Source: Saccharopolyspora shandongensis
GTDB lineage: Bacteria; Actinomycetota; Actinomycetes; Mycobacteriales; Pseudonocardiaceae
DNA length: 64,000 nt
Reading direction: 5' to 3'
NCBI RefSeq assembly: GCF_900106995.1
Contig: NZ_FNOK01000002.1
Location: 1 to 64,000 of the forward strand
Shown here: piece by piece, positions 1-64,000 of the stretch
How positions within the stretch are numbered: the stretch's first letter is position 1
Layout of the letters: every line of letters starts with the position of its first letter
The notes under the pieces: generated by a model
Told to the model about the DNA's origin: nothing
The model's database searches: none
What the model saw: only the letters and a program-made list of their open reading frames with translations
Made by a program: the position numbers and the translations under genes

Positions 1-350
1 AACCAGCGCTCGATCAGCTCCGTGACCTGCCCCCGGGTCCACACCAGCCCCGGCAGCGCCAGCTGATCGGGAAACTTGCCTACCACCGCCCGCTTCACCC
101 GGGCCTGCTGCCGTGCGGTCAGCGCCTTCTGCTCCTCGGGACGCCGGCCACGTTTCCGCGCGTCCAAGGCCCGGTTTCCCGCACGGTGAAACGCATTCAC
201 CCAACGCGACACCGACCGCAGCCCCACACCGAAGGTCTCCGCGACCTCCGCCTGCGTCCGCCCGGACTCGACCGCCGCGACCACCCGCCGCCGCAAATCC
301 TCTTGCGAGGCAGGCGAAAGCCGCTTGACATCAAACACCGTCACCTTCAC
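1..350 (-). CDS. IS630-family transposase, N-terminal part
   Basis: The reading frame starts at GTG 350 (alternative GTG 344) and is open to the window edge, giving about 116 residues. It contains a helix-turn-helix region (about residues 27-60, with QAEVAETFGVGLRSVSRWV), a basic stretch ARKRGRRPEEQ near residue 75, and the segment LALPGLVWTRGQVTELIERW. This order is typical of the N-terminal DNA-binding half of IS630 transposases. The catalytic DDE domain would lie to the left of the window, so I cannot tell whether the element is intact. Confidence 0.75.
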   Translation of the reverse strand, partial: MKVTVFDVKRLSPASQEDLRRRVVAAVESGRTQAEVAETFGVGLRSVSRWVNAFHRAGNRALDARKRGRRPEEQKALTARQQARVKRAVVGKFPDQLALPGLVWTRGQVTELIERW

Positions 351-389
351 ACCATAACCAACGACCACGCCACATTTGAGTTACCCATC
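1..389 (-). mobile_element. IS630-family insertion sequence, 5' part (runs off the left edge)
   Basis: The transposase N-terminus reads off the left edge, and about 40 bases of upstream DNA lead to a junction at about 389-392. Right of that junction the sequence matches another interspersed element (second copy at 4511-4578). IS630 elements insert at TA, and a TA lies at the junction (ATAAGTCAGG). The right boundary is inferred from where similarity to the second copy begins. The other end and the inverted repeats lie outside the window. Confidence 0.6.
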
Positions 390-487
390 AATAAGTCAGG
401 GCACCCACAGACCAGGGAGCCTCTGAGGTTCCGCCACCCGCACCGCCACGCAAAACGAGGTTGGAAAAGCCTCAATGAATTCCGGAT
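390..487. repeat. Truncated copy of a terminal-inverted-repeat element (copy C)
   Basis: From ATAAGTCAGGGCACCCACAG onward this matches 4511-4578 almost base for base for about 65 bases, then diverges. It ends in a degenerate form of the terminal repeat (CCTCAATGAATTCCGG against CCTCATTGAAATTGCGG at 4590). The left half is missing and replaced by the IS630 element, so the IS probably inserted into or beside it. Confidence 0.6.
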
Positions 488-568
488 CAGTTAGTTGATC
501 TTGTTGTTGCGGGTGCCCGCGACTGGCACCATGCCAACGTTCGCATTCGTTTGAGCTGATGAGGAAAA

Positions 569-1105
569 GTGCAGAAACTGATCGCCCCGATTTCCGCATT
601 GCTGCTGATGGGCCTGGTCGGCTGCGGAAACGGGGAGACCCGCGACGCGGCTGCTCCTGCTGAAAGCACCGTCGAGGCGGCCGCGGAGCCCCAGCAACCC
701 GCGGAGCAGCTGCCGCGGGAGGCCGCATTCGGGGAAAAGGCCGGCGCGGCCAACGACGGCAGCGAATTCGCGATCACCGCCAGCACACCGAAGGACTTCA
801 CCGAATTCTCGGAAGCCCCGGTGGAAGGCAAGTACGTCGTCGTCGAAGTCCAGGCGGAACTCCTCGGCGGTGACGGCGGGGCCGTCGCGGCGACGTCGTT
901 CATGCTGGCCGACGCCTCCGGCACCGAGTACCCCAACGCCGCGCCCAACGGCACCAACATGGACGGGATGCTGTTCGCGACGCTGCTCTCCAAGGGCGAC
1001 AGCGGAAGCGGCAAGGTCGTGTTCGACGTCCCCGCCGACACGACCGGTTTCGTGCTGAAGTACCAGCCGATCGGGGCGACCGAGGCCATCGCCACCTGGC
1101 GCTGA
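569..1105 (+). CDS. Secreted lipoprotein with a DUF4352-like domain
   Basis: The protein is 178 aa from GTG 569, preceded by GAGGAAA. An N-terminal hydrophobic segment ends in the lipobox LVGC (Cys about residue 17), so it should be lipid-anchored outside the membrane. A low-complexity Ala/Glu/Pro linker (about 20-50) precedes a beta-rich domain (about 55-178). That domain contains GKYVVVEVQAELLG and SGSGKVVFDVPADT and resembles the telokin-like DUF4352 fold of Gram-positive surface lipoproteins. No catalytic residues are recognisable; the function is unknown. It stands alone, with a strong hairpin terminator just downstream. Confidence 0.75.
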   Translation: MQKLIAPISALLLMGLVGCGNGETRDAAAPAESTVEAAAEPQQPAEQLPREAAFGEKAGAANDGSEFAITASTPKDFTEFSEAPVEGKYVVVEVQAELLGGDGGAVAATSFMLADASGTEYPNAAPNGTNMDGMLFATLLSKGDSGSGKVVFDVPADTTGFVLKYQPIGATEAIATWR

Positions 1106-1125
1106 CGCGCCAGCGGCGATCGGGG

Positions 1126-1163
1126 CGGGCGTCGGTTCACGTCCCGGAACCGACGCCCGTTTT
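1126..1163 (+). terminator. Intrinsic terminator after the DUF4352-like lipoprotein
   Basis: Perfect 13-bp arms (CGGGCGTCGGTTC and its complement) flank an 8-base loop and are followed by TTTT. It lies between convergent genes and can serve both strands. Confidence 0.8.
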
Positions 1164-1166
1164 CGG

Positions 1167-1697
1167 TCATCCCACGTGCTTCGCGATCGTGCGGAGAACA
1201 TCCCGCAGTCCCTCGCGGACCTGCGGATCCTCGATCGTCTCGTCAGGCCCGACGGCGCCGCGCGGAACGGTCAGGCGGATGCAGGCCGCCTCGATGATGT
1301 CGGTGCTCAGGTAGCCCAGGACCGTCCTGAGCGTTTCGGACGCGCCGTTCCCGCGCCCCTCCGGAGCGACGTTGACCCAGGCCACCGGCTTCTCGTGCAT
1401 CTCCGGGCCGCCGACGGTCCAGTCGAGCAGGTTCTTGAAGCTGCCGGGCAGCGTGCCCGCGTATTCCGGCGTGCAGAACAGCAACGCGTCCGCCGAGGCG
1501 ATCCGGCCGCGCAGATCGGCGGCAGGTGCGGGCAGCGAATCGGTGTCCTGGTCGGGGTTGAACGCCGGAAGCTCGGCCAGCCCCTCGTAGAGCGCGACCG
1601 TCACGCCGTCCGGCGCGGCCGCCAGCGCGGTGCGCAGCGCGGCGGTGTTCGTCGAACCGCTCCGCGTGCTGCCCGTGACCAGCAAGATATCGACCAC
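1167..1697 (-). CDS. NADPH-dependent FMN reductase family flavoprotein
   Basis: The 176-residue protein has the flavodoxin-like fold of the NADPH-dependent FMN reductase / azoreductase family. The FMN-phosphate loop GSTRSGSTN is at residues 9-17, and the flavin-binding PEYAG segment (CTPEYAGTLPGSFKNLLDW) is at about 75-93. Such enzymes reduce FMN, quinones or azo compounds with NAD(P)H; the substrate cannot be told. I chose GTG 1697 because AGGTGG precedes it at good spacing. An upstream in-frame extension exists but lacks family similarity and covers intergenic palindromic DNA. Confidence 0.85.
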   Translation of the reverse strand: MVDILLVTGSTRSGSTNTAALRTALAAAPDGVTVALYEGLAELPAFNPDQDTDSLPAPAADLRGRIASADALLFCTPEYAGTLPGSFKNLLDWTVGGPEMHEKPVAWVNVAPEGRGNGASETLRTVLGYLSTDIIEAACIRLTVPRGAVGPDETIEDPQVREGLRDVLRTIAKHVG

Positions 1698-1853
1698 TGC
1701 CCCACCTCTTCCAGCCCGGCACTCGCCGGGCGACCTCCCGATCTTGCCGAGCCTTCGACCGGCGTTCCGCAACGTCCTCCCGATTCTGCCCAAGGGGCCG
1801 TTCCAGAACGGGACGCGGGCACGAGCGAGGCCCGACCGCCTGGAACTCAGGGC

Positions 1854-1875
1854 GGCGATTTCGCGCGAAATCGCC
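1854..1875. repeat. Perfect 22-nt palindrome, TTTCGCGCGAAA core
   Basis: A perfect inverted repeat (GGCGATTTCGCGCGAAATCGCC, written as GGCGATTTCGC plus its complement) between two leftward genes. It belongs with similar TTTCGCG palindromes near 8810-8880 and 34984-35027. Confidence 0.6.
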
Positions 1876-1970
1876 AACCCGCCAGCCATCCGGCGCCTCC
1901 GAGGCGAGCTTGCCCGAGCCCTCCGGAAAGTGATCCCCAACGCCGCGAAGCCCTGGTGCTCTTCCCGACG

Positions 1971-3042
1971 TCACGGGTTCTCGAAGCGGACCTCGGGGTA
2001 GCGCGGGGACGGGCGGTCCAGCAGGTGCTGCGGCCGGTCCCGCAGGTGCAGGTCCACGAACGCGGCGACGTAGGCCCTGGTTATCTGCGCCGTGCGATCG
2101 CCGGTCATCGGCTCGCCTCCCACGTCGATTCCCAGCTGCTCCGCCAGGATCGAGTAGTCCGTGAACGACGAATGTGCCGTGCCCGCAACGGAAAGCCAGC
2201 GCTTCCAGCCCGTCAGGTGCGGCCAGCTGGCGTCCCAGGTTTCGTCCGCGCCCGGCCGGCCGTGCTTGTCCGCGCCCAGCATCAGGAACGGGCGGTCGAG
2301 ATCTTCGGTCAGTTCCGGCTGGAAGGTGCCGTCCATGTTGACCCCGGCGCGGATCCGCGGATCTTCCCGCACCGCGTGCGCCGCGGCAGCGCCGCCCAGG
2401 GAATGGCCGGCCATCGCGATGCGGTCCGCGTCGATCAGGCCCGATCCGGTCAGCTCGTCGATCACGAACGAGACGTCGATCGCGCGGCTACGCGCGATGG
2501 TCGGCCCGTCCGGTTTCGTTTCGCAGATCAGGCATTCGGTGATCCGGCCGTCCGGGAACGTGATCGCGCTCGCCTCGTAGGTGTGGTCCACGGCCGCGAC
2601 GGCGTAGCCGCGGCTGGCGAGGTCCTCGGCCAGCCCGGTCAGCGACGAGCGCGAGAAGCTGTGCCCGGGCGAAAGCACCACCAGCGGCAGTTTCCGGTCC
2701 AGCGGCTCCGCATCCGCCACCGCATGGGTGCGGGTCGTGCTCAGGATCTCCTCGGGAACCCCGGTCACCCGCAGGCCCGCCAGGATCAGGCGCGACTCCT
2801 CGGGCGTGACGTACTCGGCGCGGCCCCTCGCGGTCCTCGGTCGGGTAGAACAGCGACACCATCAGCTCGCGGTTCTCCTCTGGCACCCACGGATCGGGGC
2901 GGTCGTGGTCGACCAGGTGCAGCGTGGTCTTGCCGACCGCGAGCGGGCCGGTCGGTTCGGGGAGTGCGAGGCGCGTGGGCTCGGCCGCCGCAACCGGGGC
3001 CAGCAGCACGCTTGCCGCCACTGCGGCTATCAGGGTTTTCAT
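1971..3042 (-). pseudogene. Secreted alpha/beta hydrolase (PAF-acetylhydrolase/lipase-like), frameshifted
   Basis: Two overlapping leftward frames together make one protein. Frame one (start 3042) encodes a signal peptide (MKTLIAAVAASVLLAPVAAA) and a strand ending LMVSLFYPTEDREG. Frame two continues from about 2822 with AEYVTPEESRLILAGLRVTG, then the hydrolase core to 1971. The core has LVVLSPGHSF, the nucleophile motif GHSLGG, and a late AHSSFTD His. This order matches the secreted platelet-activating-factor acetylhydrolase / dienelactone hydrolase-type lipases. The join needs one base removed in the GC-rich run around 2820-2832. Either the gene is recently inactivated or there is a sequencing error. 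The domain half alone could start at GTG 2768 but would lack its signal peptide. Confidence 0.7.
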
Positions 3043-3105
3043 GCCGCCAAGCCTCGAACGGCGGCCGTGCCCGGCGAATCCGGTGAGCCCCCGATTCGTC
3101 CCCGA

Positions 3106-4266
3106 TCAGTTCAGCAGGTCGGCCCAGACGAGGTGGTGGTCCGAGGCGTCGTTGAGGCGGGCGAGCTCGTCGTTCGACGCCGGCCAGAAAACCCCGGCGC
3201 GCAACGGGATCAGCGGCGCCGACGGCAGGACGTAGTCCACGCGGAGGTTGCCGGGCGCCTTGTCGTTGAAGTCGCCGGTGTCGAAGTACGGGTTGCCGCG
3301 CTGATCCGCGTTCGCGCCGCCCTGCGCCAGGCTCGCCTCGACCGCTCCGGCGCTGCCCGGCAGCGGGTCGATGACGCGCGGGGCGCTCAGGATCTGGCGG
3401 GCGCCGTTGCTGTCGCCGTCGACCGGATCGGAGTTCTGGTCGCCCGCGATCATGAACCGGGCGCCGGGCGCGAGACCGCCGGAGACGCCCGCGTCGTCGT
3501 AGATGTAGCGACCCCTGCCCGGGCTGACGTAGTCCGCCCAGAAGCGGATCTCGTCGTGGTTGCGCAGGGCGTTGCGCTTCTCCGGGCCGTCGAAGGCCGG
3601 CGGCGTCGGGTGCGAGGTCAGGAAGTGCACGGTCCGCCCGCCGACCTCGATCGGCAGGTCCCAGTGCGACTTCGACGACAGCCGCAGGGCCGCCAGCTGC
3701 TCCGGCGAGTACCAGTCGCCGGGCTGCGGCGTCGCCGGGTCGTCCGGCAGCTGCGCGCCCGGCATGTCCACCCACCGGAACCGCTGGAACGTGCGGGCCT
3801 CGCCGATCGGGTACTTCGACAGCACCACCATGCCGTACTGGCCGGGGAAGACGCCGAAGCCGTAGGCGTCGCCCGGGCCGCCGACGGTGCCGTCCTTGTC
3901 CAGGTCCATCCCGGTCTGCACGCCCGTGTTCACCGGGGCGGTGTAGGCGTACGGGTAGTCGATCGAGTCGGCGCCGCCCTGGCCGTGCGCCAGGTAGTTG
4001 GCGCGGAAGGCGTCGACCGCCGCGCCGCCCTCGACGTAGTCGAACTCGTTGAGCAGCAGCACGTCCGGGCGGGCCCGCTGCACCACCTCGGCCACCTTCC
4101 GGGCCTGCGGATCGTCCGGTGTGGACAGATCCGCGACCAGCTCGCCCTCGGCGGCGCGGTTGAGGGAGGCGTTGAACGTCGCGAAGCGCACCGGCTGCGC
4201 CGCATCGGCGGCGGGCGCCACCAGAGCCGCGGCGACCGCGGCGACCGCGAGAACGGCACGTTTCAC
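3106..4266 (-). CDS. Secreted endonuclease/exonuclease/phosphatase (EEP) family protein
   Basis: The 386-residue protein has a signal peptide (about 1-23, ending ADAA) and then the EEP metal-dependent phosphoesterase fold. It begins RFATFNASL (28-36), with the metal-binding Glu in LLLNEFDYV (70-78). The core motifs FLTSHPTPP and IAGDQNSDP follow, and the C-terminal active-site SDHHLVWADL is present. Family members cleave nucleic acids, sphingomyelin or phosphoinositides; secreted single-domain versions in actinobacteria are mostly uncharacterised. GTG 4266 is supported by GAAGGGGA just upstream. An EF-hand-like DLDKDGTVGG stretch may bind calcium. Confidence 0.85.
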   Translation of the reverse strand: MKRAVLAVAAVAAALVAPAADAAQPVRFATFNASLNRAAEGELVADLSTPDDPQARKVAEVVQRARPDVLLLNEFDYVEGGAAVDAFRANYLAHGQGGADSIDYPYAYTAPVNTGVQTGMDLDKDGTVGGPGDAYGFGVFPGQYGMVVLSKYPIGEARTFQRFRWVDMPGAQLPDDPATPQPGDWYSPEQLAALRLSSKSHWDLPIEVGGRTVHFLTSHPTPPAFDGPEKRNALRNHDEIRFWADYVSPGRGRYIYDDAGVSGGLAPGARFMIAGDQNSDPVDGDSNGARQILSAPRVIDPLPGSAGAVEASLAQGGANADQRGNPYFDTGDFNDKAPGNLRVDYVLPSAPLIPLRAGVFWPASNDELARLNDASDHHLVWADLLN

Positions 4267-4316
4267 GACATCCCCTTCGTTCAGACTGCGACAACCACCC
4301 CGCCGGGTGACTTCCT

Positions 4317-4606
4317 CCGCAATTTCAATGAGCGTTTTTCATCCTGGTCGGCCCGCAGTCGCGGGTCGCAAAGGTGCACGTCGATGGGGTGTCGCATGCG
4401 CCGCAGGCGCATAACCCACCTACGACACTTGCACCGCCGCGGGTTCACGGTGCCCACCCCTCCGGGGTTCCCTCGGCGAGGACGGCCCTGACGCCGTGTA
4501 TTGGACATACATAAGTCAGGGCACCCACAGACCAGGGAGCCTCTGAGGTTCCGCCACCCGCACCGCCACGCAAAACGACGGTGAAAAAACCTCATTGAAA
4601 TTGCGG
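4317..4606. repeat. Terminal-inverted-repeat element A (MITE-like)
   Basis: The left end CCGCAATTTCAATGA (4317-4331) is matched by its exact complement at 4592-4606. Imperfect similarity extends about 10 bases further inward (GCGTTTTTCATCC against GGTTTTTTCACCG). Bases 4511-4578 match copy C at 390-455, and the right end matches copy B at 44253 in the opposite orientation. No transposase is encoded and no clear target duplication is visible. The inner part (about 4345-4495) holds smaller inverted repeats of its own. Confidence 0.7.
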
Positions 4607-4622
4607 ACCACCGGGAGCGGGG

Positions 4623-4661
4623 CGGGGCACTTCCGGCGGGCTAGCCGCCGGAAATGCCCCG
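4623..4661 (-). terminator. Hairpin terminator downstream of the M28 peptidase gene
   Basis: 17-bp arms (CGGGGCACTTCCGGCGG and its near-exact complement, one mismatch) flank a GCTAG loop. There is no T-run, as is common in high-GC actinobacteria. Confidence 0.7.
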
Positions 4662-4693
4662 TGCGCTGCTGCGAGTTTTCCCGCAGGTGTCGA

Positions 4694-6208
4694 TCAGGCC
4701 AGGTTGTGGTGACCGGCCTTGGTCATCACCGGGGCGTCGTGCTGCGCCATCAGGGAGACCCGCGCGGCACGCAGCTGCGCGCGCTCGGCGCGGGTCTGCA
4801 TCCCGTTGACCGCCTCGGTGCTCTTCGAGTAGCCGTCGACCACCGCGGCCAGCGCCTTGGCGTTCCGCTCCAGCGCGACCCGGTCCACATTGGACAGATT
4901 GTCACCGGGCGCGTGGTAGTTCGGGTCGAAGGCGACGCCCGCGGTGCCGCCCCACTTCGCCGCCTGCTCCTCGGTCTTGAGCGTCTCGACGCCGGTGTTC
5001 AGGCCGCCCGCCGGGATGCCGACCGCGATGAACTCGCCGTAGTCGGAACGGCCGTCGAACTCGTCGCCCTCCACCTCGACGCCCTGCTTGGCCATCGCGG
5101 CGACGAAGTCCTGCTCGATCTGACCCGAGCCGTGCGGGCCCGTCGGGCCGCCGGTGGAGCCGTCGCCGTCGTAGACGAAGTAGCCGGCGTTCGGCGAACC
5201 GATCATGTCGAAGTTCAGGTACAGCGCGATGTCGAGCTGCTGCTCGAAGCTCAGGCCCTGCACGTACTGCGTCGACCCGACCAGGCCGGACTCCTCCGCG
5301 CCCCAGAACGCGAACCGGACCGCGTTGTTGACCTTCGGGCTGCCGCCCAGCTTCAACGCCGCCTCCAGCAGACCCGCGCTGCCGGTGCCGTTGTCGTTGA
5401 TGCCCGGGCCCTCGGGAACGCTGTCCAGGTGCGCGCCGGCCATCACGACGTTGTCGGTGCGACCGGTGCGGGTCTGCGCCACGATGTTTCGGGTGGTGAC
5501 GGTCTCCAGGCGCGCCTGGACGTCCAGCTTCACCTCGGCGCCGGCCTGCCCGGCGAGCGCCTCGCCGACCTGCTTGGTGACACCGGCGGCCGGGATCTTC
5601 GAGATGTCCGGGTCGCCGAGCGTGCCGTTGAGCGCACCGTCCACGTTGTTGTAGATGATCGTGCCCACTGCCCCGCGCTCGCCCGCGAACTTCGCCTTCT
5701 CCCCGAAGGTGCAAGCGCCGCGCTTGATCAGGACGACCTTGCCGGTGATGTCCTGCCCGTCGTAGTCGCTGGCGGAGCACCCCGGCGTGTCGTCGACCGG
5801 GGCGACGGCCAGCGGCGCGGTGACGCCGCCCTGCGGGGTGGCCGGCGAGTACTCGAGCACGTCACCCTCGACCGGCTGACCGGCCACCGCCAGGCTGAAC
5901 GAGTCCAGGAAGTAGGCCTGGTAGGTGAACTCCGGCGTGGTGACGTCGAAACCCGCGCCGCGGAGCTTGCCCGCCACGTAGTCGACGCTGGCCTCGTAGC
6001 CCGGCTGACCGGACGCGCGGTTGCCGCCGTTCTGGTCGGCGATCCGCTGGAACGCGATCAGGTGACGGTTCACGGCGTTGCCGTTGATGGTCGAGCCGAG
6101 GTCGGCCGGCGCCGCGCTGGCCGGGGTGACGGTCAGCAACGCGGCCGCGCACGTCGCGGCCAGAGCCGCCGCCGAGCGCTTGGGTGTGATGGTTCGCGAA
6201 CTCATCAT
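4694..6208 (-). CDS. Secreted M28 zinc aminopeptidase with PA domain
   Basis: The 504-residue protein carries a signal peptide (about 1-33, cleavage near ASA-APA). A protease-associated (PA) insert lies at about 125-225, followed by an M28 catalytic domain. All five dizinc ligands are visible: His260 (GAHLDSV), Asp272 (GINDNGTG), Glu306 with catalytic Glu305 (WGAEESG), Asp334 (LNFDMIG) and His432 (YHAPGDN). This is the plan of Streptomyces-type leucine aminopeptidases, which trim N-terminal residues outside the cell. Two ATGs begin the gene (6208 and 6205); GGGGAG lies close upstream and fits the second slightly better. An M-codon upstream extension is not supported. Confidence 0.9.
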   Translation of the reverse strand: MMSSRTITPKRSAAALAATCAAALLTVTPASAAPADLGSTINGNAVNRHLIAFQRIADQNGGNRASGQPGYEASVDYVAGKLRGAGFDVTTPEFTYQAYFLDSFSLAVAGQPVEGDVLEYSPATPQGGVTAPLAVAPVDDTPGCSASDYDGQDITGKVVLIKRGACTFGEKAKFAGERGAVGTIIYNNVDGALNGTLGDPDISKIPAAGVTKQVGEALAGQAGAEVKLDVQARLETVTTRNIVAQTRTGRTDNVVMAGAHLDSVPEGPGINDNGTGSAGLLEAALKLGGSPKVNNAVRFAFWGAEESGLVGSTQYVQGLSFEQQLDIALYLNFDMIGSPNAGYFVYDGDGSTGGPTGPHGSGQIEQDFVAAMAKQGVEVEGDEFDGRSDYGEFIAVGIPAGGLNTGVETLKTEEQAAKWGGTAGVAFDPNYHAPGDNLSNVDRVALERNAKALAAVVDGYSKSTEAVNGMQTRAERAQLRAARVSLMAQHDAPVMTKAGHHNLA

Positions 6209-6392
6209 GCTCCCCGCTTCGGGTGGACTTTTGTGTTGGCTAGCCTTGAGAGGATCACTCAACGAAGTCAAGCCTGCGCCGGGAAGAGTTAAGAAGCAGG
6301 GACTATTTCCCATTTTTCCCGACTTGTCCGGTCGACTTCGGACTCGCCGCACCACGCGCTGCGAACCGTCCACCGCGACTACCGTTCAGAGT

Positions 6393-7370
6393 ATGTACGC
6401 GATCTCGATCCGCGAGCCGGGCGCACCGGACGTGTTGGAATGGACCGAACACCCCGACCCGCGGCCAGGCCCGGGCGAGGTGCTCATCGACGTCGTGGCG
6501 AGCGCGGTCAACCGCGCCGACCTGAGCCAGCGGCAGGGCAACTACCCGCCGCCGAAGGGCGCCAGCACCATCCTCGGGCTGGAATGCGCCGGAACCATCG
6601 CCGAAATAGGCGAAGGCGTGACCGGCTGGCAGGTCGGCGACGAGGTGTGCGCGCTGCTCGCCGGCGGCGGCTACGCCGAGCGGGTCGCGGTGCCCGCCGC
6701 GCAGGTGCTGCCCAAGCCGGCCGGTGTGGACCTCGTCGAAGCCGCCGGATTGCCCGAGGTCAACTGCACCGTGTGGTCGAACGTGGTGATGGAGGCCGGA
6801 CTCCGGAGCGGACAGCTGCTGCTCGTGCACGGCGGCGCCGGCGGCATCGGCACCAGCGCGATCCAGATCGCCAAGGCGCTCGGCGCGCGCGTGGCGGCGA
6901 CCGCCGGATCCGCCGAGAGCCGGCAGCTGTGCGCCGACCTCGGCGCGGCCCCGGTCATCGACTACCGCAACGAGGACTTCGTCGCGATCGTCAAGGAACT
7001 CGGCGGCGCGGACGTCATCCTGGACAACATGGGAGCGTCCTATTTGGACCGCAACCTGTCCGCGCTGGCGCCCGACGGGCACCTGGCCGTGATCGGCATG
7101 CAGGGCGGCCGGAAGGCCGAGCTGGACCTGGGGAAGATGCTGGTCAAGCGGCTGCACCTGTCGGTGCTCGGGCTCCGCGGGCGGCCGGTGGAAGGGCCGC
7201 AGGGCAAGGCGGCGATCGTCGCCGACGTGCGGGAGCGGCTGTGGCCGCTGGTCGAGGCGGGCGAGGTGCGGACGCTGGTGCACGAGCGAGTGCCGCTGCG
7301 GGAGGCGGCGCGAGCGCACGCGATGCTGGAAGCGGGCGACGTCCGCGGCAAGATCCTGCTCGTCCGCTGA
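6393..7370 (+). CDS. NAD(P)H:quinone oxidoreductase, PIG3-like (zeta-crystallin family)
   Basis: The 325-residue medium-chain dehydrogenase/reductase lacks the structural zinc site. It has the quinone-reductase N-terminal catalytic fold (RADLSQRQGNYPPP near 41-54) and a Rossmann NADPH site GGAGGIG (147-153). It probably reduces quinones with NADPH. From memory, an oxidoreductase of this type (Rv3777) starts the syntenic block in M. tuberculosis and also lies next to the aminotransferase-like gene. ATG 6393 fits the family start; a longer upstream frame runs through the divergent promoter region. Confidence 0.85.
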   Translation: MYAISIREPGAPDVLEWTEHPDPRPGPGEVLIDVVASAVNRADLSQRQGNYPPPKGASTILGLECAGTIAEIGEGVTGWQVGDEVCALLAGGGYAERVAVPAAQVLPKPAGVDLVEAAGLPEVNCTVWSNVVMEAGLRSGQLLLVHGGAGGIGTSAIQIAKALGARVAATAGSAESRQLCADLGAAPVIDYRNEDFVAIVKELGGADVILDNMGASYLDRNLSALAPDGHLAVIGMQGGRKAELDLGKMLVKRLHLSVLGLRGRPVEGPQGKAAIVADVRERLWPLVEAGEVRTLVHERVPLREAARAHAMLEAGDVRGKILLVR

Positions 7371-7390
7371 CCATTCGCGCCGGTCAGGGC

Positions 7391-7434
7391 TCGTGAGTGG
7401 TTTGGACTGCTGTAGCGCTCCAAAGCACTCACGA
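7391..7434. terminator. Family-2 hairpin (16-bp arms, CTGCTGTAGCGC centre)
   Basis: Arms TCGTGAGTGGTTTGGA (7391-7406) and TCCAAAGCACTCACGA (7419-7434) pair with one mismatch around a 12-base centre. It lies between convergent genes and shares its design with hairpins at 16873, 27056 and 63396. A GGTCAGG tag stands just to its left. Confidence 0.75.
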
Positions 7435-7454
7435 CCCGGGGCCCGCGCAGGCCG

Positions 7455-7510
7455 TTGGAGCGAACGGACCGTTTGCGCCGATAGAGCAGGCGAACAGGCC
7501 GTTGACTCGC
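7455..7510. repeat. GAACGGACCGTTC-type repeat, intergenic copy
   Basis: CGAACGGACCGTTTGCG, then CCGATAGAGCAGG, then CGAACAGGCCGTT. The spacer and both arms match the copy inside cydDC (62262-62320) closely. It lies just downstream of the family-2 hairpin between convergent genes. Confidence 0.65.
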
Positions 7511-7526
7511 AACCCGCCTGGGAACT

Positions 7527-8726
7527 TCAGCTGAGTTCGGCGACGGCCCGGACCAGCTGGTCCACTTCGGAGGCGTTCGTGTAGTGCGCCAGGCCCACCC
7601 GGACCGCACCGCCGACCTCGCCGACGCCCAGCACCGCGAACACCCCGTGCGTGCCCGGATCCGCGAACGCGCAGACGCCCCGATCCGCGAGGTGCTCCAC
7701 CGCGTCCTCCGCCTTGACCCCGTTCACCGTGAACGCCATCGACGGCACCCGGCGCATCGCGTCGCCGATCACCATCACGTGCCGCAGCTTCCGCAGCCCG
7801 TTGGTCAGGTTCGCCAGCAGGCCGGCCTGGTACGACTTCACCGAGCCCAGCGACGTCAGCAGGCGCTCCCGGCGCGGCCCGACCGCCGAATCGTCCAGCT
7901 CTGCCAGGTAGTCCACCGAGGCCACCAGCCCGGCCAGCAGCGGATGGGCGTGCGGGCCGAGCTCCAGCCGCTCCGGGCCGCGCGCGCCGGGCTCCAGCGC
8001 CACCGACGGCAGCTGGTCGAGCATCGCCGGGTTCTTGAACACCAGCGCCCCGACCGGCGGCCCGCCCCACGCCGAGGCGTTCACCGCCACCACGTCCGCG
8101 CCCATCGCGGTGATGTCCAACGGCACGAACGGCGCCGCCGAGGAAGCGTCGACCACCACCAGCGCGCCCTGCTCGGCCGCGGCGTCCGCGGCCTGCCGCA
8201 CGTCCGGCCGGGAGCCGACCGCGCCCGACGCCGCCGTGATCGCGACGACCTTCGTGCGCGGGGTGACCAGCTCCTTGTACTGCCAGGTGGGCAGCTCGCA
8301 AGTCTCGATGTCGACCTCGGCCCACCGGACCGTGGTGCCGGAGCGCTGCGCCGCGCGCTGCCACGGCGCGACGTTGGCCGGGTGGTCCAGCCGGGAGACG
8401 ACGACGTCATCGCCGATCATCCAGCCGTCGCCGAGCGCGTCGGCGAGTCGTTGCAGCAGAACGGCGGAGTTCGGCCCGAGCACCACCCCGGCCGGGTTGG
8501 CACCGATCAGGTCCGCAAAAGCGCGACGGGCGGCCTCCACGATCGCCTCGGCGCGCTGCGATGCGGGGAAGATCCCGCCCGGACCGGATACCGGGGCCCG
8601 CAGCGCGGTGGACGCCGCGGTCGCCACTTGTTCAGGAACCTGCATGCCCGCCGGGGCGTCCAGGTGCACCCACCCGTCGCCCAGTGCGGGGAAGAGCCCG
8701 CGAACAGCCGCGACGTCGAACGCCAT
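7527..8726 (-). CDS. Class V aminotransferase / cysteine desulfurase-like protein lacking the PLP lysine
   Basis: The 399-residue protein has the fold-type I layout of the cysteine desulfurase-like family. Its start MAFDVAAVRGLFPAL fits the family better than the upstream GTG 8735. The cofactor-contacting Asp is present (VVVDASSAAP, Asp193). Where the Schiff-base lysine normally sits (SAYK..GP) the sequence is NASAWGGPP (216-224), with Ala219 in the lysine position. As I recall, M. tuberculosis Rv3778c has the same AWGGPP segment, so the loss looks ancestral. A PLP enzyme without this lysine is unlikely to run normal transamination or desulfuration. It converges with the quinone oxidoreductase gene. 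Confidence 0.8.
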   Translation of the reverse strand: MAFDVAAVRGLFPALGDGWVHLDAPAGMQVPEQVATAASTALRAPVSGPGGIFPASQRAEAIVEAARRAFADLIGANPAGVVLGPNSAVLLQRLADALGDGWMIGDDVVVSRLDHPANVAPWQRAAQRSGTTVRWAEVDIETCELPTWQYKELVTPRTKVVAITAASGAVGSRPDVRQAADAAAEQGALVVVDASSAAPFVPLDITAMGADVVAVNASAWGGPPVGALVFKNPAMLDQLPSVALEPGARGPERLELGPHAHPLLAGLVASVDYLAELDDSAVGPRRERLLTSLGSVKSYQAGLLANLTNGLRKLRHVMVIGDAMRRVPSMAFTVNGVKAEDAVEHLADRGVCAFADPGTHGVFAVLGVGEVGGAVRVGLAHYTNASEVDQLVRAVAELS

Positions 8727-8918
8727 GGGGAACACGTTACGTACGGGGCGCGGCGTTCTCGCTGCCGGGTGGCAGATATCGCATCACTCGCGCCCGGCAG
8801 GGCTGCTGACGTTTTCGCGTGAAACCGGCATCCTGCGTGCGGACGGGCGGCGTTTTCGCGTGAGAACGCCGCTCGCCCCGGATTTCCGCGAGCAACGTCG
8901 ACCAGCCAGGATGGAGAC

Positions 8919-9449
8919 ATGACCCACGATCCGAGTGAGGGCCGGCCGCAGGTGTTCGTCGTCGGCGAGGACGGCAAGCCGATCGGGGCCGCCCTGAGCT
9001 CCGACGAGCAGCCGGAGCGCGGCGAGGACATCAACGACCTGGTCGAACAGCCGGCCAAGGTGATGCGCATCGGCACCATGATCAAGCAGCTGCTGGAGGA
9101 GGTCCGGGCGGCACCGCTGGACGAGGCCAGCCGCACCCGCCTCAAGGAGATCCACCAGTCGTCGATCCGCGAGCTGGAGCAGGGCCTCGCCCCGGAGCTC
9201 ATCGAGGAGCTGGAGCGCCTGTCGCTGCCGTTCGCCCAGGAGTCGACGCCGTCCGAGTCGGAGCTGCGGATCGCCCAGGCCCAGCTGGTCGGCTGGCTGG
9301 AGGGCCTGTTCCACGGCCTGCAGACGGCGCTGTTCGCGCAGCAGATGGCGGCCCGGGCCCAGCTGGAGCAGATGCGCCGAGGCCTGCCGGCGGGCAGCGG
9401 CGGCGAGGTCGAACCCGGCCACCAGCGAGGCACCGGCCAGTACCTGTGA
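8919..9449 (+). CDS. bpa: Bacterial proteasome activator Bpa (PafE)
   Basis: The 176-residue protein is rich in predicted helix and ends in GQYL (173-176). In mycobacterial Bpa/PafE this C-terminal motif docks into and opens the 20S proteasome gate. Bpa forms a dodecameric ring that feeds unfolded proteins to the proteasome without ATP. The N-terminal segment before about residue 35 is polar and probably disordered. Its place between the aminotransferase-like gene and the wzm/wzt genes matches Rv3780 of M. tuberculosis. A proteasome is therefore expected elsewhere in the genome. GGATGGAG precedes ATG 8919. Confidence 0.9.
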   Translation: MTHDPSEGRPQVFVVGEDGKPIGAALSSDEQPERGEDINDLVEQPAKVMRIGTMIKQLLEEVRAAPLDEASRTRLKEIHQSSIRELEQGLAPELIEELERLSLPFAQESTPSESELRIAQAQLVGWLEGLFHGLQTALFAQQMAARAQLEQMRRGLPAGSGGEVEPGHQRGTGQYL

Positions 9450-9549
9450 CGCTCCGTGGAGGCTGTGCGCCCGCCGTCAGACGGGCGCTACGCCGTCGAG
9501 TGATGCCCACACCGGAGGGGCACACCCGAGGTCGGTACTCTGACGCACT

Positions 9550-10410
9550 GTGCAGTCCACGAGCACGGTAGACAGCCCCCCCGCGCCCCCCGAAACGTCG
9601 TCGCGGACTTGGCGCAAGGCGTTCAAGGACATCAACGACGGGCTCCAACAGCGACAGCTGTGGGCGCACCTCGGATGGCAGGACATCAAGCAGCGCTACC
9701 GGCGCTCGGTCATCGGCCCGCTATGGATCACCATCGGCATGGGCATGACCGCGACGGCGCTCGGCCTGCTCTACTCGCAGCTGTTCAGCCAGGAAATCCG
9801 GACGTTCCTGCCGTACCTGACGGTCGGCTTCATCGTCTGGAACTTCATCCTCGGCTGCCTGACCGAGGGCACCGAGGTCTTCATCGCCAACGAAGGCCTG
9901 ATGAAGCAGCTGCCCTCGCCGATCAGCGTGCACGTCCTGCGCCTGGTGTGGCGGCAGTCGCTGCTGTTCGCGCACAACATGATCGTCTACCTGGTGGTGC
10001 TGGCGATCTTCCAGATGCCGATCAGCTGGACGGTGATCGCGGCCATCCCGGCCTTCATGCTGCTGATGCTCAACGGCGGCTGGGTCGCGCTGGTGTTCGG
10101 CATCATCGCCACCCGATTCCGGGACATCCCGCCGGTCATCAACAGCCTCTCCACGCTGCTGTTCTTCATGACCCCGATCGTCTGGAACGCCGACATCCTG
10201 AAGGCGAAGGCACCGGAACTCGGCTGGCGCGCCAACCTCGCGGACCTGAACCCGCTCTACCACTACATCGAAATCATCCGCGACCCGCTGATCGGGCAGG
10301 ATCAGTTGCTGTACCACTGGATCGTGGTCCTCGCCTGCACGGTCGTGGGATGGGCGCTCGCGTTGGTCGTCCTGCGCAACTACCGCGCGCGCATCACCTA
10401 CTGGGTCTGA
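9550..10410 (+). CDS. wzm: ABC-2 type permease, galactan/O-antigen exporter (Wzm)
   Basis: The 286-residue integral membrane protein has about six hydrophobic segments in the ABC-2 polysaccharide-exporter pattern. Family motifs include QRYRRSVIGPLWITIGMG near 50-70, LPYLTVGFIVWNFI near 90, and a late FFMTPIVWNADIL. With the ATPase 17 bases downstream it should flip lipid-linked galactan across the membrane, as proposed for Rv3783/Rv3781. The start GTG 9550 follows a short gap after bpa. It heads the unit wzm-wzt-glfT1, which couples galactan priming with export. Confidence 0.88.
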   Translation: MQSTSTVDSPPAPPETSSRTWRKAFKDINDGLQQRQLWAHLGWQDIKQRYRRSVIGPLWITIGMGMTATALGLLYSQLFSQEIRTFLPYLTVGFIVWNFILGCLTEGTEVFIANEGLMKQLPSPISVHVLRLVWRQSLLFAHNMIVYLVVLAIFQMPISWTVIAAIPAFMLLMLNGGWVALVFGIIATRFRDIPPVINSLSTLLFFMTPIVWNADILKAKAPELGWRANLADLNPLYHYIEIIRDPLIGQDQLLYHWIVVLACTVVGWALALVVLRNYRARITYWV

Positions 10411-10427
10411 TCGGGAGCTGAGGAACT

Positions 10428-11246
10428 GTGGTCAGCATCGACGTCTGGAACGCAGCGGTCGACTTCCCGATCTTCGACGCGAAGTCCCGCTCGCTGAAGA
10501 AGGCCGTGCTCGGCAAGGCGGGTGGCAAGATCGGCACCGACAGCCGAGTGCCGATCATCGAGGCACTGCACGACATCAACCTGTCGCTGCGGCACGGCGA
10601 CCGCGTCGCCCTGGTGGGGCACAACGGCGCCGGCAAGTCGACTCTGTTGCGCCTGCTCAGCGGCATCTACGAGCCCACCCGGGGTAGCGCGCGGGTGGTC
10701 GGCAAGGTCGCCCCGGTGTTCGACCTCGGCGTCGGCATGGACCCGGAGATCTCCGGGTACGAGAACATCATCATCCGCGGCCTCTTCCTCGGCATGAACC
10801 GCAAGGAGATGGAGAAGCGGATCGACGAGATCGCCGAGTTCACCGAGCTCGGTGACTACCTGGCGATGCCGCTGCGCACCTACTCCACCGGCATGCGCGT
10901 GCGGCTCGCGCTGGGCGTCGTGACCTCCATCGACCCGGAGATCCTGATCCTGGACGAGGGCATCGGCGCCGTCGACGCCGAGTTCCTGGAGAAGGCGCGG
11001 GACCGGCTCAACGACCTCGTGAAGCGATCGGGCATCCTGGTCTTCGCCTCGCACTCCGACGAGTTCTTGATCGAGCTGTGCAGCACCGCGATCTGGATGG
11101 ACAAGGGCGGGATGCGGGAGCAGGGGTCGCTCCGCGAAGTGCTGACGCACTACAAGGGCTACGACCCCTTCGAGCACCTCAGCGAGGAAACCCTGGCCCG
11201 GATCGGCGAATCCGCGGCCACGATCGGGAGCAAAGAAGGCGCATGA
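10428..11246 (+). CDS. wzt: ABC transporter ATPase, galactan exporter (Wzt)
   Basis: The 272-residue nucleotide-binding subunit has Walker A GHNGAGKST (64-72), the polysaccharide-exporter signature YSTGMRVRLAL (152-162) and Walker B ILILDEGIGAVD (172-183). A switch His follows in FASHSDE. It lacks the extra C-terminal carbohydrate-binding domain found in some O-antigen Wzt proteins, as in the mycobacterial homologue. GTG 10428 has GAGGAACT directly upstream. The stop overlaps the glfT1 start by four bases (ATGA), so the two are probably translationally coupled. Confidence 0.9.
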   Translation: MVSIDVWNAAVDFPIFDAKSRSLKKAVLGKAGGKIGTDSRVPIIEALHDINLSLRHGDRVALVGHNGAGKSTLLRLLSGIYEPTRGSARVVGKVAPVFDLGVGMDPEISGYENIIIRGLFLGMNRKEMEKRIDEIAEFTELGDYLAMPLRTYSTGMRVRLALGVVTSIDPEILILDEGIGAVDAEFLEKARDRLNDLVKRSGILVFASHSDEFLIELCSTAIWMDKGGMREQGSLREVLTHYKGYDPFEHLSEETLARIGESAATIGSKEGA

Positions 11247-12157
11247 GCACCGACTCCGCACAGCAGCTGCCCGCCGGATCCGTAGTCGCGGTGATCGTCA
11301 CCAGGCACCGTCGCGAGCTGCTGGCGGAGTCCCTGAAGGTGATCGCGAGTCAGACCAGACTCCCGGATCACCTGGTGGTGGTCGACAACGGACCGGACCA
11401 GCCCGCGCAGGACGTGGTGGCGGACTGCCCGATCCCGTCGACCTACCTGGTCTCGCAGCGCAACCTCGGCGGCGCCGGCGGCTTCGCGCTCGGCATGCTG
11501 CACGCGCTGTCGCTCGGCGCGGAGTGGGTGTGGCTGGGCGACGACGACGGCCGGCCCGCCGACGAGCACGCGCTGTCGACGCTGCTGGACGTCGCGAAGA
11601 AGCGGCGGCTCGCCGCGGTGTCGCCCGTCGTGGTGAACATCGACACCCCGGACAAGCTGGCGTTCCCGCTGCGCCGCGGCCTGACCTGGAAGCGCCGGGT
11701 CAGCGAGCTCGGCGGCGACGACTTCCTGCCGGGCATCGCGTCGCTGTTCAACGGCGCGCTGTTCCGGGCATCGACGCTGGACGTGGTGGGCGTGCCGGAC
11801 TACCGGCTGTTCTTCCGCGGCGACGAGGTGGAGGTGCACCGCAGGGTGGTCCGCTCCGGGCTGCCGTTCGGCACCACGCTGAAGACCCGGTTCCTGCACC
11901 CGGACGGCTCGGCGGAGTTCAAGCCGATGCTGGGCGGCCGGTTCCACGCCCAGGACCCGTCGGACGCGGCGAAGCGCTACTACACGTACCGCAACCGCGG
12001 CTACCTCCTGTCGCAGCCGGGGATGCGGAAGATCGGCGCGCTGGAGGTGCTCCGCTTCGGCATGTACTTCGTCGGTCAGAAGCGCGACCCGAAGGCGTTC
12101 AAGGAGTGGCTGCGGCTGCTCCGCCAGGGCCAGCAGGAGAAGTTCTACCGCCGCTGA
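11243..12157 (+). CDS. glfT1: Galactofuranosyltransferase GlfT1
   Basis: The 304-residue GT2-family enzyme has a GT-A fold. It begins with VVAVIVTRHRRELLAESL (14-31), carries the acceptor/metal motif WLGDDDGRPAD with Asp100-102, and a conserved NLGGAGGF (74-81). GlfT1 adds the first two galactofuranose residues to the rhamnosyl-GlcNAc lipid linker, and GlfT2 (39538-41490 here) then extends the chain. The gene starts in the four-base overlap with wzt. It ends just before an AGTTTCAATTGAAACT palindrome. Confidence 0.88.
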   Translation: MSTDSAQQLPAGSVVAVIVTRHRRELLAESLKVIASQTRLPDHLVVVDNGPDQPAQDVVADCPIPSTYLVSQRNLGGAGGFALGMLHALSLGAEWVWLGDDDGRPADEHALSTLLDVAKKRRLAAVSPVVVNIDTPDKLAFPLRRGLTWKRRVSELGGDDFLPGIASLFNGALFRASTLDVVGVPDYRLFFRGDEVEVHRRVVRSGLPFGTTLKTRFLHPDGSAEFKPMLGGRFHAQDPSDAAKRYYTYRNRGYLLSQPGMRKIGALEVLRFGMYFVGQKRDPKAFKEWLRLLRQGQQEKFYRR

Positions 12158-12164
12158 TCCGTGT

Positions 12165-12182
12165 CAGTTTCAATTGAAACTG
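12165..12182. repeat. AGTTTCAATTGAAACT palindrome, copy 1
   Basis: An 18-base perfect palindrome, CAG plus TTTCAATTGAAACTG, eight bases after the glfT1 stop. It is the only copy of this family not between convergent genes; here both neighbours point right. Confidence 0.7.
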
Positions 12183-12324
12183 CGGTCACCGGACGGTTAC
12201 GGGAGCCTGAGACTGGCCTGAGAGCTACCTGAGACCGCAGCTCACGGCACCGGTCCGAGTGGTCGTTTGCACACCGGCGGAATGCCGCGAAAAGGCTCGG
12301 ACCAGCGGCTACTATCCTCCACCC

Positions 12325-15300
12325 GTGCTCAGTGGCCAGGAAGAAAGCCGCCGAACGGACGATGCTTCGGCGCAATCCGAGACCGAACGCAGACAACCGT
12401 CCGCCAGGCGGCTGAAGCTGTTCGCGTCGATCTTCGGGCTGCTCGGCACGGTGCTCGCGCTGGCGGTGCCGTTCCTCCCCGTCAACTACAACATCACGAC
12501 CCTGAAGTGGCCGACGGCGGAAGGCACCAAGTCGGTGTCGGCGCCGCTGGTGAGCTACTCGCCGGTGTGGTTGAACGCCGAGGTGCCGTGCGCCGCCGTG
12601 CGCAGCCTGGACGCCCGCACCAACGGTCCCGCCACGGTGCTGAGCACGAACCCGCCGACGTCGGACTACGGCAAGCTGACCGGCCTGACGCTGCAGGTCG
12701 ACAACGGCCACCTGACGATGCTGACCAAGGGCCAGCAGGTGGGCACGGTGCCGCTGCCCGCGGGCGACTGCTCGTTCTCGCTGCACTCCGACGCGTACGG
12801 CACCACGGCCACCGTCGGCGGCGAGTCGCTGGCGAACCTGCGCGGCGACCAGCGCCCGCAGCTGACCGGCATCTACTCCGGGCTCAACGACGGCATCGAC
12901 GACGTGCACGGCCTGTCCTTCGAGGCCCGCGTGGACAACCGCTACGAGAGCCAGGCGACCACGATCAAGGGCGTCGCGATCGCGCTCGCGGTGCTGGCGT
13001 TCATCGGCTCCGTGGTCTGCCTGCGGCGGCTGGACGTGCGCGCCGGCCGGCGCCCGCCGAAGTGGGCCCCCGCCGGTTGGTGGAAGCCGACGTTCCGCGA
13101 CGTCTCGGTGATCGGCGCGCTCGTCGTCTGGTGGGTCATCGGCGCGATGACCTCGGACGACGGCTACATCCTGACGATCGCGCGGGCGCGCGAGAGCTTC
13201 GGCTACGTCAGCAACTACTTCCGCTGGTTCGGCGTCCCGGAGGCGCCGTTCGGCTGGTTCTACGAGCTGTACTCGCTGTGGGTGCAGATCTCGACGGCGA
13301 CGCCGTGGGTGCGGCTGCCCGCGCTGCTGATGGGCATCGTCAGCTGGTTGCTGATCAGCCGCGAGGTGCTGCCGCGACTCGGCCAGCAGGTGCGGCGCAG
13401 CAACGCCGCCGGCTGGGCCGCCGCCGCAGTGTTCCTGGCGTTCTGGCTGCCCTACAACAACGGCCTGCGGCCCGAGCCGGTCGTGGTGCTGTTCTCGCTG
13501 CTGGCGCTGTGCTCGGTCGAGCGGGCCGTGGCGACCAGTCGGCTGATGCCCGCCGCGCTGGGCCTGGTCGTCGCGGCCCTGTCGGTCGGGGCGAACCCGC
13601 ACGGCATGGTGTCCGTGCTGCCGTTCGTGGCGGCGCTGAAGCCGCTGTTCCGGCTGGTCCGCAAGCGGGCCCAGGAGTTCGGCTGGTTGCCGGTGCTGGC
13701 GCCGATCGCGGCCTCCGGGTTCGTGATCCTGACCCTGGTGTTCTCCGACCAGACCTGGCAGTCGGTCATGGACGCCACGAAGCTGCGCACCGAACTCGGC
13801 CCGAGCCAGAGCTGGTACGAGGAGCTCAGCCGCTACAACCTGCTGTTCAGCCAGACGCCGGACGGCTCGCTGACCCGCCGGTTCCCGGTGCTGCTGGTGA
13901 TGCTCTGCCTCGCCACCTGCGCCGTGGTGCTGCTGCGGCGCGGCCGCATCCGGGGCGCGGCGCTCGGCCCGAGCCGACGGCTGCTCGCGGTCACCGCGCT
14001 GTCCTTCGTGGTGCTGGTGCTGACCCCCACCAAGTGGTCGCACCACTTCGGCATCTTCGCCGCCTTCGGCGGTGCCCTGGCGGCGCTGACCGCGCTGGCC
14101 ACCAGCAGCACCGTGCTGCGCTCCCGCCGGAACCGAGCGGGCTTCCTCGCGATGCTCATGGTGATCCTGGCGTTCACGGCCACCGGCCCGAACGCCTGGT
14201 GGTACGTCTCCGGCTGGGGCGTGCCGTGGTTCAACATGCCGCCGGAGATCAGCGACTACAAGCTGAGCACGATCTTCCTCGTCGTCGCCGGGATTGCGCT
14301 GATCGTGGCGTTCATAGAGCACCTGCGCATCGACGAGAACAACCCGAAGGTCGTCGACGAGCGCTTCGGGCGCGAGGAGAAGCGCAGCCGGGCGCTGCGG
14401 CTAGGCACCGCGCCGCTGTCGATCCTGTGCGCGCTGCTGGTGCTCTTCGAGCTCGCCAACTTCGGCAAGGTCATCCAGAAGCAGTGGGGCAGCTACAGCC
14501 TCGGCTCGGACAACATCAAGCAGATCGTCGGCTCCAGCTGCGGCCTGTCCGACTACGTCTACGTGGAGACCAACCCGCAGTCCGGCATGCTGCGGGTGTC
14601 CGGTGAGCAGCCGGGCACCGCGGCGCCGTCGGAGGACGCGGACATCGGCATCCCGCCGAAGCGGCTGGAGGGCAAGGAGGACGCCGACCAGTACATGCGG
14701 GCCAAGATGGTCGGCTTCAACCGGCCCGGCCTGCCGCCCGGCGACGGCTCCGACATGCAGGAAACCGACTGGAAGCCGCCGCACCAGTTCGGCAACGACA
14801 ACGCGCCGGTGTGGGGCAGCTACGACCCGGCCGGCCTCGGCACCGGCGAGCTGCGCACCCAGTGGTACGACCTGCCGGAGCGGGCGAAGACCGGCGAGGT
14901 GCCGGTAGTGCTCTCGCTGGCGGGCGCGGAGCTGGGCGCGAACTCGGTGGCGCTGGAGTTCGGCCGCGACACCGACGCCGGTTTCCTGATCACCGAGCGC
15001 AAGTACGTGGTGCAGCAGCCCGGCCCGGCGTGGCGGGACTTCCGGTTCACCATCGGCGGCAAGTCCGAAGGCGCCACCAAGATGCGCGTGGTGGCCACCG
15101 ACAACTCGCTGGGCCCGAACGGCTGGGTCGCGGTGAGCGCGCCGCGGGCGCCGCAGCTGGTGAACATGACCGACTTCGTCCGGGACCAGCCGACGTTCGT
15201 GGAGTGGACGGCCGCGCTGGTGCACCCGTGCCTGCAGCTGCCGGGCGTGCACAACGGCATCGCCGAGATCCCGAAGTTCCGGGTGGCGGCCGGGGCCGAG

Positions 15301-15627
15301 GTGCGCGACATCGGGCAGGGCTGGTCGTCGCCGGACGCCGGCGGGCCGTTCGGCTGGCTCAACGTGTCGACCAGCATGCGCGAGCTGCCGACGTACCTGA
15401 AGAACAACATCCACCGGGACTGGGGCTCGCTGTACGCGGTCGACCCGTACGAGCCGGACGCGCTGCCCGCGCAGGCGGCGATGGACGTGCACCAGGAAAC
15501 CCATTGGGGAACCTGGACGCCGGGCCCGCTGTCGAAGACGGTCCACCTGCCGGGCGACGTCCCGAACAGCGACGACCGCAACGACGTGAAGGCATTCGAG
15601 CCCCCGGAGGAAGAACCCGAGCAGTAG
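12325..15627 (+). CDS. Emb-family arabinosyltransferase (first copy)
   Basis: The 1100-residue membrane enzyme is close to the usual length of EmbA/B/C. The N-terminus has a cytoplasmic tail, one membrane segment (about 33-52) and an external domain. A polytopic GT-C core follows, with the catalytic acidic motif in MTSDDGYIL (Asp278-Asp279) and NYFRWFGVPEAPFGWFY. The C-terminal part is an extracytoplasmic carbohydrate-binding-type domain ending in a charged tail. It transfers arabinofuranose from decaprenyl-phosphoryl-arabinose to the arabinan. GTG 12325 gives the expected N-terminus; a frame from GTG 12259 adds residues without family resemblance. Which Emb paralogue it matches best cannot be judged here. 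Ethambutol targets this family. Confidence 0.92.
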   Translation: MLSGQEESRRTDDASAQSETERRQPSARRLKLFASIFGLLGTVLALAVPFLPVNYNITTLKWPTAEGTKSVSAPLVSYSPVWLNAEVPCAAVRSLDARTNGPATVLSTNPPTSDYGKLTGLTLQVDNGHLTMLTKGQQVGTVPLPAGDCSFSLHSDAYGTTATVGGESLANLRGDQRPQLTGIYSGLNDGIDDVHGLSFEARVDNRYESQATTIKGVAIALAVLAFIGSVVCLRRLDVRAGRRPPKWAPAGWWKPTFRDVSVIGALVVWWVIGAMTSDDGYILTIARARESFGYVSNYFRWFGVPEAPFGWFYELYSLWVQISTATPWVRLPALLMGIVSWLLISREVLPRLGQQVRRSNAAGWAAAAVFLAFWLPYNNGLRPEPVVVLFSLLALCSVERAVATSRLMPAALGLVVAALSVGANPHGMVSVLPFVAALKPLFRLVRKRAQEFGWLPVLAPIAASGFVILTLVFSDQTWQSVMDATKLRTELGPSQSWYEELSRYNLLFSQTPDGSLTRRFPVLLVMLCLATCAVVLLRRGRIRGAALGPSRRLLAVTALSFVVLVLTPTKWSHHFGIFAAFGGALAALTALATSSTVLRSRRNRAGFLAMLMVILAFTATGPNAWWYVSGWGVPWFNMPPEISDYKLSTIFLVVAGIALIVAFIEHLRIDENNPKVVDERFGREEKRSRALRLGTAPLSILCALLVLFELANFGKVIQKQWGSYSLGSDNIKQIVGSSCGLSDYVYVETNPQSGMLRVSGEQPGTAAPSEDADIGIPPKRLEGKEDADQYMRAKMVGFNRPGLPPGDGSDMQETDWKPPHQFGNDNAPVWGSYDPAGLGTGELRTQWYDLPERAKTGEVPVVLSLAGAELGANSVALEFGRDTDAGFLITERKYVVQQPGPAWRDFRFTIGGKSEGATKMRVVATDNSLGPNGWVAVSAPRAPQLVNMTDFVRDQPTFVEWTAALVHPCLQLPGVHNGIAEIPKFRVAAGAEVRDIGQGWSSPDAGGPFGWLNVSTSMRELPTYLKNNIHRDWGSLYAVDPYEPDALPAQAAMDVHQETHWGTWTPGPLSKTVHLPGDVPNSDDRNDVKAFEPPEEEPEQ

Positions 15628-15656
15628 GGGCTTCCCCGTGCGGGGTCCCTGGAGCG

Positions 15657-15695
15657 AAGCACCAGCCTTCGGCCGCGCGCCGAAGGCTGGTGCTT
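15657..15695. terminator. Bidirectional hairpin terminator between Emb 1 and the LppP/LprE-like gene
   Basis: Perfect 16-bp arms (AAGCACCAGCCTTCGG and complement) flank a seven-base loop. The position between convergent genes fits a shared terminator. Confidence 0.8.
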
Positions 15696-15735
15696 TCCGG
15701 TTCCGGGGTGAACCGACCGGCGTCAGCCCGGGGGA

Positions 15736-16251
15736 TCAGTAGTCACCGGGGTAGTTCGGTTCGAAGCCGACCGGCGGCTGGGCGTCGAGCCGCCCGTTCT
15801 GCACCGTGATCGTGTGCTGCGTCGGCGTGCCGCTCGGGCAGCAGCTCGGATCGCCGGCGGCGTACACCGGGAACTCCACCCGCACCGCCTTGCCGTCCTG
15901 CGACAGGATGTTCACCAGGCCGACGTCCACCCGGTGCACCAACTGCTGCCCGTCGAAGAAGAAGACCGCCTGGCAGCGGCCGTTGGCGCTGCCCGTGCAG
16001 ATCGCGTGGATCGCCCGGATCGGCCCGTTGAGCCGGCCTTCCGGCGGATCCGGGGTGAACCCCTGCCCCTCGATCAGTGCCAGCGCCGCGGCGAGGTCGA
16101 AGGGGTCGGGCGCCGGGGCGGGCTGCGCTGTCGTCCGGGTCGACGGCGCGGTCGGTGCGGGCTGATCGGCCGGAGCCGACGGCGGCGCACCGCACCCGAC
16201 GAGCAGAGCGGCGAGCAGGGGCAACGCCCCGACGAGACGACGACGCATCAC
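15736..16251 (-). CDS. Lipoprotein of the LppP/LprE family
   Basis: The 171-residue protein has a signal sequence with lipobox LVGC (Cys20), a Pro/Ala/Thr-rich linker to about 48, and a C-terminal domain. The domain contains CTGSANGRCQAVFFFDG and GDPSCCPSGTPTQHTI, typical of mycobacterial LppP/LprE lipoproteins. Four cysteines in the domain probably form disulfides outside the membrane. The role is unknown. GTG 16251 has GGAGG seven bases upstream, better spaced than ATG 16248. It converges with the Emb 1 gene. Confidence 0.75.
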   Translation of the reverse strand: MMRRRLVGALPLLAALLVGCGAPPSAPADQPAPTAPSTRTTAQPAPAPDPFDLAAALALIEGQGFTPDPPEGRLNGPIRAIHAICTGSANGRCQAVFFFDGQQLVHRVDVGLVNILSQDGKAVRVEFPVYAAGDPSCCPSGTPTQHTITVQNGRLDAQPPVGFEPNYPGDY

Positions 16252-16511
16252 AGAAGAACCTCCACGTTCGCAGGCGAACGACCGCCCACGCCTATCCCGT
16301 TCGACGCAGGCACCTGAAATCGGTTCCGCCCGGCCGAAGCGGGTACGCCGTGAGCGAAAAGCGCCGGTGGGACCGGGTTCTCGAGTCCGCTCAGGGTGAA
16401 ATCGGGTGTTCGGGCACGGGGATTCGTGGTCGGCTGGGGCGTGGAAGCCCTCGCGCTGCGGGGAAACTCCGCCTCGGCGGGTCGTCGGGGCGGCTGCGAT
16501 TGGGAGATCCG

Positions 16512-16772
16512 ATGCCCGAGACACGACCCGGACTCGTGCTGCACCTCGCCGGAGCCAGCCAGCCGCTGCACATCGCGCTCGACCCGGCCGAGGCCGACGC
16601 GCTCCGCGACGTGCTCGCCGACCTGATGACCAACGGCAGCACGAAGTCGCTCACCACTGCCGACGGCGGCCGCTTCGCGGTGAACTTCGCGCACGTGGCC
16701 ACGGCGCACATCGAAGCGACCCGCTCCGACGCCTACGGCGCCCCGGCCCGCGGCACCGGCTTCCGCAACTGA
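16512..16772 (+). CDS. Small conserved-looking protein of unknown function
   Basis: The 86-residue soluble protein starts at ATG 16512 with GGGAG six bases upstream. It reads as a small alpha/beta domain: LVLHLAGASQPLHIALDPAEADALRDVLADLM, here split into strand (8-20) and helix (24-40), then a beta hairpin GGRFAVNFAHVATAHIE (52-68). No family is recognised. The clear ribosome site, codon pattern and dedicated hairpin downstream support a real gene. Confidence 0.65.
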   Translation: MPETRPGLVLHLAGASQPLHIALDPAEADALRDVLADLMTNGSTKSLTTADGGRFAVNFAHVATAHIEATRSDAYGAPARGTGFRN

Positions 16773-16773
16773 C

Positions 16774-16819
16774 CTCGTGAGCGGCACCTCCGGTTCCCAC
16801 CGGTAGAAGCGCTCACGAG
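16774..16819 (+). terminator. Hairpin terminator after the small 86-residue protein gene
   Basis: Ten-bp arms CTCGTGAGCG and CGCTCACGAG start directly after the stop codon. The arm sequence resembles the CGTGAGTG arms of the family-2 hairpins. Confidence 0.6.
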
Positions 16820-16872
16820 CGCGCAGTGCCAGGCCCTGCACCGACAAAAGCTCCGTTTCCGCTGGTCAGGTG

Positions 16873-16916
16873 CCGTGAGCACTTTGTGCTGCTATAGCGA
16901 CACAAAGTACTCACGG
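16873..16916. terminator. Family-2 hairpin (CTGCTATAGCGA centre)
   Basis: Arms CCGTGAGCACTTTGTG (16873-16888) and CACAAAGTACTCACGG (16901-16916) pair with one mismatch around a centre containing GCTATAGC. GCTGGTCAGG lies immediately left. It sits between convergent genes. Confidence 0.75.
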
Positions 16917-16960
16917 GCTTTCACCAGCAGAAACGGAGCTTTTCGAGGTGTCGCGACGAG

Positions 16961-17401
16961 TCAGTCGCGGAAGACGACCCACTTGAGCATCACGAAGTTG
17001 ATCAGGGTGCCCAGACCCTGGCCCGCGACCCAGCACGCAGTGATCATCCACGGCGTGCCTTCGGCGCCCGTGAGCACGACCAGCAGCTGGTTGGTGCCCC
17101 AGTTCACGAAGAACGTGACGATGTAGACGAGGGCGAAGGCACCGGCCTTGGCCTTCGTGTTGCCGGTGTTCGCGCCCTGGAACGTGAGCTTGCGGTTGAT
17201 CACGTACGACGTGGAAGTGCCGAGGATGAAGCTGATTCCCCTGGACAGCCACACCGGCCAACCGAACACGCCCAGCATCAGCGAGTAGGTGCCGAAGTCG
17301 ATGATGGCGCAGACGCCACCGATCAGAACGAAGCGGAACAGTTGGTTGAAGACGCCTAGGCGCTTCTGTTCGGTCTGGGCTGCGGGTTCGGCCACGGCCA
17401 C
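16961..17401 (-). CDS. GtrA-family membrane protein (candidate DPA flippase)
   Basis: The 146-residue protein has four hydrophobic segments typical of GtrA: FRFVLIGGVCAIIDFGTYSL, an INRKLTF-containing turn after the second segment, and two more helices to residue 146. GtrA proteins are thought to flip polyprenyl-phosphate sugars. This copy sits divergently next to dprE1, as does Rv3789 in M. tuberculosis, so decaprenyl-phosphoryl-arabinose is the likely cargo (inference). GTG 17401 has GAGGTG about five bases upstream; GTG 17395 is possible. A second GtrA gene lies at 33305. Confidence 0.85.
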   Translation of the reverse strand: MAVAEPAAQTEQKRLGVFNQLFRFVLIGGVCAIIDFGTYSLMLGVFGWPVWLSRGISFILGTSTSYVINRKLTFQGANTGNTKAKAGAFALVYIVTFFVNWGTNQLLVVLTGAEGTPWMITACWVAGQGLGTLINFVMLKWVVFRD

Positions 17402-17584
17402 TGGTTCACCTCGGGATCCGACGACAGGGCATTCGGTACCTGGGCACCCGGCTGGACGCCGAGGACGCGGGAGATCGAACTCCACGAACGTCCCGAAGGA
17501 GTGTAGCGATGACGTATCGCACACCGCCGGGGACCGGATGTACCCGCCCGTATCGGCCGCTCCAGCGCGGATAGACTCGGCTGG

Positions 17585-18949
17585 GTGGGATCGGTAAAGG
17601 ACGAGCTTCAGACGCTGACCGGCTGGGGGCGCACCGCGCCCACCAGGGCGCACGTCGTCAGCACCCCGGACGTCGAGGCGATCGCCAAGGCGGTCCGCGA
17701 GGCCGGTGAGCGCGGCGTCATCGCGCGCGGCCTGGGCCGCAGCTACGGCGACCCGTCGCAGAACGCGGGCGGCACCGTCATCGACATGACCGCCCTCGAC
17801 CGGGTGCACCAGATCGACGTCGACAACGCGATCGTCGTCGTCGACGCGGGCGTGTCGCTGGACACGCTGATGCGCCGGCTGCTGCCGCACGGCCTGTGGA
17901 TCCCGGTGCTGCCGGGCACCCGCCAGGTCACCATCGGCGGCGCCATCGGCTCGGACATCCACGGCAAGAACCACCACTCGCAGGGCTCGTTCGGCAGCCA
18001 CGTGCTGTCGCTGGACCTGCTCACCGCCGACGGCGAGGTCCGCACGCTGACCCCGGACGGCGAGGGCGCCGAGCTGTTCTGGGCCACGGTCGGCGGCATG
18101 GGCCTGACCGGCATCATCACCAGGGCGACGATCAAGCTCAAGCGCGTCGAGACCGCGTACTTCCTGGTCGACAACGTGCAGACGAAGAACCTCGACGAGC
18201 TGATCGAGCACTTCACCGACGGCTCGGACGACAACTACGTCTACTCGGTCGCCTGGTTCGACTCGCTGGCCCGCGGCGACAAGCTGGGCCGCGCGCTGCT
18301 GACCCGCGGCAACTCGGCCCGGATCGAGGACCTGCCGAAGAAGCTGCGCAAGGATCCGCTGAAGTTCAACGCGCCGCAGCTGATGACCGCCCCACCGGTC
18401 TTCCCCAACGGCCTGGTCAACAAGCTCACCATCACCGCGTTCAACGAGGTCTGGTACCGCAAGGCACCGACGAAGTTCGGCCTCGTGCAGAACATCACCC
18501 AGTTCTTCCACCCGCTGGACCTCGTCGGCGAGTGGAACCGGGTCTACGGCCCGAACGGCTTCCTGCAGTACCAGTTCATGGTGCCCTTCGGGCAGGAGGC
18601 GATGTTCCGCCGCTCGATCGACAAGATCAGCTCGTCCGGCCACGTGTCGTTCCTGAACGTGCTCAAGACCTTCGGCGAGGGCAACCAGGCGCCGATGTCG
18701 TTCCCGCGCAAGGGCTGGACGCTGACCGTCGACATCCCGATCACGCCGGGCCTGGACCGGCTGTGCCAGGAGCTCGACGAGATGGTGCTGGGCGCGGGCG
18801 GCCGGTTGTACCTGGCCAAGGAGTCCCGTACATCGGCCGAGATGATCGAGCAGATGTACCCGCGGATCGAGGAGTGGCGGAAGATCCGCGCCTCGGTCGA
18901 CCCGGAGGGCATCTTCCGCTCCGACCTCTCCCGGAGGCTCAGTCTCTGA
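17585..18949 (+). CDS. dprE1: Decaprenylphosphoryl-beta-D-ribose oxidase DprE1, copy 1 (Thr at the drug-target cysteine)
   Basis: The 454-residue FAD enzyme oxidises the 2'-OH of decaprenyl-phosphoryl-ribose. The FAD-domain motif [15 protein letters not shown] is near 48-62, the active-site segment [13 protein letters not shown] is near 124-136, and a catalytic-type Lys lies in [12 protein letters not shown]. The segment holding Cys387 of the M. tuberculosis enzyme (VCVDFP type) reads [14 protein letters not shown] here, with Thr381 replacing Cys. That cysteine is where benzothiazinones bind covalently. It is followed with a one-base stop/start overlap by a second dprE1, suggesting tandem duplication. 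Start GTG 17585 is short of upstream alternatives. Confidence 0.9.
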
Positions 18950-20310
18950 TGACCGCGTTCAAAACCAAGGAACTCTTCGGCTGGGGCCGCACCGCGCCGA
19001 CGCAGGCGCGCGTGCTGAGCACCCCCGACGTCGGGAAGATCGTCGAGGCGGTGCGCAAGGCCGACGAGCGCGGCGTCCTCGCCCGCGGACTGGGCCGCAG
19101 CTACGGCGACGTCGCGCAGAACGCCGGCGGTGTGGTCGTCGACATGACCCGGCTGAACCGGATCCACGACATCGACCCGGACACCGCGGTCGTGGACGTG
19201 GACGCCGGTGTCAGCCTGGACCAGCTGATGAGGGCGGCGCTGCCGCACGGCCTGTGGGTACCGGTGCTGCCGGGCACCCGGCAGGTGACCATCGGCGGCG
19301 CCATCGCCAACGACATCCACGGCAAGAACCACCACAGCGCGGGCAGCTTCGGCAACCACGTGCTGTCGATGGACCTGCTCACCGCGGACGGGCAGGTCCG
19401 GACCGTGACGCCGGACGGCGACGAGTCGGACCTGTTCTGGGCGACCGTCGCGGGCATCGGCCTCACCGGCATCATCGTCCGGGCCAAGATCAAGATGACC
19501 CGGACCGAGACCGCGTACTTCGTGGCCGACCTCGAGCGCACCGACAACCTCGACGAGACGCTGGAGCTGGTCAGCAACGGTTCCGAGGACAAGTACACGT
19601 ACTCCTCGGGCTGGTTCGACGCCATCTCCACCGGCCCCAAGCTGGGCCGCGCCGCGTTCAGCCGCGGCTCGCTGGCCAAGCTGGACGAGCTGCCGCCGAA
19701 GCTGCGCGCGGACCCGCTGAAGTTCGACGCGCCCAAGCTGGCGACGCTGCCCGACGTGTTCCCCAACGGGCTGGCCAACAAGCTGACCTTCAGCGCGCTC
19801 GGCGAGGCGTGGTTCCGCAAGTCGCCCAAGCGCAAGCTCGGCGTGGTGGAGAACCTGACCGCCTTCTACCACCCGCTGGACATGTTCGGCGAGTGGAACC
19901 GGGCCTACGGCTCCAAGGGCTTCCTCCAGTACCAGTTCAGCACGCCGCTGAACGCGCACGAGGACCTGCGCCGGATCCTGCTGCGGATCGCGCACTCCGG
20001 GCACTACTCGTTCCTCAACGTCTTCAAGCAGATGGGCGAGGGCAACCGGGCGCCGCTGTCGTTCCCGCACCCCGGCTGGATGGTCTGCGTCGACTTCCCG
20101 ATCAAGCCGGGCCTCTCCCGGCTGTGCGCCGATCTCGACGAGATGGTGCTCGGCATCGGCGGTCGGCTCTACACCGCGAAGGACTCGCGGACCACGGCGG
20201 AGACGTTCCACAAGATGTATCCGCGAGTCGACGAGTTCCGCAAGATTCGCCAATCCGTTGACCCCGAAGGCATTTTCGCTTCAGACATGAGCCGGAGGCT
20301 TGAGCTGTGA
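18949..20310 (+). CDS. dprE1: Decaprenylphosphoryl-beta-D-ribose oxidase DprE1, copy 2 (Cys retained)
   Basis: The 453-residue paralogue is collinear with copy 1. It keeps [28 protein letters not shown] and [12 protein letters not shown], and has Cys380 in [14 protein letters not shown], the position attacked by benzothiazinones. It looks closer to the mycobacterial enzyme than copy 1 does. ATG 18949 overlaps the stop of copy 1 (TGATG), and its own stop overlaps the dprE2 start, so the three genes form a tightly coupled operon. With DprE2 it epimerises DPR to DPA, the donor for the Emb enzymes. Confidence 0.92.
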
Positions 20311-21068
20311 TCGACGCCGTTGGAAACCCCCAGTCCCTGCTCGTCCTCGGCGGGACCTCCGACATCGCTTTGGCGACGGCGCAGAAGTACGCCGAGCAGC
20401 GCCCGTTGCGCATCATCCTCGCGGACCGCCCGGAGGAGCAGGAGCGCTTGGACCAGGCCGCCGAGCGGCTGCGCAAGACCGGCAGCACGGTGTCGATCCT
20501 GACGTTCGACGCCCGCAAGCCGGAGACGCACGCCGAGGTCATCGACAAGGCCTTCGCCGACGGAGACGTCGACGTCACGCTGATCGCCTTCGGCATCCAG
20601 GGCGACAACGAGAAGGGCTGGAGCGACGTCGAGGCGGCCCGCGCGGTGGCCGACATCAACTACACGGCCCCGGTGTCGCTGGGCGTGCTGCTGGCCTCGA
20701 AGCTGCGCAAGCAGGGCCACGGCAACATCGCGGTGATGTCCTCCCCCGCCGGTGAGCGCGCGCGGCGGTCGAACTTCGTCTACGGCTCCTCGAAGGCCGG
20801 CCTGGACGTGTTCTTCTCCGGCCTGGGCTACGCGCTGGAGGAACACGGCGTCAAGGTGACCGTCGTGCGGCCGAACTTCACCCACACCAAGCTCACCGAG
20901 GGCATGAAGGCCGCGCCGATGGCGAACACCCCGGAAAGCGTCGCCGAGGTGATCGTGAACGGCGTCCGCAAGGGCAGCCCGCTGGTGTACGCCCCCGCGC
21001 AGTTCCGGTTCGTGATGTCGATCCTGCGGCACGTGCCGCGCGCCATCTTCCGCCGCCTGCCGATCTGA
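20307..21068 (+). CDS. dprE2: Decaprenylphosphoryl-D-2-keto-erythro-pentose reductase DprE2
   Basis: The 253-residue short-chain dehydrogenase has the NAD(P) site GGTSDIA (about 14-20) and the catalytic Ser-Tyr-Lys set in [24 protein letters not shown], quoted here as SSPAG and YGSSK. A C-terminal membrane-associating helix is typical of DprE2. It reduces the keto intermediate made by DprE1 to decaprenyl-phosphoryl-arabinose. GTG 20307 overlaps the stop of dprE1 copy 2. A strong terminator follows. Confidence 0.92.
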
Positions 21069-21078
21069 TCGGTTTTCC

Positions 21079-21112
21079 GCGGGGCCGCCGGAGTCGTCTC
21101 CGGCGGCCCCGC
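21079..21112 (+). terminator. Terminator of the dprE1-dprE1-dprE2 operon
   Basis: Perfect 15-bp arms (GCGGGGCCGCCGGAG and complement) with a TCGT loop start ten bases after the dprE2 stop. Confidence 0.85.
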
Positions 21113-21486
21113 TCTGCTTCCCTCGGCACATATCCGCAGGTCAGGTCTCGCGGCCGGGCCGGGCGGTAAAGATGGGCGCAGAAATTTCGCTTTGGAAGCA
21201 ACGTTTCGACGCTCTCCGGCGATCATCGATGTGACGACGCCGTTAAGGCGTTCCGTCCGATATGTGACTTCCCGACGCGCTTCGCGCAGAGGAAGCGCGG
21301 ATGCCCGGCGAAGTGGGGTTCATCGGGTGCCCGTGTCCGTGGGTCCTCCACCTGCCCATTACGCCTGGAGGACCCACGGAACGCTCTGTTCCCGCCCGTC
21401 GGTCCGTTCAGGGGAAAACATCGAGCCCGGGCAACCTGCGGGGGTCTTCCGGCGATCACCAGATGACCTGACCGAAAGGGTTGCGA
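21113..21486 (+). promoter_or_regulatory. Long leader region before the LGFP protein gene, with a hairpin
   Basis: This 374-base stretch has no coding frame I trust. It holds a perfect 15-bp hairpin at 21336-21380 (TCCGTGGGTCCTCCA and complement, 15-base loop) about 100 bases before the start codon. The last 60 bases are rich in short GC-rich inverted repeats. It probably contains the promoter and leader of the LGFP gene. A known riboswitch class could not be recognised. Confidence 0.4.
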
Positions 21487-22788
21487 GTGAACGTCAAACG
21501 ACTCGTGGCGGCCGTGACCGCCACCGCAGCGATCATCGGGCTGGCCACCGCCGCACCGGCGGTCGCACAGACCGAACCGACGACCTCGGCGCCGAGCACG
21601 TCCGCCGAGATCCCGAGCGAACCGACCACCTCGGCGCCGGTCGAACCGACGACATCAGCGCCGGTCGAACCGACGACATCAGCGCCCGTCGAACCGACGA
21701 CATCGGCTCCTGCTGAGCCGACGACATCGGCGCCGGGTGAGGCCGATCCGGGCGAGGGCGCGATCCAGCAGCGCTACGAATCGATGTCCGCCGAGGAGAA
21801 GGCGCAGGTCGGCGCGCCCACCGGGCAGGAGGTCGTCGAGGACGAGGGCCTGCGCTGGCAGGACTTCGAGCACGCCCGCTTCTACTGGACTCCCGACACC
21901 GACGTGACCGTCGTGCGCGGGATGATCTATCTGGGGTTCCTGGAGCGCGGCGGGCACGACAGGCTGGGCGTGCCGATCACCGACGAGCTGGCCAGCAGCG
22001 GGGGCGGCCGGTACAGCGACTTCCTGACCCGCGACGGCGTGATCCACTCGGCCATCTACTGGTCGACGCGCACCGGCGGGCACCTGGTCACCGGCCCGAT
22101 CCTGGAGCACTTCCGCGAGCTCGGCGAGGACGCCCGCTTCGGCTACCCGGCGACCGACACGCGGCTCACCCCGGACGGTTTCGGCGCCTACAACCACTTC
22201 CTCACGCCGAACGCCCAGCACGAGAACGCGTCGATCTACTGGACGCAGCCGTCCGGCGCGAACGCGGTGCAGGGCGCGATCCGGGAGAAGTGGGCGGCCA
22301 CCGGCTGGGAGCGCGGCCCGCTGGGCTTCCCGGTCACCGACGAACTGTCCACACCGGACGGTGTGGGGCGCTACAACCGGTTCAACGGCGACGGCCGCTT
22401 CCCGGCCGGGATCGTGTGGAGCCCGCAGACCGGCGCGCACTCGGTGCAGGGCGTGATCGCGCAGCGCTACATCGAGCTGAGCGGCCCGGCGGGCGTGCTC
22501 GGCTACCCGACCACCGATGAGCTCGGCACGCCCGACGGGCGGGGCCGCTTCAACCACTTCACCGGCACCGGCGGGGCGTCGATCTACTGGACGCCGCAGA
22601 CCGGCGCGCACGAGGTGTACGGCGGCATCCGCGCCCGCTGGTCGCAGCTCGGCTGGGAGCGCTCGTACCTGGGCTACCCGGTGACGGGCGAGCACGACGT
22701 CCCGAAGGGCCGGGCGAGCGATTTCGAGCACGGCTTCATCGAGTGGCACCGCGACTCCGGCGCGGTCGTCGACGTCCCGAAGGGCTGA
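21487..22788 (+). CDS. Secreted LGFP-repeat cell-wall protein
   Basis: The 433-residue protein has a signal peptide (about 1-28), then an array of EPTTSAPV octapeptides (45-83), and then at least five LGFP repeats of about 53 residues. The repeats are marked by LGVPITDEL, FGYPATDTRL, LGFPVTDEL, LGYPTTDEL and LGYPVTGEH, each with a YW-containing strand. LGFP repeats are found in corynebacterial cell-surface proteins and are thought to bind the arabinogalactan wall. No catalytic domain is fused to them. GTG 21487 has AAGGG six bases upstream; TTG 21481 is an alternative. Its place after the DPA genes supports a cell-envelope role. Confidence 0.85.
   Translation: MNVKRLVAAVTATAAIIGLATAAPAVAQTEPTTSAPSTSAEIPSEPTTSAPVEPTTSAPVEPTTSAPVEPTTSAPAEPTTSAPGEADPGEGAIQQRYESMSAEEKAQVGAPTGQEVVEDEGLRWQDFEHARFYWTPDTDVTVVRGMIYLGFLERGGHDRLGVPITDELASSGGGRYSDFLTRDGVIHSAIYWSTRTGGHLVTGPILEHFRELGEDARFGYPATDTRLTPDGFGAYNHFLTPNAQHENASIYWTQPSGANAVQGAIREKWAATGWERGPLGFPVTDELSTPDGVGRYNRFNGDGRFPAGIVWSPQTGAHSVQGVIAQRYIELSGPAGVLGYPTTDELGTPDGRGRFNHFTGTGGASIYWTPQTGAHEVYGGIRARWSQLGWERSYLGYPVTGEHDVPKGRASDFEHGFIEWHRDSGAVVDVPKG
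21619..21735 (+). repeat. 24-bp tandem repeat encoding EPTTSAPV, about 5 units
   Basis: Five near-identical units of GTCGAACCGACGACATCAGC-type sequence encode the linker between signal peptide and LGFP domains. A separate related unit lies at 21574. Such arrays change length easily by slippage. Confidence 0.85.
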
Positions 22789-22832
22789 GCAGGGGCGCCC
22801 GAGCCGGGCGTCCGCAGTCAGCGTGACCGCAG

Positions 22833-23174
22833 TCAGTGTGCCCGCCGAGGCAATACCCCTGGGGATCCAACGCGCCTCGGCGGGCGCACATCGATCGGCA
22901 CCGGTGCCCGCGCCGCCCCGCGTTCCAGGACGGCGAGGGCCAACCGGTGGCAGAGCACGTCGATGTTCCGCATGTGGTGACGGCCCCGATCCGGGTCCTC
23001 GGCCGGCCACGCGATGTCTTCCGACTCCTCTCCTGCGTTTTGGCGCAACTGCCAGACGCTCAAGGTGCCGGGCCCGGAGTGCGCGTGCTGACCGGTCCCG
23101 CCGCGCAGCGGCATGACCCCGAGCCCGGCCAGCACCACGAGCGCGGCCACGGATATCCAGACGGCGCCGATCAT
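22833..23174 (-). CDS. Small single-pass membrane protein, unknown
   Basis: The 113-residue protein starts at ATG 23174, overlapping the stop of the upstream zinc-finger gene by four bases. One membrane segment (MIGAVWISVAALVVLAGLGV) covers the N-terminus. The rest is polar, with a basic Arg/His stretch and the helix IDVLCHRLALAVLERGAA. No family is recognised. Translational coupling to its neighbour suggests they act together; both face away from the XRE regulator gene. Confidence 0.5.
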   Translation of the reverse strand: MIGAVWISVAALVVLAGLGVMPLRGGTGQHAHSGPGTLSVWQLRQNAGEESEDIAWPAEDPDRGRHHMRNIDVLCHRLALAVLERGAARAPVPIDVRPPRRVGSPGVLPRRAH

Positions 23175-23404
23175 TCCGGCCCCCGTTCCCGAGCATCGCG
23201 AAGTTCTCGCGCCTTGGCCATGCAGAACTCGCAGGTCGGATCGAGCCAGTCCACTTCGGACGGATCGGCCAATGTGATGGTGCCCCCGCAGACGGTCTCG
23301 CGGGTCTGCCCGGCCCGAGGCAGCTCGGGAGGCCACAGCGCATGCCGCCGACCCCCATGGGGCCGCCAGTAGACAACGGGCCCGACCGAAGAAATTCCGA
23401 ACAT
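23171..23404 (-). CDS. Small zinc-finger-like protein
   Basis: The 77-residue protein starts at ATG 23404 with a strong GGGAGG six bases upstream. His22 and a Cys-x-x-Cys knuckle (DPTCEFCMAKA) with an upstream Cys (TVCGGTITL) suggest one zinc site. Small proteins of this kind are common beside XRE/DUF397 genes in Pseudonocardiaceae. The function is not known. It forms a two-gene unit with the membrane protein that follows. Confidence 0.6.
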   Translation of the reverse strand: MFGISSVGPVVYWRPHGGRRHALWPPELPRAGQTRETVCGGTITLADPSEVDWLDPTCEFCMAKARELRDARERGPE

Positions 23405-23623
23405 GGTTGCCTCCCAAGGAAAATGTGAACGAAATTGGGGAAAGACGGCGGCCCGGCCGGGGGAAGGGAGCAACAACTCACACGGGCCGCCGTCTAGGTC
23501 AACAATAGAAGTTGCAGTTTCTCGTACGCATTTACACAGTTGGGTGATCATGGTTGCCAACTGCCGAGAAACTGCCGAAAAATTGCTACTTGAAAGGAAA
23601 TTCGCCGCCGAAAGGGCATACCG
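23405..23623. promoter_or_regulatory. Divergent promoter region between the zinc-finger pair and the XRE gene
   Basis: This 219-base region is markedly more AT-rich than its surroundings (runs such as GAAAATGTGAACGAAATTGG and CGAAAAATTGCTACTTG). It must contain the promoters of both divergent units and possibly the operator of the XRE regulator. I do not see a single convincing operator palindrome. Confidence 0.45.
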
Positions 23624-24463
23624 ATGCCGACGACCAGCCCGCCTGTCGCCCGCCTTCAGCTAGGCCAGCTACTGCGCAAGCTGCGCGAGAAGTCAGGCAA
23701 GACGCAGGACGCAGCAGCCGAGATCCTCGAATGCCAGAAGCCCCGCATCAGCAAGATCGAAACCGGCAAGGCCACGATCAGCGCCGGTGACGTCCGCCTG
23801 CTGATCGACCTCTACGGTGCCGACGAAGCCACCGGCGAGACAGTCGCGCAACTCGCGCGCGAAGCCCGAAAGCGCAGCACCGCCCGCGTTCCGGACTGGG
23901 CCCAGCGCTATGTCGCTTTGGAGAGCATCTCGTCCTCGATACAGGTCTACGAGCCTGAACTCATCCCTGGGCTCATCCAGACCGAGAACTACACGCGAGC
24001 GATCACGCAGGCGGCAGACCCAGAACGGAGCGAGGACGAAGTCGAACGACTGGCGGCGGTCCGAACGGAGCGCAAGTCTCTGATTCGCGGCAAGAACCCG
24101 GTGCAACTCTCAGTAGTGCTGAACGAGGCGGCACTGCGTCGTACGGTCGGCGGTGCCGAGATCATGATCGAACAGCTCAAGCACCTACTTGAGGTCGCAG
24201 AGCTGCCGAACGTCACGCTCCAGGTCCTCCCCTTCAGCGCAGGAGCGCACGCCGCGATGGGCTCATCGTTCTACGTTCTCGAAATCCAACGCCCCGCAAA
24301 GGCGACCGTGGTCTACCTCGAATCGCTGACCAGCGGCGACTACGTGGACAACGCCGCACAGATCGAGCGGTACGCGCTGGTGTTCAAACAGCTCCAGGTT
24401 TCCTCTTCCCAGGAAACTGAGACTGCCGCTACCCTCGAAAGGGTGATCAAAGACCTCACGTAG
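23624..24463 (+). CDS. XRE-family regulator with DUF5753-type C-terminal domain
   Basis: The 279-residue protein has an N-terminal helix-turn-helix (about 12-65: LGQLLRKLREKSGKTQDAAA and PRISKIETGKATIS). It is followed by the DUF5753 domain with the hallmark stretch YEPELIPGLIQTENYTRAI (near 110-128) and LQVLPFSAGAHAAMGSSF. These regulators are almost always paired with a small DUF397 protein, as seen 17 bases downstream, and resemble the WhiJ/BldB-type developmental systems of Streptomyces. Codon use is less GC-biased than the cell-wall genes, which fits an accessory island. Confidence 0.88.
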   Translation: MPTTSPPVARLQLGQLLRKLREKSGKTQDAAAEILECQKPRISKIETGKATISAGDVRLLIDLYGADEATGETVAQLAREARKRSTARVPDWAQRYVALESISSSIQVYEPELIPGLIQTENYTRAITQAADPERSEDEVERLAAVRTERKSLIRGKNPVQLSVVLNEAALRRTVGGAEIMIEQLKHLLEVAELPNVTLQVLPFSAGAHAAMGSSFYVLEIQRPAKATVVYLESLTSGDYVDNAAQIERYALVFKQLQVSSSQETETAATLERVIKDLT

Positions 24464-24480
24464 CGAGGGAGTGGTACGGA

Positions 24481-24675
24481 GTGCAGGACTACGACTTATC
24501 TCGGGCAACGTGGCGCAAATCCAGCCGCAGCAACGGCAACGGCGGAGCCTGCGTCGAAGTTGCAGTGACACCGGAAGTCGTGGGAGTCCGCGACACCAAG
24601 GACCGCAACGGCGGCACCCTGACATTCGCTCCCGACCAGTGGCACACCTTCCTGACAAGCCTCACGCGCGGCTAG
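24481..24675 (+). CDS. DUF397 small protein, partner of the XRE regulator
   Basis: The 64-residue protein carries the DUF397 hallmarks WRKSSRSNGNGGACVEVA and VGVRDTKDRNGGTLTF, here matching 11-28 and 36-51, and an ending FLTSLTRG. DUF397 proteins are encoded directly after XRE-DUF5753 regulators and are proposed to control them. GTG 24481 begins 17 bases after the regulator stop. A hairpin terminator follows within ten bases. Confidence 0.9.
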   Translation: MQDYDLSRATWRKSSRSNGNGGACVEVAVTPEVVGVRDTKDRNGGTLTFAPDQWHTFLTSLTRG

Positions 24676-24680
24676 TAGGT

Positions 24681-24722
24681 CGTGAGTGAAAAAGGGGGTT
24701 CTTACCCACTTTTTCACTCACG
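24681..24722. terminator. Terminator after the XRE-DUF397 operon
   Basis: Perfect 14-bp arms CGTGAGTGAAAAAG and CTTTTTCACTCACG are followed by CTGACCAGC, the tag that also flanks the family-2 hairpins. It lies between convergent genes. Confidence 0.8.
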
Positions 24723-24746
24723 ATCCCTGACCAGCACAAACTGCGC

Positions 24747-26864
24747 TCAAGATCGGTCCAGCTCTGCCTGTACATCGCCTGCCTCGGCATCACCGATCTC
24801 ATCGAAGATCTCAAGAGCCCGCCCCCAACAGACGTGAGCCTCATCGAGCTCGCCTGCGGCCTTGAGCGCACCGCCCATCCCACGCAAGCTCTGGGCTTCA
24901 CCTCGCCGGTAGCCGATGGCTTGGCGCAGTTGGAGGGCCTCTTGGTACGTGGCCAGGGCGGAATCGACATCGCCGTCTTCAAGATCCAGACCGGCAAGGG
25001 CGTTCAGAACATACGCTTCGCCGAACTGTTCTCCAGCTTCTCGGTAAAGGGGCAGCGCCTCCTTGAAGTGCGAGCGTGCCTTATCGTGCTCGCGCATGCC
25101 CATGTAGACCACGCCAAGGCTTGAGTGACCGTACCCCTGGCTGTTGAGATCTCCGACCTCGTCCTGAAGTTCAAGTCCTCGGCGCGCCATTTCAAGCGCC
25201 TCGTCGAACCGTTGGACTCGGGTATACCCTTCGGCACCGGCCAACAGGGCAAATCCGAGCGCATAGCGGTCACCGACCTGCTCGAACAGCTCACGCGCCA
25301 GGTCTCCGTAGCGCATTCCCTCGTCGAACTGCTTCATCTGGTGATGACCGATGCCAAGGCCGTACAGCGCACGTGCTTCCGCTTGCCGATCTCCGATTCG
25401 GCGCGTCGCGTCCACCGCGAGCCCGAAGGTGTCGATCCATACCTCCAGATGCCCTCGGAGCCGGAAGAAGTACATCAACGAGACCGGCAAGCTCCATGCG
25501 TGGACCGGGAAGCCCTGTCGAGACGCCTGTTGAATAGCAGCAACGATGTTCGGATGTTCCGCGTCCAACCAAGCGAGCCTCTGTGCTTCGTCGCCGAAGC
25601 TCAGGGGCTCGACATCCGAGGACGGCAGTTCCGAAACGAAGATCCGTTCATGCTCTCGAATGCTCTGCCGGATCGCGTGGCTGGTGCGGAGGTAGTGGTC
25701 GAGGAGGCGGCGGATCGCTGCTTCGCGGTCCGTGGGGGCTTCGTCCGCCGCTGCGCATTCGGCTGCGTAGGCGCGGATGAGGTCGTGGAATTGGTAGCGG
25801 CCTGGTTTGTGCTGGTCGACGAGGTTGGCTCGGGCGAGCTCCGCGAGGAGGGCTCGGGCTTCGCGGGGCGCCATGCCGGCCAGGTCTGCCGCTGCGGCGA
25901 GGCTGATGTCCGGGCCGGTCGGCAGGCCGAGCAGGCGGAACATGCGGGCCGCTTCGGGACGGAGTGAGCGGTAGGACCAGGAGAAGACCGCTCGGACTCC
26001 CGTCACGCCTCCCGCGTCGAGGGCGTCGAGGCGGTCCCGTTCGTCTTGGAGGTCCGACACCAGTTCGTCCAGCGGGAAGTCCGGGTTCTCGGCCGCCCGC
26101 ACCGCTGCGATGCCGAGCGCCAGCGGCAGTCCGGCGCAGTGCCGGACCAGTTCGCGCACCGCTTCCGGTTCTGCCGCCACCCGCTCGTCGCCGAGGTAGC
26201 GGGCCAGCAGTTGCCCGGCCTCGTCGTCGGTCAGCACTTCGAGCGCGATCCGCGTCGCGCCTTCCCGGACCACCAGTTCGTGCAACCGGTTTCGACTGGT
26301 GACCAGCACCAGGCAGCTCGGGCTGCTCGGCAGCAGCGGGCGGACCTGTTCGGCCGTGCGGGCGTTGTCCAGCAGGAGCAGCATGCGCTTGCCGTGCACC
26401 AGACTGCGGAAAAGCGCGGCGCGCGCCTCGGCGTCCTGCGGCATCCGCTCGCCCGAAACACCAAGTGCCGCCAGGAAAGCCGCCAGTGCTTCGGTGGGCT
26501 TCACCGGCTCGGCGGCGGGGTCGAAGCCGCGGAGGTTCACGTAGAGCTCGCCGTCCGGGAAGCGGTCCCGCATGCCGTGCGCCCAGTGCACCGCCAGCGT
26601 CGACTTGCCGACCCCGGCGATGCCGTCGACGGTCGAGATCAGCACGAATCCCCCGGTCTTCGCGCCCCCGAGCAGCGTGGTCAGCGCGTCCTGCTCCACC
26701 GCGCGGTTGACGAAATGCCTTGCCGCGAGCGGTAGTTGTCGCGGCACCAACCTGTCCTCGGTTCCGCGGTGGAAGTGCACATCACCGTGGATGTGCCCGG
26801 CCTGCACGCTGTGGCCACCTACCGAGGCCGCCGAATCGTTGCGCACTCCGTCGCCCGAACCCAC
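24747..26864 (-). CDS. STAND/NB-ARC ATPase with TPR repeats and an amyloid-like N-terminal motif
   Basis: The protein is about 705 residues from GTG 26864 (GGGGG five bases upstream; the frame stays open to 26945). A short N-terminus holds SVQAGHIHGDVHFH (19-32), like the VQxGxIxGxV motifs on bacterial NLR-like proteins that resemble RHIM amyloid motifs. The NB-ARC domain has Walker A GIAGVGKST (81-89), Walker B RMLLLLDNA, GLPLAL and an MHD-like FHDLIRAYA. The C-terminal half has about six TPRs. This is the AfsR/NLR architecture without a SARP DNA-binding domain. Partners would be expected to carry the same motif; none is adjacent. It could be a regulator or a defence/death switch. Confidence 0.8.
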   Translation of the reverse strand: MGSGDGVRNDSAASVGGHSVQAGHIHGDVHFHRGTEDRLVPRQLPLAARHFVNRAVEQDALTTLLGGAKTGGFVLISTVDGIAGVGKSTLAVHWAHGMRDRFPDGELYVNLRGFDPAAEPVKPTEALAAFLAALGVSGERMPQDAEARAALFRSLVHGKRMLLLLDNARTAEQVRPLLPSSPSCLVLVTSRNRLHELVVREGATRIALEVLTDDEAGQLLARYLGDERVAAEPEAVRELVRHCAGLPLALGIAAVRAAENPDFPLDELVSDLQDERDRLDALDAGGVTGVRAVFSWSYRSLRPEAARMFRLLGLPTGPDISLAAAADLAGMAPREARALLAELARANLVDQHKPGRYQFHDLIRAYAAECAAADEAPTDREAAIRRLLDHYLRTSHAIRQSIREHERIFVSELPSSDVEPLSFGDEAQRLAWLDAEHPNIVAAIQQASRQGFPVHAWSLPVSLMYFFRLRGHLEVWIDTFGLAVDATRRIGDRQAEARALYGLGIGHHQMKQFDEGMRYGDLARELFEQVGDRYALGFALLAGAEGYTRVQRFDEALEMARRGLELQDEVGDLNSQGYGHSSLGVVYMGMREHDKARSHFKEALPLYREAGEQFGEAYVLNALAGLDLEDGDVDSALATYQEALQLRQAIGYRRGEAQSLRGMGGALKAAGELDEAHVCWGRALEIFDEIGDAEAGDVQAELDRS

Positions 26865-27055
26865 GAACTCCCCCAAAGCCGAATTGATCAACACGACCCA
26901 GCCTGGCAGAGTCGCAGCCGGCGTCGCTACCGACAACCGGAGCACGCGATCTGTTCACGCTGACGTACTTCCACCGACCCCTCGGCGCGAGCCCGCACGT
27001 CATGGCCGTCGCCCGCGGCCGACGCCCACGGCGCGACGTTTCCGCAGGTCCGGAC

Positions 27056-27099
27056 CCGTGCGTGTTTGGTGTCGCTATAGCAGCACAAAACACGCACGG
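27056..27099. terminator. Family-2 hairpin (TCGCTATAGCAG centre)
   Basis: Arms CCGTGCGTGTTTGGTG and CACAAAACACGCACGG pair with one mismatch around the 12-base centre. It lies just past the stop of the GT-C gene (27113), with GTGACCGGC on the right. Confidence 0.75.
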
Positions 27100-27112
27100 C
27101 CCGTGACCGGCG

Positions 27113-28588
27113 TCAGCGGGGTTCGAGGACCAGGTGGGCCGGTTCCGCCCAGGTCGTGCCGATGTCCCGGTTCGGGTCCGGGCCGGGGCCGGGTTCGCGG
27201 CGGAGGTCCACGTCGATCGGGCGCGGTTCGGTCGGGACGAAGTGGCGGTAGTTGAACTCCAGCAGCGCGCGGACGAACGGCGTCGCGTCGGCCAGGCGCT
27301 GTTCGATCTGGGGCGCCAGGTAGCCGCGGTCGGAGAAGGTGTCGACGATCGCGCAGTCGCAGTAGTACGCGAGCGCGCCGATCTCGCCCGGGCTGGTGAC
27401 CGTGCGGTCGCCGACGAGGCGGCCGAGTTCGGTGCCGATCCGCTGGTACTCGGCCGCCGTCGCCCAGTTCGTCGTGATCGCCGCCTCGCGCCACGGCAGG
27501 CCGTGCTGACCGGCGAACCAGAGCTGCGCCACGAGCACCGCGCACCCGGCCAACCCCGCCAACGACCACCGGGCCGCGACCGCGCCGATGCCCCCTGCCA
27601 GCAACAACGACAGCCCGATCAGGCTCGGCGCGTAGTACCAGTGGTACGGCGGAACGCCCATGAGCGTGTAGACGTAGTAGTGCGCGACCGCGCCGAGTCC
27701 GATCAGCGCCCACGGCCACAGCGATACAGCGCGGCGGAACGCCCGCAGCACGCACGCGATCGGCAAGCACACCAGGCCGAGCGCGGCCGGGATCAGCGAA
27801 ACCACCACCGCCGTCGGGAAAACGCCGTGGTAGAGCTCCAGGCCGTTGCTGAAGTCCCAGTCGCCCCAGGACTTCTGGAGCTGCTTGATCACCAGCGTGT
27901 CCGGCACGGCCGAGCCGAAGTACAGCCAGCTGAACGCGAACCACGGCACCATGATCGCCGCGGCCGCCGATAACCAGCGCCACCAGCCGCGCCACAGGCC
28001 CGGCCGGCCGATCAGCACCACCAGCACGAACACGCCGAGGTCCAGCCGCGTCAGCGCGAGCAGCCCGGCGGCGACACCGAACCGCACCGGTCGGCGCTGC
28101 ACCGCCGCGAGCAGCAGCACGCCGAGCAGCGCCGAGGCGAGCGTCATCTCCAGGCCCACCGTCGAGAGCACCAGCGGGTTCGCCGCCACCAGCAGCGCAC
28201 CCACGGCGCCCGTCCAACCGGGAAGTCCGCTGGTCCGCGCGGCGCTGCGGAGCGACACCGCGAGCAGGACGTTGGCCAGCACGAACACCACGCCCAGCGC
28301 CACGACCGGCTGCCGCACCACCGCCGTGATCGCGGCGAGCACCAGCACGTTCAGCGGCGCGGTCGCGGAGTTCGAGACTTCGGCGCCGATCAGCCCCCAA
28401 TGGCCGTGGAAAGCCAGGTTCCGGGCATAGCTCAAGGTGATGTAGCTGTCGTCGATGAGTGCGCTGTGGACGACCCAGAACAGCGCGCCCGCGACGGCGC
28501 CGACCACCAGCGGCATCCAGAACGAGCCCGCGGACCGAGTCCGCTCCCCCTGCTCCTCCACGACCGCAATTTCCGCAACGCCCACCAT
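27113..28588 (-). CDS. GT-C fold membrane glycosyltransferase, possibly arabinosyltransferase-like
   Basis: The 491-residue polytopic protein has about ten membrane segments. Its first external loop carries the acidic motif HSALIDDSYITLSYARNLAF, placed like the catalytic loop of GT-C enzymes. It is followed by HGHWGL and NSATAPLNVLVL. That pattern recalls AftB-type arabinofuranosyltransferases and other lipid-sugar users, but the C-terminal domain is short. The acceptor and donor cannot be assigned; a decaprenyl-phosphate sugar is likely from context. ATG 28588 has AGGAG seven bases upstream. It is divergent from the second Emb gene, sharing a 187-base promoter region. Confidence 0.7.
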   Translation of the reverse strand: MVGVAEIAVVEEQGERTRSAGSFWMPLVVGAVAGALFWVVHSALIDDSYITLSYARNLAFHGHWGLIGAEVSNSATAPLNVLVLAAITAVVRQPVVALGVVFVLANVLLAVSLRSAARTSGLPGWTGAVGALLVAANPLVLSTVGLEMTLASALLGVLLLAAVQRRPVRFGVAAGLLALTRLDLGVFVLVVLIGRPGLWRGWWRWLSAAAAIMVPWFAFSWLYFGSAVPDTLVIKQLQKSWGDWDFSNGLELYHGVFPTAVVVSLIPAALGLVCLPIACVLRAFRRAVSLWPWALIGLGAVAHYYVYTLMGVPPYHWYYAPSLIGLSLLLAGGIGAVAARWSLAGLAGCAVLVAQLWFAGQHGLPWREAAITTNWATAAEYQRIGTELGRLVGDRTVTSPGEIGALAYYCDCAIVDTFSDRGYLAPQIEQRLADATPFVRALLEFNYRHFVPTEPRPIDVDLRREPGPGPDPNRDIGTTWAEPAHLVLEPR

Positions 28589-28775
28589 GTCCCCGCTCCT
28601 GTCTGTCCGACACGTGCACGCCGGAGCGGGGCGACGGGTTGCCATCCGCAGGCAACCTGCGCGGCGCCCCGATCGTCAATCGGCTGGACGAATTCGGCGC
28701 GCCGTCGCCGTGCGTCGCGCGCAGCGTTGGCCAGGATTGAGCAGGCGAGCAAGATTCCGATCTGCGAGGAGCGCG

Positions 28776-31700
28776 GTGAAGTACTTGAGCAGTCCGGCGC
28801 AGCTCGATCCGCCGGCCGAGCCGCAGACCGACGGAACCGGTGCCGACCGCCCGCGGCGATCCCGCGCCGTCCTGTGGGTGGCGCACCTGCTGGCGTGCTG
28901 CATCGGCATCGTCGGGCTCGGCTGCGCGCTCGCGCTGCCGTTCGCGCCCGTCTGGGTGGATCGCACCGAGGTGAGCTGGCCGGCCGCCGAAGCCCGGTCC
29001 ACCACGGCGTTCTTCGCGCCCTACCGGCCCGCGTCGTTCGACGCGTCCGTGCCATGCCCGGTGCTGCGCGCCGCGCTCGACCGGCCAGGACGCACGACGG
29101 TGCTGACCACCCTGCCGCCGGGCAACGACCGCGATGGCCTGATCCTGACCACCCGCGACGGCGAACCGCAGCTCGTCCTCGACCAGCACCAGATCCCGCT
29201 GCCACCGGGCACCTGCGACCTGTCGATCCACGCGGACTCGACGCGATCCGTGGTGACCCCGGGCGGCCGCGCGCCGATCGTGCTGCCCGGCATGGCGGCG
29301 CCGGAGATCTTCACCTTCGCCACCGACCTCGAACCCGAGCAGCTCGCCGGGATCTCGGTCACCGCGCGCACCTTCTCCTGGTTCGACACCTCGCCGACCG
29401 ACATCAAGAGGACCCTGATCACGACCGCGCTGGCGCTCGCGCTCGTGTCGCTGGTCCTGCTGTTCATCCACGCCCCGCCCGCGCTCGGCGCGATCCGCGT
29501 GTCGCCGCTGCTCCTGCCGGTCGACGCGCTGGTCGCCGTGGTGCTGGCGGGCTGGCTGGTGATCGGGCCGCTCACCGACGACGACGGCTTCGCGATGATG
29601 ACCGTCCGCAACTACGCCGACGCCGACGACATCGGCAACTACTACCGCTGGTTCAACGCCTCCGAAACGCCGTTCACGCTGGTCCAGCACCTGATGCGGT
29701 GGGTGTCGGAGGAGAGCCTCACGCCCGCCTGGCTGCGCGTGCCCAGCGCGATCGCCGGGCTGCTGACCTGGCTCGTCGTCAGCCGCGGCATCGTCCTGCC
29801 GGTGTGCCGGGGCACGCGGCGCCTGCCGCTGCACCTGCTCACCGCGGTGTTCTTCCTGGCCTGCTGGCTGCCGTTCGGGCTGGGCATCCGGCCGGAGCCG
29901 TTCGTCGCGCTGGGCACGTCCGCGCTGGTCGCGGCGCTGCTGAAGATGGGCCGGACGCGCGCGCCGCACTTCTGGCTGGGCGTCGCCGCGCTGATCGCCG
30001 GGCTGACCACGGCCGTCACGCCGACCGGCGTGAGCGCACTGCTCACCGTGCTCGTGTTCGCGCCGCGCATCTGGCGGGTGGTGGCGCAGCGCGGCGCCCT
30101 GCCCCGGTGGGTCGGCCTGCCCATGCGCGTCGCGCTGCTCGGCTGCGCGGGCTCGGTCGGCCTGGTGGCGATGTTCGCCGATTCGACGCTCAACGGCGTC
30201 CGGAGCGCGACCGCGATCCACGACGAGTTCGGGCCGAGCCTCGGCTGGTACCAGGAGATCGACCGGTACGCGAACCTGCTGGGCACGACCATCTGGGGCA
30301 CCGCCACCAAGCGGCTGGTCGTGCTCCTCGTGGTGGCCGCCGTGCTGATCGCGGCGGCGTGCGCGATGCGCCAGGTGCACCGCTGGACCGAGCTGCCCGA
30401 CCTGCCGATGATGCTCGGCTCCGCCGTCGCGGTCCTGGTCGCGCTGTGGTTGACGCCGTCGAAGTGGACCCACCACTTCGGGGCGCTCGCCGGTGTGGGC
30501 TCGGCGCTGCTCGCGGTGACCGTCGTGCTGCTGGGGCGGGTCGGCAGGATAGAGCGGGCCAAGCGCGAAGCGCGGCTGGTCGGCGTGTTCGGCGGGATCG
30601 CCGCGTCGGTGGCCGCGGCCCTGGCGTTCATGGGGCCGAACCTGTGGCCGATGCAGTCCGACCTGGCGGTGCCGTGGTCCGACACGCCCGTCCGGCCCGG
30701 TCTGCCGCTGGACAGCCCGGCGCTCTGGCTCGCCACCGGCGCGGCGGCCGGCGCGCTCGCCTTCTGCGTCATCCGGATCCGCGCGATGCTGTCGCGGCCC
30801 GGCCCTGGCGGTCTCATGTGGACGGTCATGCCGATGTCGGTGCTCGGGTCGGCGGCGCTGGCGTCGGTGGCAGTGCTGCTCGGATCGTTCATCGCCGCGC
30901 CGCAGACGATGGGCGACCGCTTCTCCATCGCGCGGATGAACTCGCAGAGCATCCGGGGCAGCAACTGCGGGCTGGAGAACGAGATCGAGGCGCTGCCGAT
31001 CGCCGAGCGGCTCGCGCCGATCGCCGGCACCGCCGACCTCGACGGCTTCACGCCGACCGGCGGGCCGCCGCAGGAGCCCGACCTGCGCGAAGAGCACCCC
31101 GGTGAGCCGCTGCTGGCGAAGCGGCCCGACGACCCGAAGGCCCCCGAGAACGAGGTGGCGACGACGGCGGCGAGCCAGTTCGCCTGGACCAGCACGGCGG
31201 GCGGGCCGCAGACGACCGGCTCGCTGACCTCGGCCTGGTTCGGCCTGCCCGGGCTCACCGGCGATCAGACGCTGTCGGTGTGGGTGTCCGGCCGGCCCGA
31301 GCAGGGCAACTCGCTGGCCCTGGAGTTCGGCACCGCGGCGGGGCCGGTGGCGACGCGCGAGCTGCGCGATCCGCCGCCGACCGAGCTGCCGTTCGACGAC
31401 CCGCGCCACGGCAGGCCGCTCGACTGGCGGAACTTCCGCGACTGGCGGCTGCTCACCGTCGAACCCGGGCAGATCCCGGCCGGGGCCGACCGGGTCCGGG
31501 TGCTCGCCGAGGACCGCACCACCGACCAGCAGGGCTGGTTGACGGTCAGCGGCCCGGCGGTGCGGGACGTGGTGTCGCTGCGGCAGGCGCTCGCGGAGCG
31601 GGAACCGGCGCTGACCGACTGGACGATGAGCTTCGTGTTCCCCTGCCTGACCGACTACCCGCGGGTGTCGCACGGCGTCGCAGGCACCCCGCGAATGCTG

Positions 31701-31949
31701 ATCACGCCGCCCCTGGGCGAAGTCTCGATGGCGTTCGGCCCGGACATCGGCGGCGTGTTCGCCGGGGTTCCGATGCTCTCCCAGCGCTACGAGCTGCCCA
31801 GCCGCCTGCGCGACGCCCCCGGCAACACCTGGGGCCACCTCCTCTACGCGCGCTACCCGGTCGAACGCGACGCGTACGCGACGACGCAGCACCGCGAGCG
31901 CATCGGCGGCGCCGAAGGCGACCCGGCGTACCCCTTCGAAAAGCACTGA
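28776..31949 (+). CDS. Emb-family arabinosyltransferase (second copy)
   Basis: The 1057-residue protein has the same plan as the copy at 12325: N-terminal membrane anchor (about 35-58), external jellyroll, polytopic GT-C core and C-terminal carbohydrate-binding domain. The catalytic loop reads GPLTDDDGFAMM with Asp268-270, followed by NYYRWFNASETPFTLVQ. This region differs enough from copy 1 to suggest a different linkage or acceptor. The late external domain keeps the Cys residues and a WGHLLYARYP ending. GTG 28776 has AGGAG four bases upstream. DPA made by the DprE enzymes is the expected donor. Confidence 0.9.
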   Translation: MKYLSSPAQLDPPAEPQTDGTGADRPRRSRAVLWVAHLLACCIGIVGLGCALALPFAPVWVDRTEVSWPAAEARSTTAFFAPYRPASFDASVPCPVLRAALDRPGRTTVLTTLPPGNDRDGLILTTRDGEPQLVLDQHQIPLPPGTCDLSIHADSTRSVVTPGGRAPIVLPGMAAPEIFTFATDLEPEQLAGISVTARTFSWFDTSPTDIKRTLITTALALALVSLVLLFIHAPPALGAIRVSPLLLPVDALVAVVLAGWLVIGPLTDDDGFAMMTVRNYADADDIGNYYRWFNASETPFTLVQHLMRWVSEESLTPAWLRVPSAIAGLLTWLVVSRGIVLPVCRGTRRLPLHLLTAVFFLACWLPFGLGIRPEPFVALGTSALVAALLKMGRTRAPHFWLGVAALIAGLTTAVTPTGVSALLTVLVFAPRIWRVVAQRGALPRWVGLPMRVALLGCAGSVGLVAMFADSTLNGVRSATAIHDEFGPSLGWYQEIDRYANLLGTTIWGTATKRLVVLLVVAAVLIAAACAMRQVHRWTELPDLPMMLGSAVAVLVALWLTPSKWTHHFGALAGVGSALLAVTVVLLGRVGRIERAKREARLVGVFGGIAASVAAALAFMGPNLWPMQSDLAVPWSDTPVRPGLPLDSPALWLATGAAAGALAFCVIRIRAMLSRPGPGGLMWTVMPMSVLGSAALASVAVLLGSFIAAPQTMGDRFSIARMNSQSIRGSNCGLENEIEALPIAERLAPIAGTADLDGFTPTGGPPQEPDLREEHPGEPLLAKRPDDPKAPENEVATTAASQFAWTSTAGGPQTTGSLTSAWFGLPGLTGDQTLSVWVSGRPEQGNSLALEFGTAAGPVATRELRDPPPTELPFDDPRHGRPLDWRNFRDWRLLTVEPGQIPAGADRVRVLAEDRTTDQQGWLTVSGPAVRDVVSLRQALAEREPALTDWTMSFVFPCLTDYPRVSHGVAGTPRMLITPPLGEVSMAFGPDIGGVFAGVPMLSQRYELPSRLRDAPGNTWGHLLYARYPVERDAYATTQHRERIGGAEGDPAYPFEKH

Positions 31950-32304
31950 CCGTTTCGGCTGGTCAGCAACCGCTCACGATCACTCCAACGGTATCGACAC
32001 CGCCCGATCGGGCGCATCGTTTCGGCGCGCCGGACGGTGTCGGAGTCGCTACCCTGGCGGCGGTTTCCGCACCGTGATCGACGCAGGAGCAGTGGGGGTA
32101 GCGGTGCCGATCTCGATCTGCTCGTCGATCCGGCCGCCCGACGGCGTTTCCACCCAAGCGCCCGCAATCGGGCCGTTCGAGGCCGGAAGCCCCCCACTAC
32201 GCCGAACGAGAACACCTGATCGGGGTGGATTACCCGTTGCCGGGCAACGCCCCCGGCGCGCGGTGCGTTCCTGTTCCACGGTGGGGTTGGCGAGGGGAGT
32301 GACC
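31950..32304 (+). promoter_or_regulatory. Gene-free leader region before the GT2-GtrA-flavoprotein operon
   Basis: In 355 bases I find no credible gene. An open frame running through it in phase with the GT2 gene has no family resemblance. A GCTGGTCAGC tag with a degenerate CGCTCACGATCACT arm near 31968-31985 looks like a decayed relative of the family-2 hairpins. The operon promoter must lie here. Confidence 0.35.
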
Positions 32305-33318
32305 ATGGCCGACACGATGCGCCAGCAGGCCCGGGTTCCGGTCCCGCAACAGCAGCGGAGAGCAATCGACGAGGGCGCGCCGCCGCTGATCTCGTACGTG
32401 CTGCCGGTCTACAACGAGGTCGCGGGCATCAAGCGGTTCCACGAGGAGCTCACCGCGGCCACCGCCACCCGGGCCGAGTTCGACTACGAGTTCGTCTACG
32501 TCAACGACGGCTCCTCGGACGGTTCGCTGGGCGTCCTGAAGGACGTCGCCAAGAACGACCCGCGGGTGCGGGTGATGGACTTCGCCCGCAACTTCGGCCA
32601 CCAGATCGCCATCACCGCCGGGCTGGACCACGCGAGCGGCGACGCGGTGATCGTGATGGACACCGACCTCCAGGACCCGCCGCGGGTCAGCCTGGACCTG
32701 ATCGACGCGTGGCTGGACGGCGCGGAGATCGTGTCCGCCCGGCGGCGCACCCGCCGCGACACGCCGTTCAAGCGCGCCACCGCGCACACCTACTACCGGG
32801 TGCTGCGGCGCTGCGCCGAGGTGGACATCCCGGTCGACACCGGCGATTTCCGGCTGCTCGACCGGCGGGCCGCCGAGGAGCTGCGGGGCTTCCGGGAGCG
32901 CAGCCGGTTCATCCGCGGCATGGTCGCGTCGATGGGCTTCGAGCAGCGGGAGGTGCTGTTCGACCGCGACGAGCGGGTGGCGGGCGAGACCAAGTACCCG
33001 ATGCGCAAGATGCTGCGGCTGGCGGCCGACGGGGTCACCAGCTTCTCCACGGTGCCGCTCAAGCTGATCACCCGGATCGGCTTCATCACCCTGGTCCTGG
33101 CGATGCTCGGCATCGTCTACGCGGTGGCGCTGCGGCTGTTCTTCCCCGCGATCACCGTCTCGGGGTGGACCATGCTGATGGTCGCGATGCTGTTCCTCGG
33201 CGGGCTGCAGATGCTGTCGCTGGGCGTCATCGGCAGCTACGTCGGCCGGATCTACCACGAGGTGCAGCAGCGCCCCCTCTACATCGTGCGGAACGTGATA
33301 TCGCATGACGAAGACTGA
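32305..33318 (+). CDS. GT2 polyprenyl-phosphate glycosyltransferase (GtrB/DPM1-like)
   Basis: The 337-residue enzyme has a cytoplasmic GT-A domain: SYVLPVYNEVAGI (29-41), nucleotide Asp motif VYVNDGSSDGS (65-75), catalytic DTDLQDPP (about 118-125). Two C-terminal membrane helices follow (about 255-320), as in bactoprenol-glucose transferase GtrB. It should move a sugar from a nucleotide donor to polyprenyl phosphate. Overlapping genes for GtrA and an FAD protein suggest lipid-sugar synthesis, flipping and possibly modification by one operon. M. tuberculosis PpgS/Rv3632 is a comparable pair (from memory). ATG 32305 has GAGGGGAG upstream. Confidence 0.85.
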   Translation: MADTMRQQARVPVPQQQRRAIDEGAPPLISYVLPVYNEVAGIKRFHEELTAATATRAEFDYEFVYVNDGSSDGSLGVLKDVAKNDPRVRVMDFARNFGHQIAITAGLDHASGDAVIVMDTDLQDPPRVSLDLIDAWLDGAEIVSARRRTRRDTPFKRATAHTYYRVLRRCAEVDIPVDTGDFRLLDRRAAEELRGFRERSRFIRGMVASMGFEQREVLFDRDERVAGETKYPMRKMLRLAADGVTSFSTVPLKLITRIGFITLVLAMLGIVYAVALRLFFPAITVSGWTMLMVAMLFLGGLQMLSLGVIGSYVGRIYHEVQQRPLYIVRNVISHDED

Positions 33319-33712
33319 GCACGTCGCGGCCCGCGACCGGCTGATCAGCCGGTCGCTGCTGCTGTACGCGGTGATCGGCGCGAGCGGAGTCCTGCTGGAC
33401 TACCTGCTGTTCCTGCTGCTGTTCAACGCGGCCGGGCTGCACGAGCAGCTCGCGAACGCGATCAGCACGACGGCCGGGATCACCAACAACTTCGTGCTCA
33501 ACACGCTGTTCAACTTCCGCAAGCGGGACCGGATCGCGGTGCGGTTCCTGCGGTTCTACGCCGTCGGCGTCGCCGGGATCGCCCTGACCTTCGTGCTGCT
33601 GCAGGTGTTCTCCGGCTGGCTGGGCATCGACCCGAACCTCGTCAAGGCCGGTTCGCTGCCGGTGGTGCTGATCTTCCAGTACTCGATCAACAAGAAGTGG
33701 AGCTTCGGATGA
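33305..33712 (+). CDS. GtrA-family membrane protein (second copy)
   Basis: The 135-residue protein has four membrane segments and the GtrA hallmark pattern: LLLYAVIGASGVLLDYLLF, then NNFVLNTLFNFRKRDR, and a final INKKWSF. It overlaps the end of the GT2 gene by 14 bases and the next gene by four, so the three are translationally coupled. It probably flips the lipid-linked sugar made by the GT2 enzyme. It is clearly different in sequence from the GtrA at 16961. Confidence 0.85.
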   Translation: MTKTEHVAARDRLISRSLLLYAVIGASGVLLDYLLFLLLFNAAGLHEQLANAISTTAGITNNFVLNTLFNFRKRDRIAVRFLRFYAVGVAGIALTFVLLQVFSGWLGIDPNLVKAGSLPVVLIFQYSINKKWSFG

Positions 33713-34977
33713 GAGTGGGCATCGTCGGGGCGGGCGCGACCGGGCTGACCGCGGCGTTCGACGCGGTGAAGGACGGGCACGAAGTGACGGTGCTGGAAGC
33801 GTCGGCGGAGCTGGGCGGGCTGGCGGCGTCGATCGAGGTCGGCGGGACGCCGCTGGAACGCTTCTACCACCACAGCTTCCGGACCGACCGGGCGATGATC
33901 GAGCTCGTCGAGGAGCTCGGTCTCGGGCACCTGCTGCGCTTCCACCGGCCCAGCACCGGCGTGTACGTCGACGGGGAGCTGCACGACTTCGGCACGCCGC
34001 AGGAGATGCTGCGGTTCCCGAAGTTCTCGCTGCTGGACCGGTTCCGCTTCGGGGCGTCCTCGGCGGCGCTGAAGTTCGTCCGAGATGGACAGCGGTTCAA
34101 CTCGGTGCGGGCGCTGGACTGGATGCGCCGCTGGGCCGGGCCGCGGGTCACCGAGAAGATCTGGGAACCGCTGCTGACCGGCAAGTTCGGTGGCCACGCG
34201 GAGCAGATCTCGATGGCCTGGCTGTGGGCGCGGATCCACTACCGCACGTTCGAACTCGGTTACGTGCACGGCGGTTTCGAGCAGGTGTACCGGGCGCTGC
34301 TGGACGCGGTGACCGAGCGCGGCGGGAAGGTCGAGTTCGGCAAGCCGGTCGAGACGATCCGCCAGCCTGGCGCGACGGTGCTGGTGGGCGCCCGGGACGG
34401 CAGCAGCTACGAATTCGACCGGCTGATCGTGACGGTCCCGCAGCCGGTGTTCGCGAAGGCGGCGGGCATCGACGACGACGATGTGCTGTGGCAGAACCAG
34501 TACCTCGGCGCGACCTGCTTCATCCTGGAGTGCGACCGCAGCGTCATCCCGCACTACTGGCTGAACATCAACGACACCGCGTTCCCGTTCCTGGCGGTCG
34601 TCGAGCACACGAACATGGTCGACCGCGGCGAGTACGGCGGCCGGCACGTCGTGTACGTCGGCAACTACGTGCCGCGCGAGGACTGGCGGTTCACCACCGA
34701 TCCGGCCGAGCTGCTGGAGCGCTACATCCCGTGGCTGCGCAAGCTGAATCCGGACTTCGACCGCTCCTGGATCCTGGACTGGCACTTCTCCAAGGCGGGC
34801 TTCGCCCAACCGATCGTGACGCCGCAGTACCGCTCCCTGATCCCGGGCCACCGAACGAAGATGCCGGGAGTGACCCTGGCGACGATGTCCCAGATCTACC
34901 CCCAGGACCGGGGCCAGTCCTACGCCATAGCAATGGCCCACGACGTAACCCGCCGCCTCGGCCTCAACCACGCCTGA
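33709..34977 (+). CDS. FAD/NAD(P)-binding oxidoreductase of the protoporphyrinogen-oxidase/amine-oxidase type
   Basis: The 422-residue flavoprotein starts MRVGIVGAGATGLTAAF, a dinucleotide-binding GxGxxG motif, and continues with LEASAELGGLAAS. A late region reads PGVTLATMSQIYPQDRGQSY, typical of the FAD-binding end of UDP-galactopyranose-mutase-like and amine-oxidase proteins. Its substrate is unknown. The operon suggests that it acts on a lipid-linked or nucleotide sugar. ATG 33709 lies in a four-base overlap with the gtrA stop. A perfect hairpin follows. Confidence 0.8.
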   Translation: MRVGIVGAGATGLTAAFDAVKDGHEVTVLEASAELGGLAASIEVGGTPLERFYHHSFRTDRAMIELVEELGLGHLLRFHRPSTGVYVDGELHDFGTPQEMLRFPKFSLLDRFRFGASSAALKFVRDGQRFNSVRALDWMRRWAGPRVTEKIWEPLLTGKFGGHAEQISMAWLWARIHYRTFELGYVHGGFEQVYRALLDAVTERGGKVEFGKPVETIRQPGATVLVGARDGSSYEFDRLIVTVPQPVFAKAAGIDDDDVLWQNQYLGATCFILECDRSVIPHYWLNINDTAFPFLAVVEHTNMVDRGEYGGRHVVYVGNYVPREDWRFTTDPAELLERYIPWLRKLNPDFDRSWILDWHFSKAGFAQPIVTPQYRSLIPGHRTKMPGVTLATMSQIYPQDRGQSYAIAMAHDVTRRLGLNHA

Positions 34978-34983
34978 CGCGCA

Positions 34984-35027
34984 GTTTCGCGAGAAATCGA
35001 CCGGTGAACGTCGATTTCTCGCGAAAC
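34984..35027 (+). terminator. Hairpin with perfect 18-bp arms (TTTCGCGAGAAATC type)
   Basis: Arms GTTTCGCGAGAAATCGAC and its exact complement flank an eight-base loop, six bases past the flavoprotein stop. Each arm is itself close to palindromic (TTTCGCGAGAAA), which links it to the TTTCGCG palindromes at 1854 and 8810-8880. Confidence 0.7.
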
Positions 35028-35038
35028 CGGCGGGGCGC

Positions 35039-35175
35039 TCACTGCGCGGTGAATGCGCCGTCCACCGCGATGAGCGCGCCGGTGATGAAGCGATCGTCAC
35101 GAAGTGGCCCGCCCCTTGAGCCGTGAAGTGCGGCAGGGCGGCGGCGATCCCGTGCAGGAAGCCGCGGAAAGGCAT
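35039..35175 (-). pseudogene. Short-chain dehydrogenase remnant with internal deletion
   Basis: Read leftward, the first part gives MPFRGFLHGIAAALPHF and GAGHFVTIAS, the helix and strand that precede the active-site Ser of an SDR. The next bases, in another frame, give FITGALIAVDGAFTAQ and a stop, the conserved SDR C-terminus. About 90 residues including the Tyr-Lys motif are missing at the junction near 35090-35100. It is certainly non-functional. Confidence 0.75.
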
Positions 35176-35345
35176 TGGAGCGCAAGCGCTTCGAGCATCG
35201 CGACGGCGGAGCGCTGACCACGCAAACCTTCGACGTCCGGTCCAGCCCCGGCCAGGAGCTCGTCGTGTACCACGCCGACTCGGGCTCGCCGAGCAGCGAA
35301 GCCCTCACCCTGCTCGGCACGCTCGCGGCCACCCGGCGCGGCTGA
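35175..35345 (+). pseudogene. C-terminal remnant of a MmyB-type XRE regulator
   Basis: The 56-residue frame encodes RFEHRDGGALTTQTFDVRSS, GQELVVYHADSGSPSSEAL and LLGTLAATRRG. This is the end of the MmyB-like ligand-binding domain of actinobacterial XRE regulators. No N-terminal part is present. Its first codon overlaps the SDR remnant on the other strand. MmyB regulators often stand divergent from SDR genes, so both halves probably decayed from one pair in a single deletion. Confidence 0.65.
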
Positions 35346-35389
35346 CGAAGGCGGCGCGCAGCCCGGTTGAGCTGCGCGCCGCCCCCGGA

Positions 35390-36964
35390 TCAGGCCTTGT
35401 TGAGGCCGGGCTTGCCGTCTTCGACCACGAACGACGCCAGGGTTTCCACCGGGGCGCCCGGCTTCGAGACGTACGGGACCACTCGGTAGTCCGCCCGCAG
35501 CTCGCCCGCCGTGAACTTCGTCCGGATGTAGCCCCGCTGGTTGTTGTACAGGCGGACGTGCGGGTTCTCCGCCAGGTAGCCCTTCTCCTTGTTCGTCAGG
35601 TTCGGCGAGCCGTCGCCGCCGCTGGTGATCGACGTGGTCGTCAGCTCCGTGCCGACGATCTTGTCGCCGTCGTGGACATCGTTGGCCCAGTTGGTGTGCA
35701 CGTCACCGGTGAGCACCACCGGGTTCCGGGTCTTCGCCTGCTCCCAGCCCTGGATGACGCGGGTCCGCGAACCGACGTAGCCGTCCCAGGAGTCCGGGTT
35801 GTAGGCCTTGTCCGGGCCGTTGAGGTAGTCGATCTCGGCGAACATGACCTGCTGGCCGAGGACGTCCCACTTGGCGTTGGAGCTGCGCAGGCCGTGCAGC
35901 AGCCAGCGCTCCTGCTCGGCGCCGGTGAGGCTGCGCTTCGGGTCCAGCCGGGCCGGGTCCTGGGTCGGGAACTTGTCCCCGCCGACCTGGTCGTCGCGGT
36001 ACTGCCGGGTGTCGAGCATGTGGAACGTCGCCAACCGTCCCCATTGGACGCGACGGTGCAGCCGCAGGTCGATGCCGTGCGGGATCTGCGCGCGGCGCAG
36101 CGGCATGTTCTCGTAGTAGGCCTGGAAGGCGGCCTTGCGGCGCTCCAGGAAGTTGGGCTGCGGGATCTCCGGCTTCTCGGGGATCTCGTCCGCCCAGTTG
36201 TTGTCCACCTCGTGGTCGTCCCACACCACGACCCACGGGGCCACCGCGTGCGCCTGCTGCAGGTCCGGGTCGGCCTTGTACTGGGCGTGCCGCTGGCGGT
36301 AGTTGGCCAGCGTCTCGGTCTCCGGCCCGGCGTGGTCGCGCGGGTTGCCGCTCGGCGCGACGTAGACCCCGGCCTTGTACTCGTACTGGTAGTCGCCGAG
36401 GTGCAGCACCAGGTCCGGGTGCTCCTCGGCGAGGTGCCGGTAGGCGGTGAAGTAGCCGTGCTCGTACTGCGCGCAGGACGCGAACGCCATGGAGAGGCTG
36501 GTCAGCGCGCCCGGCAGTGGCGCGGTGCGGGTGCGGCCGGTCGGCGAGAGCGAGCCCTCGGCGCGGAAGCGGTAGAAGTACTCGCGGTCCGGGCGCAGCC
36601 CGGACAGCTCGACGTGCACGCTGTGCCCCAGTTCCGGCGCGGCCTGCGCCTCGCCGCGCTGCACGACGCGCTTGAAACTCTCGTCCTCGGCGACCTCCCA
36701 CTGCACCGGGAAGGTCCGGTCCGGCATGCCGCCCATGCCGTCCTCGGCCAGCGGGTTCACCGCCAGGCGGGTCCACAGCACGACGCCGTCGGGCGCGGGA
36801 TCGCCGGACGCGACGCCGAGCGCGAAGACCTCGCCCCGGCGGGCGACGCCGGCACCCTGCTGCGCTACCGCCGGCAATGCGGCCACAGTGGACAGTGCGG
36901 CGGCACCCGCCAAGGTGCCGCCGAGCAACACGCTGCGCCGCGAGACGCCGGTGGGTTCAGACAA
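35390..36964 (-). CDS. phoD: PhoD-family alkaline phosphatase, Tat-exported
   Basis: The protein of about 524 residues starts with a twin-arginine signal (SRRSVLLGGTLAGAAAL). It is followed by the PhoD N-terminal domain (FALGVASGDPAPDGVVLWTR) and the metallophosphatase core with LHLGDYQYEYK, WDDHEVDNNW and a late LTGDVHTNWAND. PhoD enzymes release phosphate from esters and teichoic acids using Fe/Ca. The start is decided by the ribosome site: GGAGG lies five bases before TTG 36964, whereas ATG 36976 overlaps that GGAGG and has nothing upstream. The gene is monocistronic. Confidence 0.88.
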   Translation of the reverse strand: MSEPTGVSRRSVLLGGTLAGAAALSTVAALPAVAQQGAGVARRGEVFALGVASGDPAPDGVVLWTRLAVNPLAEDGMGGMPDRTFPVQWEVAEDESFKRVVQRGEAQAAPELGHSVHVELSGLRPDREYFYRFRAEGSLSPTGRTRTAPLPGALTSLSMAFASCAQYEHGYFTAYRHLAEEHPDLVLHLGDYQYEYKAGVYVAPSGNPRDHAGPETETLANYRQRHAQYKADPDLQQAHAVAPWVVVWDDHEVDNNWADEIPEKPEIPQPNFLERRKAAFQAYYENMPLRRAQIPHGIDLRLHRRVQWGRLATFHMLDTRQYRDDQVGGDKFPTQDPARLDPKRSLTGAEQERWLLHGLRSSNAKWDVLGQQVMFAEIDYLNGPDKAYNPDSWDGYVGSRTRVIQGWEQAKTRNPVVLTGDVHTNWANDVHDGDKIVGTELTTTSITSGGDGSPNLTNKEKGYLAENPHVRLYNNQRGYIRTKFTAGELRADYRVVPYVSKPGAPVETLASFVVEDGKPGLNKA

Positions 36965-37059
36965 GACGACCTCCATCGTTCGGGAAACGCCACAACTCTT
37001 ACCCCGAACGATGAAGGCACCCTGCCCACCGGGTGATCAGCAAATGAACAACCAACGCC

Positions 37060-37617
37060 TCACCGCAGCAACAACGCGGCGGGATCGACGGTCAGCTGAG
37101 ACGGAGACTCCAGATGCATGGTCGTCGCGCTTTCCGAGACCAGGAGGTACCGCCCGTCCTTGAGCTCGTACGCGGCCAGACTGGTCGGGCTTTCAAGATC
37201 CACGATCCAGTAATTGGGGATCCCGGCCTCCGCGTATTCGGCGAACTTCAGAACCCGGTCGATTCTTCCCGAACCTGGCGAAATCACCTCGACCGCCAGC
37301 ACCACGTCCGAAGCCTGGTACCGCGCGAGATTCTCCTTGGCCAATGCGGCCGGGACGACGACGAGATCAGGAACTCGCACAGTGGCCAAGTGCTCGAACA
37401 GCACGACTTCAACCTCGGCCAACGCAACCAAGGACTTGGGAAGCTGCGCCCGCAATTGGTAGCCGAGTTCCATCAGCGCCAACTGGTGGAAGGACACCGG
37501 CCGAGGAGTCACAGAGAGGTTCCCTTCAACGAGTTCAACGCGATGGCTGTTGTCCTCGGGAAGAGCGGCCCAATCTTCCAGGGACAGTAGATGGTCCGGC
37601 CACGCCGCAGCGCTCAT
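37060..37617 (-). CDS. Uma2-family (DUF820) putative endonuclease
   Basis: The 185-residue protein has the PD-(D/E)XK-like Uma2 layout. RVELVEGNLSVTPRP is at 26-40, RVPDLVVVP near 80 carries an active-site Asp, LAVEVISPGSGRIDR is near 106, and IPNYWIVDLE is near 132. Members are abundant in cyanobacteria and actinobacteria and are thought to be nucleases of unknown role. ATG 37617 has GAGGAGGAGG upstream. It ends in a leucine-rich tail. Confidence 0.85.
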   Translation of the reverse strand: MSAAAWPDHLLSLEDWAALPEDNSHRVELVEGNLSVTPRPVSFHQLALMELGYQLRAQLPKSLVALAEVEVVLFEHLATVRVPDLVVVPAALAKENLARYQASDVVLAVEVISPGSGRIDRVLKFAEYAEAGIPNYWIVDLESPTSLAAYELKDGRYLLVSESATTMHLESPSQLTVDPAALLLR

Positions 37618-37759
37618 CGCGCCCTCCTCCTCAGGCCAGGTACCGGTACTTGGTCATTGTGCCCTACTCGCCCGGTGGTGTCCCTGGTCAGCGGGTTGGG
37701 CCGAAATGCAGCGGCGCCCCCGGCCTGGTTCGGTCGGGGGCGCCGCTGTGTTCGTCTTC

Positions 37760-38953
37760 TTACAGGTAGAACGCCAGGAAGAGGCAGCCGGCGAGGATCA
37801 CGCCGAGGACCATCAGGACCTTGTCCTTCAGGACCACTTCCTCCGGCTCCCCGGCCACGCCCTTGTCGATGTCCACCGCGTACCGCAGGATCGCGATCAC
37901 CATCGGGATGATCGAGATCAGGCCCCAGCGGGACGCCTCGTCCTCCTGGATCGCGTACGCCCACAGTGCGTAGCACATGATCGTGATCGCCGCCGCGATC
38001 GCCCACACGAACCGCAGGTACGACGGCGAGTAGGCCTTCAGCGACTTGCGGATCTTCGCGCCGGTCTCCGACGCCAGCTTGACCTCGGCGTAGCGCTTGC
38101 CCGACACCATGAACAGCGAGCCGAACGCCACGATCAGGTAGAACCACTGCGTGATGACCAGGTGCGCGGCGGCACCACCGGCGATGGCGCGCAGCAGGAA
38201 ACCGGACGCCACGATGCACAGGTCGATCACCGGCTGGTGCTTCAAGCCGAAGCAGTAGCCCAGCTGCACGACGATGTAGACCGCCATCACCGCGAACAGC
38301 TGCATGCTGGTCACGGCCGAGATCAGCAGCGAGCCGCCGAGCAGCAGCACGCACACCGCGTACGCGATCGGCACCGGGATCAGGCCGGCGGCGATCGGGC
38401 GGTTCCGCTTGGTCGGGTGCTGCCGGTCCGCCTCAACGTCGATCGCGTCGTTGACGAAGTAGATGCCGGACGCCGCCATCGAGAACACGATGAACGCGAC
38501 GACCGAGTGCCACAGCACGCCCGGGTTGAGGATCTGGCCCGCCGCGAACGGCACGGCCAGCACCAGGACGTTCTTCACCCACTGCTTGGGGCGCAGTTCC
38601 TTGATCAGGCCGGTGACCAGGCCCGCCGTGGTGCCCGCCTTCGCGGTCACCTTCGCGTGGTAGGCGTCCGAGGACTTGTCCTTGATGTCGTCGGACTTCA
38701 CCGGCGCGGCCTCCAGCACCTCGTCGCCGAACTCGGCGCCGATCGTGCCTTCCGCGTCCGCCTCGATCTCGGCCAGCTTGGCCTTCACGGCCTTATCGGC
38801 ACCCGACTCGTCGTCGGACTCGTCGGTGCCGGGCTTCTCGGTTTCGGTCAGCACCGCGTCGCCGACGGCGGCACCGTTGCTGCCTTCCGCCTCGGCCTCG
38901 GCCGAGGCATCGGGCTTCCCGGTGTCGACCTCGGTTTCGTTCTTGTCAGCCAC
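37760..38953 (-). CDS. ubiA: Decaprenyl-phosphate phosphoribosyltransferase (UbiA family) with an acidic N-terminal extension
   Basis: The 397-residue protein has a typical UbiA-type core with about nine membrane helices from residue 115 onward. The first Asp motif NDAIDVEADRQHPTKRNRP is at 168-186, and a second acidic site follows near QPVIDLCIVASG. It makes decaprenyl-phosphoryl-5-phosphoribose from PRPP (as Rv3806c), the first step to DPA. Residues 1-105 are an unusual Asp/Glu/Ala-rich tail; the mycobacterial enzyme has almost none. ATG 38953 overlaps the end of the PAP2 gene by eight bases, so it follows glf-glfT2-PAP2 in one operon. An internal start near residue 110 cannot be excluded. 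Confidence 0.88.
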   Translation of the reverse strand: MADKNETEVDTGKPDASAEAEAEGSNGAAVGDAVLTETEKPGTDESDDESGADKAVKAKLAEIEADAEGTIGAEFGDEVLEAAPVKSDDIKDKSSDAYHAKVTAKAGTTAGLVTGLIKELRPKQWVKNVLVLAVPFAAGQILNPGVLWHSVVAFIVFSMAASGIYFVNDAIDVEADRQHPTKRNRPIAAGLIPVPIAYAVCVLLLGGSLLISAVTSMQLFAVMAVYIVVQLGYCFGLKHQPVIDLCIVASGFLLRAIAGGAAAHLVITQWFYLIVAFGSLFMVSGKRYAEVKLASETGAKIRKSLKAYSPSYLRFVWAIAAAITIMCYALWAYAIQEDEASRWGLISIIPMVIAILRYAVDIDKGVAGEPEEVVLKDKVLMVLGVILAGCLFLAFYL

Positions 38954-39515
38954 GGTTCCTCCGCCGTCTCATGAATCGCCGCACGCCCCACGCCACGGCA
39001 CCGCCGAGCGCCGAGCCGGCGACCACATCGCTCGGATAATGAACCCCCAGGACAAGCCGGCTGACCATCATCGGCGGCACCAGCACCGGGGTCAGCTTCT
39101 TGCCCGTCATCCCGCCGTAGAGCACCGCGGCGGCCGTCGTGGACGTCGCGTGCGAGGACGGGAAGCTCAGCTTGCTCGGCGTGCCCACGAGCACCTGCAC
39201 CTCGGGATCGGCGGGCCGCCGGCGCCGCACCACACGCTTCACCGCGATCGACGCCGCGTGCGCGGCGGCGACCCCGGCGGCGGCGGTCAGCCACTCGCCG
39301 CGGCGCTCGCGGTCCACCAGCGCGCCGACCGCGCCGATGGCCAGCCAGCCGCCGGCGTGCTCGCCGAACAGCGACATCGCCCGCGCGGTCTTCACCACCG
39401 CCGGCTTCGCCAGCGCGCCCTGCACCTTGCGCAGCGCGACGGTCTCGGGGGTGACCGCCGCCGATGCCTCTTCAGCGAGTTCTTCGGGGGCGGTCGCCGT
39501 CGTCAGCTCTGCCAC
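38946..39515 (-). CDS. PAP2-family phosphatase, probable DPPR phosphatase
   Basis: The 189-residue membrane protein carries the acid-phosphatase motifs KRVVRRRRP (about 93-101), SFPSSHAT (about 116-123) and SRLVLGVHYPSDVVAG (about 150-165). Between glfT2 and the UbiA-type enzyme, as Rv3807c is, it is the expected enzyme for removing the 5'-phosphate from decaprenyl-phosphoryl-5-phosphoribose to give DPR. GTG 39515 has GGAG five bases upstream; GTG 39575 would overlap glfT2. About 45 residues precede the membrane part and look disordered. Confidence 0.85.
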   Translation of the reverse strand: MAELTTATAPEELAEEASAAVTPETVALRKVQGALAKPAVVKTARAMSLFGEHAGGWLAIGAVGALVDRERRGEWLTAAAGVAAAHAASIAVKRVVRRRRPADPEVQVLVGTPSKLSFPSSHATSTTAAAVLYGGMTGKKLTPVLVPPMMVSRLVLGVHYPSDVVAGSALGGAVAWGVRRFMRRRRNRG

Positions 39516-39537
39516 ATCGTCTCCGGGTGAGTCGGGG

Positions 39538-41490
39538 TCACTTCTTGTCGAAGACCTGTTTCCAGGACTCCGCACTGGTCAGCTCGGGCAGCGCGGCGCG
39601 GTAGACCGACCGCAGCCGACCCCACTCCTGCGCCAGCCGCTTGTAGTTCGCCAGCGCGCGCACGCCGAGCCGGCGGAACTCCTCCGGGTCGCGGCGCCGG
39701 AACGCCACGCCGCTGCCGTCGGCGTTCGACACTGTCGCGCTGTCCAGGTTGCCCAGCAGGAACCACCGGGCGGCGGCAGCGGGCACGTTCAGCTGGGGCC
39801 GGTCGGAGGCCTCCCTCGTCGGCTCCTTGAGGTTGTGCAGCAGCGCCTTGGACGCGCGGGCCGCGATCACCGCCGGGTTCACCGGCGGCTTGAGCAGGCC
39901 CTCGGCCATGATCGGGTCCGCCGACGGAGGCGGGAACTCGCGGGCCGACGGCAGCGTCTTGGCGTCGTCGTAGTCCTTGCGCAGCTCGCGGACCTCCGGC
40001 AGCGCCGTGCGCAGCGTCTCGAACAGCCCGTCCGGGCCGGCCATGAAGTCCTCGAGCGCCTTCTGCTGCACCGCGACCGTGGAGTACTCCATCGACAGCA
40101 GGTGCCGGAGCGTGAGCTTGAGGCCCTGCTTGACGATGTTGGACTTGACTTCCTCCGGGCTGTGCAGCGCGGCCAGGATCAGCCGGTTGCGGGTGTGGAA
40201 GTACGCGGTCCAGTCCGTGGCGTCGTTCTTGTCGGTCCACGGCATGTGCCAGATCGCCGCGCCCGGCAGCGTCACCGTCGGGAACCCGTGCCCGCCCGCG
40301 CGCAGGGAGTACTCGGAGTCGTCGTGCTTGATGAACAGCGGCAGCGGCAGCCCGGTGCGCTCGATGACCTCGCGCGGGAACAGGCACATCCACCAGCCGT
40401 TGTAGGTGGAGTGGATGCGCTGGTGCAGCTTGGCCGTCTTGCGCAGCGTCTTCTTGGCGAAGTCGTGGTCGGTGACCGCGCCCGGCGCGGCCCGCCAGAC
40501 GCCCTGCGCCAGGTCGACGACCTCGCCCATGGTGTGCAGCCGCGAGCGGGCCTGCAGGTTGAGCATCTGCCCGCCGACGATCACCGGGTTCGACGCCGCG
40601 CGCGCGAACGCGTTCGCACGGAGCACGCCGTCGGGCTCCAGCGCGATGTCGTCGTCGATGACCATGACCTGCTCGGCGTCCGAGTTGTGCACGCCCTCGT
40701 ACATGACCCGCGTGAAGCCGCCGGAGCCGCCGAGGTTGTCCTGCTCGATGACGTGCAGCTTGTCGCCGATCCGGCGGGCGGCCTCGTCGAAGCCCTCGGT
40801 GTCGCGGATCTTCTGCGGGCCCTGGTCGGCCACCACGACCCGCTCCACGACCGCCATCACGTCGGGGTCCTCGCCCAGCGTCTGCAGGGCGAGCACGCAG
40901 TCGGCGGGCCGGATCGTGGTGGTGCCGATCAGCACCTTCTGCTTGGGCAGCGGCACGTCGGTGGTCCACGCCGCCTCGTCGATCTCCAGCGAGGCGTCGT
41001 TGGTGAACAGGTCGAACCAGATCCAGCCGCCGTCCTCGAACGGCGTCAGCGCCACCCGGAACTCCAGCGTCGTCCAGTCCGGGCTGTCGACCGGGCTGCC
41101 CTGCAGGTGGACGCTGTCGCCGTTGGCCTTCGAGCGGTAGACGTCGAGCCGACCGGCCCCCTTGACCTTCAGCCGCAGCACGACCTCGTCGACCTTGGTC
41201 CAACGCTTCCAGTAGCTGGCCGGGAAGGCGTTGAAGTAGGAGGCCAGGGAGATCTTGCTGTTCGCGGGCACCAGCAGGCGGCGGCGCGACACGACGGTCG
41301 CGGAACTGTTCAGCGCCGCGGGCTCGTCGATGTACAGCGGGCGCACGTCCAGCGGGTCTTCGCCGCGCGGGAACACGACGCGCTGCAGCACCTGCTCGGG
41401 CGCCGCATCGGCGGTCCCGGCGCGCATCGACGTCACGTCGCTGAGCTTGCTCTCGCCCGCGGCGGCATCTCGGGGGGTCCGGTCGGTCAC
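39538..41490 (-). CDS. glfT2: Galactofuranosyltransferase GlfT2
   Basis: The 650-residue enzyme matches the processive galactan polymerase. It has an N-terminal beta-sandwich (about 30-185) and a GT-A domain with DDD at 279-281 (VMVIDDDIALEP). The catalytic acidic pair is in FIKHDDSEYSLR (387-398), WHMPW lies at 414-418, and a C-terminal helical domain follows. GlfT2 alternates beta-1,5 and beta-1,6 galactofuranose links using UDP-Galf from Glf, encoded directly upstream. GTG 41490 abuts the glf stop (TGA 41492-41494), so the two are probably coupled. Confidence 0.93.
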   Translation of the reverse strand: MTDRTPRDAAAGESKLSDVTSMRAGTADAAPEQVLQRVVFPRGEDPLDVRPLYIDEPAALNSSATVVSRRRLLVPANSKISLASYFNAFPASYWKRWTKVDEVVLRLKVKGAGRLDVYRSKANGDSVHLQGSPVDSPDWTTLEFRVALTPFEDGGWIWFDLFTNDASLEIDEAAWTTDVPLPKQKVLIGTTTIRPADCVLALQTLGEDPDVMAVVERVVVADQGPQKIRDTEGFDEAARRIGDKLHVIEQDNLGGSGGFTRVMYEGVHNSDAEQVMVIDDDIALEPDGVLRANAFARAASNPVIVGGQMLNLQARSRLHTMGEVVDLAQGVWRAAPGAVTDHDFAKKTLRKTAKLHQRIHSTYNGWWMCLFPREVIERTGLPLPLFIKHDDSEYSLRAGGHGFPTVTLPGAAIWHMPWTDKNDATDWTAYFHTRNRLILAALHSPEEVKSNIVKQGLKLTLRHLLSMEYSTVAVQQKALEDFMAGPDGLFETLRTALPEVRELRKDYDDAKTLPSAREFPPPSADPIMAEGLLKPPVNPAVIAARASKALLHNLKEPTREASDRPQLNVPAAAARWFLLGNLDSATVSNADGSGVAFRRRDPEEFRRLGVRALANYKRLAQEWGRLRSVYRAALPELTSAESWKQVFDKK

Positions 41491-41491
41491 G

Positions 41492-42739
<1,248 letters not shown>

Positions 42740-42966
42740 CTACGCATGGCTACGCGGCGTGTTGATATCGCGTCAGCGGGCCGCATTTTCGCTCTTGATC
42801 AGGCATTTTCCGCAACAGCGGGTGATTCAGGCAGTACCGTTCGCAGCTATTCCCGAATGTTATTACTCGTCAGGCGACCCGGCCGGTGTGTCGTGCCTTC
42901 GATAACATCGCGCCGGCGCGACGCGGGGCGCCGCGCCGCATTCCCAGGGGGCGGTGAGCATCGGTT

Positions 42967-44205
42967 TTGGCACGCGCACGTGATGGGCGGATCCTGCTGG
43001 TCGCGGCGGTGGTCGTCGAGATCCTCGCGATCTGGTTCGTGCACTGGATCGACACCCGCGGCTACCTGGACACCGAGATCTACCGGCTCGGTGCCCGCGC
43101 GTGGCTGAACGGCATCCCGGTGTACGGCGACGACCTGACGCCGGAGACGCCGGACTACGGCACGCTGCCGTTCATCTACCCGCCGTTCGCGGCGCTGCTG
43201 TTCATCCCGCTGACCTGGCTGCCGGTGGACGGCGCGGTGGTGCTGGTGGCGGTGCTGTCGCACGTCGCGATCCTCGTCACGGCCTACTCGCTGGCCCGCT
43301 CGTCCAGCTACCTCGCGCCGCGCGCCGGGCAGGTCGCGGTGGCCACGGCGGTGCTGATGTCGTGGTTCACGCTGATCGAGCCGTCCCGCGAGACCATCAA
43401 CTACGGGCAGATCAACCTGGTGCTGATGGCGCTGGTCGCGGCCGACTGCCTGCTGCCGCACACCCGGTGGCCGCGCGGGCTGCTGGTGGGCATCGCGGCG
43501 GCGATCAAGCTCACGCCGCTGGGTTTCCTGCTGCTGTTCCTGCTGCGCCGGGACCACCGGGCGATGGCCGTGACCGGCGCCACATTCGCCGCCACCGTGC
43601 TGATCGGCTGGATCGCCGCGCCGAAGGACTCGGCCGACTGGTGGCTGGACCGGATGCTGTCCACCGGGGACTCGTTCGGCACCGTCTACGCGGGCAACCT
43701 CACGTTGCGAAGCCTGCTGGCGAAGCAGTCGCTGACCGGGTTCGAGCTGAACTCGCTGTGGCTGCTCGGATCGGTGCTGCTGCTCGTGCTGGCGGTGCTC
43801 GGCATGCGGTACGCGCTGCGGATGGACAACGTGCCGCTGGCGCTGGTGCTCAACGCCGTGCTGGTGCTGCTGGTTTCGCCGATCTCCTGGTCGCACCACT
43901 GGGTCTGGGCCGGGCCGGCGCTGGCGCTGTGGTTCGCGATGTCCCTGCGGCACCGCTGGTACTCCGTGCTGATCACGGTCGGGTTGTGCGCGCTGACGGT
44001 GCTCGCCGGCCCGCAGTGGTACCTGCCCAACACCGAGGACCGCGAGCTGGACTGGACGTTCTCGCAGCAGGTCGTCGGCAACGCGTACACGCTGATCGGC
44101 ATCGGTTTCCTGATCGCCGGGGCGGTCGCCCACGTCCGCTTCCGGTCCCGGCACGACCCGGGGTCCCCAGTGGAACCGAAGGCCGGGTTTCCGCTGAAGC
44201 CGTAG
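42967..44205 (+). CDS. GT87-family (DUF2029) membrane mannosyltransferase-like protein
   Basis: The 412-residue protein has about ten to eleven membrane segments and the GT87 pattern. The first external loop reads DTRGYLDTEIYRLGARAWL, followed by GTLPFIYPPFAALLF and NYGQINLVLMALV. Mycobacterial members use polyprenyl-phosphate-mannose to add alpha-1,2 mannose or alpha arabinose outside the membrane. Which sugar this one uses is unclear. The start TTG 42967 follows GGTGAG; no better start lies before the first helix. Its divergence from glf supports an envelope role. Confidence 0.8.
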   Translation: MARARDGRILLVAAVVVEILAIWFVHWIDTRGYLDTEIYRLGARAWLNGIPVYGDDLTPETPDYGTLPFIYPPFAALLFIPLTWLPVDGAVVLVAVLSHVAILVTAYSLARSSSYLAPRAGQVAVATAVLMSWFTLIEPSRETINYGQINLVLMALVAADCLLPHTRWPRGLLVGIAAAIKLTPLGFLLLFLLRRDHRAMAVTGATFAATVLIGWIAAPKDSADWWLDRMLSTGDSFGTVYAGNLTLRSLLAKQSLTGFELNSLWLLGSVLLLVLAVLGMRYALRMDNVPLALVLNAVLVLLVSPISWSHHWVWAGPALALWFAMSLRHRWYSVLITVGLCALTVLAGPQWYLPNTEDRELDWTFSQQVVGNAYTLIGIGFLIAGAVAHVRFRSRHDPGSPVEPKAGFPLKP

Positions 44206-44510
44206 GAGTTGTCCGCAATCTCCGGTGTGTCGTGCCCCGACACGCCGGAGGTCCGCAATTTCCATTGAGCGTTTTTCATCCTCGTTCTGCGTGGCGGTGC
44301 GGGTGGCGGAATCTCAGCGCCCGCCTGGACTGCGGGGGCCCAACCTGATGTATGTCCAGATCCGATTTCCGTTGAAATTGCGGATGTTGTCCACAGGGGA
44401 CGAACGGGTGCGGTCACTCGTCCAGAGCAGTTGGACCGGCGGATGATCGGCGCCCACCGCATACTCGCCTCGCACAGCCCCGATCGCCGCGCGGAAACGA
44501 GGTATCGCCC
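44206..44510. other. Gene-free stretch containing repeat element B
   Basis: The 305 bases between two rightward genes hold a 131-bp terminal-inverted-repeat element and, after 44384, the promoter side of the amidase gene. A short GTCGTGCCCCGACAC inverted repeat stands just left of the element. No gene is seen. Confidence 0.5.
44253..44383. repeat. Terminal-inverted-repeat element B
   Basis: The left end CCGCAATTTCCATTGAGCG (44253) pairs with GTTGAAATTGCGG at the right end (44371-44383). The inner part matches the right half of element A in the opposite direction (GCGTGGCGGTGCGGGTGGCGGA, quoted 20 bases as GCGTGGCGGTGCGGGTGGCG; and GATGTATGTCCA). It is shorter than element A by an internal deletion. 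Confidence 0.7.
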
Positions 44511-45554
44511 ATGCGTCTCCGGTTGAGCGTTCCGATCGCACTGCTGCTCGCCTCCACCGCACTGCCCGCCGCGGCGGAGCCCCCCGAAACCACCAGCACC
44601 CGAATCGCGTTGCGCGACGCACCGCTGACCCGCGACGCGACGCGGGAGGTGCACGCCGACCGCGCCTTCGGCCTGATCGGGCTGACCTGGCGCGGCCCGG
44701 CGCCGGACCGCATCGAGGTGCGCACCCGGAGCGGCTCCGGCTGGACCCCGTGGACGGCGCTGGAACCGATCGACTCGGCTCCCGAACGCGACACTCAGCA
44801 GGGCAGCGAACCACTGTGGACCGGCCGCTCCGACTCCGCGCAAGTGCGGGCCAGCCGGGGCGGCGTCGACGTGACGGGCGATCTGGAACTCGTCGCGATC
44901 GACCCGGGCACCGCACCGGCCCCGGCGCCCCGATCGAGCGCTCCCGGCCAGCCGCCGGTCGTCGGCCGCGCGGAGTGGGGCGCCGACGAGAGCCAGATGA
45001 CCTGGCCGCCGGAACGCACCAAGACCAAGGCCGTCACGGTGCACCACACCGCCGGGACCAACGACTACGCCTGCCGCGAGTCGGCCGCCCTCGTGCGGGC
45101 GATCTACCGCTACCACGCCGTCGAGCTGAAGTGGGGCGACATCGGCTACCACGCGCTGGTCGACAAGTGCGGCACGATCTTCGAGGGCCGCGCGGGCGGG
45201 CTGCGCGACGACATCGTCGGCGGGCACGCGCGGGGCTTCAACCAGGGCACGTTCGGCGTGTCGATGATGGGCAACTACGACGGCGTCGTGCCGTCCCGCG
45301 ACACCGTCGAGTCGGTCGCGGCGATCAGCGCGTGGAAGCTGGGCACGGCCGAGGTGGCCGCGGACGGCCGCACCGAGCTGATCGCGGGCCGCGCCGACAA
45401 CTCGCACTTCCCGGCCGGTGCGGCGGTCCCGCTACCGACGATCTTCGGTCACCGCGACGTCAGCAAGACGGCCTGCCCGGGGCAGCGCGGCTACGAGCAG
45501 CTCGACGAGATCCGCGCCCGCGCGACGGCCCTGCAACGCGACCACCGGCCGTAA
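44511..45554 (+). CDS. Secreted N-acetylmuramoyl-L-alanine amidase (PGRP/Amidase_2)
   Basis: The 347-residue protein has a signal peptide (1-22), an N-terminal beta domain (about 28-135), a Pro/Ala linker and an Amidase_2/PGRP domain (about 150-340). Zinc ligands are visible at His178 or His179 (TVHHTAG), His314 (GHRDVSK) and Cys322 (TACPG). Tyr213 in GYHALVDKCG fits the catalytic Tyr. It should cleave the stem peptide from peptidoglycan. From memory Rv3811 is the counterpart. ATG 44511 has GAGGT seven bases upstream. Confidence 0.88.
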   Translation: MRLRLSVPIALLLASTALPAAAEPPETTSTRIALRDAPLTRDATREVHADRAFGLIGLTWRGPAPDRIEVRTRSGSGWTPWTALEPIDSAPERDTQQGSEPLWTGRSDSAQVRASRGGVDVTGDLELVAIDPGTAPAPAPRSSAPGQPPVVGRAEWGADESQMTWPPERTKTKAVTVHHTAGTNDYACRESAALVRAIYRYHAVELKWGDIGYHALVDKCGTIFEGRAGGLRDDIVGGHARGFNQGTFGVSMMGNYDGVVPSRDTVESVAAISAWKLGTAEVAADGRTELIAGRADNSHFPAGAAVPLPTIFGHRDVSKTACPGQRGYEQLDEIRARATALQRDHRP

Positions 45555-45581
45555 CCCCGCGACCGAGGTCCCGGTGCCGGA

Positions 45582-45613
45582 GTGACCGCAGTTTCAATTG
45601 AAACTGCGGTCAC
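45582..45613. repeat. AGTTTCAATTGAAACT palindrome, copy 2 (32 nt, perfect)
   Basis: The core at 45590-45605 is extended by GTGACCGC and its complement to a 32-base perfect palindrome. It lies between convergent genes and includes the stop codon of the HAD gene, so it can act as a terminator for both. Confidence 0.8.
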
Positions 45614-46422
45614 CACCAGCGGTCGAGGACGTGCGCCACGCCGTCCTCGGCGTTGGTGATCGTGACCTCGTCGGCCGCCGCCAAGGCCTCCTGGTGGGCG
45701 TTGCGCATCGCCACGCCGTGGCCCGCCCACTCCAGCATCGGCACGTCGTTGGGCATGTCGCCGAAGGCGATCACGTCCTCCCGGGCCACGCCGAGCTCCG
45801 CGGCCACCGCCGCCAGCCCGGTCGCCTTGTCCACGCCCGCCGCCGACAGCTCGATCAGGCCCGCCGTGGTCGAGTAGGTCAGCTGCAGCTGCGAGCCCAG
45901 CACCTCGCCGGCCGCCGCGGCCATCTCCGCGCTGGTCATGTGCTCGTGCAGGACCAGCAACTTCACCGCCGGCTTGCCGGTCAGCTCATCGGTGCCGGCC
46001 ACCCGGATGTCCGAATTCGGCCACGCCCGGCGGAAGCCCGCCTCGGCGAGGAACTGCTCGTGCAGCCGGTCCCGCGCCCCGTCGGTGGTCCGCTCCACCG
46101 CGAAGGCGCAGCCCGGCAGCTCGCGCCGCAGCTCGCGGGCCACGTCGTGCAGCAGAACCGGGTCGATCACGTGGCTTTGCAGCACCCGGTCGGCGGCCGC
46201 GTCGTAGAGCACCGCGCCGTTCGCGCACACCGTCACCCCGGACACGCCCAGGCCCTCGACCACCATCGGCACCCAGCGCGGCGGACGCCCCGTGACCAGG
46301 ACGAACGGTGTTCCCGACGCGACCACCCGCTGCACCGTCCGCGCGGTGCGAGGGCTCACTCGCTCCATCGGGTCGAGCAGGGTTCCGTCCACGTCGGATG
46401 CCACCAGGCCGGGTTTGCGCAC
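45610..46422 (-). CDS. HAD-superfamily Cof-type phosphatase
   Basis: The 270-residue enzyme has the HAD nucleophile motif ASDVDGTLLD (about 8-17), the Thr motif VLVTGRPP (41-48), KLLVLHE (about 157) and FGDMPNDVPML (about 222-232). These are all four catalytic motifs of the Cof/YbiV C2B-cap subfamily. Such enzymes dephosphorylate sugar phosphates or flavin nucleotides. GTG 46422 gives the usual start four residues before the nucleophile strand. It corresponds in position to Rv3813c. Confidence 0.88.
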   Translation of the reverse strand: MRKPGLVASDVDGTLLDPMERVSPRTARTVQRVVASGTPFVLVTGRPPRWVPMVVEGLGVSGVTVCANGAVLYDAAADRVLQSHVIDPVLLHDVARELRRELPGCAFAVERTTDGARDRLHEQFLAEAGFRRAWPNSDIRVAGTDELTGKPAVKLLVLHEHMTSAEMAAAAGEVLGSQLQLTYSTTAGLIELSAAGVDKATGLAAVAAELGVAREDVIAFGDMPNDVPMLEWAGHGVAMRNAHQEALAAADEVTITNAEDGVAHVLDRWW

Positions 46423-46548
46423 GACGCCATCCTGCCTGGTCCTGGTCGTGGCCCAGGAGCCGAGGACCCGCCGCAGCGACCCGCGCCACGTTTCCGCATC
46501 ACCTGATCGGGTCGATAAGGGCGGGGCGCTACAAGTACGGTCAACGGC

Positions 46549-47421
46549 GTGCGAGTTGGGATCGTGATTTTGCCCGAACACCGGTGGTGGGCCGCTGAGC
46601 CGCTGTGGCGGATGGCCGAGGAGTACGGCTTCGCCCACGCGTGGACCTACGACCACCTCGGTTGGCGGTCCCTCGTGGACAAGCCGTGGTTCGACGCGGT
46701 TCCGACGCTGACCGCGGCCGCCACGGTCACCTCGACGATCCGGCTGGGCACCCTGGTCGCGTCGCCGAACTTCCGGCACCCCGCGCACTTCGCGCGGGAG
46801 CTGACCGCGCTGGACGACATCGCCGACGGCCGCATCACCCTGGGCATCGGCGCCGGTGGCGTCGGCTTCGACGCGCACGTGCTGGGCCGCCCGGAGCTGA
46901 CCGCCGGGCAGCGCGTCGACCGGTTCACCGAGTTCGTCGAGCTGCTCGACCAGATCCTCACCCGCGACAGCACCGACCACTCCGGCGAGTACTACACCGC
47001 CGTCGAGGCGCACCGGGCGCCCGGCTGCGTGCAGCTGCCCCGGATGCCGTTCGTGATCGCCGCCAACGGGCCGCGGTCGATGCGGCTGGCGGCCCGGTAC
47101 GGCCAGGGCTGGGTGACCACCGGGCGGGAGGCCGACGACCCGGAGGCCTGGTGGCGGTCGGTCGCGGAGCTGTCGCTGCGGTTCGCCGAGGTGCTCGCCG
47201 AGCAGGGCCGGGACCCGGCGAAGGTCGACAAGTACCTGCAGGTGGACGCCGGCCCGGTGTACTCGATGTCCAGTGTGGATCACTTCCGGGACGTGGTCGG
47301 CCGGGCGGCGGAGCTCGGCTTCACCGACGTCATCACGCATTGGCCGCGGGCCGACGAGCCCTACGCGGGCAAGGAGTCCACCGTCGAGGAGATCGCCTCG
47401 GAGGTCCTCCCCGAACTGTGA
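46549..47421 (+). CDS. LLM-class flavin-dependent oxidoreductase
   Basis: The 290-residue luciferase-like monooxygenase fold starts MRVGIVILPEHRWWAAEP. It has AWTYDHLGW (30-38), RLGTLVASPNFRHPAHFARE and GIGAGGVGFDAHVLG. These fit F420- or FMN-dependent members of the family, which are numerous in actinobacteria. The substrate is unknown. It is divergent from the HAD gene; GTG 46549 is the only start before the first beta strand. Confidence 0.85.
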   Translation: MRVGIVILPEHRWWAAEPLWRMAEEYGFAHAWTYDHLGWRSLVDKPWFDAVPTLTAAATVTSTIRLGTLVASPNFRHPAHFARELTALDDIADGRITLGIGAGGVGFDAHVLGRPELTAGQRVDRFTEFVELLDQILTRDSTDHSGEYYTAVEAHRAPGCVQLPRMPFVIAANGPRSMRLAARYGQGWVTTGREADDPEAWWRSVAELSLRFAEVLAEQGRDPAKVDKYLQVDAGPVYSMSSVDHFRDVVGRAAELGFTDVITHWPRADEPYAGKESTVEEIASEVLPEL

Positions 47422-47467
47422 TATCCCCGCGACAACTCGAGCACGATGCGTGCGCATCTCACGCGGC

Positions 47468-47896
47468 ATGCACAGCACCACGTGGTGACGTAATCGCCGA
47501 TTCGCCGTTCTGCCGTTCGCCGCGCTCGCGCTGACCGCGCTGGTCACCGCGGGCTGCGGGCAGGCTCCGGGCGGCACCACGGCAGCAGCGCCGCAGCCGG
47601 CGGCGGGCACCGAGCAGAACGGGTCGCAGGCCACCGAATCGGCGGGCGAGACCGCCGGACCGACGCAGAAGAAGCGCTTCCCGAACACGACCTTCTACGC
47701 CCAGGTCGGTCACTACGACAGCGACATGCTGGAGTTCAAGGCCGCCACGTACGAGGACCTGGGCCCGGACGCGATGAAGGACCGGAAGGTCCTGGGACCC
47801 GACCCGGCCGACCCGAAGACCCACCAGCTGCACCTGTCCCCGGAACTCCGCGGGCTCGCCGTGATCGCAGGTGTGCCCCCGGCGGTCGCCGGGTAG
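47468..47896 (+). pseudogene. Lipoprotein gene interrupted by an in-frame TGA near its start
   Basis: From 47489 an open frame of 135 codons runs to TAG 47894. It begins RNRRFAVLPFAALALTALVTAGC, a good signal peptide, quoted here as FAVLPFAALALTALVTAGC, with a lipobox Cys. A Thr/Ala/Gln-rich linker and a small domain FPNTTFYAQVGHYDSDMLEF follow. No ATG, GTG or TTG precedes the signal core. The nearest in-frame ATG (47468) is cut off by TGA 47486. Either the gene is recently broken or it starts at a non-standard codon. Clear coding character argues for a recent event. Confidence 0.55.
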
Positions 47897-47922
47897 GCCT
47901 TGCGCGGCAGGAGGTGGTGACG

Positions 47923-48558
47923 ATGTCGGCGGAGAACGTCGTGCAACGCCTGCTGGACGAGGCGGGCACCACCTACGCCGCCCAGGCCGGGATCTCGCTG
48001 GCGAACAAGCCCGCCCCGCTGTACCGGCTGCTGGTGCTGGCGGTGCTGATGTCCACCAGGATCAAGGCCGAGCTGGCGGTGTCGGCCGCACGGGAACTCG
48101 CGGAGTTCGGGACGCCGCAGAAGATGTGCGACGCGACCTGGCAGCAGCGCGTCGACGCGCTCGACCGCGGGCACTACGCGCGGTACGACGAGAGCACCGC
48201 CACGGCGCTCGGCAAGGGCGCGCAGCTGCTGATCGACCAGTACCACGGGGATCTCCGGCGGATCCAGGCGAAGGCGGACGGAGACATCGACGTGCTGCAG
48301 GAGAAGCTCACCGAGCTGCCCCGGCTCGGCCCGGTGGGCGTGGACATCTTCTGCCGCGAGGTGCAGCTGGTGTGGCCGGAACTGCGGCCGTTCTTCGACA
48401 AGAAGGCGTTGGCGGGCGCGGAGAAGCTGGGCCTGCCGACCGATCCGGACGAGCTCGCGGAGCTCGTCGAGGGGCACGATCTCGCACGCCTGGCGGCGGC
48501 CCTGGTGCGAGCGACGCTGGACCGCGGCCTCGCCGCGGAGATCACCAAGGCGGCATGA
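47923..48558 (+). CDS. Endonuclease III-like HhH protein without an iron-sulfur cluster
   Basis: The 211-residue all-helical protein has the HhH-GPD-type core: LLVLAVLMSTRIKAELAVSA (about 37-56) and the hairpin LTELPRLGPVGVDIFCREVQ (about 128-147), whose LPRLGPVGV is the HhH loop. The Lys of endonuclease III's active site is not evident and the C-terminal four-Cys cluster is absent. It may bind DNA without glycosylase activity. ATG 47923 has AGGAGG eight bases upstream; GTG 47914 overlaps that site. Confidence 0.75.
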   Translation: MSAENVVQRLLDEAGTTYAAQAGISLANKPAPLYRLLVLAVLMSTRIKAELAVSAARELAEFGTPQKMCDATWQQRVDALDRGHYARYDESTATALGKGAQLLIDQYHGDLRRIQAKADGDIDVLQEKLTELPRLGPVGVDIFCREVQLVWPELRPFFDKKALAGAEKLGLPTDPDELAELVEGHDLARLAAALVRATLDRGLAAEITKAA

Positions 48559-48578
48559 CCCCGCTGGTCACCGATTTC

Positions 48579-48600
48579 CGCAGTTTCAATTGAAACTGCG
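48579..48600. repeat. AGTTTCAATTGAAACT palindrome, copy 3
   Basis: A 22-base perfect palindrome (CGC + core + GCG) 20 bases after the HhH gene stop. A GCTGGTCA tag stands just left. Confidence 0.75.
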
Positions 48601-48607
48601 CACCAGA

Positions 48608-48653
48608 CACGGGCAGGGCCGCAGTTTCAATTGAAACTGCGGCCCTGCCCGTG
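48608..48653. repeat. AGTTTCAATTGAAACT palindrome, copy 4 (46 nt, perfect)
   Basis: The core is extended by CACGGGCAGGGCCGC and its exact complement, giving 23-base arms with no loop outside the AATT centre. It lies seven bases from copy 3 and just past the serS stop, between convergent genes. It is a strong terminator candidate. Confidence 0.85.
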
Positions 48654-48658
48654 GTCGG

Positions 48659-49921
48659 TCACTTGGGTTCGATGACCTCGCGGCCGCCGAGGAACGGGCG
48701 CAGCGCTTCGGGCACTCGCACCGAACCGTCCGGCTGCTGGTGGTTCTCCAGGATCGCGACGATCCAGCGGGTCGTCGCCAGCGTGCCGTTGAGGGTGGCC
48801 GCGATCTGCGGACGGCCGTCCTCGTCGCGGTAGCGGGTGTTCAGCCGCCGCGCCTGGAACGTCGTGCAGTTCGACGTCGAGGTCAGCTCGCGGTACGTCT
48901 GCTGACTCGGCACCCACGCCTCGCAGTCGTACTTGCGGGCCGCGCTGGCACCGAGGTCTCCCGCCGCCGTGTCGATGACCCGGTAGGGCACCTCGATCTT
49001 GGCGAGCATCTCCTCTTCCCACGCCAGCAGCCGCTCGTGCTCGTCGCGGGCCTCGTCCTCGCGGCAGTAGACGAACATCTCCAGCTTGTTGAACTGGTGC
49101 ACGCGGATGATGCCGCGGGTGTCGCGGCCGTAGGACCCGGCCTCCCGGCGGAAGCACGTCGACCAGCCCGCGTAGCGCAGCGGCCCGGCGGAGAAGTCCA
49201 CGATCTCGCCCGAGTGGTAACCGGCCAGCGGGACCTCGGAGGTGCCGACCAGGTAGAGGTCGTCCTCCTCCAGCCGGTACACCTCGGTGGAGTGCGCGCC
49301 GAGGAACCCGGTGCCCTCCATGATCTCCGGGCGCACCAGCACCGGCGGCACGACCAGCGTGAAACCGGCGGCGGCGGCCTGCGCGGCGGCCATGTTCAGC
49401 AGCGCCAGCTCCAACTGCGCGCCGATGCCGGTCAAGAAGTAGAACCGGGCGCCCGCGACCTTCGCGCCGCGCTCCATGTCGAAGGCGCCGATCCCGGTGC
49501 CCAGCTCGACGTGGTCCTTGATCTCGAAGTCGAACTCGCGCGGCACGCCGACGTGCTTGAGCACGGCGTAGTCGTCCTCGCCGCCTGGCGGCACATCGGG
49601 CTCGACGATGTTGGAGACGGCCTTCTGCGCCCGCAGCAGCTCCTCGTCGCCTGCCGACTGCTCCGCCTCGGCCTCCTTGACCTGAGCGGCGAGCTCCTTG
49701 GCGCGGGCCAGCAGCGCGTCGCGCTCCTCGCCCTTGGCCTTGCCGACCTGCTTGCCGAGCTGCTTCTGCTCCGCGCGCAGGTTGTCCGCCCGGGACACCG
49801 CGGACCTGCGACGCTCGTCGGCGGACAGCAGCGCATCCACCAGGGACGCGTCTTCTCCTCGCGCGCGCTGCGAAGCGCGCACGGCTTCCGGATCATCGCG
49901 TAGCGTCTTCAGGTCGATCAC
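48659..49921 (-). CDS. serS: Seryl-tRNA synthetase
   Basis: The 420-residue class II synthetase has an N-terminal coiled-coil arm (about 30-100, rich in Ala/Glu/Lys) that binds the long variable arm of tRNA-Ser. The catalytic core has the class II motif 2 segment [22 protein letters not shown], quoted here as [20 protein letters not shown], and motif 3 near [16 protein letters not shown]. It charges tRNA-Ser (and tRNA-Sec where present). GTG 49921 starts [17 protein letters not shown], the standard beginning. From memory Rv3834c is the positional counterpart. Confidence 0.96.
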
Positions 49922-50087
49922 AGCTGGTCAGCGTAGTCCGCGCCGTCGACGTGCCGACCCGCAGGGTGCGCTCAACGCCGTCGCCTGCGCCCACGGGCGC
50001 GAGCCACCCGATTTCAGGCGAAACCGGGAAGCCGATCGGGTCGCGGGGCTCGTGGGTGCCGGGCCGGATCGGAAGCCGACCGCGGTG

Positions 50088-51257
50088 TCAGGCGGTGCCG
50101 GGGATGCGGTGCGGGACGAAGGCCGCCCCGTCGTCGGTGATCAGGCCCGCCGTCTCGCGGATGCCCAGGCCCGCCGAGGAGTCGCCGACCACCCAGGCGC
50201 CGAGGGCCGGGCGCATCCCGTCGAACTCCGGCAGCGGGTCGAACGCCTGGTAGACGTAGCCTTCCTCGCCGTACACGCCGCTCGTCTCGGTCTCCCAGCC
50301 CGGCGCGACGACCTGGATGTTGTTGCCCTCGCGGCCCAGGCGCGGCTTGCGCACGTACTCGGTCAGCAGCCCGGGCTGGTCCAGGAACGTCGGCAGCAGG
50401 TTCGGGTGCCCCGGGTGCATCTCCCACAGGATCGCCAGCAGCGCCTTGTTGGACAGCAGCATCTTCCACAGCGGTTCGACCCACTGCGTGGCCGGCAGCG
50501 TCTTGACGGCGTGCTTGCCGAAGTCGTCGTCGACCATCCACTCCCAGGGGTAGATCTTGACGACGGAGTTCATCGGCGCTTCTTCGAGGTCGACGAAGCG
50601 CTCCAGCAGGCTGTCCCAGCCGATCTCCTCGATGGGCAGGCCGACGGTGTCCAGCCCGGCCTCCGCGGCGGTCTCCTGCAGGTACGCCGCGGTGATGTTG
50701 TCCTCACCGGTGACGTCGGCGGACGACCAGGTGAAGTGCGCCTCGTTGGTGGCCAGCTGGTCCTTGATCTCACCCCAGCGCTCGACGAGCTTCTCGTGGA
50801 TGGAGTTCCACTGGTCGTCGCCCTCGTGGCACTCGGTCAGCCAGTGCCACTGCACGACCGCCGCCTCCAGCAGCGACGTCGGGGTGTCGGCGTTGTACTC
50901 CAGCAGCTTCGCCGGGCCGGTGCCGTCGTAGCGCAGGTCGAACCGGCCGTACAGGTGCGGATCGTGGCGCTTCCAGGACTCGGCGATGTGCGGCCAGACC
51001 CACTCCGGGATGCCGAAGTCCTTGTAGCGCTCGGTGATGATGACGTGGTCGACGGCGTCCAGGCACATCGAGTGCAGCAGCTCGACGTCGGCCTCCAGCG
51101 AGAGCACCTCGTCGAGGCTGAACTCGTAGTGCACGCCCTCGTCCCAGTAGGGCCGCGCCGAGCCGTCGGCCGCGCGTGCGGGCGTGCCGAAGACGAGCCC
51201 GAGCTCCTCGACCTTGGCCTGCCAGTCCGGTCGTCGTGCCGTGGTCCTGCGCCGCAC
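50088..51257 (-). CDS. Glutathionylspermidine synthase-like ATP-grasp protein (YgiC/YjfC family)
   Basis: The 389-residue protein resembles the synthetase half of E. coli glutathionylspermidine synthase. It contains PYWDEGVHYEFS, RFDLRYDGTGPAKLLEYNADTP with the ATP/metal-binding LEYNADTP, KIYPWEWM, and the late KPRLGREGNNIQV. YgiC-type proteins form an amide bond between a carboxylate and an amine of unknown identity; neither glutathione nor spermidine need be the substrate. It follows a DUF1190-like gene with a three-base gap, mirroring the E. coli ygiB-ygiC pair. Confidence 0.85.
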   Translation of the reverse strand: MRRRTTARRPDWQAKVEELGLVFGTPARAADGSARPYWDEGVHYEFSLDEVLSLEADVELLHSMCLDAVDHVIITERYKDFGIPEWVWPHIAESWKRHDPHLYGRFDLRYDGTGPAKLLEYNADTPTSLLEAAVVQWHWLTECHEGDDQWNSIHEKLVERWGEIKDQLATNEAHFTWSSADVTGEDNITAAYLQETAAEAGLDTVGLPIEEIGWDSLLERFVDLEEAPMNSVVKIYPWEWMVDDDFGKHAVKTLPATQWVEPLWKMLLSNKALLAILWEMHPGHPNLLPTFLDQPGLLTEYVRKPRLGREGNNIQVVAPGWETETSGVYGEEGYVYQAFDPLPEFDGMRPALGAWVVGDSSAGLGIRETAGLITDDGAAFVPHRIPGTA

Positions 51258-51260
51258 TCG

Positions 51261-51959
51261 TCAGCTCCCGCTACTGCCGCTCTTGTTGTTGATGCCGAAC
51301 CCACCGCGCTGGATGGTCTTGCCGCTGCTGTCCTTGATCGTCGAGCCGGACGGCTTGGTGAACGACGAACCGGACGCGGGCGAACCGACCGGCGGCGCCG
51401 ACACACCGGCGGGCGTGTAGGCGTACCGGTAGGAGGTGTGCTGCCCGCTGGGAATCGTGGTGCCGGGCAGGAAGATCGGCATGAAAAACATGCCGCCGCT
51501 GTGGTAGCCGCCGTGCGAGGACACGTACTGCTCGTTGCAGAACTGGTCCTGGTCGCGGACTCCGGGCTGGCCCGACTGGTCCGTGGCGCAGTACTCCTGC
51601 GAGGCGTTGGCCTCGTTGCTGATCTCCGACGCGGAGTACATCGCGGCCACCAGCGCCACGACGCCGACCGTCGCGCCGCCGCCGATCATGATGCGGCGCC
51701 GCCGCTTCGTCTTCGCCTCCGCAGCCGCCAGCTCGGCGCTGTGCTGCTCCTCACGGCGCTTCTCCGCGGCGATGCGGGCGCGCTGCTCCGCCAACGTCGG
51801 CTCGCGCGGCGTCGTGTTCTCGTCCTGGTACCGGATCCGGCCGCGCCCCGCCGACTCGGGCGACTCCGGTTGGGCCGGTTGCTCCGGGTTGCCCGGCGGG
51901 TTCCCCCCGCCCCACTGCTGCCGGTCGTCGTCTGCCACTGGCTTGCCATCTTCCGTCAT
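51261..51959 (-). CDS. DUF1190-like (YgiB-type) membrane-anchored protein
   Basis: The 232-residue protein has a long polar and charged cytoplasmic N-terminus (to about 90) with a helical ARIAAEKRREEQHSAELAAA stretch. One membrane segment IMIGGGATVGVVALVAAMYS follows (about 91-110). The external part has a CATDQ..FCNEQY Cys pair, a Gly/His-rich GGYHSGGMFFMPIFLPG, and a Ser/Gly-rich tail ending GFGINNKSGSSGS. This matches the DUF1190/YgiB pattern. It is the first gene of the pair with the YgiC-like enzyme. ATG 51959 is chosen from the Met before the disordered tail. Confidence 0.75.
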   Translation of the reverse strand: MTEDGKPVADDDRQQWGGGNPPGNPEQPAQPESPESAGRGRIRYQDENTTPREPTLAEQRARIAAEKRREEQHSAELAAAEAKTKRRRRIMIGGGATVGVVALVAAMYSASEISNEANASQEYCATDQSGQPGVRDQDQFCNEQYVSSHGGYHSGGMFFMPIFLPGTTIPSGQHTSYRYAYTPAGVSAPPVGSPASGSSFTKPSGSTIKDSSGKTIQRGGFGINNKSGSSGS

Positions 51960-52076
51960 AGCCCCACTCCCGAACGCAACATTACCTATCGTGGCGACGC
52001 GTCCGGCAACGAATCGGTTCCGAACATCTGCGATGGCGCCGCGCACCCCGGCACGCCGCGAGGCATCATGTGATCG

Positions 52077-53078
52077 ATGGCAGCGCCCGATTCTCCTCCC
52101 AAACCCGGCCGGAACAAGCCCAACACCCGGCTCGTGATGATCTCGGCTGCCATTGGCGCCCTGCTGATATTGGTGGTCAGCGCGGTGCTGAACTGGCCGA
52201 CCGGCGGCGGACCGGGCATCGGCGGGTCCGGCAAGATCGGCTCGGCACCGGCGCCGGAGGTGGTCTTCGAGGCCGCCGCGGGCGACTGCCTGAACTGGAC
52301 CGAGCCAGACGCCGCCGACATCCGCAAGGTCACGTGTAACGAGCCCCACCTCTTCCAGGTCACCGGCAGCGCGGAGCTGGACCGCGAGTTCGGCCCCGGC
52401 GCCCCGTTCCCGAACACCGAGCAGTGGCAGCAGCTCAAGCAGCAGCACTGCACCGAGGTGTCGAAGCAGTTCCTGTCCAACCGGTTCGACCCGAAGGGCA
52501 GGTTCAGCGTGGGCGCGTTCACCCCGAGCGAGGAGGGCTGGGGCAACGCCGACCGGAAGCTGCACTGCGGCATCCAGCAGCCCGGGCCGTCCGGCAAGCT
52601 CTACCCGATCACCGGCAGCGCGGCGGACATGGACCAGTCCAACGTCTACCCGGTCGGCCGCTGCCTGGGCATCAACGGCACCACCGTGTGGGACCCGGTG
52701 GACTGCGCCCGGCCGCACGCGGTGGAGATCACCGGCCTGGTCAACCTCGGCGAACAGTTCCCCGGCGGCTACCCGGAGGAGAAGCCGCAGGACGACTTCC
52801 TGGCGACCAGGTGCGAGGAGCTGACCGGTCAGTACGCGGGCGGCCCGGCCGTCGCCAAGGACAAGGGCCTGATCGTCTACTGGGACACGCTGGCGCCGGA
52901 GAGCTGGGAAGCCGGATCGCGGCAGGTCAACTGCAAGGTCAGCGCACAGCTGCCGGACGGCAGCGGGCTCGCGCCGGTGACCGGCGGCGTCAAGGGACCG
53001 GTGCAGGTCGGCAAGGAGCCGGCAGTGAAGGACACCGCGCCGATCGAGCCGGGCGTGCCCGCGACCGAGCCCCGCTGA
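52077..53078 (+). CDS. Septum-formation family membrane protein
   Basis: The 333-residue protein has a short cytoplasmic tail, one membrane helix (about 18-40, LVMISAAIGALLILVVSAVL) and a large external part. That part has two similar domains, each with a GDCLNWT or GRCLGING start and paired Cys and His-containing strands (CNEPHLFQVTG, CARPHAVEITG). This is the Septum_form domain family (Rv3835 type). It probably acts at the cell envelope or division site, but its mechanism is unknown. A 25-base gap separates it from the metalloprotease-like gene. Confidence 0.8.
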   Translation: MAAPDSPPKPGRNKPNTRLVMISAAIGALLILVVSAVLNWPTGGGPGIGGSGKIGSAPAPEVVFEAAAGDCLNWTEPDAADIRKVTCNEPHLFQVTGSAELDREFGPGAPFPNTEQWQQLKQQHCTEVSKQFLSNRFDPKGRFSVGAFTPSEEGWGNADRKLHCGIQQPGPSGKLYPITGSAADMDQSNVYPVGRCLGINGTTVWDPVDCARPHAVEITGLVNLGEQFPGGYPEEKPQDDFLATRCEELTGQYAGGPAVAKDKGLIVYWDTLAPESWEAGSRQVNCKVSAQLPDGSGLAPVTGGVKGPVQVGKEPAVKDTAPIEPGVPATEPR

Positions 53079-53103
53079 CGCCGAGGTGAGGTAGAACGGG
53101 GTC

Positions 53104-53454
53104 ATGCCGGTGGAGATGACCCGCGCTCGCTTCGAGGAGCTCGTGGGCGACGCCCTCGACCTGCTGCCCGCGGAGTTCGCGGCGGCGATGAACAACGTCG
53201 TGGTGCTGGTGGAGGACGCCAACCCCGAAGACCCGTCGCTGCTCGGGCTGTACGAGGGCATCGCGCTGACGGAGCGGGACAGCACCTACAGCGGCGTGCT
53301 GCCGGACCGGATCACGATCTACCGCGAACCGCTGCTGGACATGTGCGCGGACGAGGAAGAAGTGGTCGACGAGGTGGCCGTGACAGTGGTGCACGAAATC
53401 GCGCACCACTTCGGCATCGACGACGAGAAGCTCCACGCCCTCGGCTGGGGCTGA
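53104..53454 (+). CDS. Minimal zincin-like metallopeptidase family protein
   Basis: The 116-residue protein ends in a zinc-binding HEIAHHFGIDD (97-107), a full HExxH with the third ligand Asp107. It belongs to the small bacterial DUF1025/zincin-like family (Rv3836). The fold is a minimal metalloprotease without pro- or signal peptide, so it is cytoplasmic. Activity on proteins has not been shown for the family to my knowledge. It closely follows the septum-formation gene and probably shares its transcript. Confidence 0.85.
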   Translation: MPVEMTRARFEELVGDALDLLPAEFAAAMNNVVVLVEDANPEDPSLLGLYEGIALTERDSTYSGVLPDRITIYREPLLDMCADEEEVVDEVAVTVVHEIAHHFGIDDEKLHALGWG

Positions 53455-53467
53455 GCCCACCACCGAT

Positions 53468-53497
53468 GGTGTCCAGTTTCAATTGAAACTGGACACC
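53468..53497. repeat. AGTTTCAATTGAAACT palindrome, copy 5 (30 nt, perfect)
   Basis: The core is extended by GGTGTCC and complement, 14 bases after the metallopeptidase stop, between convergent genes. Confidence 0.8.
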
Positions 53498-53514
53498 CGA
53501 GACCCCGGAAACCG

Positions 53515-53532
53515 CAGTTTCAATTGAAACTG
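53515..53532. repeat. AGTTTCAATTGAAACT palindrome, copy 6
   Basis: An 18-base perfect palindrome ending four bases before the stop codon of the leftward phosphatase gene, 17 bases from copy 5. The pair repeats the double arrangement seen at 48579-48653. Confidence 0.75.
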
Positions 53533-53535
53533 GGG

Positions 53536-54183
53536 TCAGGGCGCGTCGAGGCCGTCCCAGGAGAGGCAGCGCCAGCCCGTTCGGGCGTCCGGGTCGGCTT
53601 CGAGGACGATCACGCCCGTGTTCGGCAGGTACCTCGCGTTGGCATGGGCGCCGTCGATGTTCGACGCCAGCACGCTCGCCACTAGCCGCAGCATCGCGCC
53701 GTGGCTGACCAGCGCCACCGCGCCGTCGCCGGCACCGTCGATGGCGCTGCGCGCCCCTCCGACGAACCGGGTCAGCGCCTCACGGCCCGTTTCCCCGCCG
53801 GGCATCGGCACGTCGAGGCGCCCCGCGTGCCAGCTCTCGTAGACGGCGTCGAAGATCTGCAGCGCCTCCTGGTCGCCGCGGCCTTCCAGGTCGCCGACGT
53901 AGACCTCGTGCGTTCCGTCGACGACCTCCAGCGGCAGCTTGTGCCGCTGCGCCAAGGGCTGCGCCGTCTGCTGCGCGCGAACCGCGCGGCTCGCGTGCAC
54001 CGAGACGATCTTCTCGTCGGCCAGCCGCTCGGCGAGCCGGACCGCCTGCTGCTGGCCGAGCTCGGTCAGGCCGGGGCCCGGCGGCAGTGTGTCGAGCAGG
54101 TGCGCCACGTTGGCCGGCGTTTGCCCGTGGCGGGCGAGGATCAGGTGCAATCCGGTCGGCGCTTCCAGCATTGGTCCGGTCAT
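53536..54183 (-). CDS. Histidine phosphatase (phosphoglycerate-mutase-like) family protein
   Basis: The 215-residue protein has the phospho-His motif LARHGQTPAN (16-25, His19), conserved Arg in VHASRAVRAQQTA, Glu in TYEVYVGDLEGR (as THEVYVGDLEGR) and the second catalytic His in LVSHGAMLR. These make it an active-looking phosphatase or mutase of the cofactor-dependent PGM superfamily; the substrate is not known. ATG 54183 overlaps the pheA stop by four bases. Rv3837c has the same position next to pheA. Confidence 0.85.
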   Translation of the reverse strand: MTGPMLEAPTGLHLILARHGQTPANVAHLLDTLPPGPGLTELGQQQAVRLAERLADEKIVSVHASRAVRAQQTAQPLAQRHKLPLEVVDGTHEVYVGDLEGRGDQEALQIFDAVYESWHAGRLDVPMPGGETGREALTRFVGGARSAIDGAGDGAVALVSHGAMLRLVASVLASNIDGAHANARYLPNTGVIVLEADPDARTGWRCLSWDGLDAP

Positions 54184-55103
54184 GCCAGCCGCCCCGCCCG
54201 GACGTCGTCGAGCCACTTCGCCGCGACCTCGAACGCTTGCTCCGAGGCCGACGGGCGGACGCCGGCCGGCGAGCGGTCCGCCTTCGGGTAGGAACCGAGG
54301 AACCAGACGGTGCTGCAGCGGCGGTGCAGCGCGGTCAGCGCGTCGCCGATCCGGGCGTCCGCGACGTGCCCGTCGAAGTCGAGGAAGAACCGGTACTCGC
54401 CGAACCGCTCGCGCAGCGGCCGCGACTCGATGCGGCTGAGGTTGATGCCGCGCAGCGACAGCTCGGCCAGCAGGTCGGCCAGCGTGCCGACCTCGTCGCT
54501 GATCACCGCGCACACCGACGTGCGGTCCGCGCCGGTGGGCTCCGGCAGGGCGCCGGGGCGGCGGACCAGCAGGAAGCGGGTGACCGCGTCGCGGACGTCG
54601 GCGACGCCGCCGGCGAGCCGCACCAGCGACGGGTAGTGCTCGATGGCCACCGGCGCGGAGATCGCCGCGTCGAACTCGCCGGAGGCCGCCGCGGCCGCCC
54701 CGGCCGCGGTGGAGCTGGCGGCGTGGACGCTGGCGCCCGGCAGGTTCTCGGCCAGCCAGCCGCGGACCTGGGCGAGCGCGTGCGGGTGGCTCGCGACGGT
54801 GCCGATCTCGGACAGCGCGAGGCCGGGCCGGGCCAGCAGGTCGAACTGCACCGGCAGCACGGCCTCCTGCACCGCGACCAGCGGATCGTCGGTGGTCAGC
54901 GTGTCCAGCGTGGCCGGCACCGAGCCTTCGACGGAGTTCTCCACCGGCACCCCGGCGGCCAGCACGTCACCGGCGCGCACGGCGGCCAGCGCCAGCGGCA
55001 CGGTCTCGAAGGGCACGAGTTCGGCTTCGAAACCACCGGTCAACTGCCGGGTGGCCTGTTCCGTGAAGGTGCCCGGCGGGCCGAGATACGCGATTTGTGG
55101 CAC
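54180..55103 (-). CDS. pheA: Prephenate dehydratase
   Basis: The 307-residue enzyme has the catalytic PDT domain beginning PQIAYLGPPGTFTEQA, the VENSVEGSV strand (about 55-63), and the TRFLLV motif (about 169-174) with its active-site Thr. A C-terminal ACT domain follows ([20 protein letters not shown], then FFLDFDGH) for feedback by phenylalanine. It converts prephenate to phenylpyruvate. There is no fused chorismate mutase, as in other actinobacteria. GTG 55103 is followed closely downstream by the overlapping phosphatase gene. Confidence 0.95.
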   Translation of the reverse strand: MPQIAYLGPPGTFTEQATRQLTGGFEAELVPFETVPLALAAVRAGDVLAAGVPVENSVEGSVPATLDTLTTDDPLVAVQEAVLPVQFDLLARPGLALSEIGTVASHPHALAQVRGWLAENLPGASVHAASSTAAGAAAAASGEFDAAISAPVAIEHYPSLVRLAGGVADVRDAVTRFLLVRRPGALPEPTGADRTSVCAVISDEVGTLADLLAELSLRGINLSRIESRPLRERFGEYRFFLDFDGHVADARIGDALTALHRRCSTVWFLGSYPKADRSPAGVRPSASEQAFEVAAKWLDDVRAGRLA

Positions 55104-55320
55104 CCGCCCAGACTAAGAGGGGACGCACCCGGCACGCGGGCAGGTGCCGGTGGCGCAACCACGACCCCCGGAAGACGGACGTCGCAATGGTCCGAATGCG
55201 CGGCCGGGTTGCGTCGGCCTTCCGAGTCCCGCGGCGCCCGCGGCATCCGGCGGATCGGGCGCGCGGCGAATCGGCGCCAGGTGTGACCTACCCGATGCCA
55301 CCGCGCCGCGCATTCCTGCG

Positions 55321-55932
55321 ATGCTGTGGGGCGTGACCGCAGATTCGGGGCGCTCAGCGGATGGAGCGGAGCCGGAGCTGCAGCTCGTCCTCTGCGCGCT
55401 GGACGAGCCGCTGGCCGCCGCCTGGCACGACATCGCCGACAGCCGAGCCGGCCTCTCCGTCCACCAGGGCTCGGTCCTCGACCTGCAGGTCGACGCCGTG
55501 GTGAGCCCGGCGAACTCCTACGGCTGGATGCGCGGCGGCATCGACGCGGTGTACGCCCGCGCCTTCCCCGATGTGGAGGAGCAGGTTCGCAGCGCGGTGC
55601 TGGCCTACCACGGCGGCGAGCTGCCGGTCGGCGAGGCGTTGCTGGTGCCCACCGGCGCGCCGAACCCGATCTGGCTGATCAGCGCTCCCACCATGCGGGA
55701 ACCCGGCGAGCGGCTGCCCGCCGACACGGTGCACCCGTACCTCGCGGCGCGGGCCGTGCTGCGGCTCTTGGCGAGCGCGGTCCTGGAGAACGGCACGCCG
55801 GTCCGGCACGTGGCCCGGTCCGTCGCGATGCCCGGCCTGGGCACCGGCATCGGCGGGGTGACGCCGGAGCTGTGCGCGCGGCAGGTCGCCGCGGCGTGGG
55901 ACGAGGTCTTCGCCCGCGTCGAGCAGCTCTGA
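55321..55932 (+). CDS. Macro-domain protein
   Basis: The 203-residue protein carries a macro domain: GSVLDLQVDAVVSPANSYGW (about 50-69), a Gly-rich GGIDAVYARAF loop, and a late AMPGLGTGIGGVTPELCARQ that binds the diphosphate. Macro domains bind or hydrolyse ADP-ribose derivatives. The usual Asn/Gly catalytic residues are partly changed (MRGGID), so hydrolase activity is uncertain. ATG 55321 and GTG 55333 are both possible; neither has a strong ribosome site and the gene may be leaderless. Confidence 0.8.
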   Translation: MLWGVTADSGRSADGAEPELQLVLCALDEPLAAAWHDIADSRAGLSVHQGSVLDLQVDAVVSPANSYGWMRGGIDAVYARAFPDVEEQVRSAVLAYHGGELPVGEALLVPTGAPNPIWLISAPTMREPGERLPADTVHPYLAARAVLRLLASAVLENGTPVRHVARSVAMPGLGTGIGGVTPELCARQVAAAWDEVFARVEQL

Positions 55933-56036
55933 CGAACCGCTCCCCAGTGGTTCGCCCGGCGGTGCGGACGATCAGGCGGAGCGCGATCCGAGTGAGTAAC
56001 GTCGGGCGCACCGGCCGACCACCCAGGAGGTCCCAG

Positions 56037-56549
56037 ATGCTCATTCGCCGTTTGGCCCGGCCGATGCTCGCCGCGATCTTCATCTACGGCGGGATCGGGG
56101 CGCTGCGGGATGCGCCGAGTCATGCGAAGGCGGCCGCGCCGCTGCTGGAGAAGACGACGGCACCGCTCAAGGACTCGCTCCCCGAGCATTTCCCGACCGA
56201 CCCGGAAACGCTGGTGCGCATCGACGGGGCGGTGAAGATCGGCGCCGGGACCATGCTGGCGATCGGCAGGTTCCCCCGGCTGGCCGCGCTGCTGCTCGCC
56301 GGGAGCGTCGTGCCCACGACGCTGGCCGCGCACGCGTTCTGGGAGATCGACGACCCGCAGGAGCGCGCCAACCAGCAGATCCACTTCCTCAAGAACATCG
56401 GGCTGCTCGGCGGGCTGCTGATCACCGCGGTCGACACCGGCGGCAAGCCGTCCGTCGGCTACCGGGCGAAGCGCCGCGCGCGCAAGGTCTCCGCGCACAC
56501 CCACCAGACCGTCGGCGCGATCAAGGGCGCGAAGAAGGTCAAGAAGTAG
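56037..56549 (+). CDS. DoxX-like membrane protein
   Basis: The 170-residue protein has four predicted membrane segments and the DoxX-family start RRLARPMLAAIFIYGGIGAL. It continues with VRIDGAVKIGAGTMLAIGRF and HFLKNIGLLGGLLI, ending in a strongly basic tail (RAKRRARKV and KGAKKVKK). Some DoxX proteins associate with superoxide or thiosulfate metabolism; this one is unassigned. ATG 56037 has a perfect AGGAGG six bases upstream, suggesting high translation. Confidence 0.85.
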   Translation: MLIRRLARPMLAAIFIYGGIGALRDAPSHAKAAAPLLEKTTAPLKDSLPEHFPTDPETLVRIDGAVKIGAGTMLAIGRFPRLAALLLAGSVVPTTLAAHAFWEIDDPQERANQQIHFLKNIGLLGGLLITAVDTGGKPSVGYRAKRRARKVSAHTHQTVGAIKGAKKVKK

Positions 56550-56619
56550 CCGCGATTTCGCGGTTTGTCAGGCAACCCTCAGCTCACCTCCCGCCGAGCA
56601 CGTACGTAGCGTGGGGTGC

Positions 56620-57261
56620 GTGCCAGTGAGGGTCCTGCTAGTCGATGATCATGAGGTGGTCCGGCGCGGGCTCCGCGACCTGCTGGACACCGAGGACGAC
56701 GTCGAGATCGTGGCGGAGGCCGGCGGCGTCGGCGAAGCCCTGGTGCGCGCGCAGGCGACCGGGCCGGACGTCGCGGTCATCGACATGCGGCTGCCCGACG
56801 GCGACGGCCTCGAACTGTGCCGCAAGCTGCGCGCCCTGCCCGAGCCGCCGTACTGCCTCGTGCTCACCGCCTTCGACGACGAGAGTGCGCTGGTCGGCGC
56901 GATCAACGCCGGGGCGTCCGGCTACCTGCTGAAGCAGGTGCGCGGGCAGGACCTGGTCAACGCGGTGCGCGAGGTCGCGGCCGGTCGGTCGCTGCTGGAT
57001 CCGGTCACCACCGGCCGGGTGCTGGACAGGCTGCGCAAGTCCACCACCCCCGAGCCGGACGAGCTCGCGGCGCTGACCGAGCGGGAGCGCAAGGTCCTGG
57101 AGCTGATCGGCGAGGGGCTGACGAACCGGCAGATCGCCGAGCGGCTGTTCCTGGCGGAGAAGACGGTGAAGAACTACGTGACCTCGGTGCTGGCGAAGCT
57201 CGGCATGGAGCGCCGCACCCAGGCCGCGGCCTGGGTCGCCCGCCGCCAGGGCCAGAGCTGA
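56620..57261 (+). CDS. NarL/DevR-type response regulator
   Basis: The 213-residue protein has a receiver domain with acidic VDDHE (8-12), phosphoacceptor Asp55 in VAVIDMRLPDG and Lys in GYLLKQVRG. A LuxR-type helix-turn-helix follows (LTERERKVLELIGEGLTNRQ, then AEKTVKNYVTSVLAKLGMERRTQAA). The C-terminal part closely resembles DevR/DosR of mycobacteria. GTG 56620 is chosen; GTGs at 56611 and 56626 are alternatives. A GAF-type histidine kinase at 58348-59505 is the probable partner although two genes intervene. Confidence 0.88.
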   Translation: MPVRVLLVDDHEVVRRGLRDLLDTEDDVEIVAEAGGVGEALVRAQATGPDVAVIDMRLPDGDGLELCRKLRALPEPPYCLVLTAFDDESALVGAINAGASGYLLKQVRGQDLVNAVREVAAGRSLLDPVTTGRVLDRLRKSTTPEPDELAALTERERKVLELIGEGLTNRQIAERLFLAEKTVKNYVTSVLAKLGMERRTQAAAWVARRQGQS

Positions 57262-57293
57262 CCGCGGAGGGGGAGCACGCGCGGCTGTGAGGC

Positions 57294-57512
57294 ATGCTGC
57301 CCGGCGTCTACGTCAGCCAGGTGCTCACCCGCCGGGGCGTGCACCGCAGCGCGGCGGGCCACGCCGTCTTCACCTCGCTGCCGATGATCATGCCGGTCCT
57401 GGCCGTGGCGGGCGACCGAGCGAAGGACGCGGAGCACGCCCTGCTGCGCTTCGGCCTGCGGGTGGCGGTGTGCGCGGCCCTGGCGGTGACGGCGGCGGCC
57501 CTGGTTGTGTGA
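57294..57512 (+). CDS. Small membrane protein or fragment, unknown
   Basis: The 72-residue frame begins MLPGVYVSQVLTRRGVHRS and ends in a hydrophobic helix LRVAVCAALAVTAAALVV. A second moderately hydrophobic stretch is TSLPMIMPVLAVAG. It may be a C-terminal remnant of a transporter, since no complete family is recognised. It starts 32 bases after the response regulator stop with GTGAGG close to ATG. It may simply be a chance frame. Confidence 0.35.
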   Translation: MLPGVYVSQVLTRRGVHRSAAGHAVFTSLPMIMPVLAVAGDRAKDAEHALLRFGLRVAVCAALAVTAAALVV

Positions 57513-57564
57513 CTGCTGTTCCGCGGAAGGAACTCCCGCCCACCGAACGAAGTGGAGAGGCACG

Positions 57565-58344
57565 ATGACCGATCGCGTCGGGATCATCGGCGTCGGCGAG
57601 ATCGCCCGCGCCATCGTGGAAGGCCTGTGCGCGGGAGTCGACGACCCGCCGGAGATCTTCCTCTCCCCCAGGGGCGCGAACGCGGCCGCCGAGATGTCCC
57701 GGCGCTTTTCCAGCGTGCGGGTGTGCGCCGACAACCAAGACGTGGTCGACCGCGCCGCGGTGGTGATCGTCGCGGTCCGCCCCGCCGACCGAGACGAGGC
57801 CCTCGGCGGGCTGGCGGTCGCCGCGGACAAGGTCGTGGTCAGCGCCATGGCGGGCGTGGGTGTCGACGAGGTGCGCCGGATCCTCGGCACCGAAGCGCCG
57901 GTCGTGCGCTCGATCCCGCTGCCCGCCGCGCGCGAGCGGAAGTCGGTCACCGTCATCTACCCGTCCCACCCGGTCGCGACGGAGCTCTTCGACCGGCTCG
58001 GCGGGGCGCTCCCGGCGACGGACGAGGATTCGTTCAACGTCTTCTCCGCGATGACGGCGACCATCACCTCGCACTACCGGTACCTGGTCACGATCACGGA
58101 ATGGGCTGCCCGGCAAGGAGTTCCGGCGGATGACGCGGACCGGTACGTCCGCGGCCTGTTCCAGGCCGTCGGCCGGGCGCTGGGCGACGAGTCGCGGCCG
58201 CTGCCCCGGATCGCGGCCGATCACGAGACGCCGAACGGGACCAACCAGCGAATCCGCACCGCCTGGTTCGACGCGGCGAACGCGGGCGCGCTGAACGAGG
58301 CGCTCGACGCGCTCCTCGCCGACTTCAAGTCGTCGCGGGGCTGA
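57565..58344 (+). CDS. proC: Pyrroline-5-carboxylate reductase-like protein
   Basis: The 259-residue protein has an N-terminal NAD(P) site VGIIGVGEIARAIVEGL (5-21). It also has AVRPADRDEAL, the VVSAMAGVGVDEVRRILG helix, and a late ATITSHYRYLVTITEWA and GTNQRIRTAWFD. These fit the ProC/P5CR dehydrogenase family. The C-terminal segment differs from classical ProC (PGGTT is replaced by NGTNQR), so it may act on another imine. ATG 57565 has GGAGAGG upstream. Convergent with the histidine kinase gene, only three bases apart. Confidence 0.75.
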   Translation: MTDRVGIIGVGEIARAIVEGLCAGVDDPPEIFLSPRGANAAAEMSRRFSSVRVCADNQDVVDRAAVVIVAVRPADRDEALGGLAVAADKVVVSAMAGVGVDEVRRILGTEAPVVRSIPLPAARERKSVTVIYPSHPVATELFDRLGGALPATDEDSFNVFSAMTATITSHYRYLVTITEWAARQGVPADDADRYVRGLFQAVGRALGDESRPLPRIAADHETPNGTNQRIRTAWFDAANAGALNEALDALLADFKSSRG

Positions 58345-58347
58345 GCC

Positions 58348-59505
58348 TCAGGTGGCCGCCGTCAGCGGCACCTCCCAGGTGACCGTGGTGCCGCTGTCCG
58401 GCGAAGACGTGATCACGCAGCGGCCGCCCGCCGCGACCGCGCGCTCTTCGAGGTTGCGCAGGCCGCGCTTGCTCACGTCGCGGGGAATGCCGCAGCCGTC
58501 GTCCACCACCTGCAGCAACAGCCCCGAGTCCGAGCGCCGGACCCGCACCAGCACAGTTTTCGCACCGGCGTGCCGGACGACGTTGGACAGCGCTTCGCGG
58601 AGCGCCGCCCGGGCGTGGTCGGCCACCGGCACCGGCACGCCGCTGAGGTCGCCTTCGATCTGCAGCCGCGGCGGCCAGCCCAGCAGTTCCCCGGCGATCT
58701 GCACCTCGGAGCGCATCGAATCGTCGAGCGCGGGCGCGTGCGCCGGGTCCTCCGGGTCCGCCGAGCGCAGCGTGCGGGCGGTGGCGCGGACCTCGGCGAT
58801 CGCCTGGTCGATCTGCTCCATCGTCTCGGACAGGCGGGCGGCGTCGGGGGTGTCGAGGCGGCCGGACAGCCGCCGCTCCAGGACCTCCAGCTGCACACCG
58901 GTGGCGTAGAGCCGCTGCACGATCACGTCGTGCAGGTCGCGCGCGATGCGCTCCCGCTCCTGGTAGACGGCGATGCGCTGGCGCGCCGTGGAGCCCTCCG
59001 CGAGCACCAGCGCGAGCCCGGCCTGCGCCGCGAACGAGGTCAGCACGTCCACCGCGACCCGGGTGAAGGTGCTGGCGCCGCGCCGCCGGTACACGGCGAG
59101 CGCGCCGAGCCGCCGCTCGCGGGTGCCGAACGGCGCGACCGCGAACGGGCCGTAAACCCGCAGCGCAGCGGGGACGTAAGGGGCGGTGAGCGGGTCGTCG
59201 ATCAGGTCGTCGACGACGACCGGCACGCCGCTGCGGGCGACCCGCGCCGCGGCCGAACGCGACGAGAGGACGGTGCCGACCGGGTCGCCGAGCGGGCCGA
59301 TCGCGGTGGGCGCGCCGTAGGCGGCCTCGACGGTCAGGCGGCCGTCGTCGGCTCGCACGGTGACGACGCCGAGGTCGGCCTCCGCGAGTTCCGCGGCGCG
59401 GCGGACGACCAGCGGGAGGACGGCCTCCGGGTCTTCGGCGGACAGCGCCAGCCGGGTGATCTCGGTGGACGCCGCCAGCATGCGCTTGGCGAGGGTGGAA
59501 TCCAT
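58348..59505 (-). CDS. GAF-domain sensor histidine kinase (DevS/NarX type)
   Basis: The 385-residue kinase has one GAF domain (about 25-170), then a HisKA_3 dimerisation helix with ERERIARDLHDVIVQRLYA (His192). A HATPase domain follows, with REALSNVVRHAG (N box), VVDDGCGIP and GLRNLEERA. The short form with a single GAF resembles the C-terminal half of DevS; no haem-contact residue can be assigned. It lacks membrane segments, so it is cytoplasmic. ATG 59505 or GTG 59514 are candidate starts. It likely phosphorylates the DevR-type regulator at 56620. Confidence 0.87.
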   Translation of the reverse strand: MDSTLAKRMLAASTEITRLALSAEDPEAVLPLVVRRAAELAEADLGVVTVRADDGRLTVEAAYGAPTAIGPLGDPVGTVLSSRSAAARVARSGVPVVVDDLIDDPLTAPYVPAALRVYGPFAVAPFGTRERRLGALAVYRRRGASTFTRVAVDVLTSFAAQAGLALVLAEGSTARQRIAVYQERERIARDLHDVIVQRLYATGVQLEVLERRLSGRLDTPDAARLSETMEQIDQAIAEVRATARTLRSADPEDPAHAPALDDSMRSEVQIAGELLGWPPRLQIEGDLSGVPVPVADHARAALREALSNVVRHAGAKTVLVRVRRSDSGLLLQVVDDGCGIPRDVSKRGLRNLEERAVAAGGRCVITSSPDSGTTVTWEVPLTAAT

Positions 59506-59589
59506 GTCATGCACGAGGCTATAGCTCCCACGAGCGCGAAGGCCGGTCCGGACGACGCAGGTCACAGCCCTTCCGGGACGCGGTTGACG

Positions 59590-59695
59590 AGGTGAACGGA
59601 CCGTTCGTCCCGGTGAGCGAGGTGAACAGGCCGTTCGCTTCGTCCACCCGACGCCGGTGCGCACTACCAGTGCGGAGTGAACGGACTGTTCGCCT
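59590..59695. repeat. Cluster of three GAACGGACCGTTC-type repeats, intergenic
   Basis: GGTGAACGGACCGTTCG (59591), GGTGAACAGGCCGTTCG (59621) and GTGAACGGACTGTTCGCC (59677) occur in the gene-free 59506-59792 region between the histidine kinase gene and the end of cydDC. They match the repeats at 7455 and at 62262-62380. Confidence 0.7.
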
Positions 59696-59792
59696 CACTG
59701 GCTCCGGTCGACAGGTCGCTGCACCGCTTCGAACCCGAACGCGCCCTAGCACGGCCCCACGCCACCACATCTCGAACAGCATCTGCACGCGG

Positions 59793-62700
59793 TCACGGGA
59801 GGGCGCCTTCGCGCTGGGCCTCGCGGACGACCGCGATCTCGCCGGCCTCGACGCGCAGGACGATGTCCGCGTGTTCGGTCTCCGACCAGCGGTGCGTCAC
59901 GTGGATGACGGTGCGGTCGCGCAACGCGTGGCGCAGGCGGGCGAGCAGCGCCTCCGCGGTCGGCACGTCCAGGTGCGCGGTCGGCTCGTCGAGCAGCACC
60001 AGTTCCGCATCCGCCGCCAGCAGGGCTCGGGCCAGTGCGAGGCGCTGGGCCTCGCCGCCCGACATCGCCGTGCCGCCGCTGCCGACCATCGCGTCCAGCC
60101 GCTCCTCCCAGCCCGGCAGCCCCGCCACCCGGAGCGCCTCGCCGAGCTCGCGGTCGTCCGCCTCCGGCGCGGCGAGCCGCAGGTTCTCCCGGATCGTCGT
60201 CGATACCAGCTGCGGCTCCTGCGGGCACCACGCGACCTTCCGCGGCACCCGCACGTCGCCCCGCTCCGCCTCCAGGAATCCCAGCAGCAGCGCCAACATC
60301 GTCGACTTCCCGCCGCCGGAAGGCCCGACCACCGCGACGTGCGCCCCGGCGGGCACCCGCAAGTCCGCGCCCCGCAAGGCCATTCCGCCCGAACCCGGCC
60401 ACCGGACATCGACGCCGGTCAGCTCGACGCCGGCCGTTGCCGCCGGATCAGCTGCGCGGCGCTCCGGATCGGCAGGTTCGCCGCCCGAACCCGACAGCTG
60501 GACATCGACACCGGACGGCGCCACCCGATCAGCAGCGCGACGCCCCGAACCGGCAGGTTCACCACCCGAGCCCTGCCGCTGGACATCACCAACGACCAGC
60601 TCGACACCGGGCCGCGCCGCCTGATCAGCCGAAGCACCAACGGCTCCACCGCCAGAGCCGACCGCCAGCAAGGGCGCCAGACGAGCTTGCGCTGCACGCA
60701 AGGACTTCCACTGCTGCGCAGCGGGCGGCAGCAACGCGACGGCTTCCGCCGCGGCGAGCGGAACCAGCCCGAGCAGCGGAGCCAGCTCCGGCGCCAACCT
60801 TCCTTCGGCGACCGCCGCCGCCCCGAACCACGCTCCGCCGAGCACCGCGATCCCGACGAGGAGCGTGTTCACAGCCGTCGCGGCTCCCGCGCCGAAGGCG
60901 GCGCGACGGGCGCGGGCAGCGAGGCGCTCGTCGGCGGCGGCCAGTTCGGCGCGACGCTCCTCGTGCGCGCCGAAGGCGAGCAGTTCCGCCGAGCCGTCGA
61001 GCAGCGCGAGGACGCGAGCCGCGACGCGACGGCGCCCTTCCGCCACGGCAGCGGTCGCGCGGCGCTCCGCAGCGAGCGCGGCGAGCGGACTCGCGACGAA
61101 GGCGACGAGCAGCGCAGCTGCGAGCACCGCGCCCGCTTCGGGGAGCACCAGCGTTTGGAGCACCACCGCAGCGACCACGACGACCGCCGCGACCAGCGGC
61201 GGGAGGATCACGCGCGGCTCCAGGTCGCGGACGGAGTCGACGTCGTCGACGAGGCGCGCGACGCCCTCGCCGCGGCGGAGCCCGGCGGTGCGCACCGGCC
61301 CGAGTCGCACGAGGGCATCCCACAGCTGCCGCCGGAGGCGGCCGGAGAGCCGGAAGGCGGCGTCATGCGTGACGAGCCGCTCCGCGTAGCGGAGCACCGC
61401 GCGCGACAGCGCGAAGGTGCGCACGCCGACGACAGCGACGGAGAGCGTGAGGATCGGCGGCTGCTGCGAAGCGCGGGCGATCAGCCAGGCCGACGTCGCG
61501 GTCAGCGCGAGGCCGGAGAGCAGCGAGAGCGCGCCGAGGCCGACGCCGAGGAGCGTTCGCGGCGTGATCAGGTCGTGGATGCGACCGGTCGCCGCCGGCA
61601 GGTCGGGCGGGGCGGTCTGAAGGGCTGCGGTGGCCGCTTCGGGTTCGGCTTCGGCCGCCTCCGGGCGGTGGCTGGCGAGCACGACCGTCGCGCCCGCTTC
61701 GGCGGCGCGCCGGACGGCCTCGTTGACCTGGTGTGCCGTCGCGGCGTCCAGGTGCGCGGTCGGCTCGTCGAGCAGCAGGATCTTCGCGTCGCCGCGCAGC
61801 CTCAGCAGGGCGCGGGCCACCGCGACCCGTTGACGTTCCCCTGTGGACAGTTCGTCGATGCGGCGGTCGCGGAGGTGGGCGGCGGCCGCGTCGGCGAGCG
61901 CTTCGCCGATGTGCGCCGTCAAGTCGGGTTGGTCGGCGGTGGCGACCGCGAGCTCGTCGGCGACGGTGCCACCGGTGAACGTCGGGCGCTGCGGCACCCA
62001 CGCGATGCGGCGCCGCCACTCGGCCGGGTCCAGCTCGGCGATGTCCACGCCGTCGCAGGTGATCGTGCCGCTTTCCGGGGCGGCGAAGCCGAGCAGCACC
62101 GACATCGTCGTCGACTTGCCGCTGCCGCTCGGCCCGATGCCGTCGAAGCCCTCCAGCCGCACGATCTCGCCGGGCCGCGCCACGAAGCTCAGGCCGTCCG
62201 GCGCGAACCCGTCCCGCCGCCGCACGCGCAGCCCAGCCACCCGCACCGTCGCAGGCCCGTCGGAGCGAACGGACCGTTCACGCCGATAGACGAGGTCAAC
62301 GGTCCGTTCGCGCGAACCCACCCCACTCGGGGCGAACGGACCGCGCGAGGTGAACGGACCGTTCGCCTCGTCCAGCGATGCGGACGTGGCGTTCGCCTCG
62401 CCGCGCGAAGCGCCGCCGCTCACGATCTCGTCGACCCGGCGGACCGCTTCGACGCCGTCTTCGCTCGCGTGGTGCGCCGCTCCCGCCGCGCGCAGCGGCA
62501 GGTAGCACTCCGGCGCGAGGACCAGCACCAGCAGGCCCGTCGCCAGGTCGAGGTCGCCGGAGACCAGCCGCAGGCCGATGCCGACCGCCACCATCGCCAC
62601 CGACAGCGACGACAGCAGCTCCAGGACCAGCGCGGAGAGGAAGGCGATGCGCAGCGTCGCGATCGTGGTGCGTCGGTGCGAGTCGCTGACGCGGCGGACC

Positions 62701-63362
62701 ACCTCGCCCTGCGCCCGCGCCCGCCCGAACGCCGTCAGCACCGGCAGCGCCCGGATCAGCTCCAGCAGTTGCCCGGACAGGCGCTGCACCGCATCGGCGG
62801 CGCGCGAGGTGCGCTGCTCGGTGTACTTGCCGACGAGCCACGCGAACAGCGGGATCAGCGGCACGGTGATCACGATGACCAGCGCGGAAACCCAGTCGGA
62901 GAACAGGATCCAGGCCCCCACCAACGGCGGCACCACCGCGGCGGTCACCAGCGCGGGCAGGTACTTGGTGAAGTACGCGTCGAGCGCGTCGAGGCCCTTG
63001 GTGGCGAGCGCGGTCAGCTCGGCCGGGCCGCGCCGGTGGATCCACTCCGGGCCCCGCCGCAGCGCGGAATCCAGCAGCAGGCCGCGCAGCTCCTCCTTCG
63101 CGCCCGCCGCCGCCCGGGCCGACACCGACTCGGTCGCCCAGCCCAGCGCGGCCCGCGCCACCACCGCACCGGCCAGCACCACCAGGTAGTCGCCGATCTC
63201 CGCCGGCGAGGCGGCCCTGGTCACGACGGCCGCGAGCGCGCTGCCCAACGCCCAGGCCTGCACGATCAACGCGGCCGCGTTGCCGACGGAGAGCAGCCCG
63301 GCCACGACGAGCGCGCGCCGAGCCGACCCCGAAAGCCGGGGCAGAGCTCCCAGCGGACCCAT
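59793..63362 (-). CDS. cydDC: CydDC: fused thiol/haem ABC exporter for cytochrome bd assembly
   Basis: The 1189-residue protein joins two half transporters. CydD-like part: membrane domain about 1-310, Walker A GPSGSGKST (about 408-416), LSTGERQ and LLLDEPTAHLD. CydC-like part: membrane domain about 600-860, Walker A GPSGGGKST (about 1012-1020), MSGGEAQ and LLDEPTAHLD. It exports reduced thiols needed for cytochrome bd and follows cydB, as expected. Fusion is common in actinobacteria. Two odd inserts occur: residues about 328-367 encoded by a GAACGGACCGTTC repeat cluster, and residues about 905-995 with a duplicated linker. ATG 63362 has AGGAG six bases upstream. Confidence 0.92.
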   Translation of the reverse strand: MGPLGALPRLSGSARRALVVAGLLSVGNAAALIVQAWALGSALAAVVTRAASPAEIGDYLVVLAGAVVARAALGWATESVSARAAAGAKEELRGLLLDSALRRGPEWIHRRGPAELTALATKGLDALDAYFTKYLPALVTAAVVPPLVGAWILFSDWVSALVIVITVPLIPLFAWLVGKYTEQRTSRAADAVQRLSGQLLELIRALPVLTAFGRARAQGEVVRRVSDSHRRTTIATLRIAFLSALVLELLSSLSVAMVAVGIGLRLVSGDLDLATGLLVLVLAPECYLPLRAAGAAHHASEDGVEAVRRVDEIVSGGASRGEANATSASLDEANGPFTSRGPFAPSGVGSRERTVDLVYRRERSVRSDGPATVRVAGLRVRRRDGFAPDGLSFVARPGEIVRLEGFDGIGPSGSGKSTTMSVLLGFAAPESGTITCDGVDIAELDPAEWRRRIAWVPQRPTFTGGTVADELAVATADQPDLTAHIGEALADAAAAHLRDRRIDELSTGERQRVAVARALLRLRGDAKILLLDEPTAHLDAATAHQVNEAVRRAAEAGATVVLASHRPEAAEAEPEAATAALQTAPPDLPAATGRIHDLITPRTLLGVGLGALSLLSGLALTATSAWLIARASQQPPILTLSVAVVGVRTFALSRAVLRYAERLVTHDAAFRLSGRLRRQLWDALVRLGPVRTAGLRRGEGVARLVDDVDSVRDLEPRVILPPLVAAVVVVAAVVLQTLVLPEAGAVLAAALLVAFVASPLAALAAERRATAAVAEGRRRVAARVLALLDGSAELLAFGAHEERRAELAAADERLAARARRAAFGAGAATAVNTLLVGIAVLGGAWFGAAAVAEGRLAPELAPLLGLVPLAAAEAVALLPPAAQQWKSLRAAQARLAPLLAVGSGGGAVGASADQAARPGVELVVGDVQRQGSGGEPAGSGRRAADRVAPSGVDVQLSGSGGEPADPERRAADPAATAGVELTGVDVRWPGSGGMALRGADLRVPAGAHVAVVGPSGGGKSTMLALLLGFLEAERGDVRVPRKVAWCPQEPQLVSTTIRENLRLAAPEADDRELGEALRVAGLPGWEERLDAMVGSGGTAMSGGEAQRLALARALLAADAELVLLDEPTAHLDVPTAEALLARLRHALRDRTVIHVTHRWSETEHADIVLRVEAGEIAVVREAQREGALP
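60385..60640 (-). repeat. Imperfect tandem duplication in the second cydDC linker
   Basis: About 2.7 units of 81-96 bp encode GVELVVGDVQRQGSGGEPAG, GVDVQLSGSGGEPADPERRA and the genuine domain start GVELTGVDVRWPGSGGMALR. RRAAD ends two of the units. The frame is kept throughout, so the linker grew by copying the first strand of the nucleotide-binding domain. Confidence 0.75.
62262..62380 (-). repeat. GAACGGACCGTTC-type repeat cluster inside the cydDC reading frame
   Basis: Four GAACGG(A/T)CCG-type arms with the CCGATAGACGAGG spacer lie within the coding sequence. They encode an in-frame insert of about 40 residues (EANGPFTSRGPFAP, RTVDLVYRRERSVRSDGP) between membrane and nucleotide-binding domains. 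The same DNA is found outside genes at 7455 and 59590. Confidence 0.8.
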
Positions 63363-63395
63363 CAAGAACTCCTAGTCGAATCGCCAGGTCACGGG

Positions 63396-63439
63396 CCGTG
63401 CGTACTTTCTGTCGCTATGGCAACACAAAGCACGCACGG
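63396..63439. terminator. Family-2 hairpin (TCGCTATGGCAA centre) between cydB and cydDC
   Basis: Arms CCGTGCGTACTTTCTG and CACAAAGCACGCACGG pair with mismatches around a 12-base centre, followed by CCTGACCAGCGG. Both flanking genes read leftward, so it may end cydB transcripts or reduce read-through into cydDC. Confidence 0.7.
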
Positions 63440-63459
63440 GACCTGACCAGCGGAAACCG

Positions 63460-64000
63460 TCAGGCACTGGGCACGTGCACCGGCGGGATGTGCTTGGTGC
63501 CGATGCGCTTGCGGAACACCCAGTACGTCCAGCCCTGGTAGATCAGCACCGCCGGCGTGCCGAAGGCAGCCACCCAGGTCATCACGGTCAGCGTGTACGG
63601 GCTGGACGCGGTGTCCGCGATGGACAGCGACCACGCCGGGTCCAGGGTGGACGGGATCACGTTCGGCCACAGCGCGCCGAACAGGGTCACCACCACGCCG
63701 GCCAGCGCCACGCCCTGCAGCGCGAACGCCTGGCCGTCCCGCCACTGGTACAGCCGGGCCAGCCCGGCCAGCGCCGCGACCAGCGCGATCACCAGCGGCA
63801 CCCAGGTCCAGGTCTCGCCCTCCCGGAGTTGCGCGATGAACACCAGCGCGATCACCGGCAGCAGCAGCGGCACCCCGGCCATCAGCGCGAACCGCCGCGC
63901 CCGCTCCCGGATCTCGCCCTCGGTCTTGAGCGACAGGAACACCGCGCCGTGCAGCAGCGAGAACCCGCACACCGCGAGGGCGCCGATCACGTTCGGCACC
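63460..64000 (-). CDS. cydB: Cytochrome bd ubiquinol oxidase subunit II, C-terminal part
   Basis: About 180 residues are present; the N-terminal half lies beyond the right edge. At least four membrane helices are seen. Typical CydB stretches include PNVIGALAVCGFSLLHGAVFL, quoted as GFSLLHGAVFLSLKTEG, LWPNVIPSTLDP and YTLTVMTWVAAFGTPAVLIY with a C-terminal YWVFRKRI. CydB pairs with CydA in the high-affinity terminal oxidase. The CydDC exporter downstream is needed for its assembly. Confidence 0.9.
   Translation of the reverse strand, partial: VPNVIGALAVCGFSLLHGAVFLSLKTEGEIRERARRFALMAGVPLLLPVIALVFIAQLREGETWTWVPLVIALVAALAGLARLYQWRDGQAFALQGVALAGVVVTLFGALWPNVIPSTLDPAWSLSIADTASSPYTLTVMTWVAAFGTPAVLIYQGWTYWVFRKRIGTKHIPPVHVPSA

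Follow-up and report, generated by a model that had tools for sequence, protein, structure and literature searches.

How does a palindromic repeat that lies between genes come to be read as part of a protein? The question is raised by a 64,000-nucleotide stretch of the Saccharopolyspora shandongensis genome (the window), in which a repeat seen in intergenic spacers also occurs inside an intact gene. The features concerned, in window coordinates, are as follows.

59793..63362, minus strand: cydDC, encoding a fused CydD-CydC ABC exporter, an intact open frame with CydD and CydC profile matches
62262..62399, minus strand: repeat-derived in-frame segment, about residues 323–368, in the CydD linker that joins the membrane domain to the nucleotide-binding domain
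62262..62314 (core 62267–62309), no strand: element copy 1, read in the GAA CGG frame (..ERTVDLVYRRERSVR..)
62334..62346, no strand: half palindrome copy with two mismatches
62347..62399 (core 62352–62394), no strand: element copy 2, with one arm decayed, read in the AAC GGN frame (..NGPF..)
59589..59641, no strand: intergenic element copy just downstream of cydDC (RNA fold −36.8 kcal/mol, z −5.6)
59674..59696, no strand: single palindrome in the same spacer as the preceding copy, 55 bp further on
7457..7509, no strand: intergenic element copy between convergent genes

A repeat in frame within cydDC

The cydDC frame runs from a first ATG at 63362–63360, immediately preceded by an in-frame TTG codon at 63365, to a stop at 59793, and its product scores above the curated NCBIfam cut-offs for both CydD (729.6 bits, cut-off 435) and CydC (584 bits, cut-off 329.05). 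Exact matches to GAACGGACCGTTC occur in the window at 59594, 62267 and 62352, the last two within this one open frame, which bears out the sequence-only reading of a repeat that lies inside cydDC without breaking it. That reading had placed the repeat at 62262–62380; the start holds, while the end is best given as 62399. It had also proposed that about 40 residues were added between the first membrane domain and its nucleotide-binding domain. This agrees with the position of residues 323–368 in the CydD linker and with a linker length of 65 residues, versus 24–29 in the 15 Saccharopolyspora proteins that lack the insert. The further copies that it described at 7455–7510 and 59590–59695 are present, and are intergenic according to our home-made gene caller.

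Within the insert, palindromes are paired at 62267/62297 and 62352/62382, the last arm having three mismatches. Copies 1 and 2 lie 85 bp apart; as this is not a multiple of three, they are read in the first and the second frame, respectively. One 37-bp spacing, likewise not a multiple of three, is found in each of four cydDC arrays (window genome, S. elongata, G007 and S. spinosa), so that the frame switches within the insert. The cydDC frame is open in all six genomes that carry the insert, though the number of units varies. As RNA, copy 1 folds at −34.5 kcal/mol (z −6.2), and copy 2 folds with a z-score of −3.2, 2 of 200 shuffles being equally good.

In an AlphaFold2 model built from 16 sequences (mean pLDDT 74.5), residues 318–368 fall below 50; the preceding helix ends at 316, and the nucleotide-binding domain has its first strand from 374 on. 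These low values are consistent with an exposed, disordered linker, or may be explained by the thin data of 16 sequences.

Elsewhere in the same protein, the CydC linker (window 60385–60629) contains degenerate tandem repeats of unrelated sequence, with spacings of 96 and 81 bp, which look like duplications of the beginning of the nucleotide-binding domain; this stretch is also of low model confidence (904–977). In S. elongata the cydDC open frame has 1149 codons, 41 fewer than the 1190 of the window genome.

A dispersed family of paired palindromes

The element is a hairpin unit of ~53 bp made of two GAACGGnCCGTTC palindromes 30 bp apart. Its 43-bp core has the layout GAACGGnCCGTTC, 17 bases, GAACGGnCCGTTC, and beyond this core pairing fades about 5–6 bp out, giving the ~53-bp unit. 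With up to two mismatches, GAACGGACCGTTC gave 16 strand-hits in the window versus 2.7 expected and a maximum of 9 in 100 shuffles. Across the 10.15-Mb window genome, the 30-bp pair with up to three mismatches was found 95 times (reversed control 0), and GAACGGWCCGTTC at 44 places (1 for its reversed control). Single palindromes with up to two mismatches numbered 1684 genome-wide versus 1012 in the control and are thus mostly chance, so that it is the pair and not the single palindrome that defines the family. Among neighbouring palindromes (up to one mismatch, 13–130 bp apart, known in-gene arrays excluded), 171 of 250 pairs were spaced by 30 bp. Doublets spaced 85/86 bp also recur, the cydDC pair (85 bp) being one of them.

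RNA fold z-scores for eight strands from seven copies ranged from −3.2 to −7.7. When 221 copies were translated, the three plus-strand frames were stop-free in 195, 216 and 86, with similar figures for the minus strand. Beyond the genus, the strict pair was present in 22 of 200 sampled Pseudonocardiaceae genomes, representing 10 of 46 genera (control 0).

A search of the window and six element loci against Rfam gave no listed match at its family's gathering score; sub-threshold matches to miRNA families and to Atu_L6 were taken as chance hairpin likeness. One scan of viral contigs, as possible carriers, with one strict form of the element gave no exact match; a pattern this strict would miss many variants. 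In the literature, a search that mostly did not extend to subscription papers, so that a prior mention is possible, five variants of the GAACGG core found no match; what that search returned on palindromic repeats in Saccharopolyspora or Actinobacteria held nothing recognised as the GAACGG element.

Distribution of the insert across Saccharopolyspora

We compared 22 Saccharopolyspora genomes, 21 of which encode a full CydDC (G013, without one, was left uncounted). The insert is present in six of the 21 proteins, with linkers of 32–105 residues, and absent in 15, with linkers of 24–29 residues. Outgroup proteins from Kibdelosporangium, Actinosynnema and Rhodococcus rhodnii have linkers of 21–23 residues and no insert. 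Carriage of the insert coincides exactly with an element count of at least five, the other 16 of 22 genomes having 0–3:

Window genome: CydD linker 65 residues; 95 elements
S. elongata: linker 65 residues; 131 elements
G007: linker 72 residues; 106 elements
S. spinosa: linker 105 residues; 177 elements
G015: linker 44 residues; 5 elements
G014: linker 32 residues; 27 elements

The sequence-only reading had named residues shared by all relatives as the finding that would count against it; the 15 insert-free proteins and the outgroups do not have them. By these comparisons, the cydDC insert is derived. The cydDC gene of G014 has one unit. Over 43 bases it shows 3 differences from the window copy and 4 from that of S. 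elongata, versus at least 6 for all other copies in the comparison. That the residues are ancestral CydDC sequence, resembling the intergenic repeats by chance or local slippage, is extremely improbable: nothing found speaks for this reading, and it is contradicted by the insert-free relatives, by the dispersal of the same 43-mer genome-wide (control 0) and by the comparison of the G014 copy.

How the insert reached its present distribution can be stated less firmly. In a CydDC tree built with linkers removed, the other five carriers group with support of 94/90, just short of a starred branch, and G014 falls in another clade (100/100), so that at least two changes are needed. One gain followed by losses, two gains, or exchange are each possible from the sequences; one gain with several losses fits the closeness of the copies and the 0–3 elements kept by non-carriers. 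The G014 linker exceeds those of insert-free species by only 3–8 residues, which implies loss or replacement of some of the original linker. A genome of another genus, G066 (HNM0986), has elements and no cydDC insert.

The comparison also bears on what the added peptide does. dN/dS in the insert was 0.38, 0.52, 0.53 and 1.37 in four species pairs (few codons, 25–65), versus 0.18–0.28 in the rest of CydDC. A peptide recruited for a selected function in CydDC might be expected from its retention in six species and from the expansion of the S. spinosa linker to 105 residues; set against the higher dN/dS of the insert in all four pairs, few codons as they are, the low model confidence of the linker and the 15 other members of the genus that manage without it, such recruitment is very improbable. 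The insert is likely to be tolerated protein sequence, and the encoded peptide is probably a passive, putatively disordered spacer.

Sampled copies lie mostly at gene 3′ ends

We classified 170 element clusters sampled from five Saccharopolyspora genomes, in which orthologous copies are not independent, using a gene caller built in-house from codon usage. Seventy-four clusters lay between convergent genes, 68 between tandem genes and 6 between divergent genes; 7 were inside a called gene, 7 partly inside one and 8 at contig or locus edges. Thus 142 of the 148 intergenic clusters with both neighbours seen were between convergent or same-strand genes, the remaining 6 being divergent, and 57 of the 68 tandem clusters were nearer the upstream stop codon; the sampled copies lie mostly just 3′ of stop codons. 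Within the window genome, 25 of 56 clusters were convergent versus 46 of 228 spacers (Fisher p = 4e-4), and 3 of 56 were divergent versus 57 of 228 spacers (p = 8e-4), the comparison spacers being those of at least 40 bp on contig C58. With 81% of C58 called as coding, copies avoid genes.

The seven "inside" clusters comprise four in cydDC, two in a ligase gene and one (L160) that is a doubtful C-terminal read-on. The caller also wrongly split the window-genome ligase around its array (L047), which was counted as tandem intergenic; because of such caller errors and the doubtful L160, the figures per class are approximate. When 185 clusters were put to a stricter in-frame test, five were listed (cydDC of G000, G007 and G004, and both G014 genes), and the ligase arrays of G000 and S. 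elongata were missed. Some of the clusters inside or partly inside genes are C-terminal fusions that take their stop from the third frame of the element. At L017, L162, L291, L267 and L382 the last codons and the stop come from this frame (e.g. ..RTDRSPR stop), and L017 and its likes L162 and L291 encode a protein with a SWIM zinc finger.

Two further arrangements were seen at element loci. A long array with a 90-bp period in S. spinosa (L245:3799-4471) runs into a stretch of assembly Ns. In the window, a separate hairpin-like repeat, CTCGTGAGTGG...CCAAAGCACTCACGA, lies beside the element at 7389–7434; at the same site S. elongata has a different sequence with palindromes of its own.

A long hairpin or paired binding sites

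Copies in other genera keep the core, as demanded by the search pattern, and the geometry, and differ in their arms. In G172 nearly all copies have the arms GTTAT/ATAAC. In G141 the outer arms are mostly GCTAT/ATAGC or GCCAT/ATGGC and the inner arms CTTGC/GCAAG; outer and inner arms differ and yet pair, so that pairing over the full 53 nt is kept where the half-palindromes are not. These observations bear on whether the GAACGGnCCGTTC palindromes might instead be sites for a DNA-binding protein about three helical turns apart, with the hairpin incidental. The mostly exact 30-bp spacing would suit such sites, as would a 13-mer core that recurs from genus to genus in hairpins that otherwise vary, a core that the search pattern itself required. 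The G141 arms favour a long hairpin, however, and the copies lie at 3′ ends rather than at divergent promoters; we consider paired binding sites unlikely.

We also compared mispairs as a possible trace of RNA function, an excess of G-U over A-C being expected of hairpins that are transcribed. Tandem copies had 47 G-U vs 29 A-C mispairs in the outer stem and 133 vs 111 in the inner, and convergent copies 43 vs 48 and 152 vs 129. On the sense strand of in-gene copies the inner stem had 7 G-U vs 23 A-C, from few independent copies and possibly by chance. Since the bias is weak between tandem genes, evens out between convergent genes and is reversed inside genes, we did not accept it as proof of an RNA role.

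Taken together, the segment at 62262–62399 is very probably a derived, in-frame colonisation of a tolerant CydD linker by a dispersed Pseudonocardiaceae palindromic family. From its location and structure, the normal role of the element would be that of an RNA hairpin at mRNA 3′ ends, a putative terminator or stabiliser that could act in both directions between convergent genes. Such hairpins would spread, or be swapped between sites, and now and then one would land in a flexible protein linker. Copies there would be tolerated because stops are almost always absent from two of the three frames and a period equals exactly ten codons, and later gain or loss of units would be filtered by selection on frame.

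In-frame copies in other genes

The sequence-only reading had suggested looking for further in-frame copies, and such a search turned up a second gene, shared by the six carriers, and a third outside Saccharopolyspora. The second encodes an AMP-binding (acyl-CoA synthetase-like) ligase, with the in-frame repeat just before its TTSGSSGxPK motif. Among the 13 of 22 genomes inspected, in-frame copies were present in the same six as the cydDC insert; the alignment excluded nine genomes in which the motif was unmatched (G018, G005, G002, G016, G017, G006, G003, G011 and G013). The array has ten, six, three and one half-units in the window genome, S. elongata, S. spinosa and G007, respectively; it is a single pair in G014 and degenerate in G015. 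No repeat was seen in the ligase linkers of S. soli, G009 and G021. All 17 spacings within the ligase arrays (9+5+2+1) are multiples of three, including all five that are not 30, versus 16 of 79 non-30 spacings outside genes, a comparison in which the mismatch limits differ (three for the ligase, one outside genes).

The third gene is nuoG of G172 (NCBIfam PRK07860, 896.5 bits, cut-off 802), in which a well-preserved 53-bp copy lies in frame and encodes VMNGPFITDSVMNGPFIT. It occupies a linker; structure chain 8e9g, which we take to be of M. smegmatis type, differs there and is of similar length, and the copy may be an addition or a replacement. It was the one such case among 37 clusters examined in other genera. 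These clusters hold 41 units in all (G141 10, G172 8, G066 16, others 7), four G066 loci having more than one. In cydDC, the ligase and nuoG alike, in-gene copies use the first two frames only.

A second family and turnover between species

In S. kobensis, G001, S. indica and S. hirsuta, the ligase linker instead carries one or two in-frame copies of TTTCGCGCGAAA or a close variant, the two copies in S. kobensis and G001 being 42 bp apart. The TTTCGCGCGAAA family (GCGnTTTCGCGCGAAAnCGC) is itself dispersed, with a 41/42-bp period and 38 copies in 737 kb of the window genome and S. elongata (control 0). Seven other loci of the four species with TTTCGCGCGAAA in the ligase, all around cydDC, partly overlapping and 4.6–10.2 kb each, held no exact TTTCGCGCGAAA copy. 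The letters of TTTCGCGCGAAA also occur in an E2F paper. A further hairpin, AATTTCnnnnGAAATT, had 5 copies in S. elongata (383 kb) and none in the window genome (354 kb); it is possibly a third family.

The window genome and S. elongata align over a 354-kb contig in pieces that are mostly 93–98% identical, and 5 of 10 window-genome clusters have a counterpart at the same place in S. elongata. Downstream of cydDC, the window genome has the GAACGG element and S. elongata six TTTCGCGCGAAA copies. Six non-shared intergenic sites were listed and five aligned. At these five the spacer differs widely, with no precise empty site with target duplication seen; at four of them, judged by eye, the element-free genome has other palindromic sequence. 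The 30-bp GAACGG and 41/42-bp TTTCGCGCGAAA families occupy the same ligase linker in different species groups. We tentatively raise the possibility, itself doubtful, that several unrelated double-palindrome families in Pseudonocardiaceae compete for gene 3′ ends and linkers and replace one another wholesale within a genus, spreading by hairpin-for-hairpin exchange and not by ordinary transposition. If this were true, hairpin exchange would be a steady source of new protein linkers.

Relation to known repeat systems

The sequence-only reading had likened the insert to Rickettsia palindromic elements, a likeness that stands for the way of working and fails for length and tag features. Those elements (RPE-1, RPE-4, RPE-6 and others) are palindromic and lie in frame in existing genes at solvent-exposed sites without destroying them, and different groups can share one gene region, possibly as hotspots (PMC3767692). 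The GAACGG element resembles them in being in frame in unrelated protein genes (cydDC and the AMP-binding ligase, with nuoG elsewhere). Unlike the Rickettsia elements, which are 100–150 bp long (PMC3767692), its unit is ~53 bp with a 30-bp double-palindrome period, and doublets alone reach ~138 bp; most sampled copies lie at gene 3′ ends, with few genes found hit; and its host is a high-GC actinobacterium. RPE-4 and RPE-6 have CGTC at one end (PMC3733652), whereas CGTC near an end was found in 41 of 221 element copies versus 28% of 5000 random places, and the GTAG tag in 2 of 221 versus 7%, so neither is enriched.

REPs of the GTAG and CGTC super-families are palindromic, multi-copy and mainly between convergent or same-strand genes, and those inside genes are often dimers or groups encoding 20–30 residues (PMC3733652). 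The GAACGG element shares the palindromic, multi-copy character, the location and the occurrence of some copies inside genes, and differs in being tagged by neither tetranucleotide and in showing no RAYT link at 15 Y1_Tnp loci examined. The main text of PMC3733652 makes no mention of Saccharopolyspora, actinobacteria, Streptomyces or Frankia.

Its hairpin structure, copy number and 3′ location are nonetheless REP-like, and would suit a miniature transposon of REP type, mobilised by a Y1 (RAYT) transposase of IS200/IS605-like kind; Y1_Tnp (PF01797) was found in five of the six element-rich genomes versus 4 of the 16 others. At the 15 Y1_Tnp loci examined, from 35 matches in 9 of 22 genomes, none had an element inside about 1.5 kb on each side. 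Seven of the ten best Y1_Tnp matches lie in open frames of 134–151 codons, presumably nearer IS200 TnpA than RAYT in size. Moreover, G015 has elements and no Y1_Tnp, G019, G017 and G005 have Y1_Tnp and no element, and the tags are not enriched. Movement by such a transposase is accordingly improbable.

Two further systems deserve comparison. Actinobacterial intrinsic terminators are GC-rich hairpins a few bases after stop codons and between convergent genes; unlike them, the element forms a sequence-related dispersed family with a shared core and has copies inside coding regions. MITEs are small repeats whose in-frame fusions can add residues to host proteins (PMC10969869); unlike these, the element gave no evidence of target duplication at five aligned sites, and no parent IS was identified.

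In-frame palindromic repeats have previously been described for Rickettsia and Wolbachia and for REPs of other bacteria. The same in-frame outcome is now seen in a high-GC, free-living actinobacterial genus, in which repeat DNA seems to have been turned into protein sequence. Across species there are graded stages, from no insert to one unit, two units and many units, and two unrelated families are found in one linker in different species. Automatic gene calls near elements need care, given C-terminal extensions and split genes. How noncoding repeats become protein can thus be put to the test in species amenable to culture and sequencing.
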